Of a stretch of 44,915 nt of DNA, positions 1-44,915 are shown piece by piece (within the stretch, counting starts at the first letter, position 1; each line of letters opens with the position of its first letter). The notes under the pieces are model-generated. The model ran no database searches and had not been told where the DNA came from. It saw only the letters and a list, made by a program, of their open reading frames with translations. Source of the DNA: Pseudomonadota bacterium. GTDB taxonomy: Bacteria; Pseudomonadota; Gammaproteobacteria; Pseudomonadales; Moraxellaceae. The stretch is taken from contig JAJZHP010000006.1 in assembly GCA_021804355.1 (NCBI GenBank), forward strand, positions 1 through 44,915, given 5' to 3'. The translations under genes and the position numbers were made by a program.

Positions 1-49
1 TGGTTCTGAATTGGGCACTGTTTGGCACGCCAACAGCGCCTCAATCACG

Positions 50-301
50 TCAGGAACTGACGGCGGCAGGGTTTACGCCCTGCGAAACTCCATCCAATCG
101 CTCAGCGACTTGGTTGGAGTAGTTCATCCAATGCAGGCTACTCGTCGTTAGGGCAAGGTCTGAACCGATATTCCCATTGCCACCCGTATTTAACCCAATG
201 ACCATACACAGCAGACCATAAGGACCTGCTTCTACATAAAAGTTTCTCTCTGCGTCGTTAAATAATGATACTTTATCAGCTTTACGTGACTCAGAAGCCA
301 T
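50..301 (-). CDS. Hypothetical small protein, doubtful
   Basis: An 83-residue open frame divergent from the amidase, with the two start codons only 3 bp apart. The ATG at 299-301 has a weak AGGTGG-like ribosome-binding site. I recognise no family; there is no obvious signal peptide, and composition does not decide whether it is coding. It may be the amino end of a gene broken near 50, or chance. Nothing else can be supported in 1-300. Confidence 0.2.
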   Translation of the reverse strand: MASESRKADKVSLFNDAERNFYVEAGPYGLLCMVIGLNTGGNGNIGSDLALTTSSLHWMNYSNQVAERLDGVSQGVNPAAVSS

Positions 302-304
302 CCT

Positions 305-1726
305 ATGCCACCTATATCATTACATGCTTTCGGTCCAGACGCCCTCGGTGACCTTGATGCTACAGGTGTAGCCGAGCGGATTCGACGGGGTGAAGTCAGT
401 GCAAAAGAAGTCGTACAGGCGTCGATTGACAGGGCAGAAAGGGTTAATCCGCAACTCAACGCCATTCAGTTCCCCTGCTTTGATCGAGCACTTCAGAGCT
501 GTGAGGAAAATCATCCGGGTTGGTTTGCCGGCGTACCCTCCTTTATTAAAGATAACACCCACGTACAAGGGTTACCAACAGGCTATGGTACTCAGGCTAT
601 CACCCCCAGTTTAGCCAACTCCCATGACCCCTTTACCCATCAGTTTCTGGATCAAGGCTTTATCTGTTTAGGCAAAAGTCGGCTGCCTGAATTTGGTTTT
701 AATGCCAGTACTGAATTCATGACACAGCCCCCTACTCGTAACCCCTGGAATCTCGAGCACTCCTCAGGAGCTTCCTCAGGAGGATCTGCCGCCTTGGTAG
801 CAGCGGGCGTCGTTCCTCTCGCCCATGCCAATGACGGTGGTGGTTCCATACGCATTCCAGCCGCTTGCTGTGGTCTAGTGGGACTCAAACCGACGCGCGG
901 ACGCCTGCGGCATCCCGAGATGTCAAGACAATTGCCTATCAATTTGGCGGTTGAAGGCATATTGACGCGTAGCGTCCGTGACACAGCCAACTTTTATGCT
1001 GAGGCTGAGAAATACTACCGAAACCCTAAACTACCCGCTATTGGACAAGTGATCCGTGTTGGATCAAGAAAACTGCGCATAGGACTGGTCTACGATTCTA
1101 TCGTTGGTAAAACAGATACAGAAACACGTAATACCGTTACAGCCACAGCCGCTCTGCTGCAAGCGCAGGGACATGAGCTTGCAGAGGTTGCTCTACCTAT
1201 TACACGCAGATTTGTCGATGATTTCAGCCAATATTGGGGATTCCTGGCCTTTATGGTGGCTAACTTGGGCAAACATCTGGTCCACCCTTCCTTTGACGTC
1301 AGCAAGCTCGATAACCTAAGCCAAGGTTTGGCCCGACTGTATCGTCAACATCTGCTGCAAACACCACGAATGCTCTACCAATTAAAAAAGACTCGTCATG
1401 ACTATGCTCGCATGTTTGATCAGCATGATCTGATCCTATCACCCGTCCTAGGACATACCACCCCTGAACTGGGCTATCTTTCCCCAGCACTGGCGTTTGA
1501 ACCCTTGCTTAACCGTCTGCTGAACTATGTTAGTTTCACTCCGCTTAATAATATTGCTGGAGGTCCTGGAATCTCTCTACCCATGGGCATAAGTACCCTA
1601 GGACTGCCCATAGGCGTTCACTTCTCTGCCGCGGATGGCGATGAACGCAGCTTACTGGAGATTGCTTTTGAACTCGAAACCCTAACTCCCTGGCGCAAAA
1701 TTCAGGATATTGTCACAGCGAGCTAA
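305..1726 (+). CDS. Amidase signature family amidohydrolase
   Basis: A 473-residue enzyme of the amidase signature family, which hydrolyses carboxamide bonds using a Ser-cisSer-Lys triad. The triad is visible: Lys82 in PSFIKDN, the cis-Ser in GASSGGS near 157-158, and the nucleophile Ser181 in GGGSIRIP. The amino end (HAFGPDALGDLDATGVAE) is typical of stand-alone amidases, and the layout resembles 6-aminohexanoate cyclic-dimer hydrolase (NylA) type enzymes more than GatA, since no gatB or gatC is nearby. The substrate cannot be told from sequence. There is no signal peptide, so it is probably cytoplasmic. The upstream ribosome-binding site is poor. The gene is intact but stands alone beside a degraded recombinase, so it may be island cargo. 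Confidence 0.9.
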   Translation: MPPISLHAFGPDALGDLDATGVAERIRRGEVSAKEVVQASIDRAERVNPQLNAIQFPCFDRALQSCEENHPGWFAGVPSFIKDNTHVQGLPTGYGTQAITPSLANSHDPFTHQFLDQGFICLGKSRLPEFGFNASTEFMTQPPTRNPWNLEHSSGASSGGSAALVAAGVVPLAHANDGGGSIRIPAACCGLVGLKPTRGRLRHPEMSRQLPINLAVEGILTRSVRDTANFYAEAEKYYRNPKLPAIGQVIRVGSRKLRIGLVYDSIVGKTDTETRNTVTATAALLQAQGHELAEVALPITRRFVDDFSQYWGFLAFMVANLGKHLVHPSFDVSKLDNLSQGLARLYRQHLLQTPRMLYQLKKTRHDYARMFDQHDLILSPVLGHTTPELGYLSPALAFEPLLNRLLNYVSFTPLNNIAGGPGISLPMGISTLGLPIGVHFSAADGDERSLLEIAFELETLTPWRKIQDIVTAS

Positions 1727-1750
1727 CCCCACATCTGGATGAGGATCATG

Positions 1751-1779
1751 CTTCAGTCCTCGCTGAAGGATTGGTTTTT
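1751..1779 (+). terminator. Possible terminator after the amidase
   Basis: CTTCAG-TCCTCG-CTGAAG forms a 6-bp hairpin 25 bp after the amidase stop, followed by a short T-rich run (GGTTTTT). The stem is short and the T-run is offset by several bases, so this is a weak call. Confidence 0.3.
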
Positions 1780-1830
1780 CCTCCGCCTGCAGCCGAGGGA
1801 TGCCCCCAAGTATTCCCCCAGAAGCGAGGT

Positions 1831-3094
1831 ATGGCGAAATATTTACTTACAGACAGGGCCATACGCACTGCCCACCCGGAAGAAAAAGAGTACCTCCTGG
1901 CAGATGGATATGGCTTGTTCCTGCGCGTACGACCCAGCGACAATAAGGACTAGCTTCTGATCTATTCCTTTGGCCAGGCACGCCGCAAACTTGGACTCGG
2001 TAGCCTTTAGGATGCCCCTCTGGCCACCGCACGCATCGAAGCTGATAAAGCCTGGGAATCCATCGCTACCAAAAGCGATCCGCAACTGGAGCGCAGAAAA
2101 CGTGAAGCTGAAGCCATAGCTGAGCGAGCTGCTCTGGATGCACAGGACCAAAGATTGACCGTGCAGGAACTCTTTGAACGTTGGGCCTCCATTGAACTGG
2201 TGCAGCGTAAGGATGTTAGTAAGGAAATACACCGCACCTTTGAAAAAGACGTCCTGCCTAACCTCGGTAAATTGCACGCCGAAGACATCACACGCTCCAT
2301 GGTGACCAGCCTCTTGGATCGCGTAGTGGAACGTGGGGCTCGCATCGTGGCGCGCAACATGCTCGGTGACCTTCGCCAGATGTACGGCTTTGTCATCACC
2401 CTTAGCCTGTTCGAGCACAACCCCACCTACCGGATCAAGGAAGATGACTGGGGCAGAAAGGTCGAACGGGATCGTGTACTGGATGCTGTGGAAATCAAAC
2501 TTCTGGCACAGAAAATTCCTGAGGCCCGATTGTCACCGGCCAGTATCGCCAACCTCTGGATCATGCTATCTACTTGCTGCCGCATCGGCGAGATCACTCA
2601 GGCACGTTGGGAACACGTAGATCTCAAAACGACAAATGGATCATCCCAGGAGAAATCGCCAAAAATGGAAAACCACATACGGTCTACCTATCAGCCTTTG
2701 CCAAGATCCAATTCCTACAGTTAAAAGAACTGGCTCAGAACAGCCCCTGGGTGCTGCCTGCTCGCAACAACGAAGGCCATGTCTGTATGAAATCCTTCAG
2801 CAAGCAGATTGATGATCACCAACGCGGTGATGGAAGAGCTCCCATGGCCAACCGTAGCAACAGAACATCCTCCCTCATCCTCCCGGGAGAAGAATGGATA
2901 CCACATGACCTAAGACGTTCAGGAGCTACAATGATGGGAACCTTGGGTGTAAGATTCGATGTTATTGAAAAGTGTCTCAACCATGTTGACCAGATCAGAA
3001 TGCAGAGGATATACCAGAGACAGACCTTGTAGAAGGACAGTTTGAAGCGTGGCAAACATTAGGAAGCAAGCTAATATCTCTTGTGCCGAATTGA
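1831..3094 (+). pseudogene. Phage/island tyrosine integrase, inactivated
   Basis: A P4-type tyrosine recombinase gene of about 420 codons in its original form, broken four times. It starts at ATG 1831 (MAKYLLTDRAIRTAHPEE) after a good GAGG site. An in-frame TAG follows at 1951-1953 (probably a former Trp codon) and another at 2008-2010. The frame changes near 2625, in the sequence after EHVDL, and again near 3024 after YQRQ. The last frame reads EGQFEAWQTLGSKL and stops at 3092-3094. All catalytic landmarks can still be recognised: the first Arg in CCRIGEITQARW, HDLRRSG, the late His in CLNHV and the Tyr in RIYQR. It therefore decayed recently by point lesions rather than by deletion. It marks the region as a former integrative element. 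It does not adjoin a tRNA gene. Confidence 0.88.
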
Positions 3095-3112
3095 ATATAG
3101 CTCTCCACAAGT

Positions 3113-3186
3113 ATTCACTATTTCGCCCGGAAAGTCTCTGTGCTGCTTAGTGAATTCAAGGCTGCACTGGGTTGAAAATAGTGAAT
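3113..3186. repeat. Inverted and direct repeats behind the integrase
   Basis: ATTCACTATTT (3113-3123) is repeated inverted as AAATAGTGAAT (3176-3186), with a third half-copy TAGTGAAT at 3148-3155. The group lies directly after the integrase pseudogene and before mrr. Such arm-type repeats could belong to an old attachment or excisionase region, or be an operator for mrr. The function is inferred only from position. Confidence 0.35.
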
Positions 3187-3239
3187 TTCTAGTATGAACC
3201 ATGTACGATCATCCATAAACCCAACGGCTGGATTTATCC

Positions 3240-4160
3240 ATGTCAATACCAGATTTTCAGGCACTCATGCTCCCCGTATTGATTACTTCCGCCAAGGGGG
3301 AGGTTAAAATTTCAGATGTTGTGAATCACCTTGAAGATATCATGAATTTGTCTCAGGAAGAGCGCAACCAGCTGTTGCCTTCAGGAAGACAAACCACGTT
3401 TGCAAACCGTGTACATTGGGCCAAAAGTTACCTAGCAAAAGCCGGATTAGTGACTTTGACCAAACGGGCCCATTTCAAAATCACGGATAAGGGTAGACAA
3501 GCTCTACAAGGTAAACCTGAGCGCATCGATATCAATTACTTAGACCAATTCCCAGAGTTTAAGCAATTTCGGGAGGCACACAGGAAAACAGAATCAGATG
3601 ATTTACGATCTCTATCTAATCAAGATCATTGTTCATCCCTGACTCCGGATGAGATCATGCGTGAGGCTAATGAGCGACTGGAAGATGCTCTGGCTGATGA
3701 GCTGCTGGATCGTGTTCAAGCAGGAACGCCAAAATTCTTTGAAAGTCTCGTAGTACGTTTACTGTTTTCAATGGGTTATGGTGGATCGGTTCAAGAACTT
3801 GATAGGGCTATGGTCGGTAGGTCAGGTGATGGTGGTGTTGATGGTGTTATTGATCAAGATGCTCTTGGTCTTGATCGCATTTATGTCCAAGCTAAGCGTT
3901 ACAAAGATGGAAACACAGTCGGCGCATCAGATATACGTGATTTTTTTGGTAGCTTGGACCGTTTTAAAGCCAACAAGGGGCTATTTGTCACGTCATCTAA
4001 TTTTACTCCAGCTGCAAAAGAGACAGCTGATATGTTGAGCAAAAGAATAGTGCTCCTGAATGGAATGCAACTGGCCAGATTGATGATCAAGCATGAGGTT
4101 GGTTGTCGGGTTGAGGAGACTCTTTACATCAAAAAAACCGATGAGGAATTCTTTGAGTAA
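3240..4160 (+). CDS. mrr: Mrr-type restriction endonuclease
   Basis: A 306-residue protein matching the Mrr family in length (E. coli Mrr is 304 aa) and domain order: a winged-helix Mrr_N domain (residues 1-95, MSIPDFQALMLPVL) and an Mrr_cat PD-(D/E)xK-like nuclease domain (about 155-300). Catalytic residues are visible as Asp201 in GDGGVDGVI and Gln217-Ala-Lys219 in YVQAKRY, the D-QxK form normal in this family. Mrr cleaves DNA carrying certain methylated adenines or cytosines, and so defends against modified phage DNA or foreign methyltransferases. No modification gene accompanies it, as expected for a type IV system. The ribosome-binding site is weak (GGA). It sits in a decayed integrative element next to an AlbA_2 ATPase, a defence-island setting. 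Confidence 0.94.
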   Translation: MSIPDFQALMLPVLITSAKGEVKISDVVNHLEDIMNLSQEERNQLLPSGRQTTFANRVHWAKSYLAKAGLVTLTKRAHFKITDKGRQALQGKPERIDINYLDQFPEFKQFREAHRKTESDDLRSLSNQDHCSSLTPDEIMREANERLEDALADELLDRVQAGTPKFFESLVVRLLFSMGYGGSVQELDRAMVGRSGDGGVDGVIDQDALGLDRIYVQAKRYKDGNTVGASDIRDFFGSLDRFKANKGLFVTSSNFTPAAKETADMLSKRIVLLNGMQLARLMIKHEVGCRVEETLYIKKTDEEFFE

Positions 4161-4359
4161 TAGCAAAAATATAAATTGCCATACGAGTTGAATTGCTCCG
4201 ACGATATGTCGCACTCTGTTACCGCTGATCATGTGCTCTTTGAAAAATGCATTAATGCGTCCAGAGCAAATGACGAAACTCAATATTTCACATGGTATTG
4301 GTGAACTTGTGCTTTAAGCATCATGATGCACATGATCCGCAAAGGTTAGAGGGTAGTCA

Positions 4360-4440
4360 TGGAAGGAGCGAAACTTTCCTTCGCCGAGCAGTTTTATGCG
4401 CTCGCCGTATATAACGTCGTGAACCACTGTGCGCACTGAA
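4360..4440 (+). pseudogene. Small ORF, possibly the frameshifted head of a longer reading frame
   Basis: ATG 4360 has a good AGAGGG site 5 bases upstream and opens MEGAKLSFAEQFYALAVYN, stopping at 4438-4440. A different frame, open from 4415, continues in the same helix-rich style (LNEKLRFDLLMRQSHSAFE) and runs without a stop into the following AlbA_2 gene. Either this is a small upstream gene broken by a frameshift around 4415-4440, or it is a lost amino-terminal extension of the downstream gene. I do not recognise a family. Confidence 0.3.
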
Positions 4441-4555
4441 ATTAAATGAGAAACTTAGGTTCGATTTGTTAATGCGACAGAGCCACAGTGCATTTGAAAA
4501 CGACATCGCCGCCAGTCTGGAACAATACGGCATTCGCAACGTTCGGAGTTGTAAA

Positions 4556-6274
4556 ATGAAGCAACATGCATTGTTGGATACCTTGGAGCGATTGCGCAGC
4601 TTGCCGCGCGAGGTGGCTACGGTCGAGTTCAAATTAAGTCTTGATAAGGCCGAGGATATTGGGCAGTACATTTCGGCACTGGCTAATTCGGCGGTTCTGG
4701 AGGGGCATGATCGCGCATGGTTGGTATGGGGCGTGGAAGATGGCACGCACGTTGTGCAGGGTACGCAGTTTGATCCATTTGCTCGTAAAGAGGGCAAACA
4801 GTCGCTCATCATGTGGTTGCAGCAGATGACATCACCCCGCGCTGACTTCACTTTTCATGGCTGTGATCACCCTCAAGGCAAGGTTGTTATACTGGAGATT
4901 CATCCGGCACGCAGTGGGCCGATTGCATTTCAGAATCAACGTTACGTGCGCATTGATAGTCACAAAACCAAACTTTCCGAACATCCCGACAAAGAATCTC
5001 GTCTGTGGGCGATGTTAGGGCAGAAGGATGATTGGGCAGGTGAAGTGGTATCCAGTGCGACGCTGGATGATCTTGATCCGGAAGCTATTGAGATCGCCCG
5101 CAAGCGTTTCACTGAATATCTGATCAAGAGTGAGGTCGATGCCGGTCGCTATGACCAGATTCGTGTTGATGCTGCGGGATGGGATGTACCGACGCTGCTA
5201 AACAAGGCACGTATCACCAAGCAGGGGAAGGTCACTCGCTCGGCGCTGTTGCTACTCGGCAAGGATGAATCCTCTCATTTTCTATCTCCGGTGGATGCCA
5301 AGATCAGTTGGATTTTGCGGGATGCCCAAAACCGCACTAAAACTTCGCAGCACTTTGGCATTCCCTTGCTGCTTTCCACAGACAAGGTTTATGGTCGCAT
5401 TCGTAATGTTACCGTTGAACATATGCCCGATGGCACGTTGTTTCCGACCGCCATTCAAAGCTATGATGCTTGGGTGATGCGTGAGGCCATGCACAACTGC
5501 ATAGCTCACCAGGATTACCGGATGGGTGGCAAGATCAATGTGGTGGAGCACCCGGATCGATTGGTATTCAGTAATCTGGGGCAATTCATTCCCCCCAGTG
5601 TGGAGTGGATGCTGGAGCAGCAGTCTCCACCTGAGCATTACCGCAACCAGTGGCTGATTGATGGAATGATACGCCTGCGCATGATCGATCAGGTCGGCAG
5701 CGGGATTCGGCGCATGTTTGAAACACAGCGTGAGCGTTTCTTCCCCTTGCCCGACTATACGTTTGATGCAAATGAACAGGGCTACCCACGAGTTGAGGTC
5801 ACTATTAGCGGGAAAGTGCTTGACGTGAAGTACACGCAAATATTGATGAAGCGCAGCGATCTGGAGTTGCGCGAAGTTTTGCTGCTTGACCGTGTGCAGA
5901 AGCGTCATAGTTTGTCGGCGGAAGCGGTTAAAGAGTTGAAATTCCTGAAGCTCATCGAGGGGCGTTCGCCTAATTATTTTATCTCGTCTAAAGTGGCAGA
6001 TTGGACGGGACAGAAGGCCCGTTATATCCATAATCGCGGACTGGATGAGGGCTACTACCGAAAGTTGGTGACGGACTACCTGCAGAAATACGGGCAGGCT
6101 ACTCGCAAGGATATTGACGATTTGTTGTTGTCGAAAATGCCAGAAATTCTTGAGCCTGAACAAAAGGCTCACAAGGTGCGCAATCTACTGCAGGCCATGC
6201 GAAGGGACGGGCTGATTTATCGTGAAGGTCCCAAGACTTCCGCTGTGTGGCGAATGGGCTCGGAAGATGTTTAG
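4556..6274 (+). CDS. AlbA_2/Schlafen-domain ATP-binding protein
   Basis: A 572-residue protein of the kind often annotated as RecG-like or putative transcriptional regulator. The amino domain (about 1-150) is AlbA_2/Schlafen type, with EFK at 24-26 and a GVEDGTHVVQG core. The middle (about 290-420) is a GHKL-like ATPase domain (HATPase_c_4), with the N-box REAMHNCIAHQDY and a GSGIRRM segment. The end is winged-helix-like. I start it at ATG 4556 because GGAGTT lies 6 bases upstream and the family normally begins this way; TTG 4466 and ATG 4472 would add about 30 residues. Members of this family are common in defence islands and on mobile elements, but their biochemical role is poorly defined. 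Location beside mrr supports a defence or element-maintenance role by inference. Confidence 0.88.
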   Translation: MKQHALLDTLERLRSLPREVATVEFKLSLDKAEDIGQYISALANSAVLEGHDRAWLVWGVEDGTHVVQGTQFDPFARKEGKQSLIMWLQQMTSPRADFTFHGCDHPQGKVVILEIHPARSGPIAFQNQRYVRIDSHKTKLSEHPDKESRLWAMLGQKDDWAGEVVSSATLDDLDPEAIEIARKRFTEYLIKSEVDAGRYDQIRVDAAGWDVPTLLNKARITKQGKVTRSALLLLGKDESSHFLSPVDAKISWILRDAQNRTKTSQHFGIPLLLSTDKVYGRIRNVTVEHMPDGTLFPTAIQSYDAWVMREAMHNCIAHQDYRMGGKINVVEHPDRLVFSNLGQFIPPSVEWMLEQQSPPEHYRNQWLIDGMIRLRMIDQVGSGIRRMFETQRERFFPLPDYTFDANEQGYPRVEVTISGKVLDVKYTQILMKRSDLELREVLLLDRVQKRHSLSAEAVKELKFLKLIEGRSPNYFISSKVADWTGQKARYIHNRGLDEGYYRKLVTDYLQKYGQATRKDIDDLLLSKMPEILEPEQKAHKVRNLLQAMRRDGLIYREGPKTSAVWRMGSEDV

Positions 6275-6297
6275 CTAAACACTGCGTTTAGCTAAAC
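6269..6297. repeat. Two tandem 12-bp perfect palindromes
   Basis: GTTTAGCTAAAC occurs at 6269-6280 and again at 6286-6297, separated by ACTGC (17-bp period). Each copy is a perfect palindrome, and together they can also form a 12-bp stem with a 5-base loop. The stop codon of the AlbA_2 gene lies inside the first copy. This could be a pair of dimer-binding operator sites or a transcript-end hairpin. No strong T-run follows directly. Confidence 0.6.
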
Positions 6298-6430
6298 ATT
6301 AGCAAAGGAAATTTGCCTAAGTTGTTGATCTATATGTTTTCTTTTTTTATCTGCGCGGTGTATTAGAAATGAAATTACTATGAAGCTCCGGTTGCGGTAG
6401 GAATGGCAGTTACCTGCCACCCCCCGCACA

Positions 6431-6463
6431 GATCCGTACATGCAGAACTACTGCATACGGCTC
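6431..6463 (-). ncRNA. Group II intron domain V
   Basis: Read on the minus strand, this begins GAGCCGTATGCAG and closes CTGCATGTACGGATC, the shape of domain V with the catalytic AGC near the 5' strand. Two features are unusual. The cap is TAGTT rather than a GNRA tetraloop, and the base opposite the triad G is A where the usual sequence gives U. Domain VI follows immediately (GGCAG-GTAA-CTGCC core). Confidence 0.75.
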
Positions 6464-6468
6464 CTGCC

Positions 6469-8098
6469 TCAGGTCATCACGTGAAGTCGTTCCGAGGGTA
6501 GTGGATGCACTACGCTACACGGTGGAAAGTATTTCTTTGTTAGTCGGTTGAATCGTGGCCACTGGAGCCGATGTCGCTGACTCCGGCGCATCAGAGCATG
6601 TCGCCATACCCGTCCAACCTCACTCAGAAACCCTGCCAGCCTGTGCATATTACGCGGCACTGCATAGTAATTCAGATAACCTTGCAGCACCCGTCTCAAC
6701 CATGCACCCACTACAGGTATGGGTTCATGGCGTCGTTTCATGAGCGTGACACGTAATGCCGCCAGCGTTGCTCGCATGCGTTTCTTGATGGTCAATCTCA
6801 CCACCATGAAACCTCTCCGGCTCGTACCACAACAATGTGTGAATCCCAGAAAGTCGAATGTCTCCGGCTTCTTCTGCCCGCGTTCCTGACACTGCCTGGC
6901 CGCATAGCGTCCAAATCTAATCAGGCGGGTTTTGTCCGGATGCAATTGCAGTCCAAATTTGGCCATCCGCATCTGCAGGGCGGCCAGAAATTGCTGCGCT
7001 TCCCATTCATACTGGAAACCCATCACACTGTCATCCGCATAGCGAACCAGGATGACATCGCCTCGTGCATTTCGTTTACGCCACTGATGTGCCCACAGAT
7101 CAAGTGCATAGTGCAGGTAGATGTTCGCCAATAAGGGCGAAATGACAGCCCCCTGAGGCGTGCCTCGGGTTGATGCAATTCGATACCCATTCTCAACAAC
7201 ACCCGCCTGCAACCATTTCCTGATCAGTCGTATCAAGCGCCGATCGGCTATCCGGTGCTCCAGAAAACGCAACATCCACGCGTGATCAATTTCATCAAAG
7301 AATGCGCGAATGTCAGCATCCAGAATCCAGTTTACCTTCCGGATATTGATACCTACCGTCAGGGCGTCCAACGCATCATGTTGACCCTTACCTTGCCGGA
7401 ACCCATACGAGAAACCCAGAAAGTCCTGCTCATAAATAGCATTCAGTACCATAACCACGGCCTGCTGGACTACTTTGTCCTCCAGTGCGGCAATGCCCAA
7501 AGGGCGCATTCTGCCATCAGCTTTTGGAATGAAGACACGCCGTGACGGCTGTGCACGATATGCTCCGCTTTGAATCTCACGGTGTAGTTCGTTCACGCGC
7601 CGATACAGTATTTCTTCATATTCTGCCATCAACACCTGCCGCTGCCTGCTTGCGAAGGGCGTAGAAACTCTCCACAAGCAACGACGGCGTCAGATGGTGA
7701 AGTAGCGAACTAAAACGCAGCTTCGGATTTCGCTACGCTGCTTCACGTATACGTCCAAGACCCAACGACGCACCTTGTACCCAGCTCTGCGTCCGGGGTG
7801 CGGGAATCCTGCCCGTATTCCCCTCGGCTACGCCCCTTCCCTCCGTCATCTCCGCAGGAATCCGTCCTTTGTTCAATGATTTCTCCGGTACTATGGGCAT
7901 ATCCGACTTCTCATCGGCGTGAACGATTGGATTACGGTCCTTGACCTTGCCAAACCCCGTCCGCCAGTGCCTCTGCGGACACCGATGAGATCTCGCTGCT
8001 TCCGTGTAGTAGACTTCTTTGCATGCACAGGGTCTCCGACTGCGTGGAATCAGCACATGGCTTGCGATTAGCGTCATGTGCTGTGTAGCCTTCCGCAT
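6469..8098 (-). pseudogene. ltrA-like: Group II intron reverse transcriptase/maturase, broken
   Basis: The intron-encoded protein. The carboxy-terminal frame (6469-7677, about 400 codons) has the reverse transcriptase core, including RGTPQGAVISPLLANIY and RYADDS, and a group II maturase segment near GAWLRRVLQGYLNYYAVP. There is no endonuclease domain. The amino part is in another frame from about 8098 (DEKSDMPIVPEKSLNKG, TQSWVQGASLGLGRIREAA). It is interrupted by an in-frame TAG at 7733-7735, continues LLHHLTPSLLVESFYALR and GVDG, and then shifts frame near 7629, where the expected MTW-type residues are missing. The shift fits a small deletion whose size is not a multiple of three. A functional full-length protein should not be made. 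The true start is uncertain; 8098 is the outer limit. Confidence 0.85.
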
Positions 8099-8286
8099 AC
8101 CTTAACAGCGTCGGCATCCCAGATTCTTGATTTCGCAGCTCAATGGCTGGCCTGCAAATTTCCCCTGTCAACGCTTCGGTATGAATCTCACGACTCATAC
8201 CGCATGACTCGGGGTCAGAGTGATTCGCCATTTCTTCTCCGTGTCGAACTTTCATCGACTATCTACTACCGGCTTTGCAGCCGCAC

Positions 8287-8462
8287 TAAGCATCCAGCGC
8301 AGACACACCTAGGTTGCATTGCCATGGTTGGCTAGTTGGTGACGGAGGCAAACCTGGTTCATCATTTTGATACTCATGATGTCACCCCCACCGGTACCAG
8401 AGAGTCGACCCACGCCTGAAGCTCGCAGACCTTGACATAGACCCTACTACTGCCTAAACACC
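8287..8462 (-). mobile_element. IS66-like right-end remnant (5' exon of the intron)
   Basis: Read on the minus strand, the segment ends in the 20-bp terminal motif shared with 16393-16412, and shares CTAGCCA and CCTAGGTGT with 16380-16398 apart from small insertions. Further inside, a degraded frame reads CELQAWVDSLVPV, resembling the tnpC tail DPQAWLKDT of the other copy. The rest is too decayed to translate. Apart from this and the intron, I see no gene in 8099-8520. Confidence 0.5.
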
Positions 8463-8520
8463 TATGTCGTACGGGGAACCCTGGTATTTTTTCTCATATA
8501 TGTAATAAGTTACAGGCAAC

Positions 8521-8551
8521 AAAAAAGGGCTAGACCGTTTGATCTAACCCT
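8521..8551 (-). terminator. Intrinsic terminator after tRNA-Arg
   Basis: On the minus strand, AGGGTTAGA pairs with TCTAGCCCT (9 bp, one G-T pair) around an 8-base loop and is followed by TTTTTT. It ends the tRNA-Ser/tRNA-Arg transcript. Confidence 0.85.
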
Positions 8552-8561
8552 TTATTTTGTA

Positions 8562-8638
8562 TGGCGCGCCCGGAGAGATTCGAACTCCCGACCACCTGGT
8601 TCGTAGCCAGGTACTCTATCCAGCTGAGCTACGGGCGC
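8562..8638 (-). tRNA. tRNA-Arg (anticodon ACG)
   Basis: A 77-nt cloverleaf on the minus strand. The acceptor is GCGCCCG/CGGGCGC with G discriminator and encoded CCA. The anticodon loop CTACGAA, between CCTGG and CCAGG, gives ACG, whose A34 is expected to be edited to inosine by TadA. It follows tRNA-Ser(GCT), the same serV-argV order found downstream of csrA in E. coli and Pseudomonas. Confidence 0.97.
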
Positions 8639-8729
8639 TTTAGCGCTGCGCATTATCAGGATCGCAACAGGTTTCGTCAACCTATGTTTTCCTAATTTTT
8701 CATCATTAAGACTTAACGGGTCTTAACCA

Positions 8730-8820
8730 TGGCGGTGAGGGAGGGATTCGAACCCTCGACACCCTTTTGAGGTGTACTCCCTTAGCAGGGGAGCGCCTTC
8801 GGCCTCTCGGCCACCTCACC
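8730..8820 (-). tRNA. tRNA-Ser (anticodon GCT)
   Basis: A 91-nt class II tRNA on the minus strand with acceptor GGTGAGG/CCTCACC, encoded CCA, a long variable arm, and anticodon loop CTGCTAA (GCT) within CTCCC/GGGAG. It reads AGC/AGU serine codons. It is probably co-transcribed with tRNA-Arg 91 bp downstream. Confidence 0.97.
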
Positions 8821-8834
8821 TCGCAGAGCGCGAG

Positions 8835-8863
8835 ATAATACCACGTTCAGTATTTCTGAAAAG
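8835..8863 (-). promoter_or_regulatory. Possible tRNA-Ser promoter
   Basis: On the minus strand a TATTAT -10 lies 14 bp before the tRNA, with a poor -35 (CTTTTC) 17 bp upstream. The GC-rich discriminator (CTCGCGCT) is typical of stable-RNA promoters under stringent control. Confidence 0.4.
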
Positions 8864-8905
8864 AGGTAGATAGAAATTTTCCTGAGATTATCGACAAATC
8901 CATCA

Positions 8906-8923
8906 TGTAAGCATTTGCTTACA
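8906..8923 (+). promoter_or_regulatory. GacA-box upstream activating sequence
   Basis: TGTAAGCATTTGCTTACA fits the GacA upstream activating sequence consensus TGTAAG-N6-CTTACA at every fixed position, and the dyad extends to 26 bp (8902-8927). In Pseudomonas this element drives rsmX, rsmY and rsmZ. Here it stands about 79-96 bp before the predicted start of the small RNA. Confidence 0.8.
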
Positions 8924-8989
8924 TGATCACACGAAAATAACTGACAGAGCTTGGGTGAGTTTACGCATGCTTTACCTGCAACAACATCG

Positions 8990-8995
8990 CATAAT
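8990..8995 (+). promoter_or_regulatory. -10 element of the small-RNA promoter
   Basis: CATAAT differs from TATAAT in one base and sits 7 bp before the inferred start near 9002. No good -35 is visible, which suits a promoter that depends on an activator bound at 8906-8923. Confidence 0.6.
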
Positions 8996-9001
8996 AAGTT
9001 C

Positions 9002-9115
9002 ACAGGACGGGCATGAAGCCACGAGGCACAGGGGCACATGGAATGTGTAGTGTCGGTCCTTCATGGATGAAGATAGGGAGCAGCGGCGCTAGGCAGGAGC
9101 CACGCCGCTTTTTTT
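9002..9115 (+). ncRNA. Candidate CsrA-sequestering small RNA (RsmX/Y/Z type)
   Basis: A predicted transcript of about 114 nt between csrA and tRNA-Ser, convergent with csrA. It has five GGA motifs, at 9005, 9040, 9065, 9077 and 9096. Three are displayed in hairpin loops, the preferred form for CsrA/RsmA binding: CACAT-GGA-ATGTG (9035-9047), CTTCA-TGGA-TGAAG (9059-9072) and GGC-AGGA-GCC (9092-9101) at the top of the terminator. A GacA box (8906-8923) and a CATAAT -10 lie upstream, and a strong terminator ends it. What is known: such RNAs titrate CsrA under GacS/GacA control. What is inferred: that this one does so here. No good protein-coding frame explains the segment. Confidence 0.82.
9082..9115 (+). 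terminator. Intrinsic terminator of the small RNA
   Basis: AGCGGCG (9082-9088) pairs with CGCCGCT (9103-9109), 7 bp, followed by a run of T to 9115. The hairpin apex carries the last GGA motif. Confidence 0.88.
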
Positions 9116-9245
9116 ATGCCCGTTTTATACCCGCGTTTTAAATGGGATGTGTCCCTGCTAAAAACAATAAAACCACCCAGAAGCCACCCAGCATTCTCAG
9201 AGGAGGTATGGATTCGATCGGGATCGATGCTTTATTGATAATGGC

Positions 9246-9443
9246 TTAGTCTACGATGTCCTGATGCTCAGCGGAGCCCTTTTCTCGCTGGATGCGCTGG
9301 TAGATCTCTTCGCGATGCACAGCAACATCCTTGGGGGCATTCACGCCAATGCGTACCTGATTACCCTTCACACCTAGGACCGTAACCGTGACTTCATCCC
9401 CCACCATCAGAGTCTCTCCAACTCTGCGGGTCAAAATAAGCAT
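9246..9443 (-). CDS. csrA: Carbon storage regulator CsrA/RsmA
   Basis: A 65-residue RNA-binding protein, [20 protein letters not shown] onward, with the conserved [22 protein letters not shown] core. CsrA dimers bind GGA motifs in mRNA leaders and repress or activate translation; small RNAs with many GGA motifs titrate it. I start it at ATG 9443 because GAGGAG stands 6 bases upstream and the family begins MLIL; a longer frame to 9485 is not supported. The leader has three GGA motifs (complements at 9451, 9457 and 9475), one inside the ribosome-binding site, which suggests autoregulation. It lies downstream of lysC and alaS on the same strand, and a candidate antagonist RNA is encoded convergently just beyond its 3' end. 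Confidence 0.98.
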
Positions 9444-9577
9444 GGTAATCTCCTCATCCCTCGTTGATCGATCATCCTGAAGCAAATTAATTGCCCTCAG
9501 GTTCAGTATTGACTAGTCGGCTTAAAATAAAAGGTCTTCCAGCCTGAAATTACGTTACATTTTTGTACGACACTCCA

Positions 9578-10813
9578 TTATTCAACAGTTGCAGGTGCGT
9601 CCAGATTAAATTCCGTATGCAAAGCACGCACGGCCAGTTCCATATACTTCTCTTGCAAGACCACTGAAATCTTGATCTCTGATGTGGAGATCATCTGAAT
9701 ATTGATATTTTCTCGCGCTAACGTGGCAAACATCTGACTAGCCACCCCTGCATGCGAACGCATACCCACGCCGACCAGCGACACCTTGGCAATACGATCA
9801 TCACCGCTGACCTCACGTGCTCCGATCTCTTTAGCCACGGATTCCAGAATACTCATCACCTTACGATAGTCATTACGATGCACCGTGAAGGTAAAGTCCG
9901 TGGTGTTATCAGCAGCCACATTCTGCACAATCATATCTATTTCAACATTAGCTTCACCCACCGGCCCCAGGATACGGTACGCAATGCCTGGAATATCCGG
10001 CACACCACGCACGGTCAGTTTGGCTTCATCACGATTAAATGCAATCCCAGAAATGACGGGTTGTTCCATAGTATCCTCGGCATCAACAGTAATCAGGGTT
10101 CCCTCGCCCCCTTCCTTAAAACTAGACAGCACACGCAAGGGAACATTGTATTTGCCCGCAAACTCCACAGAGCGAATCTGCAAGACCTTAGAGCCCAGGC
10201 TGGCCATCTCCAGCATTTCTTCAAACGTAATGCGATCTAACCGCCTGGCTTCAGGCACCACACGCGGATCTGTGGTATAAACACCATCCACATCCGTATA
10301 GATCTGACATTCATCAGCCTTTAAAGCAGCAGCCAGGGCCACACCCGTCGTATCAGAGCCGCCACGCCCCAGGGTGGTAACATTACCTTCCACATCCACG
10401 CCCTGAAAACCAGCCACCACAACGACACGCCCAGCCGCCAGATCAGCGCGCATACGGGCATCATCAATCTGTTCTATACGGGCCTTGGTATAGGAGTGAT
10501 CCGTCGTGATCGCCACCTGGCCACCGGTATAGGATCGTGCCGGTACGCCTATGGATTGCAAAGCCATGGCCAGCAAGGCAATCGTCACCTGTTCCCCTGT
10601 ACATACCATCTGGTCCAGTTCCCTGGGATCAGGGTCGGACGTAATAGCCTGAGCTAAGGCTATCAGACGATTGGTCTCACCGCTCATCGCTGAAACCACC
10701 ACGACCAGATCATGACCCTGTTCACGCCAGCGTTTTACACGCTCCGCCACTGCCAGAATGCGTTCCGGCGTTCCCACCGAAGTACCACCGTATTTTTGAA
10801 CGATCAATGCCAT
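9578..10813 (-). CDS. lysC: Aspartate kinase
   Basis: A 411-residue aspartokinase that phosphorylates aspartate, the first step toward lysine, threonine, methionine and diaminopimelate. The catalytic domain begins ALIVQKYGGTSV, has the VVVVSAMSGETNRL segment, and includes FQGVDVEGNVTTLGRGGSDT. Two ACT regulatory domains fill the last 150 residues (KLTVRGVPDIPGIAYRILG; KVSLVGVGMRSHAGVASQMF), so feedback by lysine and/or threonine is likely. Size and sequence match the Pseudomonas-type single-function enzyme, not the ThrA/MetL fusions. It lies 48 bp after alaS and ahead of csrA. An in-frame ATG at 10069 with its own GAGG site may yield a separate regulatory subunit. Confidence 0.97.
   Translation of the reverse strand: MALIVQKYGGTSVGTPERILAVAERVKRWREQGHDLVVVVSAMSGETNRLIALAQAITSDPDPRELDQMVCTGEQVTIALLAMALQSIGVPARSYTGGQVAITTDHSYTKARIEQIDDARMRADLAAGRVVVVAGFQGVDVEGNVTTLGRGGSDTTGVALAAALKADECQIYTDVDGVYTTDPRVVPEARRLDRITFEEMLEMASLGSKVLQIRSVEFAGKYNVPLRVLSSFKEGGEGTLITVDAEDTMEQPVISGIAFNRDEAKLTVRGVPDIPGIAYRILGPVGEANVEIDMIVQNVAADNTTDFTFTVHRNDYRKVMSILESVAKEIGAREVSGDDRIAKVSLVGVGMRSHAGVASQMFATLARENINIQMISTSEIKISVVLQEKYMELAVRALHTEFNLDAPATVE
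10069..10078 (-). promoter_or_regulatory. Internal ribosome-binding site in lysC
   Basis: On the minus strand GAGG (10078-10075) precedes an in-frame ATG (10069-10067) by 5 bases. Translation from here gives MEQPVISGIAFNRDEAKL, almost exactly the start of the ACT half. Some bacterial aspartokinases (Bacillus, Corynebacterium) are alpha2-beta2, with beta made from such a start. Confidence 0.5.
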
Positions 10814-10861
10814 GATTAAATTTTTACCTTTAAATTGTCAGCAAGTTTTCTGAATTTCGCC

Positions 10862-13495
10862 TTATTTATTCAATCGCGCTTTGCAATAAGCTTCCACCGA
10901 GGCAAGCACCTCAGGCAGTGCCTGAATATCTTGCCCACCGCCTTGCGCCATATCCGGACGGCCACCGCCCTTACCACCTAGTTTTGTCGCCAGTTCACTG
11001 ACCAAATCACCAGCTCGTAATAGGCCATGTAAATCCTTGCTAACTCCCACCAACAAGCTGATCTGCTGCTCATGCACCGTAGCCAATACGACCACCGCTG
11101 AGCCCAGCCGGTCTTTGAGATGGTCATAGGTCTCACGCAAAGTTTTAGCGTTACTATCCGGCAAGTTGACTACCAGCAATTTTACTTCACCCAAGGATTT
11201 GGCTTGTTGCACCAGATCAAGCGTAGCGGCACGACTCAACGATTGTTGTGCACGCTCTAGATTTTTTTCCAAGTCCCGTGTCCGCTCAAGCAATTGCTTC
11301 ATACGTTCATCGATACGATGACGCGGTACCTTCAACTCACGAGATAGTGAATTGAGTTGATCCTCTGCGGCTTGTGCTGCATCAACCGCCAGTAATCCAC
11401 ATACTGCCTCGATACGTCTAACGCCGGCGGCCACGCCAGATTCTGAGGTGATCCGGAAGTAGCCGATATCACCCGTACGACGGACATGCGTACCGCCACA
11501 TAGCTCCTTGGAAAAACCGTTTTCCCCCATACTCAGCACACGAACCTCATCACCATATTTTTCGCCAAATAAGGCCATCGCTCCATGAGCCTTAGCCTCG
11601 CCAGGTGTCATGAGTTCAGTACACACTTCGGTATTGGCAATAATTTCCTGATTAACACGTCGAGCTACTGCCACCAACTCTTCAGGCGTCAAAGGTTGGG
11701 GATGAGAAATATCAAAACGCAGGTAATCACCAGCCACCAGGGAGCCCTGTTGCGTGATATGAGGCCCCAGTAATTGCCGCAACGCAGCATGCAGAAGGTG
11801 TGTCGCGGAATGGTGGACTCGCAGACGCCGCCGCAAAGCATGGTCAATACGAGCCTGCAAAGCATCCCCCACACACAAACGCCCCTCCGTCAAACGACCA
11901 TGGTGTATATGCAGCTGACCTTGCTTGGTCGTATCTGACACTTCAAAATGCACGCCTGTGGCTTCGAGGACTCCGCAATCACCATTCTGTCCACCCGAGC
12001 GAGCATAAAACGGCGTGATATCCAACAACACCAAGGCTTCATCACCCGCCTGCAAGACATCAACGACCTCTCCCTGGCGGTAGATAGCCACAACGCGAAC
12101 CGAGTCCTCGTCATGATCATAGCCCGTAAAGCTGGTCTCGCCTTCCTGTCGAATGAGGCTATTGTAGTCAACTGAAAAATTCGCATGGGCACGCGAACGC
12201 AAACGCTGTTCCTGCAAGGCCACCTCAAAGCCCTCCATGTCCAGCGTCAAACCACGCTCTCTGGCGACATCAGCCGTCAGGTCTGGAGGAAAACCATAAG
12301 TGTCCGCTAGGGTAAACACCACGCTTCCTGGAATCAGTGTTCCTGACAGCCCTGCGATCGACTGCTCCATAACCTTGAGCCCGTTCTCCAGGGTATGGGC
12401 AAACTGTTCTTCTTCCGCCTGCAAGGCACGGATGATATCGGCCTGGCGATTCTGTAACTCAGGATAGGCGCCGCCCATGATCTCCACCAGGGCGGGAACC
12501 AGAGCATGAAAAAATGGTTGACGCGCACCGAGCTTATTACCATGACGGCAAGCTCGGCGAATAATGCGTCTTAACACATACCCACGGCCTTCATTAGAAG
12601 GCAATATGCCATCAGCCACCAGGAAAGCACAGGAGCGAATATGATCGGCGATAACACGCAGCGATGCCTGCCCTTCATCCATAATACCGAGCTGTGCTGC
12701 GGTGGCCGCACGCAAATGCAAGAATAAATCGGTATCGTAATTGGAGTGCACACCCTGCAGAACTGCGGTTATACGCTCCAGCCCCATACCTGTATCCACT
12801 GAAGGCGCAGGCAGAGGATGCAAGACACCATCCGCCGTGCGGTTAAACTGCATGAATACGTTGTTCCATATTTCAATATATCGATCACCGTCTTCATCAG
12901 GCGAGCCCGGAGGTCCTCCCGCCACTTCAGGACCATGATCATAAAAAATCTCGGTACAGGGACCACAAGGCCCGGTGTCTCCCATCGCCCAGAAATTATC
13001 CGATGCGTAAGGAGCTCCTTTATTGTCGCCAATGCGCACGATACGAGCAGCAGGGATACCTATCTCTTGCTCCCAAATACGATAGGCCTCATCATCCGTG
13101 GCATACACCGTCACCCATAATTTCTCCGGGGGCAAGGCCAACCAAGCCTGCCCAGTCAGAAAGTTCCAGGCAAAGTGTATGGCATCACGCTTGAAATAAT
13201 CCCCAAAGCTGAAATTACCCAACATCTCAAAGAACGTATGATGCCGTGCTGTATAACCAACATTATCCAGGTCGTTATGTTTGCCCCCGGCACGCACACA
13301 CTTTTGCGAAGAGACCGCACGATGGTAAGACCGTTTCTCCAGTCCCAAAAAACAATCCTTGAACTGATTCATCCCTGCATTGGTAAACAGCAGCGTAGGA
13401 TCATCAGCTGGCACCAGCGAACTCGAAGCAACACGCGTATGCCCCTGACTTGCAAAATAATTCAGGAAAGCCTCACGGACCTGCGCGCTCTTCAT
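10862..13495 (-). CDS. alaS: Alanyl-tRNA synthetase
   Basis: An 877-residue class II synthetase that charges tRNA-Ala. Order: catalytic core ([18 protein letters not shown] at the start, [32 protein letters not shown]), tRNA-recognition region, editing domain with the zinc ligands HSATHLLH and CGGTH, and the C-Ala domain with the glycine-rich [15 protein letters not shown] motif near the end. Length is normal (E. coli 876). The start at 13495 has a purine-rich AGGGG-type site. It is first of the alaS-lysC-csrA series on the minus strand. A TATACT or TATTAT -10 can be picked out in the 110 bp upstream, but I cannot choose between them. Confidence 0.98.
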
Positions 13496-13605
13496 ACCCT
13501 ACCCCTTAACCACCTAGCAAAGGTAAGAGTATAACGCGAATTCTTATAATACGGCAGATGCAGACATGCTGTGATTTGATGACATAACGCTGAGGGGGCA
13601 ACTTG

Positions 13606-14358
13606 CTAAACTAAGGTCCCCAATCGACCCCTCAATGGCCAACTAATCGCCAGATCCACAAACTCATCTACACCCTTCTCCGCCAAGACTTGGGCCAGAT
13701 CTTCAAGCAAACTCCCTGGATGCTGACGACTCCATGCCTGCACAGCCGACCAACTACTTACATACCCCAGCAACTGCGATAACTTCCATGCTGTACGCAT
13801 CTCAAACCGAGGAAACAGCTGCTCGACAAAAGGGAAGGGTATATTTTGGTAGGCTTCATCAACCCAATGACGTTCTGGCGGCCAATACGGAGCGATTATG
13901 CGATCCAGATCATCAAAAATTGCCTGCAAATCAGGCCGATCCACCTGTATTCGACCATAGCACCAAACTGCCAGCACTCCCTGTGGCTTGAGAACTCTTT
14001 TAACCTCCTGATAAAAAGCATCCATCGGCAACCAATGTAGAGCCTGCGCCACCACAACCAAATCGACACTAGCATCTGCCAAGCCACTTTGGCCAGCTTC
14101 AGCTACGGCATAACTAACCCCTGGAGCCATTTCCGCTTGACTGATCTGATGAGCACTGGCATCGGTGGCCCATACATGCCGAAAATGCTGACTTAAAGGC
14201 ACAGCTGCCTGACCATTGCCTGTGGCACAATCCCAGACCAAATCATGATCGCAACAACAAGCATGAAGGCAGTCCATCAATGCCGAAGGATAGTGAGGCC
14301 TATACAACCTGTAGTTTGCGGCTACGGTGGAGAAATGATCCTGAAACCCTGTAACCAT
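13606..14358 (-). CDS. Class I SAM-dependent methyltransferase
   Basis: A 250-residue methyltransferase of the methyltransferase-11 type. Motif I is WDCATGNGQAAVPLSQHF; the acidic residue ending strand 2 is in ATDAS; and VDLVVVAQALHWLPMDAFYQEV plus VLKPQGVLAVW are motifs IV-VI. The aromatic start FQDHFSTVAANYRLYRPHYP is common in small-molecule methyltransferases of unknown substrate. I place the start at ATG 14358 because GGAG stands 9 bases upstream; a longer frame to 14427 lacks such a site. It shares strand and direction with alaS but is separated from it by 110 bp. The substrate cannot be inferred. Confidence 0.85.
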   Translation of the reverse strand: MVTGFQDHFSTVAANYRLYRPHYPSALMDCLHACCCDHDLVWDCATGNGQAAVPLSQHFRHVWATDASAHQISQAEMAPGVSYAVAEAGQSGLADASVDLVVVAQALHWLPMDAFYQEVKRVLKPQGVLAVWCYGRIQVDRPDLQAIFDDLDRIIAPYWPPERHWVDEAYQNIPFPFVEQLFPRFEMRTAWKLSQLLGYVSSWSAVQAWSRQHPGSLLEDLAQVLAEKGVDEFVDLAISWPLRGRLGTLV

Positions 14359-14500
14359 ACCCGATCTCCATAAAAAGGACCGATGTCCAGATCTTTTTGA
14401 CCCTGATGGCCACCCAAAACCCCCCACCCTGAGTGGCCTATGACGGTGGTGTAGAGATCATTGCGGTTGTCGTCATAGCTCTCATTTCCTCAAGCCAAGT

Positions 14501-14523
14501 GTAAGTCTCCAGAGCAGACACCT
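14501..14523 (+). repeat. Left terminal inverted repeat, IS66-like
   Basis: The repeat begins GTAAGTCTCCAGAGCAGACA, 80 bp before tnpA, and matches the inverted right end at 16390-16412 in 18 of 23 positions. Confidence 0.65.
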
Positions 14524-14580
14524 GTAAAATCCTTGGCTCTATCCGCATGATTGGACGCTCATTAAATTCTGGAGCGTGGC

Positions 14581-14874
14581 ATGGATATCGATCATCGTCG
14601 GCAGTTCTGGCAACAACATATTGCAGCCTGGCAAATCAGTGGCATGACCCAACGTGCCTATGCTGAGGCCCATCATGTGCCCGCTAAGCGCATGTCATAC
14701 TGTGCGCGTCAGTTTCTTCAACCTGAACCAGCTGCTGCGGTGGCTTTTGCTCCTGCTCATATTCAGGTTACAGACAGTGACCTGACGTTATCAGGACCCG
14801 GAGGCTGGGCTTTACATATGCCAACCTCAGTTCCCTCCTCATGGGTTGCATCCTTGCTGAAGATGCTGGGATGA
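14581..14874 (+). CDS. tnpA: IS66 accessory protein TnpA
   Basis: A 97-residue protein with the layout of IS66 family TnpA (OrfA). A basic helix-turn-helix-like amino half (RRQFWQQHIAAWQISGMTQ, RAYAEAHHVPAKRMSYCARQ) is followed by a short variable linker and a hydrophobic tail (LTLSGPGGWALHMP). In IS66 elements this is the first of three genes and is needed with TnpB and TnpC for transposition. It ends ATGA, overlapping the start of tnpB by 4 bases, as is usual in the family. It seems full length, but its partners are destroyed. Confidence 0.75.
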   Translation: MDIDHRRQFWQQHIAAWQISGMTQRAYAEAHHVPAKRMSYCARQFLQPEPAAAVAFAPAHIQVTDSDLTLSGPGGWALHMPTSVPSSWVASLLKMLG

Positions 14875-15160
14875 TTGCTTTTCCTCTCAAAATTTTGGTC
14901 GCTATACAGTCGATGGATCTGCGTCGTGGCGCCGATAGCCTAGCCTCCGTGATTCAAAATACCTTAGGTTAGCTGCCTTTTGATGGTACCGCATATCTAT
15001 TTCGTAATCGTCAGGGATCATGGCTTTGCCAGCGCCGCTGGCATCAAGGTAGCTATGTGTGTGGCAGTGTGGCCACAATCGACCCAAGACTCCCTGACGC
15101 CGACACCCGACCAATGGCGTTGGTTCGTCGCTGGTGTCAGCTATCAGCCCCCACCACATG
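14871..15160 (+). pseudogene. tnpB: IS66 TnpB (Orf2), degraded
   Basis: The start ATG 14871 overlaps the tnpA stop. The first frame reads MIAFPLKILVAIQSMDLRRG and ADSLASVIQNTLG, the typical TnpB head (SVDMRKG-like), then stops at TAG 14970-14972. The same frame goes on LPFDGTAYLFRNRQG, has lost the middle of the protein (the IKLLWWDG-type segment), resumes SWLCQRRWHQGSYV, and then changes frame to LTPTPDQWRWFVAGVSYQ, the normal TnpB end. It thus has a stop codon, a deletion and a frameshift. Confidence 0.75.
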
Positions 15161-15162
15161 GG

Positions 15163-15232
15163 GTCAGAGCGTGCCGGCCACAGGGCGGCCCATCTGCAAT
15201 CACTGCTGGGGACAGTCTAGCTGAATGTGCTC
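15163..15232 (+). pseudogene. tnpC: IS66 tnpC 3' fragment, first copy
   Basis: One frame reads SERAGHRAAHLQSLLGTV, then a stop where LN would follow, which matches the carboxy end of IS66 TnpC (SERAGHRAAxLxSLIxSAKLN). It abuts the tnpB remnant, so nearly all of tnpC is deleted. About 80 percent of its bases match the second copy at 16228-16297. Confidence 0.7.
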
Positions 15233-15240
15233 TGACGCAC

Positions 15241-15499
15241 GCTGCGGAAGAAATCCCCAACGCTGGTAAAGCTCCCCCCCTGGGATACATATCCCGGTTG
15301 TCGGTCACCGACAGAACGTTCTGTCCTGGCGGCAAGATAAGAGAACTGGCAGACGGTGCCATCTCCCTATCTATGGCACAGGAGGCGGTCTCGATCCTCA
15401 GAGGGCGCCACGTCCGTCAGGGATCAAATGAAAATTGCTAAAATTAGATCAAAATCATGGTGCACTAAAAGCAGGCATCAACAATTATGATAACTGCCC
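15241..15499. other. Palindrome-rich stretch without a gene
   Basis: I see no convincing gene here. It contains GGGATACATATCCC (15282-15295), TGTCGG-TCA-CCGACA (15299-15313) and the perfect 16-bp palindrome GACAGAACGTTCTGTC (15310-15325), the last two overlapping. Such packed dyads suggest a recombination or regulator-binding site that came with the methyltransferase cargo. Confidence 0.5.
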
Positions 15500-15527
15500 G
15501 TGACCCTTCCTCAACGGGGTATATAAT
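15500..15527 (+). promoter_or_regulatory. Promoter of the cargo methyltransferase
   Basis: GTGACC (15500-15505) and a perfect TATAAT (15522-15527) are spaced by 16 bp. Transcription would start near 15534, 15 bases before the GGAGG ribosome-binding site. The spacer holds a partial ACCC/GGGT dyad. Confidence 0.65.
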
Positions 15528-15561
15528 CTCGACACTCGGGCAAGTGATGGAGGATAGCCCC

Positions 15562-16179
15562 ATGAACAATAGCCAAAATCACTGGGAGCAGGTCTATCAG
15601 ACCAAGAAGTCTGATGCCGTCAGCTGGTACCGACCGCATCTCGACAACTCGCTGGCGCTGATTCAAAAAGCAGTAGCCAACCAATATTCTGCGATCATTG
15701 ATGTCGGCGGCGGTGAATCCACCTTGGTTGATGACTTGCTCAATTCAAGGTTCTCGGATATCAGCATCTTTGATATTTCCGCCACAGCCCTACAGGTTAC
15801 CCAGCAACGGTTGGGCTCACTGGCGAGCACGGTGAACTGGCTCGTTGGGGATATCACGCAAGCGGATTTGCCGACCCATCGCTATGACGTATGGCATGAC
15901 CGTGCGGTATTTCACTTCCTGACGCAGCCTGGGCAACGTGCTGCATATGTGCACCAGGTGAGAAAAGCCGTCAAACCCGGGGGCCATGTCATCGTGGCTA
16001 CCTTTGCGCCCGACGGCCCCGAAAAATGCAGTGGACTTGATGTGGTTCGGTACGATGCCGTGGCACTTCACCGTCAATTCGGGGAGAGTTTTCGACTGAT
16101 CAAAAGCCAGAAGGAAGCGCACCAGACTCCCTTTGGAACCACACAACAGTTTGTGTACTGCCATTTTCAAATGGCATAA
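15562..16179 (+). CDS. Class I SAM-dependent methyltransferase (IS66 cargo)
   Basis: A 205-residue methyltransferase. It starts MNNSQNHWEQVYQTKKSDAV at ATG 15562, with GGAGGA 7 bases upstream; a longer frame to 15487 would swallow the promoter. The SAM-binding motif I is IIDVGGGESTLVDDLL; motif II ends in DIS; YDVWHDRAVFHFLT and VRKAVKPGGHVIVATFAPDG are later motifs; FGTTQQFVYC ends the fold. The HWExxY...VSWY start is shared with a widespread group of small methyltransferases whose substrate is unsettled; thiopurine, metalloid or small-molecule methylation have been suggested for relatives. It is unrelated to the methyltransferase at 13606-14358 beyond the common fold. It lies between two IS66 tnpC tails, so horizontal transfer is likely. 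Confidence 0.88.
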   Translation: MNNSQNHWEQVYQTKKSDAVSWYRPHLDNSLALIQKAVANQYSAIIDVGGGESTLVDDLLNSRFSDISIFDISATALQVTQQRLGSLASTVNWLVGDITQADLPTHRYDVWHDRAVFHFLTQPGQRAAYVHQVRKAVKPGGHVIVATFAPDGPEKCSGLDVVRYDAVALHRQFGESFRLIKSQKEAHQTPFGTTQQFVYCHFQMA

Positions 16180-16227
16180 GACGCCTGAAAATTGCATGGT
16201 CGGAAAGAAAGACTAGCTCTACTTGGA

Positions 16228-16385
16228 GTCAGAGCGTGCCGGCTGCAGGGCAGCCCATCTGCAATAACTGCTGGAGACAGCCAAGCTAAATGATTTGGAC
16301 CCTCAGGCCTGGTTGAAAGACACACCCATCTGGCCACACAGCCGCATCTACGCGGTCACTGCACGGCCAAAAGCAGCAGCTAGCC
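16228..16385 (+). pseudogene. tnpC: IS66 tnpC 3' fragment, second copy
   Basis: With one internal TAA, the frame reads SERAGCRAAHLQ, then LLETAKLNDLDPQAWLKDT and WPHSRIYAVTARPKAAA, the tail of IS66 TnpC. It runs into the right terminal repeat ending at 16412, as expected for the 3' end of the element. The upstream catalytic part is absent. Confidence 0.75.
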
Positions 16386-16389
16386 ACCT

Positions 16390-16412
16390 AGGTGTCTGCG
16401 CTGGATGCTCAC
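16390..16412 (-). repeat. Right terminal inverted repeat, IS66-like
   Basis: Inverted, this begins GTGAGCATCCAGCGCAGACA. It is also the match (19 of 20) to the sequence rebuilt by removing the group II intron at 6397-8286. Confidence 0.65.
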
Positions 16413-16500
16413 GCTGAAATAGCTTCTTCGGGTGAAAGTACCCTCCCCAACTCAATGGTCGTATCTGCAATACGACCATCTTCCCTTCAGGAGGGGGATT
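16413..16500. other. Structured segment of unknown origin
   Basis: A 10-bp perfect hairpin, ATGGTCGTAT-CTGCA-ATACGACCAT (16455-16479), is nested in an outer stem CCCTCC (16441-16446) / GGAGGG (16490-16495). A further GGGT-GAAAGT-ACCC hairpin at 16430-16443 shares bases with the outer stem. It resembles a structured RNA remnant but fits no family I can name. Confidence 0.4.
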
Positions 16501-16519
16501 TCAACCGCTCATGATGAAA

Positions 16520-16555
16520 TAAAAAAGGGCTGAACAGATGTCTGCTCAACCCTTT
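16520..16555 (-). terminator. Intrinsic terminator after tRNA-Pro
   Basis: On the minus strand AGGGTTGAGCAG pairs with the complementary CTGTTCAGCCCT and is followed by TTTTTTA. It is similar in style to the terminator after tRNA-Arg. Confidence 0.85.
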
Positions 16556-16563
16556 CTCTAATA

Positions 16564-16640
16564 TGGTCGGGGTGAGAGGATTTGAACCTCCGACCACCTG
16601 CACCCCATGCAGGTGCGCTACCAAGCTGCGCTACACCCCG
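16564..16640 (-). tRNA. tRNA-Pro (anticodon GGG)
   Basis: A 77-nt cloverleaf on the minus strand. The acceptor is CGGGGTG/CACCCCG with A discriminator and encoded CCA, including the C1-G72 pair typical of bacterial tRNA-Pro. The anticodon loop ATGGGGT within CCTGC/GCAGG gives GGG, which reads CCC and CCU. It follows the ihfA-merR-like pair, as in Pseudomonas. Confidence 0.96.
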
Positions 16641-16655
16641 TTTTGCGAGGTCGGT

Positions 16656-16684
16656 ATCATACCCGAACCGACCCAACTGTCCAA
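16656..16684 (-). promoter_or_regulatory. tRNA-Pro promoter
   Basis: On the minus strand TTGGAC and TATGAT are separated by 17 bp, with transcription starting a few bases before the tRNA. The -10 lies 15 bp from the mature 5' end. Confidence 0.6.
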
Positions 16685-16696
16685 CAAATTTTGCCG

Positions 16697-17095
16697 TTAG
16701 GACAATAAATCGACAACTTGCTCCAGGTCATGCAATAAATTATCGATGAGTACCTGCACCATGCTTTCATCAGCAGCTCCGACCAGTCCTCGCGCCAAGG
16801 GCAAAGCCGTCACTACTTCCTCAGGGCGTACTTCTGTCATTTTTTGGCGCGCGCCACCGATGGTATAACCCTGCTCATACAGGAGGCTGCGGATCTGACG
16901 TATCATCACCACATCCTGTCTCTGATAATAGCGGCGATTACCACGGCGTTTCACGGGTTTGAGCTGAAGAAACTCCTGCTCCCAGTACCTCAGAACATGT
17001 GGTTTTACATCACAAAGCTCGCTGACCTCACCAATCGTGAAGTAGCGCTTACTGGGAATTTCAGGCAGTAAGGCGTTATTGCTGGGCTCGAGCAT
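16697..17095 (-). CDS. MerR-family regulator encoded after ihfA
   Basis: A 132-residue protein with a MerR-type winged helix at residues 17-85 ([55 protein letters not shown]) and a short helical tail. No metal-binding cysteines are present; this is the small CarA/MlrA-like group found next to ihfA in most gammaproteobacteria. Its regulon is not established. Its start overlaps the 3' end of ihfA by 20 bp, so translational coupling is likely. It is the last gene before tRNA-Pro. Confidence 0.92.
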
Positions 17096-17378
17096 GGGAC
17101 TCTACTCTTTGCTTGAGTTTCTGACCGGGCTTAAAAGTCACCACCCGGCGTGCGGTAATAGGAATCTCTTCTCCTGTTTTTGGATTGCGACCAGGACGCT
17201 GCTTTTTATCACGCAAATCAAAATTCCCAAAACCGGACAACTTCACCGGTGTATTGGTTTCCAAGGCCAAGGCAAGTTCCTCAAAAAACATCTCCACCAT
17301 TTCCTTGGCTTCACGTTTATTCAGTCCCACTTCATCAAACAGGCGTTCCGCCATCTCCGCCTTGGTCAGTGCGCTCAT
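17076..17378 (-). CDS. ihfA: Integration host factor, alpha subunit
   Basis: A 100-residue DNABII protein: [20 protein letters not shown], helical dimer region, then the beta arms with [20 protein letters not shown], where the conserved Arg-Asn-Pro tip inserts between base pairs. IHF-alpha pairs with IHF-beta (not in this window) to bend DNA in recombination, replication initiation and sigma-54 promoters. It begins 3 bp after pheT ends, the classic pheT-ihfA arrangement, and overlaps the following merR-like gene. Confidence 0.98.
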
Positions 17379-17381
17379 CGT

Positions 17382-19757
17382 TCAGTCTCTCAATACAGCA
17401 GCAAATTCTGTTTTCATCTGTTCCAGGACGATATCTACGTAGCCCTGGACTTCTTCATCCTGCAAAGTTCTATCCCCAGCCTGCCACACTAAAGACAAGG
17501 CCAAACTTTTAAACCCTGGGGCTACCCCAGTTCCCGCATAAACATCAAAGATACCTAATGTACTCAAGGCGGGTCCAGCGGCAGCACGCACAACCGACAG
17601 CAACTCCGCTGCAGGCACCTGATCGGCCACCACAACAGCCAAATCCCGACGCACCTCAGGAAAACGAGACAGCATGCGGGTAACCGGCATGACCGCCTGG
17701 GACAGTGCCTCCCAGTCTAACTCAAATACAAATACCGGCCCCTGTAATTGCAACGCCAGTTCAATATCCGGATGCAACCGCCCCACCTGCCCTAAGCAAA
17801 CTCCCTGCCGGTACACGGCCGCTGACTGACCGGGATGCAGAGCTGGGTGACGCACTGCCTCAAACCTCACTGTATCAAAACCTGAACCTAAGGCAAGCAG
17901 TTGCTCAACATTTCCTTTGATATCATAAAAATCAACCGGCGTCTCTGACCGATTCCAAGCCTCTGCATCCCGTGAACCCGCTATGACCCCTGCCAGCATA
18001 CGCTGCTGCTGCAGTCCTCCCTCTCCTGGCACAAAGCGTAGCCCTTGTTCAAACAAACGCACGCGTAATTGCTGGCGATGCTGGTTAAACTGCACAGCTT
18101 TGACCAATCCTGGCCACAAACTGGTACGCATCACGGCCATATCGGCCGTCATAGGATTGGCTAAAGCCAAAGGTTCGCACTCAGGGTCCAGCATGTGCTG
18201 GAGGGTACGATCTATAAAACTATAGGTGATCGCTTCCTGATAGCCGGCATCCATCAAGCATTGCAGCAGGCGATCAGCCCTAACCCTGGATTCAGACTGA
18301 CGCCCCAGCCCAAGATGTGCTGTCGGCAGTCGGGTAGGCAGGCGATCATAGCCATAGATACGACCTACCTCCTCAATCAGATCAATCTCCTCCCGCACAT
18401 CAAAGCGCCAGGAAGGCACCTGAACCCAGCATCCATCAGACTGTGGATCTACCTTCATCCCTAAGGCCGTTAAGATCCCGACTATACTCGCTGCCTCTAC
18501 ATTAACACCTAAAACCTGCTGCAAACGTTGAGCACGCAAAAAGATACGAGGATAAACTGGCAAGCCTTCCTTATACTCGGCCTGCATCACAGGACCGGCC
18601 TCGCCGCCACAAATCTCCAATACCCATTGTGTGGCGCGTTCAATGGCCAAAGCAGGCAATTCCGGGTCCACACCACGTTCAAAACGATGCGATGAATCCG
18701 TGTGTAGCCCTAACTCACGCGCCTTCCCCGCCAAGGCGACGGCGTCAAAATAGGCAGCTTCCAGAACGATCTCTGTGCTGGTAGCACTCACCGCCGAATC
18801 AGCACCGCCGACAATGCCCGCCAAAGCCAGCACTGATCGCTGGTCAGCAACAACGGTATGATCAGCTTTCAGGAACAAAGATTGCCCACCCAGAGCTTTC
18901 AAAACCTCGCCCGCTCGCGCCTGCCGAACGACTATCCCTCCCTGCAGGGTTGCCGCATCAAAAGCATGCATGGGTTGACCTAATTCCAGCATAACGTAAT
19001 TGGTGATATCCACGACAGGGTGCACACAGCGCAATCCACTACGCTCAAGGCAACGTCGCATCCAGTCAGGCGTCACAGCATCGGCGCGCAAGCCTGTCAT
19101 ACGCCGCGCCAGATAACGCCCACAGGCCGGCGTCTGCACGTCAACCACCAAGGCAGGCAGATCCTGATTAAAAGAATTTCGGGGAATAACTGGTTCACGT
19201 AAGGGACACTGTGCCAATACCGAAACTTCTCGTGCCAAACCACGCACACTCAGACAGTCACCACGGTTAGGGGTAATACCCAGTTCGAGAATGGCATCAT
19301 CCAACCTAAGCCATGTGGTAAGCGACACACCGGGCTCAGCCGATGCCGGCAGCTCCATCAGTCCTTCACGTTGCTCGGCCAGACCCAGTTCATCGGCACC
19401 ACACAACATTCCCTGGGAAAGCACACCGCGCAGCTTGCTTTCACGCAACACCATCTCGCCCACACGCCCACCTGGCAAGGCCAACGGAACTAATAAGCCC
19501 TCACGAACATTGGCAGCACCGCAAACTATCTGACGCGTCTGTCCGTCACCGACATCAACCTGCACAACACGCAGCCGGTCAGCATTAGGGTGCGGTTGTA
19601 CATCCAGCACTCGCGCGACAACCACACCTTCAAAACCTCCGGCTAATGGCGTCCAGGCATCAACTTCCAAGCCAGCCATGGTCAGTGCGTGACTCAGACG
19701 CTGGGCATCCCAGTCCAGTTCCAACCAACTTCGCAGCCATTGTTCGCTCACTTGCAT
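17382..19757 (-). CDS. pheT: Phenylalanyl-tRNA synthetase, beta subunit
   Basis: A 791-residue beta chain of the alpha2-beta2 enzyme. Order of domains: B1 and EMAP-like tRNA-binding domain (about 39-148, with VVARVLDVQPHPNADRLRV), B3/B4 editing domain, B5, and the carboxy-terminal ferredoxin-like anticodon-binding domain (FPEVRRDLAVVV to the end). Length matches E. coli PheT (795). It follows pheS by 49 bp, so the two are co-transcribed, and precedes ihfA by 3 bp. Confidence 0.98.
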   Translation of the reverse strand: MQVSEQWLRSWLELDWDAQRLSHALTMAGLEVDAWTPLAGGFEGVVVARVLDVQPHPNADRLRVVQVDVGDGQTRQIVCGAANVREGLLVPLALPGGRVGEMVLRESKLRGVLSQGMLCGADELGLAEQREGLMELPASAEPGVSLTTWLRLDDAILELGITPNRGDCLSVRGLAREVSVLAQCPLREPVIPRNSFNQDLPALVVDVQTPACGRYLARRMTGLRADAVTPDWMRRCLERSGLRCVHPVVDITNYVMLELGQPMHAFDAATLQGGIVVRQARAGEVLKALGGQSLFLKADHTVVADQRSVLALAGIVGGADSAVSATSTEIVLEAAYFDAVALAGKARELGLHTDSSHRFERGVDPELPALAIERATQWVLEICGGEAGPVMQAEYKEGLPVYPRIFLRAQRLQQVLGVNVEAASIVGILTALGMKVDPQSDGCWVQVPSWRFDVREEIDLIEEVGRIYGYDRLPTRLPTAHLGLGRQSESRVRADRLLQCLMDAGYQEAITYSFIDRTLQHMLDPECEPLALANPMTADMAVMRTSLWPGLVKAVQFNQHRQQLRVRLFEQGLRFVPGEGGLQQQRMLAGVIAGSRDAEAWNRSETPVDFYDIKGNVEQLLALGSGFDTVRFEAVRHPALHPGQSAAVYRQGVCLGQVGRLHPDIELALQLQGPVFVFELDWEALSQAVMPVTRMLSRFPEVRRDLAVVVADQVPAAELLSVVRAAAGPALSTLGIFDVYAGTGVAPGFKSLALSLVWQAGDRTLQDEEVQGYVDIVLEQMKTEFAAVLRD

Positions 19758-19806
19758 GACTATCTCGCTTCATTCAGGGCCGACCCATACCACCAGCCAA
19801 AGGACT

Positions 19807-20829
<1,023 letters not shown>

Positions 20830-20847
20830 TCATCCCTCAAGCCACAT

Positions 20848-20877
20848 AAAAAAAGGGAAGCCGGTTTGCCTTCCCTT
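20848..20877 (-). terminator. Terminator or attenuator before pheS
   Basis: On the minus strand AAGGGAAG pairs with CTTCCCTT around a 9-base loop and is followed by a run of seven T. It lies between rplT and pheS. A 21-codon frame starting at ATG 20895 runs through it with three Phe codons (TTC, TTT, TTT), in the style of a pheM-type attenuator, although its ribosome-binding site is poor. Confidence 0.7.
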
Positions 20878-20901
20878 CTTTCTTTGTTTTCTCATACCTT
20901 A

Positions 20902-20929
20902 CCCGACGCCTGACTCATCAGGCATCGGG
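20902..20929 (-). other. 12-bp hairpin after rplT
   Basis: CCCGATGCCTGA-TGAG-TCAGGCGTCGGG on the minus strand (one G-T pair) begins 7 bases after the rplT stop codon and has no T-run. It may protect the 3' end of the upstream message or act as the first hairpin of a pheST leader. Confidence 0.6.
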
Positions 20930-20935
20930 CAGCCT

Positions 20936-21295
20936 TCACGCTACCAGAGCGGCTCGGGCACGATCAGCCAAAGCCGAGAACGCTGCAGCGTCATGCACAG
21001 CGATATCGGCCAGTACACGACGGTCGATTTCGATGCTGGAACGCTTCAAACCGTTGATCAGCCGGCTGTAGGACAACCCATTGATACGCGATGCCGCGTT
21101 GATGCGGGCAATCCATAAGGCACGGAACTGACGCTTCCGCTGACGGCGGTCACGATAGGCATACTGACCTGCCTTGATAACAGCCTGGAACGCCACACGG
21201 TAGACGCGCGAGCGTGCACCGTAATAACCCTTGGCGCGATCCAGGATCTTTTTATGACGACGATGAGCCGTCACACCACGCTTAACTCTTGGCAT
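20936..21295 (-). CDS. rplT: 50S ribosomal protein L20
   Basis: A 119-residue basic protein, [20 protein letters not shown] at the start and [20 protein letters not shown] in the RNA-binding body. L20 is an early assembly protein binding 23S rRNA and, in E. coli, represses rpmI-rplT translation through an mRNA structure in the infC-rpmI region. It starts 13 bp after rpmI. Confidence 0.99.
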
Positions 21296-21308
21296 TGCTC
21301 ATCTCCCC

Positions 21309-21503
21309 TCAGGCGTAAGGAATCAAACGTGATACTTCACGCACATCACAGTCTGCGACCATAGTTTTCGGGCGAAGCTGACGAATACGCTTCGGGGATT
21401 TTTTAGTCAAAATATGACGCTTAAACGCCTGCTTGCGCTTAAAACCGTTGGCGGTTTTCTTAAAGCGCTTAGCGGCGCCGCGACAGGTCTTGATTTTGGA
21501 CAT
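21309..21503 (-). CDS. rpmI: 50S ribosomal protein L35
   Basis: A 64-residue, Lys/Arg-rich protein starting [20 protein letters not shown], with the typical [16 protein letters not shown] segment. It lies between infC and rplT in the standard order. The 97-bp space after infC contains alternative short hairpins around 21547-21565, the place where the L20 repressor site lies in E. coli. Confidence 0.98.
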
Positions 21504-21600
21504 GTCATGACACTCTCTTTACGTGGATGGGACCCTGTCAACTGTCGCCAGTACGCCTGGCGTACCGACCGTCTGGGGGTAGAAACCACCGGTTACCCGG

Positions 21601-22149
21601 TTATTTCTTTTTCTTGGGGGCAATGACCATAACCATCATTTTGCCCTCCATTTTGGGATGTTGTTCAACCACCCCAAACTCGCCGAGATCGACCTCAATG
21701 CGTTGCAGCATTTTCAGGCCGAGCTCTTGATGAGCCATTTCACGACCACGGAAGCGCAATGTCACTTTGGCCTTATCCCCCTCTTCGAGGAATCTGACCA
21801 TGGACTTCAGTTTCACATGGTAGTCAGCTTCTTCCGTCCCCGGCCTCAGCTTGATTTCCTTGATTTGAACCTGATGCTGCTTCTTGCGGGCCTCTTTCTG
21901 CTTCTGCTTCTGCTCGAAACGGAACTTGCCGTAATCCATGATACGACATACGGGAGGTTCGGCATCGGAGACGATCTCCACCAGATCCAGTTCCACTTCT
22001 TCAGCCGCCGTAAGCGCCTGACGCAAGGGAACTACCCCCACTTGCTTCCCTTCAAGATCAATCAACCGAACTTCACGCGCCCGGATTTCATCATTGATCG
22101 CCGGCCGTTTCTCACCCCGAACCTGTTGTTTTTCCACCTTGATTATCAT
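21601..22149 (-). CDS. infC: Translation initiation factor IF-3
   Basis: IF-3 binds the 30S subunit and rejects non-canonical start codons. The protein has the amino domain ([20 protein letters not shown]), the linker rich in [11 protein letters not shown], and the carboxy domain ([32 protein letters not shown]), ending APKKKK. The frame begins ATG-ATA-ATC-AAG: the ATG at 22149 overlaps the thrS stop as TGATG, but it stands only 2 bases after the GGAG site. ATA (22146) and ATC (22143) are 5 and 8 bases from it. infC commonly uses AUU or a similar rare start for autoregulation, so the true start may be one of these. Confidence 0.96.
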
Positions 22150-24071
22150 CACTCCGCTGGATTTCTGCCCTTAAGGGCAATCTCTACTGCCAAGCGCTGC
22201 ACCAAGGTTTCGATACTCATCTGTCCGAGATCTTTGCCCTCACGAGTCCGCACTGCAACAGCACCTTGTTCTAGTTCGCGATCACCCAAAATAATCAGAT
22301 AGGGTACGCGCTGTAATGTAAGCTCACGGATTTTAAGGCCAATCTTCTCATTTCTCAAGTCCGTGATGACACGCAAGCCTGATTTCTGCAAGGTTTGCTG
22401 AACTGAACGGGCATATTCAGCCTGATGATCCGTAATATTGAGCACCGCCACTTGCACAGGAGCCAACCACAAAGGGAACCACCCGGCATAATGTTCAATC
22501 AGAATACCGATAAAACGCTCGAAAGAACCCAACACAGCGCGATGCAACATGACCGGCACTTGCCGCTTGCCATCCTCACCCACAAATTCAGCATCAAGAC
22601 GGCCAGGCAGGAAGAAATCTAGTTGTATCGTGCCACACTGCCATAACCGCCCCAGACAATCTTTCAGCGTAAACTCAATCTTGGGACCATAAAAAGCTCC
22701 CTCACCTGGCTGCAGATCGAAAACAACATCCTGCGCTTTAAGCGACTCAGCCAAAGCCTGCTCCGCTCTATCCCATAAATCATCGGTACCTACGCGTTTT
22801 TCAGGACGCGTTGATAGCTTGTACAAAATATCGGTAAAACCAAAATCAGCATAAACATCGCGCAGCAGACTGATAAATTGGCCGACTTCACTTTGCATCT
22901 GAGCTTCGGTACAGAAGATATGAGCATCATCCTGAGTAAAACCTCGAACACGCATAATGCCATGCAAAGCTCCAGAGGGCTCATAACGATGGCAGGCACC
23001 AAACTCTGCCAAACGCAAGGGTAAATCCCGGTAGGAGCGTAGTCCCTGATTGAACACCTGGACGTGACAGGGACAGTTCATGGGTTTAAGTACAAAATCA
23101 CGCTCTTCAACCGACGTGGTATACATATGCTCGCGGTAGTTCTCCCAATGGCCTGACTTGAGCCAGAGTGACTTATCAACCACTTGAGGAGTACGAATTT
23201 CCTGATAATCCAAGGCTTGCAGACGAGAGCGCATATACTGCTCAATAACCTGCCACAGGGTCCAGCCATGAGGATGCCAGAATACCGATCCAGGCGCTTC
23301 TTCCTGAACATGAAACAGATCCAGCTGTCGCCCTATCTTGCGATGATCACGTTTTGCCGCTTCTTCTAACCGGGTCAGGTAGGCCTCCAAATCCTTTTTC
23401 TGACCCCAGCACGTACCATAAATACGTTGCAGCATTTCATTGTCTGAATTGCCTCGCCAGAAAGCACCCGATAACTTGGTAAGCTTGAATGCCTTCAAAT
23501 GCCCGGTCGAAGGAATATGAGGCCCACGACACAAGTCTTCAAAATCACCTTGGCGATAGAGCGAAACTTCCTCTCCCGCGGGAATACTACCGATAATTTC
23601 AGCTTTATAGCGCTCGCCTATCGACATAAAATAGGCGATAGCCTCGTCACGAGGTAGTACACGTCGCGTGACTACATGATCAGCTTGAGCCAACTCTTGC
23701 ATGCGTTTTTCAATACGCTCAAGATCTTCGGGCGTAAAAGGGCGTTCAAAAGCAAAATCATAATAAAAACCGTCCTCAATCACCGGACCGATAGTCACCT
23801 GGGCGGAAGGATAAAGTTGCTTGACCGCCATGGCCAATAAATGAGCACAGGAATGGCGTAAAACATCGACACCACCGCTATCCTTTTCCGTCAGGATAGC
23901 TACTTGGGCATCTTGATCGAGGACAAAGCTCAGATCCACCTCTCGACCATTCACTCGGCCAGCCAAAGCGGAGCGCGCCAATCCGGCACCAATAGATAGT
24001 GCAAGATCCTTGACGGTCAAGGGTTCAGAAAACTGGCGTTGCGAACCGTCGGGCAAGGTGATTACAGGCAT
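22149..24071 (-). CDS. thrS: Threonyl-tRNA synthetase
   Basis: A 640-residue synthetase. Order: TGS domain ([13 protein letters not shown]), editing domain with [16 protein letters not shown] and the later [14 protein letters not shown], class II catalytic core with the zinc-binding Cys in [10 protein letters not shown], motif 2 ([15 protein letters not shown]) and motif 3 ([19 protein letters not shown]), and an anticodon-binding domain at the end. A good AGGATGG site lies 3 bases upstream. It opens the thrS-infC-rpmI-rplT-pheST-ihfA series. I saw no tRNA-like operator in the 110-bp leader shared with uppP. Confidence 0.98.
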
Positions 24072-24181
24072 GATCCATCCTTTGTAACTTAAGGCTTCAG
24101 TCGACTAAACCGACCATTGTATATCAGGTCATCATTTTTCGCACGTCAGCATGCTATGATGCCTCGCCATAATTTCCGGGG

Positions 24182-25024
24182 ATGCATACAACGATGCACT
24201 ACTTCACTATCTTACTGCTAGCCATCGTTCAAGGATTAGCCGAACTCTTGCCTGTCTCCAGCTCAGCACATGTCATCATGGCCGAGAAGTTTATGGGGAT
24301 AGATCCCACCACGCCGAGCATGACCTTGCTGCTGGTTATGCTCCATACCGGCACCATGCTGGCGGTTATCGTCTACTTCTGGCGCAGCTGGAAAACCACC
24401 TATTTTTCTTCCTGGCAGAGTTTTTGGCATCAGTCCTGGCTGGCCGCCCTGGCTACGGGAGCGACTGGGGTCATAGGATTATTACTGCTCAAACTCATCC
24501 CTCGCGTCCTGGGTGAACCCAAAAATTTTGAAATCGAACAGATATTTGGCAATACCCATCTGATTGCTGCCTCACTGGCAACCGCCGGTGTGCTTATCTT
24601 TCTCAGTGGCTGGTACTGCAGAGAGCAGGAAGGCACGTCTACCCTGACACCTCTACGAGCCCTGATTATCGGAGCTGTTCAGGGCCTCTGCTTACCTTTT
24701 CGAGGCTTTTCACGTTCAGGGGCCACCATCTCAAGCGCTCTGATCATGGACATGGCCCGTCGACCTGCCGAGGAATTCAGTTTTGTTCTGGCCGTCATAC
24801 TAACGCCTCCCGTGATCGCCAGAGAGGTGCTGAGAATAAGTCATCATCAGCCAACACCCCATCTAAGCACCTGGTTGATGCCCAGCTTGTTTGGCATGGT
24901 GATGAGCTTTGTGGCAGGCCTGGTGGCACTGCGCTGGTTATCACAATGGCTGGAACACGGGCGCTGGCACTATTTTGGAGTCTATTGCCTGGTAGCCGCG
25001 GCGTTGATCGGTTTGGGACACTAG
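24182..25024 (+). CDS. uppP: Undecaprenyl-diphosphatase
   Basis: A membrane enzyme of 280 residues (BacA/UppP) that converts undecaprenyl pyrophosphate to the monophosphate carrier for peptidoglycan and O-antigen; it gives bacitracin resistance in excess. Signature segments are LAELLPVSSSAHV near the start and GLCLPFRGFSRSGATIS in the middle, with the essential Glu/Ser/Arg residues; about eight membrane segments fit. CLPFRGFSRSG marks a subgroup different from the usual ALIPGTSRSG form. ATG 24194 (MHYFTILLLAIVQGL) is an alternative start, because GGGG directly abuts ATG 24182. It is divergent from thrS and convergent with tamB, and the two stop codons share CTAG. Confidence 0.93.
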   Translation: MHTTMHYFTILLLAIVQGLAELLPVSSSAHVIMAEKFMGIDPTTPSMTLLLVMLHTGTMLAVIVYFWRSWKTTYFSSWQSFWHQSWLAALATGATGVIGLLLLKLIPRVLGEPKNFEIEQIFGNTHLIAASLATAGVLIFLSGWYCREQEGTSTLTPLRALIIGAVQGLCLPFRGFSRSGATISSALIMDMARRPAEEFSFVLAVILTPPVIAREVLRISHHQPTPHLSTWLMPSLFGMVMSFVAGLVALRWLSQWLEHGRWHYFGVYCLVAAALIGLGH

Positions 25025-28000
25025 AAATTCCACGTGTAAAACAGATCGATGGCATTTTGCAGAGCTGATACCGCTTGCAGGTAAAAGCTCTGGTTAATGC
25101 GATAGCGCAGGGTCAGACTGTTGACGGGCGTAAAAACTCCAACGCCATAACTGACATACAGACTAGGCACCAAGTAAGCCCCCAGAGCTACCTGAGTATC
25201 AGTTCCTACGCCTTCCGTACTGAGTGACAGGTCTCGCACACCGATAGCCTCGCCTAGACTATCCGCCACTTTCTGACCACCAAAAGCTCCCACCTGCAAA
25301 GCCGCCATTTTACTGTTATTGACTGGCGCACCCACGCCCGGCAGGGCTCCCGCCGGAATCGCCGAGTTATTTACACCAAATAATGCTTGCTGGCGCTCAG
25401 GCGCATGTCCAAAAATCAAATAGCTCGAGATTTCATCCTGGGATAGCTGATTATCAGAAATCAGTGTCGACTGCAGTTGATTCGACCACCCTGTGATATG
25501 CACTCCTACCGTGACATTAGGATCAAAATCCTTAACGGCTTCAACATCAACCTGAGGATTAGTAGGAGGCCCCAGAAAGATCAGTCGACCCTTGCGCAGT
25601 CGCAAATTTTGTCCATAGGACCGGAAGGAAGTCTCCGGATCCATATCGATTTCTCCATGAGCACTCATCACTCCTTGAGCATCCTGTTGAACACCTACCT
25701 GCCCAGTCAGGCGACCATCAGCATCAAACCCGCGAAAAGTAACCTTATCGCCTAACAGAACCTCAATATCGTAGATCAGCTTCCAAGGCTGACTTCGCTG
25801 ACCTGTACTCCCTGACTGGCGATCTACCATGACATCGGGGGAAGGCTGCAATGAGGCATCCCCCGAATCCCGCATGCGGACGTCAGCTTCCTGCACCTTG
25901 ATGCGCCCTTGTACATTGATTTCGTGAGATTTCACACTAAATTGCAAATCAGGATCCAGAGAAGACTCCACTAAAGGGACTTTCTGCAAACTCAGGCCAT
26001 GACCTTTCAGACTACCCGCCGTCACCAGAGCGCCGTTCGCCCATTGCGAATCAGCCACAACGGTGGCCTGCCCCTCCTTGCCGCTATCAAACTGCCCGGT
26101 CCAGTGCGCATGCTCCCCATCGATATCAGCCCTAGCCTGTATATGACTGAGAGCAAAGACATGTTGTTTTCCTTCTACCTGTCCATCCGTTAATTGCACA
26201 TAACCGGCATAGCCTGGCTGTTCCAGGCTACCTGACAAAATCCCTTCCGCATTCAGCCAGCCAGACAAACTCTGCATTTGCGGAAAAAATACCCGTAGCG
26301 GCTGTACCGCTAAATGACTGACGTGAACATCACCCGATAAAACATGGACCGCTTGCTGGGTATCCACATGGGCATGGATACGTGCCTGACCCAGCTGATC
26401 AGCTTCCAGTTGCAGCTGCGAATCCAGCACCCCCGACTGCAAAGAAGATTCCAGGGCTAATCGCTGATAAGGGAGCACCAAAGCCTTACCTTGATCCTGT
26501 TGCAACAGGACCTGCCCCTGAGCTGCTTCCATATCCAGATGAACGTCGGGATGCGCACTGTTGGCTGACCACAAGATCTGTCCTTCGCCATGAAGTAAGC
26601 CTTGCCAGCGTAATTCCGGAGGTAACCAGTCGTTTAAATCAGCCGCCTGCAGATTTGACAAGGTCAGATGAACATCGCCACGATCCCCTACCTGCAAATC
26701 ATCCCGCAGACACAAGCTTGCCTGCGCATGCACCCAGCAATGGTGACTGACTCTTAACGTACGTGCAGGCCATACAAAGCTGAGATCAAAGGGCTGAGTG
26801 ATAGACCAATTCATCGCTTTCAGCCTTATAGAAGCGTCATCAATTTTTCCAGCCCAAAGTTGATCTTGCGCCCTCCACGCACCCTGCCCCTGGCCCTGCA
26901 AGTGGCCGTCTACGCCATCAGCATCCCAGCTTATCCTTTGTGCATCCAGCGTCCCATCAACCTTGATGTCCAACGACTGTAGGGTCTGAGCCCCCCATTG
27001 AGGAGTTCCCAAGCTAACGATCAACTGGCTATGTTGACGCCCTCCCTGTAGCCACTGCAAAGAACCCTGCGCTTCCTGCGCGGCTACCTTACCGATGTGC
27101 AGGTCCTTACCGGTAAACGAGGATTGAATATCAGGCTGATCTATAGGGCCCGAAATTTTTACCTCGCCATTGGCGATTCCATGCCAATCGGGGTTCCAGG
27201 AGGAAAGATCAAAAGCCGTTGCCTTCAATTGGCCAACGACCTGTTTCCCCCACTCACCGTCGACCTGAACATGCGCACTCCCCCAATCCACCACCCCTTG
27301 TCGCACGACAGCGCGAGGGCTTGCTGATGTGCGCCACTCTCCCTCAGAAAATTCAGCCTGCAGGGGAACGTTTCTTAACTGCCCTGATCCCTTAAACGAT
27401 GTCAGATGCAGACTCCAGCCCGCTGTACTCCAGTTACCTTGCACGACAGCATCCGTATCCAGCTTTCCAGGCCAGGAAAGCCATAAAGCGGCTGGATTCA
27501 GGGCATGGGTCTGGATCTGCCCTTGCCATGACCAGCCTGCTTGATACAGCGCATCACCTTTGAATTCAGCGCTTCCCTGTTCGCTTTGCAGTTGCACCGT
27601 TTGCACATGCCATTGCTGCTTATAAGCACGGGTCTCTACCCTGGCATGCAGTATCGGCCAGAACGATGAACGCAGCTCTGCTTGCAATAATCCGCGATGA
27701 TCTTTCCAGGGGCCTTGCCATTGAAATTTCAGTTTAGGTAAACGAACCTGACCCAGATGGGGAAATACTCGGGTCACTTGCTCACCGTTAAACTCCATGG
27801 TGTAAGGAAGATCCAGTCTCGACACCCAGGCCGCCACCTGACCTTCTCCCTGCCAGTGCTCGCCTTGCGGCGTTGTTCCCGACAAGCTCCAATGCGATTG
27901 CTGGTCTCTTGCATGACCTTGCGACTGCCAACTCCCTGACCACTCAGGAAAATATAAGCGTAGTGCAGGCCATTGCTTGAATAATCTGATATGACGGGGT

Positions 28001-29049
28001 TCAAAAACCCATGACCAGTCCAGCTGGTGGTGACCAAACTCAAGATTCAGATGACCCGTACCTTCTCCACCTAGGCCATGGTAAAGCCATTGAGCAATAC
28101 TCAGGTCATGAAATGTCCCCTGCCCAATAAGGGTATATTGTCCACGCGGAAGCCAGCGTCCTTGCAACTGCAAATCTGCACGGCCCCGGTAAGACTGTAA
28201 ATCCCCGGCCAGATGCAGGGTGCCCTGTTCAGATTGCAACTGCTGACTACTTAACCAGGGCCAGTTCACCTGTCGCCAGACTGCCCATCCCTGGTACGGC
28301 AAATGAGGATAGGTCGTTTGCACCACGGCCTGAACGGTGATCGGTACGCTTCCACCCACGGTTACAGCCTGTACTTTCATATGTTCCAGGGTGTTATCCA
28401 GATTCAGCCGCCATGGCGTCATCCCGGCCGCTTCCAGCATGGGCCAACGCATATAGCCAGAAGCCGATAGAGGATAATCATCTTGCAGGCGTATCCACCC
28501 ATGAATCTCAGCCTGCATGGCTGGGTGAACCAAACCCAGTCCGGCGACGCGCACCTGGGTTCCTACCCAATGACCATCGTGTAAAGTCAGCTGATAATTT
28601 TCATAGCGCTTGACGCCACGTTGTACGGTGATTCGATCCACCTGTCCATGCCTGATCACCAACTCTAAGGGAGACCAGAAGCGGTGTAAAACCGTGACGG
28701 CAGGCTTATGCTGGGGAAAGTCCAGCTCTGCTTGCTGGATTTTCAAATCATCGATCCACCACTGACCTTGCCATCCGTGTCGCCAGGACATACGTGCTGA
28801 CACACCGGACAAGTGTAAGTCAAAGGTTCGCGCATGCCAGTCCAGCCGATCAAGATCAATCGCCCCGTTCAGGGCACCTTGACGCCAGACTATGCGCAAC
28901 CGCCCTGTACTACCCAACACCTGCTCAAGCAAAAAGCGACTGCCCGCGGCTGTATTCACCAAGACATCGACGACACTGCACAGCGTAATCAGCAATAGCA
29001 GCAGCAAAAGCAATAATCGCCATATCCCGGTCTGTAGGTGCTGCCTCAT
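25021..29049 (-). CDS. tamB: TamB, inner-membrane translocation/assembly protein
   Basis: A 1,342-residue AsmA-like protein. It has one amino-terminal membrane anchor (WRLLLLLLLLLITLCSVVDV), a long periplasmic beta-rich taco-fold body, and a carboxy-terminal TamB/DUF490 domain that includes GQVGVQQDAQGVMSAHGEID and ends in a beta-strand with terminal Phe. TamB bridges the periplasm, working with TamA in outer-membrane protein insertion and, with related proteins, in phospholipid transport. It overlaps tamA by 4 bp (ATGA). The length is normal (E. coli 1,259). Confidence 0.95.
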   Translation of the reverse strand: MRQHLQTGIWRLLLLLLLLLITLCSVVDVLVNTAAGSRFLLEQVLGSTGRLRIVWRQGALNGAIDLDRLDWHARTFDLHLSGVSARMSWRHGWQGQWWIDDLKIQQAELDFPQHKPAVTVLHRFWSPLELVIRHGQVDRITVQRGVKRYENYQLTLHDGHWVGTQVRVAGLGLVHPAMQAEIHGWIRLQDDYPLSASGYMRWPMLEAAGMTPWRLNLDNTLEHMKVQAVTVGGSVPITVQAVVQTTYPHLPYQGWAVWRQVNWPWLSSQQLQSEQGTLHLAGDLQSYRGRADLQLQGRWLPRGQYTLIGQGTFHDLSIAQWLYHGLGGEGTGHLNLEFGHHQLDWSWVFEPRHIRLFKQWPALRLYFPEWSGSWQSQGHARDQQSHWSLSGTTPQGEHWQGEGQVAAWVSRLDLPYTMEFNGEQVTRVFPHLGQVRLPKLKFQWQGPWKDHRGLLQAELRSSFWPILHARVETRAYKQQWHVQTVQLQSEQGSAEFKGDALYQAGWSWQGQIQTHALNPAALWLSWPGKLDTDAVVQGNWSTAGWSLHLTSFKGSGQLRNVPLQAEFSEGEWRTSASPRAVVRQGVVDWGSAHVQVDGEWGKQVVGQLKATAFDLSSWNPDWHGIANGEVKISGPIDQPDIQSSFTGKDLHIGKVAAQEAQGSLQWLQGGRQHSQLIVSLGTPQWGAQTLQSLDIKVDGTLDAQRISWDADGVDGHLQGQGQGAWRAQDQLWAGKIDDASIRLKAMNWSITQPFDLSFVWPARTLRVSHHCWVHAQASLCLRDDLQVGDRGDVHLTLSNLQAADLNDWLPPELRWQGLLHGEGQILWSANSAHPDVHLDMEAAQGQVLLQQDQGKALVLPYQRLALESSLQSGVLDSQLQLEADQLGQARIHAHVDTQQAVHVLSGDVHVSHLAVQPLRVFFPQMQSLSGWLNAEGILSGSLEQPGYAGYVQLTDGQVEGKQHVFALSHIQARADIDGEHAHWTGQFDSGKEGQATVVADSQWANGALVTAGSLKGHGLSLQKVPLVESSLDPDLQFSVKSHEINVQGRIKVQEADVRMRDSGDASLQPSPDVMVDRQSGSTGQRSQPWKLIYDIEVLLGDKVTFRGFDADGRLTGQVGVQQDAQGVMSAHGEIDMDPETSFRSYGQNLRLRKGRLIFLGPPTNPQVDVEAVKDFDPNVTVGVHITGWSNQLQSTLISDNQLSQDEISSYLIFGHAPERQQALFGVNNSAIPAGALPGVGAPVNNSKMAALQVGAFGGQKVADSLGEAIGVRDLSLSTEGVGTDTQVALGAYLVPSLYVSYGVGVFTPVNSLTLRYRINQSFYLQAVSALQNAIDLFYTWNF

Positions 29050-30764
29050 AACGGTGGCCCCATGTAAAAATGCAGGCGCACAGGATGACTGGGATCAAGC
29101 AATCCAAACCCTACATCCATAGAAATCGGACCCACCGGTGATCGCCAGGAAACACCTACTCCCGTAGATCGTCGTGTGGGACCATGCAGGGAGTCATAGG
29201 CATTACCCATATCAAAAAATACATGCGGCCGCCACTGCGGTCGCAACTGATAACCATACTGAATGCTACCCACCGCCAGGTAGTGACCCCCTAGCACGTT
29301 ACCCTGACTGTCCGTTGGGCCGAGTGCGTTAAACCCATAGCCTCGGATGCTCTGGTCACCACCCGCGAAGAAGCGCAAGGTCGGAGGTATATTGGACCAA
29401 CGATTGGAGGCAACAGCGCCTGTATCCAGGCGAAAAAAAAACTGATGTCGCTCTGCCAGCGTTCGCAGTAATCGCCAGCCTGCATGCACATCCATCTCAT
29501 TGGCATCAGAAAGTAAACTTGAACTGCCTCCCTCAATCGTATAGGTCTGCTGATCGCCCCAATCGGGATCCACGCCCCCGCGAGAGTGAGTCAGGGTCCA
29601 GCTCATCCCGGGCAGTAACAGGTTAGACCGACCTGTGCTACCATCAGTTCGTGAGAAATCATCCCGATTCCAGTGCAGGTACACCAACCGGTGCCAGCCC
29701 TTATCGGTTATCCCGGTGATTTGCGGTCCTAAGACCGTGCTATCCGTTACCGTACCCAAAATAACATAGCGCTGAAAGCCATAGAGAAATTGCAAGGCAT
29801 CCTCAGGATGTTTGGCCAGAGGAATATTATAGGTGGCTTGAATACTGCTTTGCACTGGGGAAAACTGCGTGTCAATGGCAACACTATGGCCATCCTGGGT
29901 CAACAGGGGGCGACTCCAGTTTGCACTGATTCTGGGCCCGATATCGGTGGCATAGCCCAATCCCACGGCCATATTATTGCGTTTACCGGCGACCAGGTTA
30001 ACCTGAACCGGGATCACATGTTGTACAGCGTTTTCTTGCGGCGCCAGGACTTCCACGGACTTGAAATAATGGCTGTCGAGCAAATTTTTATTCAGTTGCA
30101 TAATCAGGGAGGCATCATACGGTGTCCCTGGTTTAAAGGGCACCATATGACGCAGTAGCAATCTGGAAACGGGTGGAGTTTTAAAACTGACGGCACCCAG
30201 ACGATATCGTTCACCTGAATCAAACTTCATGATGATCGTGGCTGTATTATGATCCTGATTGAGGTGAATGACGCGTTCTATCCAATGTGCATCAAAATAT
30301 CCGTGCGCCCTCGCCAGGCTGTCGACGTTGACTCTGAATTTTTCATAGAGACTTTGATCCAGAACGTCGCCCACCTTGAGGGGCAAATCCGCCACCAGGG
30401 CCTGAAAAGAGGGATCATCCTTAGCTTGCCCTTCCACCACGACGTTGAAGCTCTGCACCAGAACTGGCGGCCCTGGCTGGACCTGCATGATGCAGGCATC
30501 ATTGCCTGAGGCAAAACCGATGTTGGCATGATAATAGCCCAAGGTCTGCATCGTCAGCTGAGCAGCCTCAGACACTTGTAGTCGACGCTCATCATCCCAA
30601 AGCACATTATTAGCTGGCAACAAATACTCAACGCTCGCCTTGAGACGTGCGCCTTCGGTATCACTAAGCCCCCGTACCTGAAATTCGCATGCCTGCAAAC
30701 GGGCCATAAAAAACCCCAGACTAAGGCCAAGCAACCAATATCTAACCGCAACCCTATGACGCAA
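29046..30764 (-). CDS. tamA: TamA, outer-membrane Omp85-family protein
   Basis: A 572-residue Omp85 protein with a signal peptide (residues 1-25, YWLLGLSLGFFMARLQA then a cut near C26), three POTRA domains (about 27-260), and a 16-stranded barrel. The family marker VRGYGF-type motif appears as IRGYGFNALGP, and the barrel ends RLHFYMGPPL. It acts in the outer membrane with TamB. Its start codon lies just beyond an alternative start of the divergent transporter gene, so the promoters overlap there. Confidence 0.95.
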   Translation of the reverse strand: MRHRVAVRYWLLGLSLGFFMARLQACEFQVRGLSDTEGARLKASVEYLLPANNVLWDDERRLQVSEAAQLTMQTLGYYHANIGFASGNDACIMQVQPGPPVLVQSFNVVVEGQAKDDPSFQALVADLPLKVGDVLDQSLYEKFRVNVDSLARAHGYFDAHWIERVIHLNQDHNTATIIMKFDSGERYRLGAVSFKTPPVSRLLLRHMVPFKPGTPYDASLIMQLNKNLLDSHYFKSVEVLAPQENAVQHVIPVQVNLVAGKRNNMAVGLGYATDIGPRISANWSRPLLTQDGHSVAIDTQFSPVQSSIQATYNIPLAKHPEDALQFLYGFQRYVILGTVTDSTVLGPQITGITDKGWHRLVYLHWNRDDFSRTDGSTGRSNLLLPGMSWTLTHSRGGVDPDWGDQQTYTIEGGSSSLLSDANEMDVHAGWRLLRTLAERHQFFFRLDTGAVASNRWSNIPPTLRFFAGGDQSIRGYGFNALGPTDSQGNVLGGHYLAVGSIQYGYQLRPQWRPHVFFDMGNAYDSLHGPTRRSTGVGVSWRSPVGPISMDVGFGLLDPSHPVRLHFYMGPPL

Positions 30765-30839
30765 ACATCACTCCCCGACTTGGCAAAAACTTATGAATGG
30801 GAGAACATGGAAGCTGACAGGGATGATGCCGGGAATTCC

Positions 30840-32717
30840 ATGAGTAATCAATTCAGTCTTCTAACCCGAAGACGTTTTCTACCTTTTTTTCTTACCCAAT
30901 TCTTTGGCGCCTTCAACGACAATGTCTTTAAACAGAGCCTAATCATCCTGTTAGCATTTCAGGCCAGCTCATGGACCTCGTTAAGTGTATCTGTACTCAC
31001 CAATCTTTGTGCAGGTTTGTTCATCCTGCCCTTTTTTCTATTCTCCGCATCTGCCGGTCAATTGGCTGACCGCTATGAGAAAACCCGGGTCATCCGAACC
31101 ATCAAAATCATCGAAGTAGGCATCATGGGCTTAGCCTGTTGGGGATTTCTGGGACATCACCTCAGCTTGCTGCTGCTTGCCCTGTTTCTGATGGGTACGC
31201 ATTCAACTTTTTTTGGACCGGTCAAATACGCCATTTTGCCGCAGGTGCTGCATAAAGATGAATTAATTGGAGGAAACGCTCTGGTCGAAACCGGCACTTC
31301 ATTGGCCATACTGCTCGGTAGCACCCTGGGAGGGCTGCTGATCGCACAGAACAGCCTAGGCATAGAACGTGTTTGTTTGACCTTGGTGGCTATTGCCTTG
31401 GTTGGATTAGCCTGTAGTTGGCAGGTCCCCCGCGTCGGTGTATGGGATCGACAGGTGCAGTTAGACCTCAATCCCTGGCGCGAAAGCCTACGTACCTTGC
31501 GATACGTTGCGCAACAACGCACGCTATTTCTGGCCATTATGGGTATTTCTTGGTTCTGGTTTTATGGCGCTACCTTTCTTACTCAGATTCCCTCATTTAC
31601 TCATGACACCCTACATGCTGGCGAACACGCCGTCACTTTATTGCTGACCCTATTTTCTGTTGGCATTGCCTTGGGATCGCTGCTCTGTGAACGTTTATCC
31701 GGGCATCAGGTGGAGATAGGTCTCGTACCCTTAGGGGCTCTGGGACTAACCTTGTTTGGCTTTGATCTTTATCTGAGCACCTTACATTTACATGCCTCAG
31801 CACCCTTACTAGGCCTGCGTGATCTGTTTCAGTACTGTCCACGCGTATTGCTGGATATTACGCTGATCGGAGTATTCGGTGGTTTTTACATTGTTCCGCT
31901 TTATGCCTTGATACAGAGCCGTTCTGAACCCGAGCATCGCTCGCGCGTAATCGCTGCCAACAATATTTTGAATGCAATGTTCATGGTAGCCTCTGCCCTG
32001 CTGGCCGTGGTAGCCCTGAGTGTATTCTCATTAAGCATACCGCAGCTTTTTTTAGGCACCGCCCTATTAAGTGCTGCCGTCAGCCTGTATATCTACTCGT
32101 TGGCACCTGAATACCTGATGCGCTTTCTTATCTGGATACTGATGAGCCTTTTTTATCGCATAACGCGCAAGGGCACAGAACATATTCCCGAGCAAGGTGC
32201 CTGCATACTGGTCTGTAATCATGTCAGCTTTTATGATGCCCTGATCATTGCTTCCGTCTTACGGCGCCCACCGCGCTTTATCATGGATTATCGTATATTC
32301 CAGACCCCTCTCCTGGGTTTTATCTTCCGTACCGCACGCGCCATACCTATAGCTCGCAAAGAAGAAGACCCTGTTATTCTGGAAGCAGCCTACCAAGCTA
32401 TTCAGCAGGCTTTGGAAGATGGCGATATGATATGCCTGTTTCCCGAAGGAGCACTCAGCAAAGATGGTCAAATGGCCCCTTTCCGCGCCGGTATCAGCCG
32501 CATTCTGCAGGCATCGCCCGTTCCGGTGATACCTATAGCTCTGCGCGGGCTTTGGGGCAGCATAGCCAGCCGTAAAGGCGGCCCCGCCTTCCGTCATCGC
32601 CCTCGACGCTTTCGCTCTCCCGTCGAGGCGGTTATTGGTACCGCCATACCCCCTGAATCAGCGACACCTGAACGGCTATATCATGAAGTGCAAAACCTAC
32701 GAGGTGACTGGCTTTAA
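30840..32717 (+). CDS. MFS transporter fused to PlsC-type acyltransferase
   Basis: A two-domain membrane protein, 625 residues from ATG 30840. The first 400 residues are a 12-helix major facilitator related to lysophospholipid transporter LplT (FFLTQFFGAFNDNVFKQSL, AGQLADRYEKTRVI). The last 200 are a 1-acylglycerol-phosphate acyltransferase-like domain with NHVSFYD (the H-x4-D catalytic motif) and FPEGALSK. The design resembles E. coli LplT-Aas without the acyl-ACP synthetase part, so a role in recovering lysophospholipid is likely. I choose ATG 30840, with CGGGA 5 bases upstream, because longer frames to 30756 overlap tamA and add no conserved residues. Its 3' end overlaps the AraC-type gene by 21 bp, tail to tail. 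Confidence 0.88.
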   Translation: MSNQFSLLTRRRFLPFFLTQFFGAFNDNVFKQSLIILLAFQASSWTSLSVSVLTNLCAGLFILPFFLFSASAGQLADRYEKTRVIRTIKIIEVGIMGLACWGFLGHHLSLLLLALFLMGTHSTFFGPVKYAILPQVLHKDELIGGNALVETGTSLAILLGSTLGGLLIAQNSLGIERVCLTLVAIALVGLACSWQVPRVGVWDRQVQLDLNPWRESLRTLRYVAQQRTLFLAIMGISWFWFYGATFLTQIPSFTHDTLHAGEHAVTLLLTLFSVGIALGSLLCERLSGHQVEIGLVPLGALGLTLFGFDLYLSTLHLHASAPLLGLRDLFQYCPRVLLDITLIGVFGGFYIVPLYALIQSRSEPEHRSRVIAANNILNAMFMVASALLAVVALSVFSLSIPQLFLGTALLSAAVSLYIYSLAPEYLMRFLIWILMSLFYRITRKGTEHIPEQGACILVCNHVSFYDALIIASVLRRPPRFIMDYRIFQTPLLGFIFRTARAIPIARKEEDPVILEAAYQAIQQALEDGDMICLFPEGALSKDGQMAPFRAGISRILQASPVPVIPIALRGLWGSIASRKGGPAFRHRPRRFRSPVEAVIGTAIPPESATPERLYHEVQNLRGDWL

Positions 32718-33743
32718 TCGTTGACGATACTCTCCGGGGGTCACACCTTGCTGACCCTTAAAATGGCGAATAAAGGAGCGACTTTCGGCAAAACCTAGCC
32801 GCCGCCCGATATCTTCAACAGACAAATCAGGTTGAGCCAGATAAGTCATGGCCAGTTCATGGCGTAACTCATCAAGCAATTGCTGGTAGGACGTTTGTTC
32901 TTCTGCCAGTTTTCTGTGCAGAGTTCTGACGTTCATGCCCATCTGCTGCGCCACAAAATCCTTGCGCGGGGAGCCATCACTCAACATGGAGCGCAACAAA
33001 ATCCTCACCTGGTCACCCAAGCGATAACTTTCACGCAAGGACTTGAGCAACTGCTGCGCATGATTTTCCAGGGTATCACGCAGGAGCACATCGGGCTGCC
33101 GTAGTCGCAAGGACATCATGGCAGGAGACACCACCAAGGCCGAATGCGGCTGATTAAAATACACCGGACAACGAAAGACTTGCTGGTAATGCTTGAGCAG
33201 ACTGCGATCTTCAGGAGGGTCATGCTCAAAACGTACCGCCTGGGGTGATCGATCAGGCTCATCCGCAATCCAGCGCGTATAAACCACCCAGGAAGCCAGT
33301 ACATTTTCCACGATATGCCGTCTTACCCTGGCTTCCTCAAACCTGCATTTCCACAGCACAGCCACCGACCCAGGCTCATGCAACAAGGAAGAGGTTCCCA
33401 TATCTCCCACCAAACGTTCGTACATAATCATCCGGCTTAGTACTTCCGAAAGATTATTGGATGTCATGGCTATATAACCCATGATGCTATAGGAACCCGG
33501 TTGAATATGTTGTGAGGTATACAGCCCAAATAGCGGATTGGCGCAACGGGGTAAAACATACTCCAATAGCCGCTGCAAGACCTCACCTTCTAGGCGTCCG
33601 TTATTGTCCACCAACATATCGGCACTAATTTCCGCTTCCGCCAATAGCCTTTCTCGGTCCAGACCAGCCGCTTCGGCACTGCGAACGTACTGCATGAGTG
33701 CAGGTACCGAGATATACCCTAGACCAGGAACGTCATCCTGCAT
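32697..33743 (-). CDS. AraC-family transcriptional regulator
   Basis: A 348-residue regulator of the OruR/ArgR-like AraC group. An amino-terminal arabinose-binding-like domain (PF12625 type, about 15-200, with LFGLYTSQHIQPGSYSIMGY) precedes two helix-turn-helix motifs (about 255-345: VAQQMGMNVRTLHRKLAEE; VEDIGRRLGFAESRSFIRHF). Members control amino-acid, lipid or virulence-associated genes; the target here is unknown. It is convergent with the transporter-acyltransferase gene and has no co-transcribed partner. Confidence 0.9.
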   Translation of the reverse strand: MQDDVPGLGYISVPALMQYVRSAEAAGLDRERLLAEAEISADMLVDNNGRLEGEVLQRLLEYVLPRCANPLFGLYTSQHIQPGSYSIMGYIAMTSNNLSEVLSRMIMYERLVGDMGTSSLLHEPGSVAVLWKCRFEEARVRRHIVENVLASWVVYTRWIADEPDRSPQAVRFEHDPPEDRSLLKHYQQVFRCPVYFNQPHSALVVSPAMMSLRLRQPDVLLRDTLENHAQQLLKSLRESYRLGDQVRILLRSMLSDGSPRKDFVAQQMGMNVRTLHRKLAEEQTSYQQLLDELRHELAMTYLAQPDLSVEDIGRRLGFAESRSFIRHFKGQQGVTPGEYRQRLKPVTS

Positions 33744-33796
33744 GAAGATTACCTCAACAAGTCATTGGCCCTACCTGCCTCATAGTCTAACAGAGC

Positions 33797-33825
33797 TAGA
33801 CAGGCTCGCCAGTAATCCTTATAAT
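33797..33825 (+). promoter_or_regulatory. tRNA-Val promoter
   Basis: TAGACA (33797-33802) and TATAAT (33820-33825) are spaced by exactly 17 bp. A GC-rich discriminator GCGCGCC follows, as in stable-RNA promoters under stringent control. Confidence 0.85.
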
Positions 33826-33843
33826 GCGCGCCTTGTTTGATGC

Positions 33844-33920
33844 AGGCGATTAGCTCAGCTGGTTAGAGCACCACCTTGACATGGTGGGGGTCGTTGGTTC
33901 GAGTCCAATATCGCCTACCA
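33844..33920 (+). tRNA. tRNA-Val (anticodon GAC)
   Basis: A 77-nt cloverleaf: acceptor AGGCGAT/ATCGCCT, A discriminator, encoded CCA, and anticodon loop TTGACAT within CCACC/GGTGG, giving GAC (reads GUC and GUU). Confidence 0.97.
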
Positions 33921-33992
33921 TTTCTTAGCTGTAAATTTTCCTTATCCAGCCTGTAGATGCTGTCCGGGCATAATTTTTTCACACGATTTTCA

Positions 33993-34022
33993 TTGACGAC
34001 ATAACCCATCCCCTCTTATAGT
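33993..34022 (+). promoter_or_regulatory. Promoter of the cold-shock gene
   Basis: TTGACG (33993-33998) and TATAGT (34017-34022) are spaced by 18 bp, giving a leader of about 137 nt, which resembles cspA-type messages. TGTGCG-CA-CGCACA forms a dyad at the start site. A second TATAAT at 34140-34145 could give a short leader. Confidence 0.6.
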
Positions 34023-34165
34023 GTGCGCACGCACAATCTGAAGTTGGTCAAGCGCAGTTCATAGGTTTACCTTTCTGGTACTTTCTGTTGATCATATGCT
34101 CGCCTTGTTTTGAATTCGTGCGTAACCGAGCACCGCTCATATAATCTGGAAATGAGGTAGTTGAT

Positions 34166-34369
34166 ATGGCAACGGGAACAGTTAAGTGGTTCAACGAAAC
34201 CAAGGGTTTTGGATTCATTACGCCTACGGACGGGGGACCTGACCTGTTCGCCCACTTCTCCGAAATCGTGGGATCTGGCTTTAAGACCTTGCATGAAGGC
34301 CAAAAGGTGACTTTCGAGACCACACAGGGCCAGAAAGGTCCTCAGGCCTCCAAGATTCAACCGGCCTAA
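34166..34369 (+). CDS. Cold-shock domain protein
   Basis: A 67-residue CspA-family protein, [20 protein letters not shown] then DLFAHFSEI. The RNP1 motif KGFGFI and RNP2-like motif LFAHFS are intact. Such proteins melt RNA structure and act as antiterminators; whether this one is cold-induced depends on its paralogues. It has a GAGG site and a long leader, with a strong terminator 25 bp after its stop. The family cannot be split into CspA, CspD or CspE from this sequence alone, although the GG-P insertion (TDGGPD) is commoner in CspA/CapB forms. Confidence 0.95.
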
Positions 34370-34394
34370 TCCCTTCGTGGATTGACCATAAAAA

Positions 34395-34417
34395 CCCTGC
34401 TTCGGCAGGGTTTTTTT
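34395..34417 (+). terminator. Intrinsic terminator after the cold-shock gene
   Basis: CCCTGC-TTCG-GCAGGG with seven T following: a 6-bp GC-rich stem closed by the stable TTCG loop. Confidence 0.95.
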
Positions 34418-34435
34418 CTTCGTGGAGCCAGAGCC

Positions 34436-35254
34436 ATGCGGCGTAGCGTATTTTTTATCTCTGACGGTACCGGCATCACCGCCGAAACCTTAGGTCACAG
34501 CTTACTAGCTCAGTTTGACCAGATTACTTTCGATGAACAGGCCATCCCCTACGTTGATACCCCTGAAAAGGCCCTGGCGGCTGTTCAGACCATCAATGTG
34601 CGGGCTCAACAGGACGGCATTCGACCTATCGTCATCGACACCATCGTCAATCAGGAACTACGCCTTATCCTGCGCCAGGCCAATGCCTGCAAACTGGATG
34701 TCTTCGACACCTTTGTCGGCATCTTGGAACAGGAACTTTCCACGCATTCAGCCAATGCCGTCGGCAAATCACACTCTATTGTCAGCGATGCTGACTACGG
34801 AGTACGCATTGATGCCGTCCATTTTGCTCTGGATAATGACGATGGTGCCCGTACCCGTCATTATGACAAAGCTGATGTCATTCTTATCGGCGTCTCTCGT
34901 TCAGGCAAAACTCCCACCTCCATCTATATGGCCTTACAATTTGGCATCCATGTAGCCAACTATCCGCTGACCGAAGAAGATTTTGATGACATCGCACTGC
35001 CTGAAGTACTACGACCCTACAAGAAAAAACTTTTTGGCTTGACCATAGAACCTGAGCGCCTATCAGCCATACGGCACGAACGCAAACCAGATAGCCGCTA
35101 TGCCACGTTGCGCCAATGCGACCAGGAGATTCGGGCAGCCCAGGCCATCTATAACCGCGAGGGCATACCCTTTATCAACAGTACGCACCTCTCGGTGGAA
35201 GAAATTTCTACCAAAATTCTGGCCATGGTTGGCCTTAAACGACGACTGGTCTGA
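34436..35254 (+). CDS. ppsR: PEP synthase regulatory protein (kinase/phosphorylase)
   Basis: A 272-residue bifunctional enzyme that inactivates phosphoenolpyruvate synthase by ADP-dependent threonine phosphorylation and reactivates it by Pi-dependent dephosphorylation. The start [20 protein letters not shown] and the P-loop [15 protein letters not shown] are diagnostic. I use ATG 34436 (MRRSVFF), with GGAG 8 bases upstream. The ppsA gene is not in this window. A strong terminator separates it from the cold-shock gene, so a promoter near 34420 is needed, although I do not see one. It is convergent with nfuA. Confidence 0.94.
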
Positions 35255-35260
35255 GAGCCG

Positions 35261-35875
35261 TCACGAGTAATAGGCGTTTTCACGGACACTATGGTCGGTA
35301 GAGTCCGTGACACGAGCGATTTCTGGAATACGCTCACGCAAGGTCGCTTCCACACCATCACGCAAAGTCATATCAACGGCTGAACAGCCCTGACACCCGC
35401 CACCAAACTTTAAGACAGCCGTTAACCCATGTTCTGCATCATCGAAAATCTCTATCAAGCTGACATGGCCACCATGCGCTGACAACCCCGGATTGATTTC
35501 AGCATATAAAACATGGTTGATACGCTCTTCCAGACTGGCATCCGGTCCTAAGTTCGGTACTTTGGAACGCGGGGCTTTGAACGTCAGCTGCCCACCCATG
35601 CGATCCTTATGGTAATCAACTACAGCGTCTTCCAGGTAGGGCACACTACGGTTTTCAATATAGGCCGTAAAGTCAGCATAGGCATGCGGCACATCATCCA
35701 CCTCTGCCTCCCCTTGCATACAATACGCCATACAACACTCTGCCTTGGGTGTGCCAGGATTTTCAACAAAAATACGCACACCCATACCCGGGGAGCTCTG
35801 GCGTTCAAGCAATTCCTTGAGATAGCCCTGTGCAGATTCCGTGATGGTGATATGTGGCGAACGCACTTCTGTCAT
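35261..35875 (-). CDS. nfuA: Fe-S biogenesis protein NfuA
   Basis: A 204-residue carrier that delivers 4Fe-4S clusters to target enzymes. The amino half is an A-type (IscA-like) domain without its full cysteine set ([26 protein letters not shown]). The carboxy half is the Nfu domain with the cluster-binding pair in [22 protein letters not shown] lies 7 bases before the ATG. It is convergent with ppsR and divergent from metH, in keeping with the Pseudomonas order in which nfuA is close to metH. Confidence 0.97.
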
Positions 35876-36014
35876 GACCTATCCTCCCAACTATAACCTA
35901 GTAATTCACTAGGCTTTATAGTACACCCAAATTACCTTCTGACGCACCCCCCTGCAGTTCTGTTAAACTGAACACTTTTCTGGGAGTCATGCCATTTGAC
36001 ATACCTCCCTTTGT

Positions 36015-36030
36015 GGCAGGATATCCTGCC
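36015..36030. promoter_or_regulatory. 16-bp perfect palindrome before metH
   Basis: GGCAGGATATCCTGCC is a perfect palindrome between nfuA and metH. It could be a regulator operator or a leader hairpin. No cobalamin-box sequence (GCCACTG) was found around it. Confidence 0.5.
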
Positions 36031-36047
36031 CGATAACCTTAACTTCT

Positions 36048-36087
36048 GGAGGAAAGCAAGAGAGTATCCTCGTGGATCCTCTCTTGC
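36048..36087 (+). promoter_or_regulatory. Hairpin between the ribosome-binding site and start codon of metH
   Basis: A strong GGAGGA site (36048-36053) lies 43 bases before the metH ATG (36097). Between them, GCAAGAGAG (36056-36064) pairs with CTCTCTTGC (36079-36087), continued by an inner ATCC-TCGT-GGAT stem. With the hairpin folded, the effective distance falls to about 12 bases. No other purine-rich site lies near the ATG. Confidence 0.65.
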
Positions 36088-36096
36088 CCAGCAACG

Positions 36097-39000
36097 ATGA
36101 CACGACTCGCTTCTCTGCATGCCGCATTAAAACAACGCATTCTTGTGCTCGATGGCGCCATGGGCACCATGATACAAACCCATGGGTTATCCGAAGCGGA
36201 CTATCGTGGCCTGCGCTTTGCTGAACATCCTTCTGACCTCAAGGGCAATAATGATCTCCTGACGCTGAGCAAACCCGAAGTTATAAGAGGCATTCATGAG
36301 GCTTACCTGGAAGCCGGTGCTGATATTCTGGAGACCAATACCTTTAACAGTACGCGCGTTTCACAGGCTGACTATGGCCTTGAGTCCCTGGTCGAAGAAC
36401 TGAACACGGCAGGAGCTGCCCTGGCGCGGGCTGCCTGTGATGCCTTTACGGCGCGTGATGGTCGTCCGCGTTATGTTGCAGGGGTGCTAGGCCCCACGTC
36501 TCGCACCTGTTCCATATCTCCTGATGTCAACAATCCTTCATTCAGGAACGTCAGTTTTCAGGAACTGGTCGAAAACTACCGTGAGGCGGTAGCTGGCCTG
36601 GTTGCTGGTGGCGCTGACATCATCATGATAGAGACCATCTTTGATACCCTGAATGCCAAGGCAGCTGTTTTTGCTACGCGTGGCTGGCTGGATGAACACG
36701 GCCTGGATCTGCCTGTCATGCTATCAGGTACTATTGTGGACCAGTCGGGGCGTACCCTCTCCGGCCAGACCACCGAAGCCTTCTATAACTCATTGCGACA
36801 TACTAAGGCATTGTCTGTCGGCCTTAATTGCGCTTTAGGACCCGATTTATTGCGCCCCTACGTCGAAGAGATAGCCCGCGTTGCCGAATGCTATGTTTCC
36901 GTCCATGCCAATGCTGGCTTGCCCAATGCCTTTGGCGGTTATGACCTGGATGCTGAGGAGATGGCCAAACATGTCAGCGACTGGGCAGCTTCTGGTTTTA
37001 TCAACATAGTCGGTGGCTGCTGTGGCACCACGCCTGCCCATATCAGAGCTATTGCCCAAGCGGTTCGTGGCCAGCCTCCACGTCAACCTGTCGAACCTGA
37101 CCACCGTTGCCGTCTCAGTGGGCTGGAACCTTTTAATATCGACCGCAGCAACCTGTTTATCAACATCGGTGAACGTACCAACGTCACCGGTAGCGCGCGA
37201 TTCAGGCGTTTGATCAAGGAAGACAACTTTGCTGAGGCCACGGAAGTCGCCTTGCAACAGGTACAGTCGGGAGCCCAAATCATCGATATCAATATGGATG
37301 AGGGTATGCTGGATTCACAGCAGGCGATGATCACCTTTTTAAATCGTATTGCTACCGAACCCGATATTTGCCGTGTACCCATCATGGTCGACTCCTCCAA
37401 ATGGGAAATCCTTGAAGCGGGTTTGCAATGCATACAAGGCAAAGGCATTGTTAACTCCATTTCGCTGAAAGAAGGTCAGGAAGAATTTTTACGTCGAGCC
37501 CGACTGTGCCATCGTTACGGCGCAGCGGTCGTAGTCATGGCCTTTGACGAGAACGGCCAGGCCGATACCCTGGCGCGCAAACAGATGATTTGCCGACGCT
37601 CCTATGATCTATTAGTTGCCGACGGCTTCCCCCCCGAAGATATTATTTTTGATGCCAATATCTTCGCTATAGCCACAGGTATGGATGAACATAATCATTA
37701 CGCTGTGGACTTCATCGATGCCTGCCGTTACATCCGAGATCAGCTTCCTTACGCCCTGTCTTCTGGCGGCGTATCCAACGTCAGTTTTTCATTCCGCGGC
37801 AATGATGTCGTGCGTGAAGCTATTCATGCTGTTTTTCTTTTTCATGCCATACGTCATGGATTGAATATGGGCATCGTCAATGCTGGCCAGTTGGCTATCT
37901 ATGATGACTTGCCCAGCGAGTTGCGTGAACACGTTGAAGATGTGGTGCTCGACCGCCGCCCTGATGCCACGGAACGTCTGCTGGCCATTGCAGACAACTA
38001 TCGCCATAGTGGTGGAGCTACCGCACAGACGACCGACTTGAGTTGGCGGGCCTGGCCTGTCGATAAGCGCATAGAGCATGCTCTCGTCAAAGGTATTACT
38101 ACCTATATCGAAGAAGATACAGAATTGGCCCGCCTCGCCTCCAGCCGCCCTTTGGATGTCATAGAAGGCCCGTTGATGGCAGGCATGAATATTGTTGGCG
38201 ACCTGTTTGGTTCTGGCAAGATGTTCCTCCCCCAGGTCGTCAAATCGGCACGCGTCATGAAGCAATCCGTGGCGTACCTCATCCCCTGGATAGAACAAGA
38301 AAAAGCCTCTTCCAGCAGCAAAGGCCGCATCTTGCTGGCTACCGTCAAGGGCGATGTGCATGACATCGGCAAGAATATTGTCGGTGTGGTTTTAGGTTGT
38401 AATGGCTACGATATCATTGACTTAGGCGTCATGGTCTCCGCTGAAAAAATACTCAATACGGCTCGAGAACAACATGTCGATATCATTGGGCTTTCCGGCT
38501 TGATTACGCCTTCACTGGATGAAATGGTCCACGTAGCTCGTGAAATGCAGCGCTTGGGCTTCAACCTGCCACTGCTGATCGGAGGAGCCACCACTTCCAA
38601 AGCCCACACGGCTCTTAAAATTGAACCTCATTACCTGAACGATGCCGTTATTTATGTCACCGATGCCTCCCGTGCTGTGGGTGTCGCTACCGCCTTGTTA
38701 TCCGCGGAGATGAAACCTGCCTTTGTTGCCGAACGACGCCAGGAGTACCTCGACGTTCGCGAACGCATGGCACAGCGCAAACCTAAAGCTGAGCGTTTAA
38801 GTTATCGCCAGGCTATTGCTCAAAAGTTTCAGGGAGACTGGGCTCAAGACCTGCCTGTCCGCCCACATCAGCTAGGCTTGCAAGTATTCGATGACTATCC
38901 GCTGGCCGAACTGGTGCCTTATATCGATTGGACACCCTTTTTTGTGTCCTGGAACCTGGCTGGAAAGTACCCCGCCATTCTGCAGGATCCGGTGGTCGGG

Positions 39001-39777
39001 GAAGCAGCCCGGTCGCTGATGGCTGATGCAGAAGCCATGCTGGAGCAGTTGATTTCCCAGCATCAGATACAAGCCAAAGCTGTCTTTGGCCTCTGGCGCG
39101 CCAACAGCGTGCGGGATGATGATATCGAGGTCTATGCTGATGAACAACGTCACCACGTGATCGCTACTTTGCACCAATTACGCCAGCAAAGCGACAAAGT
39201 GAGCGGAAAGCCCAATTACTGCCTGGCTGACTTTATCGCTCCGCAAGGCCTAGCTAACGATTATATCGGGGCCTTTGCTGTCACGGCGGGTCATGGTGTG
39301 GACGAGGTTGCCCAACGCTATGCCGATGCAGGGGATGACTATAACGCCATCCTGGTTAAGGGTTTAGCCGACAGGTTAGCTGAAGCTCTGGCAGAACGCC
39401 TGCATGAACGCGTACGCCAGGACTATTGGGGCTATGCACAGGATGAGCGACTCGATCGCGACCAACTCATACGCGAGCATTATCGTGGCATACGACCTGC
39501 GCCTGGCTATCCAGCCTGCCCAGATCATACCGAAAAAGCCACACTGTTCCAACTTCTGGATGCGCCCAAGCACACCGGCCTGCAATTAACCGAACACTTC
39601 GCTATGTGGCCTGCTGCAGCCGTCTGTGGGCTCTATCTGGCACATCCCCAGGCCTGCTATTTCAACGTAGGCAAGTTAGAGCGGGACCAGATTGCCGATT
39701 ATGCTAACCGCAAGAACTGGTCCCTCAAGGAAACTGAACGTTGGCTATCACCTAACTTAGGCTATGAACCTGATTGA
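36097..39777 (+). CDS. metH: Cobalamin-dependent methionine synthase
   Basis: A 1,226-residue enzyme that moves a methyl group from methyl-tetrahydrofolate to homocysteine through cobalamin. Modules in order: homocysteine domain ([14 protein letters not shown]; zinc Cys in FGLNC-type [10 protein letters not shown] and [10 protein letters not shown]), folate domain ([14 protein letters not shown]), cap and B12 domain with the base-off ligand in [14 protein letters not shown], and the activation domain ([15 protein letters not shown]). Length matches E. coli MetH (1,227). There is no upstream in-frame alternative start, so translation depends on the hairpin-spaced site described at 36048. The 3' end overlaps sohB tail to tail by 21 bp. 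Confidence 0.98.
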
Positions 39778-40782
39778 CAAGAGCTTCTCCAGCCCTTGCT
39801 GCATGCCTGCCGAGAGCGACCCGGTGAGCCGCTGCAGCCAGGGTTGGGGGAGATTGAAACTCAGCTCATAAACCTCGGCATGCTCACATTGCCGACTTAA
39901 GTAATCATCACTGGTCGATATTTCATCGATCAGACCGAGTGCCAGAGCGCGCTGACCATACCAGTGTTCTCCCGTAGCAACACGCTCAACATCAACCTGA
40001 GGACGCGCTTCATGCACAAATTCCTTAAACAAAACATGCGTATCTTCCAGCTCTTCCTGAAATTTGCGTCTCCCTGCCTCGGTATTCTCTCCCAGTAAGG
40101 TCAAGGTTCGCTTGTAAGCACCCGCTGTATGTAATTCGATGTCAATATCATGGCGCTTTAACAAACGATTGATATTGGGCAACTGAGCAACCACGCCGAT
40201 GGAACCGACAATGGCAAACGGGGCTGCAACGATGCGATCACCTAAGGCCGCCATCATGTAGCCACCACTGGCAGCCACTTTGTCTACGCAAACCACCAGA
40301 TTTAATCGGGCTTGCCGCAAACGCTGAAGTTGCGAAGCTGCCAGGCCATAGCCATGCACCATACCTCCCGGGCTTTCAAGACAAAGCACCACGCGATCCT
40401 GCTCAGGCCTGGCCACCTGAAGTAGAGCCGTGATTTCTTCACGCAAATGAGCGACGGCTGAGGCACGCAGGTCTCCTTCAAATCGCAAGACAAACACCTT
40501 GGCCTGATCGGCTGTATGGGCAGCTTCCTTGGCTTTGTCTGCCTTTTTTTCATCCTTATAGAGTTTTTTTAACGCTTTACCGGAAAGTAACTGCTCCTGT
40601 AACTGCAAACGGAACTGCCGAAACTTTCCATTAAGATGTTTAAGCTCCAAACTACCTTCAGGCGTACGCTGACGACGACTGACACCACTGATAGCTAGCA
40701 AAACAGCTATGATCGCCAAGACCCCCGTCACTACCTTGGCTAAAAACAAGGCATACTCCATCAATCCATGCAACAACATCAT
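39757..40782 (-). CDS. sohB: Inner-membrane S49 peptidase SohB
   Basis: A 341-residue signal-peptide-peptidase-A family protease. There is a membrane helix at about 8-32 ([20 protein letters not shown]), a charged linker ([16 protein letters not shown]), an amino PDUF-like region and the S49 domain. The catalytic Ser is in [12 protein letters not shown] and the Lys in [21 protein letters not shown] is the oxyanion-side loop. It probably degrades membrane-associated or periplasmic peptides. It follows nudC by 19 bp on the same strand and overlaps the end of metH. Confidence 0.95.
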
Positions 40783-40801
40783 TTATCCCCTAGTCCCCTA
40801 A

Positions 40802-41620
40802 TCAACCACGACATACACGTCGCAAGTGTGCATCAATCAGCGCTCTGGCCAAACTGCCCTCTGGCGGCAAACTTCCAAGTGCATCGGGCTCAAACCAGCG
40901 TGCCTCCACGATTTCTTCCGGATCAGGACGCAATTTACCCGACAGGTAAGTGGCGTGATACCCCAGCATCAAGGAATGCGGAAAGGGCCACGACTGACTG
41001 CGAAAATACTGGAGTTCACCAACACGCAAACCCACTTCTTCATAAACTTCACGATGCAACGCCTCTTCAGCCGACTCGCCCGCTTCGATAAAACCCGCCA
41101 AACAACTAAAGAATGGCTGAACGAACCGCACCCCATGAGCTAACAGCATGGCATCACCATGCGTTACCAGGACGATGATACAGGGATTGATACGCGGGTA
41201 GAAGGTCAGTTGACATGCAGGGCATATAAGCGCGCGTTCATGAGTCACCACCGTCAAGGCCGTGGCACAACGCGAACAAAAACGATAATCGCGCTCCCAG
41301 GTTAGCACTTGCGCAGCGCGGCCAGCTAAAGCCTGCAGTTTTTCATCAGCCATGAACATAGCCTGACGTAAACTCATGCGAGCGTGCGTGGGCATAGATT
41401 CTGGTGATAACCCTAATACCACAACAGGTTGATTCTGCCAGTAACCCAGCATGTGCTCGCTGCTAGCCTGATCGCACCAGCCTTCATGCTCCAGCTCAGA
41501 CCTCGACCAGAAAGGGGAACCCTGGCTATCTAAAATCAACTTCCCATCAGCCATGACCAGTCCGGCTGCATGGGTCAAATCGGCTGGCAACTCCGTCGCA
41601 TGGACAAACGCAGCAATCAC
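40802..41620 (-). CDS. nudC: NAD(H) diphosphatase NudC
   Basis: A 272-residue Nudix hydrolase that cleaves NADH to NMNH and AMP and can remove the NAD cap from RNA. A zinc ribbon (FCSRC...CPAC) precedes the Nudix box GFIEAGESAEEALHREVYEE, followed by the NADH-specific SQSWPFPHSLMLG motif. The start overlaps the stop of the FimL-like gene by 4 bp (ATGA), so the two are translationally coupled, and sohB follows. Confidence 0.97.
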   Translation of the reverse strand: MIAAFVHATELPADLTHAAGLVMADGKLILDSQGSPFWSRSELEHEGWCDQASSEHMLGYWQNQPVVVLGLSPESMPTHARMSLRQAMFMADEKLQALAGRAAQVLTWERDYRFCSRCATALTVVTHERALICPACQLTFYPRINPCIIVLVTHGDAMLLAHGVRFVQPFFSCLAGFIEAGESAEEALHREVYEEVGLRVGELQYFRSQSWPFPHSLMLGYHATYLSGKLRPDPEEIVEARWFEPDALGSLPPEGSLARALIDAHLRRVCRG

Positions 41621-43281
41621 GCTGCCACCGGTTGCAACACCGGGAAACCTAATTCAGCTACACTATTCTCAGCCAGCAGCAGCACAGAATCTCCCATAGG
41701 TTTGAATGTCTCCATACTTTCAAGATAATAATCCACGCTGGATACCGCATCAGCCAGTAGCTCCATATCCGACATGGAAGGATCCTGGTCGGTTTGCAGC
41801 AACCGGATTTCAATATAGGCTGCCACTTGTTTAAGTATCTGCGCTCCGCGCTCCAGATTCAGAAACGACAGACCTCCTGCCACGGAATTCAAGGTAGAAG
41901 GCACATTAGCCAAATGCATGCGATCATAATGGGCTTCCAGAAAGGAAGTCACAGCGCGTTTGGCCAGCGATAACCCCGACCGGGACTCTGACACCAGCAT
42001 GGCTCTAGCTTCATCCAGCTGATGTAAGGAAATTTTACTGTTGATGATGGGCGTCTCTGATTTGGGAGAGACATCTTTAAGCAGTAAGGTCATGGCATTT
42101 TCAACACTGAGCAACATATCAACCAGACCATTCAACTCGGTTTCTGAAGGCTCGCCTGTCCAGGCTATCACGCGATCAGCCCAGCGCGCCGCCTGCTGGC
42201 TGACCTCCAGTTGGCCTAACATCACCAGAGTTTGAGACAATCGACGGATCTGCCTATCCAGAGGCTCAGTTTCACCCATGGGAGAAACTCCTCGCGACAG
42301 GAGATCCAGAGCATCTTTAATCTGTGCAGTTTCTTCAGCCAACACGGAACTGACCGTACGTAATACTGAACTGCCCGGCCCACACATCAACTCATATTCT
42401 TCCGTTAACTGTTCCTGATTCAAACAACGTTCACGTAAATGATAGGCTCTTTGTACCTGTTCAACCCAAGTGCCTTCCACCCCTAACGCCACGAGGTACA
42501 GGGACGAACTCAACCAGGATGCCGGTGATGGTTGTTTACCCTGAACCAAGGCACATAGCATGCGTTCAAGACGCGCCAGCCACTGTTTTCTGGCTTGAGT
42601 CATGGCCACGCCACCTCCCAGGGCTTGTATAGCGGCAAGGATCACCATCAACAGATCCGCCGTACCTGGCAGCTCACATAACTGTACAGCCTTTTGCATG
42701 GCCATCAGCATCATATGACTGTGGCCGGGATCATCGCTCTCGCGCAGCACCCCTAACAAACCCAGCTGATATACTTGATGAGCCCGCTTTAGCCGTCGAG
42801 CACGCTCCGTGGCAGCTATCTTGACGCGCTCACCAGCAAGTCCAGCCACCAGATTTTCGTTCGCCAAAAAATCTCCATCGGGCAACAAAGGACGTCGCAG
42901 GGCCACCAGCGATTTATTGATGGCAGGTATAAGCAGCTGTGGCCACGCCTGATCCTTGATCTGCACATATTCCAGATAGCAACCCAGCACCATGAGCCCT
43001 TGACCCAAAGCATCAGCCAGCTGGCTCTTGTCCTGGTCCGCTGCAAGCTGATCGATAGCCAGCAGTAACTGCTTACAGAGATCTACCAAGGTATCTGCAT
43101 AGGTCAAACCTACCAGCTGCATGGCGCCCCAAACCTGTGCCAAGCCTTCCATCGCCTGATGACATTGTTCATCGCCACCTTCTTCCAGATAAATTTCCAG
43201 GACCGACTGAACCGTCGTCAGTGTTTGATCGACCTCAGCCTTGACCAAGTTCAACGATGCCCAGCGCGACGCCCTCACCAT
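41617..43281 (-). CDS. fimL: FimL-like chemosensory scaffold protein
   Basis: A 554-residue, largely helical soluble protein. Length, the head (SLNLVKAEVDQTLTTVQ), the RARRLKRAHQVYQLGLLGVL segment and its place directly before nudC all match Pseudomonas FimL (PA1822, next to nudC PA1823). FimL resembles the amino-terminal part of ChpA but lacks histidine-kinase, receiver and active Hpt histidines, so it acts as a scaffold linking the type IV pilus Chp system, FimV and cAMP signalling. No pilus gene occurs in this window. The identification rests on length, partial motifs and synteny. Confidence 0.75.
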   Translation of the reverse strand: MVRASRWASLNLVKAEVDQTLTTVQSVLEIYLEEGGDEQCHQAMEGLAQVWGAMQLVGLTYADTLVDLCKQLLLAIDQLAADQDKSQLADALGQGLMVLGCYLEYVQIKDQAWPQLLIPAINKSLVALRRPLLPDGDFLANENLVAGLAGERVKIAATERARRLKRAHQVYQLGLLGVLRESDDPGHSHMMLMAMQKAVQLCELPGTADLLMVILAAIQALGGGVAMTQARKQWLARLERMLCALVQGKQPSPASWLSSSLYLVALGVEGTWVEQVQRAYHLRERCLNQEQLTEEYELMCGPGSSVLRTVSSVLAEETAQIKDALDLLSRGVSPMGETEPLDRQIRRLSQTLVMLGQLEVSQQAARWADRVIAWTGEPSETELNGLVDMLLSVENAMTLLLKDVSPKSETPIINSKISLHQLDEARAMLVSESRSGLSLAKRAVTSFLEAHYDRMHLANVPSTLNSVAGGLSFLNLERGAQILKQVAAYIEIRLLQTDQDPSMSDMELLADAVSSVDYYLESMETFKPMGDSVLLLAENSVAELGFPVLQPVAA

Positions 43282-43334
43282 AGCCCTATCCTTTCAGAGA
43301 TTGCTCTAAGAATTAGTTCAAAAAATTCATAAAA

Positions 43335-44084
43335 TCAAGATGTTTGAGCCGATTCCTTACGCTCATTCAATAACCAGAGACAACGCCCCCCGCTCGCCTT
43401 GTCGAGATTCTCTTTATACCGTTCATGCGCTTCATGCTCCTGATCCGAGGGCAGTATCAGGCGCAGAGGCATGGAGCGAGGCGGCAGAGGCCTGCGTTGC
43501 TCCTGCATGGACGGAGAAGTTGCCTCTGACTCTTCTTCTCCTTCTTCCAGTGACATACCCACCTGACCGCCGGTTAAAGCCAGATACACATCAGCCAGAA
43601 TCTCAGCATCCAGCAAGGCACCATGAAAGTTTCTGTCTCGCTGCGGCACTTCGCAGCGTTTAACTAAGTGATCCAGGCTATTGCGTTGCCCAGGATATCG
43701 ACGCCTGGCTACGACCAGGGTATCAATAATACCGGCAACATGATCCTCAAGCCTGGGACCCGGAGGCGACAAACGTTGCAGTTCATGGTTAATAAAACCA
43801 ACATCAAACGTAGCGTTATGAATAATAAGTTCAGCGCCCTGTACAAACGCGAGAAAGGCTTCGGCCAATTCACCAAATTTGGGTTTATCCTGCAACATGG
43901 CCCAGGTAAAACCATGTACTTTGGTGGCCTCAGCATCTATTTCACGTTCAGGATTGAAATAGTAATGCAGCCTGTTTCCCGTGGGTCTGCGCCCGACAAG
44001 CTCAATACCGGCAAGCTCGATCAACCTATGCCCCTGATCTGCAAAGAGCCCTGTCGTTTCAGTATCCAGTACGATTTGCCGCAT
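43335..44084 (-). CDS. dnaQ: DNA polymerase III epsilon subunit, 3'-5' exonuclease
   Basis: A 249-residue proofreading subunit. Exo motifs are RQIVLDTETTGL (catalytic Asp and Glu), NATFDVGFINHEL, and HGALLDAEILADVYLALTGG (His and Asp). The tail after residue 185 is the segment that contacts the polymerase alpha subunit. It overlaps rnhA by one base (TAATG), so the two are co-expressed, unlike the divergent arrangement in E. coli. Confidence 0.97.
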   Translation of the reverse strand: MRQIVLDTETTGLFADQGHRLIELAGIELVGRRPTGNRLHYYFNPEREIDAEATKVHGFTWAMLQDKPKFGELAEAFLAFVQGAELIIHNATFDVGFINHELQRLSPPGPRLEDHVAGIIDTLVVARRRYPGQRNSLDHLVKRCEVPQRDRNFHGALLDAEILADVYLALTGGQVGMSLEEGEEESEATSPSMQEQRRPLPPRSMPLRLILPSDQEHEAHERYKENLDKASGGRCLWLLNERKESAQTS

Positions 44085-44557
44085 TATCTGCTTCCATCCT
44101 TTTGCATGCGATCAATGGCTAAATTAGCCAGTTTATCCACATGTTCGTTCTCTACATGTCCTGCATGACCCCGTACCCAGTGCCAAGTCACACGATGCCG
44201 CTGTTGTTCTGTATCTAAGGCTTGCCAGAGATCGATGTTTTTCACCGGCTGTCGCTGCGCTGTTTTCCAGCCTCGGGCTTTCCAGGCTGTTACCCATTCG
44301 CGCATGCCATCGCATACATAACGCGAGTCGGTGTAGACCTTTACTTCACAGGGACGTTTCAGCGCACGTAAACCCTCAATGACCGCCGTTAGCTCCATAC
44401 GGTTATTCGTCGTCATGAGTTCACTACCTAATAGCTCTCGATCCTTGTCACCGCAGCGCAACAGCACCCCCCAACCTCCTGGGCCTGGATTACCTCGGCA
44501 TGCTCCATCCCCATAAAGCTCTACCTGGTGAGTCACCGGTTCATTCTCATCTGCCAT
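44084..44557 (-). CDS. rnhA: Ribonuclease HI
   Basis: Cleaves the RNA strand of RNA-DNA hybrids, removing primers and R-loops. Motifs are VELYGDGACRGNPGPGGWG (first Asp), NNRMELTAVIEGL (Glu), YTDSRYVCDG (Asp) and ENEHVDKLAN (final Asp). I start it at ATG 44557 (157 residues), because GAGG lies 9 bases upstream; ATG 44566 would abut GAGG directly and is unlikely. It is first of the rnhA-dnaQ pair. Confidence 0.97.
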   Translation of the reverse strand: MADENEPVTHQVELYGDGACRGNPGPGGWGVLLRCGDKDRELLGSELMTTNNRMELTAVIEGLRALKRPCEVKVYTDSRYVCDGMREWVTAWKARGWKTAQRQPVKNIDLWQALDTEQQRHRVTWHWVRGHAGHVENEHVDKLANLAIDRMQKDGSR

Positions 44558-44796
44558 GCAGCACATCCTCTATCCACGAACCTCCATCATCGCTGATGGA
44601 TACTTTGAACAATTTAACACAGGAACTCATGAACACCTGTCCGCGCATTCCCCTTCTTAGGCGAGTTCGTATACCAGCTTTGCACCAAGAGGGGGGTCAA
44701 GCGGACGGTTTGGATTTTGACTTTGCTTTGGCCTTGCGTGTGTGTTCTCATGTTTTCCATACTTGCGCCTTAACGAATGGTGGTAGTATATCACTC

Positions 44797-44915
44797 ATGC
44801 AAATCGGCAATCGCTTTCGCTGTTATCCCACCCCTGCACAGGAACGAATCTTGTTGCAGTGGATCGGTTGCCAACGTCATATCTATAATGCCAAAGTGCG
44901 TGAGGATCAGTATTT
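44797..44915 (+). CDS. tnpB: TnpB/OrfB-type RNA-guided nuclease, partial
   Basis: Only the first 39 codons are present before the window ends: MQIGNRFRCYPTPAQERILL then QWIGCQRHIYNAKVRE. This is the standard amino-terminal helix-turn-helix of IS200/IS605 and IS607 family TnpB (xRxYPTxxQxxxL...Cxxxx(Y/F)N). TnpB proteins are RNA-guided DNA nucleases that favour retention of the element. The guide RNA normally overlaps the 3' end of the gene, outside this window. No tnpA precedes it in 44567-44796. That stretch shows only a short hairpin (CCATCA-TCGC-TGATGG, 44583-44598) that may belong to the rnhA leader. Confidence 0.8.
   Translation, partial: MQIGNRFRCYPTPAQERILLQWIGCQRHIYNAKVREDQY

Follow-up and report, generated by a model that had tools for sequence, protein, structure and literature searches.

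The intergenic segment between tRNA-Ser(GCT) and csrA in the Moraxellaceae genome analysed here very probably encodes, as judged from its sequence and its counterparts in relatives, a GacA-activated, CsrA-sequestering small RNA of the Csr/Rsm type, which lies tail-to-tail with csrA itself (Table 1; the window denotes the whole stretch of 44,915 nucleotides that was analysed). The assignment draws on the sequence elements of the gene, on their conservation, on the presence of both GacA and CsrA genes in the genome and on the finding of comparable RNAs next to csrA in other genera. The original prediction had placed a GacA-driven, CsrA-titrating RNA 130 bp from csrA and facing it. As a predicted function, this core is well supported by our comparison, and the two genes are indeed convergent, with 130 nt between the RNA and the csrA stop codon.

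Table 1 Features of the RNA gene and its surroundings, in window coordinates, and a second RNA of the same genome
Feature	Position	Strand	Basis or remark
Predicted CsrA-sequestering small RNA, ~115 nt, five GGA	9001-9115	+	Same-genus identity 115/115; GGA positions and accessibility
Perfect 26-bp dyad ATCATGTAAGCA-TT-TGCTTACATGAT	8902-8927	.	Holds the 18-bp GacA box; read directly
GacA box TGTAAGCATTTGCTTACA	8906-8923	.	Within the 26-bp dyad; read directly
-10 element CATAAT	8990-8995	+	Read directly
GGA hairpin GCACAU-GGA-AUGUGU	9034-9048	+	-4.7 kcal/mol, z -3.7
GGA hairpin CUUCA-UGGA-UGAAG	9059-9072	+	Weak alone: -2.3 kcal/mol, z -0.5
Intrinsic terminator GCGGCG..GGCAGGAGCC..CGCCGC + T7	9082-9115	+	GGA in inner 3-pair loop
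csrA	9246-9443	-	NCBIfam csrA NF002469, 118 bits vs cut-off 73; convergent with the RNA
lysC	9578-10813	-	Beyond csrA
877-aa ORF, presumably alaS	10862-13495	-	Beyond lysC
tRNA-Ser(GCT)	8733-8820	-	Rfam RF00005; anticodon by ARAGORN; points away from the RNA, with the GacA box in between
tRNA-Arg		-	Left of tRNA-Ser
Second Csr/Rsm-type RNA, own genome	G000:C102, L202:1498-1688	-	Via g3 counterpart; not beside csrA

The upstream region carries the perfect GacA box within an exact 26-bp dyad and the CATAAT element that had been described. A pattern scan of the whole 2.6-Mb genome found the exact pattern TGTAAGN6CTTACA at one site, which is this box. It is the perfect match that gives the box its weight, since sites with up to two mismatches are expected about once per window; one GacA-type site of that kind was found in the window against 1.18 expected by chance. 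A relaxed pattern was uninformative, with 19 sites in the genome versus 32 for a reversed control pattern. The exact pattern is present in 29 of 61 family genomes, with 1-4 copies in each, and many of these sites lie, by reading, upstream of GGA-rich stretches. Four g15 loci (L006, L008, L009 and L041) carry, by eye, a conserved stretch behind a perfect GacA box with TTTTGGGAGAGACTA near the terminator; this stretch is poor in GGA and may represent another type of RNA driven by GacA. Transcription of the window RNA would start at about 9001-9003. A promoter scan gave no plus-strand promoter-like pair at the RNA gene, where the -10 element alone is recognisable.

The RNA body contains five GGA motifs (at 9005, 9040, 9065, 9077 and 9096), in agreement with the five claimed earlier for a segment of about 114 nt. 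The count as such is unremarkable: when the RNA was shuffled 5000 times with its dinucleotides preserved, 18.6% of the products reached it. Their mean probabilities of being unpaired in the ensemble are 0.07, 0.99, 0.92, 0.13 and 1.0, respectively, so that three of the five (0.92-1.0) are exposed, as befits a class with several exposed GGA. The GGA at the 5' end (9005) pairs with UCC near 9057 in the whole-RNA fold, and the number of working sites may for this reason be about three. Hairpin loops closed by at least four pairs hold two GGA (9040 and 9065), and the motif at 9096 lies in a loop inside the terminator that is closed by 3 pairs only. The claim that three GGA sit in hairpin loops thus stands for the first two and extends to the third only if a 3-pair stem is accepted. 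The 9065 hairpin is single-stranded in the full-length minimum-energy fold; the fold of the whole RNA has a z of -2.0, with 7/200 shuffles equally good.

The anticipated intrinsic terminator was found as a GC stem followed by T7 ending at 9115, and the RNA is intergenic and non-coding with an intrinsic terminator at its end, as in other members of the class. A narrower terminator scan, limited to loops of 3-8, gave 0 sites in 8800-9300, probably because of the loop limit; a wider scan recovers the RNA terminator. The two strands of the window together contain 29 terminator-like sites, of which two have at least five GGA and at least two GGA hairpins within 150 nt, namely the window RNA and a site at 7716-7737 on the minus strand.

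Conservation was assessed in one same-genus genome, the only one available. The RNA body is identical there at 115/115 nt and the GacA box at 18/18, with 23/26 positions of the dyad and 89% of the box-to-minus-10 stretch retained. By comparison, third codon positions are identical at 43/66 (65%) in csrA and at 238/349 (68%) in the part of lysC compared, and the RNA-csrA spacer at 67/130 (~52%), with 44 of the 130 unaligned. The GacA box and the GGA loops, proposed as a conservation check, are therefore kept in one same-genus genome, and a like arrangement occurs in four more genera. This pattern bears on two alternatives to a non-coding RNA. A small protein-coding gene of 42 aa, for which the open frame 9013-9141 with AGGA just 5' of its ATG might speak, is a very improbable explanation of the conserved segment: the 115/115 identity includes third positions, against 65-68% in csrA and lysC, and the frame crosses the terminator into the diverged stretch, so that its C-terminus differs between the two genomes. 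That GGA motifs and a palindrome came together by chance in an unexpressed intergenic region is hardly credible; the GGA count and the expected number of imperfect boxes would allow it, but the box is perfect, the RNA is fully identical between diverged flanks and a like arrangement is present in four other genera.

The segment is thus best read as a regulatory RNA, and it belongs to none of the families that Rfam recognises. Over 9001-9115, no Csr/Rsm family was found at the gathering threshold and no match at E <= 10; the thresholds of PrrB_RsmZ (RF00166), RsmX, RsmY, CsrB (RF00018) and CsrC (RF00084) were not reached. The Rfam search for RsmX, RsmY, RsmZ and CsrB suggested by the original prediction is hence negative for the window RNA. 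Two of the three g5 RNAs at the equivalent position beside csrA gave sub-threshold scores (PrrB_RsmZ 24.1 bits, E 0.17; CsrC 18.5 bits, E 0.22), and GacA-box RNAs elsewhere in relatives scored 20-34 bits with CsrB or RsmZ, likewise below threshold. Both protein partners are encoded in the genome: in addition to CsrA, a GacA orthologue was identified (family NF007018, 306.7 bits vs cut-off 280). Furthermore, a second Csr/Rsm-type RNA was located in the same genome. It has a terminator, 7 GGA, each of which is largely unpaired across the ensemble, and an upstream site, TGTAAGCATTAGATTACA, with one mismatch to the GacA box; its PrrB_RsmZ score is 26.8 bits (E 0.006), below the curated 44. No match to it was found in the same-genus genome (86% complete) or in 1 of the 2 g3 genomes searched. 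The genome probably contains at least two CsrA-sequestering RNAs, the window RNA being one of them.

Our comparison across the family reveals that such an RNA recurs beside csrA. Of the 119 family genomes, 111 gave a csrA match, and the region beyond the gene was examined in 50 of those 111. At the same place as in the window, a convergent GGA-rich stretch with a terminator is present in 15/15 csrA-bearing loci of g1, the window genus (2 loci), g4 (4), g5 (3), g12 (1) and g13 (5; four additional g13 genomes had no csrA match). None of the 35 loci examined from eleven further genera in this family showed an RNA-like GGA-rich stretch beyond csrA; for four g6 and seven g8/g10 loci (L084-L090) among them, the verdict comes from counts and the automatic scan alone. 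The csrA pattern had no match in many loci (betaproteobacteria, most Pseudomonas and four g6); three of the Pseudomonas loci were re-read, the g6 loci were counted and the others were left out. The maximum per 150 nt was 5-12 GGA and 2-7 ANGGA in the positive loci versus 0-6 GGA and 0-3 ANGGA in the negative ones. The GGA ranges overlap at 5-6, and the two highest counts among the negatives come from a stretch with a 142-codon ORF and from a region around a tRNA. The automatic criterion caught 11 of the 15 positives, and L067, L070, L076 and L079 were accepted on reading, by which the RNA ends in relatives were also set. At this slot the RNAs measure 111-123 nt with 5-6 GGA in g13, 115 nt with 5 GGA in g1, 157-168 nt with 9-10 GGA in g5 and 243-317 nt with 13-17 GGA in g4 and g12; a GGA is found in the terminator loop of the g1, g4, g12 and g13 sequences. 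One g4 RNA gene (L082:1821-2137, minus strand) contains TTACGCATTGCATAACCGCGTAAG twice, which looks like the entry of a small repeat element.

Control by GacA appears well supported from the sequence in g1 and weaker in g13. A GacA-type dyad with 1-2 mismatches precedes the RNA in 2/3 g5, 1/1 g12 and 3/4 g4 loci; one of three g5 loci, one of four g4 loci and all five g13 loci showed no such dyad when up to 2 mismatches were allowed, and it is for this last result that g13 is ranked lower. The g13 loci show, by eye, only half-sites such as TTTCCTACAC, and in L069 of this genus a long inverted repeat, GTGTAGGAAATTGAC...GTCAATTTCCTACAC, occupies the expected place of the GacA box upstream of the RNA.

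The same loci help to decide whether the box in the window acts on the divergent tRNA-Ser(GCT) gene, either instead of or in addition to the RNA gene, which we consider improbable. The tRNA 5' end (8820) and the presumed RNA start are each ~90 bp away from the centre of the palindrome, and a minus-strand promoter-like pair lies at 8862-8835, against 0.8 expected in shuffles. However, three of the four g4 loci and the g12 locus have a GacA-type dyad upstream of the RNA and lack a tRNA within 700 nt beyond csrA, and tRNA-Ser occurs near csrA with neither RNA nor box in 2/3 g3 loci and in the 15 Pseudomonas loci read. In the window, within 8821-9002, GacA could in principle touch the tRNA-Ser(GCT) promoter. 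Beyond tRNA-Arg lies a group II intron (6391-8252, minus strand; Rfam D1-D4 at 8030-8252 and Intron_gpII at 6391-6465) with a reverse-transcriptase ORF at 6469-7677 (Pfam RVT_1), adjoined by the gene of a 602-aa protein (4466-6274, plus strand) that combines Schlafen/AlbA_2 with a RecG-C-like HATPase_c_4.

How the RNAs of the five genera are related was approached through promoter spacing, covariance and phylogeny. By hand count, the box and the -10 element are 66 nt apart in g1, 66-67 nt in two g5 loci and 43 nt in the g12 locus, and the equal spacing favours a shared origin of the g1 and the two g5 RNAs. By comparison, a covariance model built from the three g5 RNAs and run over 23 sources missed the window RNA, its same-genus copy and the second RNA, which favours independent origin or fast change; outside g5 it gave weak matches only (E 0.04-0.1, in L022, in L079 and, at a site other than the RNA, in L069). 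The case for a common ancestor with the neighbours' RNAs therefore comes from position and promoter only. Within g13 (n=5), one GGA-hairpin stem is GATC/GATC in its first form and varies to GACC/GGTC and AACC/GGTT. Across two helices, 80/80 cells pair, as in 2/500 shuffles, the covariation score is reached by 2/500, and 3 pairs are altered on both sides (17/500 shuffles), two of them in the GGA-hairpin stem. These compensatory changes lend modest support to selection at the RNA level, in a set of five sequences that align poorly beyond the first hairpin.

The distribution of the RNA in the LysC tree requires 5 changes on the best tree, with at least 2 forced by well-supported branches. The nearest genus by CsrA and LysC identity, g3, has an RNA at the csrA slot in 0/3 loci. 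The RNA may have been gained once and then lost in g2 and g3, and the LysC tree, which puts the window lineage on the Pseudomonas side, does not settle on one origin. In this tree, records titled Acinetobacter and Moraxellaceae cluster with family member G007, and two of three g15 loci look similar to those records beyond csrA by eye, in keeping with the family being Moraxellaceae; another Moraxellaceae-titled record (L135, on a long branch) lies on the Pseudomonas side as well. In Pseudomonas, for which the gene order csrA-tRNA-Ser-tRNA-Arg is given in the available part of a review (PMC7366521), 15 of 36 loci were read; no RNA was seen in them, and the 59-72 nt that separate tRNA-Ser from the csrA stop are too few to accommodate one. 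The RNA gene accordingly looks, from these sequences, like an insertion in one part of the family.

The constant orientation raises the question of whether the RNA, besides acting in trans, also acts on csrA through its position, by antisense read-through, colliding polymerases or a shared terminator. The tail-to-tail arrangement in 15/15 loci of five genera is compatible with such a circuit, and no csrA-side terminator was found within 330 nt in g1 (2/2) or g5 (3/3), so that read-through is possible in these two genera. At the g12 locus, in 3/4 g4 and in 4/5 g13 loci, the RNA terminator hairpin has a T-run on the csrA side as well and would therefore also end csrA transcripts; the fifth g13 locus (L071), scanned at shifted coordinates, has the same hairpin by sequence, and for g4 L081 the scan gave another hairpin. 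Yet a bidirectional terminator means insulation, not coupling, the linkage could be passive inheritance, and CsrA, a diffusible protein, acts in trans. We therefore regard an action in cis as unlikely. The suggestion that read-through of csrA yields antisense RNA and hard-wires feedback is not supported, the terminator looking bidirectional in three of the five genera. Read-through of csrA is possible in the window genus and unlikely as the common reason for the arrangement.

The window RNA is comparable in length to RsmX, RsmY and RsmZ of Pseudomonas, and the enterobacterial RNAs CsrB and CsrC are multi-GGA CsrA sponges. The g4 and g12 RNAs at the csrA slot approach CsrB and CsrC in size and GGA number, unlike the window RNA, which, with 115 nt and 5 GGA, has no match to these families and another location. 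An upstream GacA box, several GGA and an intrinsic terminator are named as typical Rsm RNA elements in the accessible part of PMC8523701; the window RNA shares them with RsmZ/PrrB, RsmX and RsmY, as far as these were covered there, and differs in lacking an Rfam match and in lying beside csrA. RsmA-regulating small RNAs of the same class were predicted in Acinetobacter ADP1 between ACIAD0018/0019 and ACIAD2750/2751, with csrA not named as a neighbour in the portion available (PMC5568370). In Marinomonas, according to the available text of PMC8523701, a GacA motif near csrA likewise occurs; it is located upstream of csrA1, which it is proposed to repress, and the two sRNAs are encoded at other loci. 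The nearest parallel to the placement is a protein gene: in the csrA-fliW linkage, a CsrA antagonist gene adjoins csrA (PMC13407953, PMC13029372, each available in part), but this antagonist is a protein, co-transcribed with csrA in Geobacter, whereas in the window it is an RNA and convergent. A Csr cassette, the RNA counterpart of this pairing, can be conceived, in which part of the family would keep a CsrA sponge convergent with csrA, the terminator being either shared or missing and regulator and antagonist being coupled both in cis and in trans, and in which the box may also act on tRNA-Ser(GCT); we regard this wider reading as unlikely. No report of a Csr/Rsm RNA beside csrA appeared among the matches listed for the open-access literature, a body that does not cover the predictions of Kulkarni 2006, and the accessible portions of PMC13029372, PMC12442408, PMC8523701, PMC5568370, PMC5876332, PMC4573307, PMC7366521 and PMC13407953 contain no mention of one adjoining csrA. 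The mechanism is ordinary; what is found is a predicted RNA of a known class outside the Rfam families, at an address common to five genera.

Sequestration of CsrA by GacA-driven RNAs is the known logic of this class. We infer that the window RNA is transcribed, bound by CsrA and active in its titration under GacA control, as follows. Phosphorylated GacA would bind the palindrome and activate the promoter with the -10 element at 8990-8995. The resulting transcript of ~115 nt would expose about three GGA (up to five), the open sites being those at 9040, 9065 and 9096, and these would take up CsrA and draw it off its mRNA targets, which would thereby be released. The transcript would stop at its own terminator, before reaching csrA. 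The same order, from GacA through the RNA to CsrA uptake, is described for the class in the part of PMC8523701 available.

Csr/Rsm RNAs, the window RNA included, change too fast for covariance models, and one csrA-side slot holds RNAs of 111 to 317 nt. A fixed address on the 3' side of csrA would allow Csr/Rsm RNAs to be found in genera beyond the reach of Rfam. Should dose or timing depend on the linkage, one could test directly whether sponge RNAs and their targets benefit from lying side by side.
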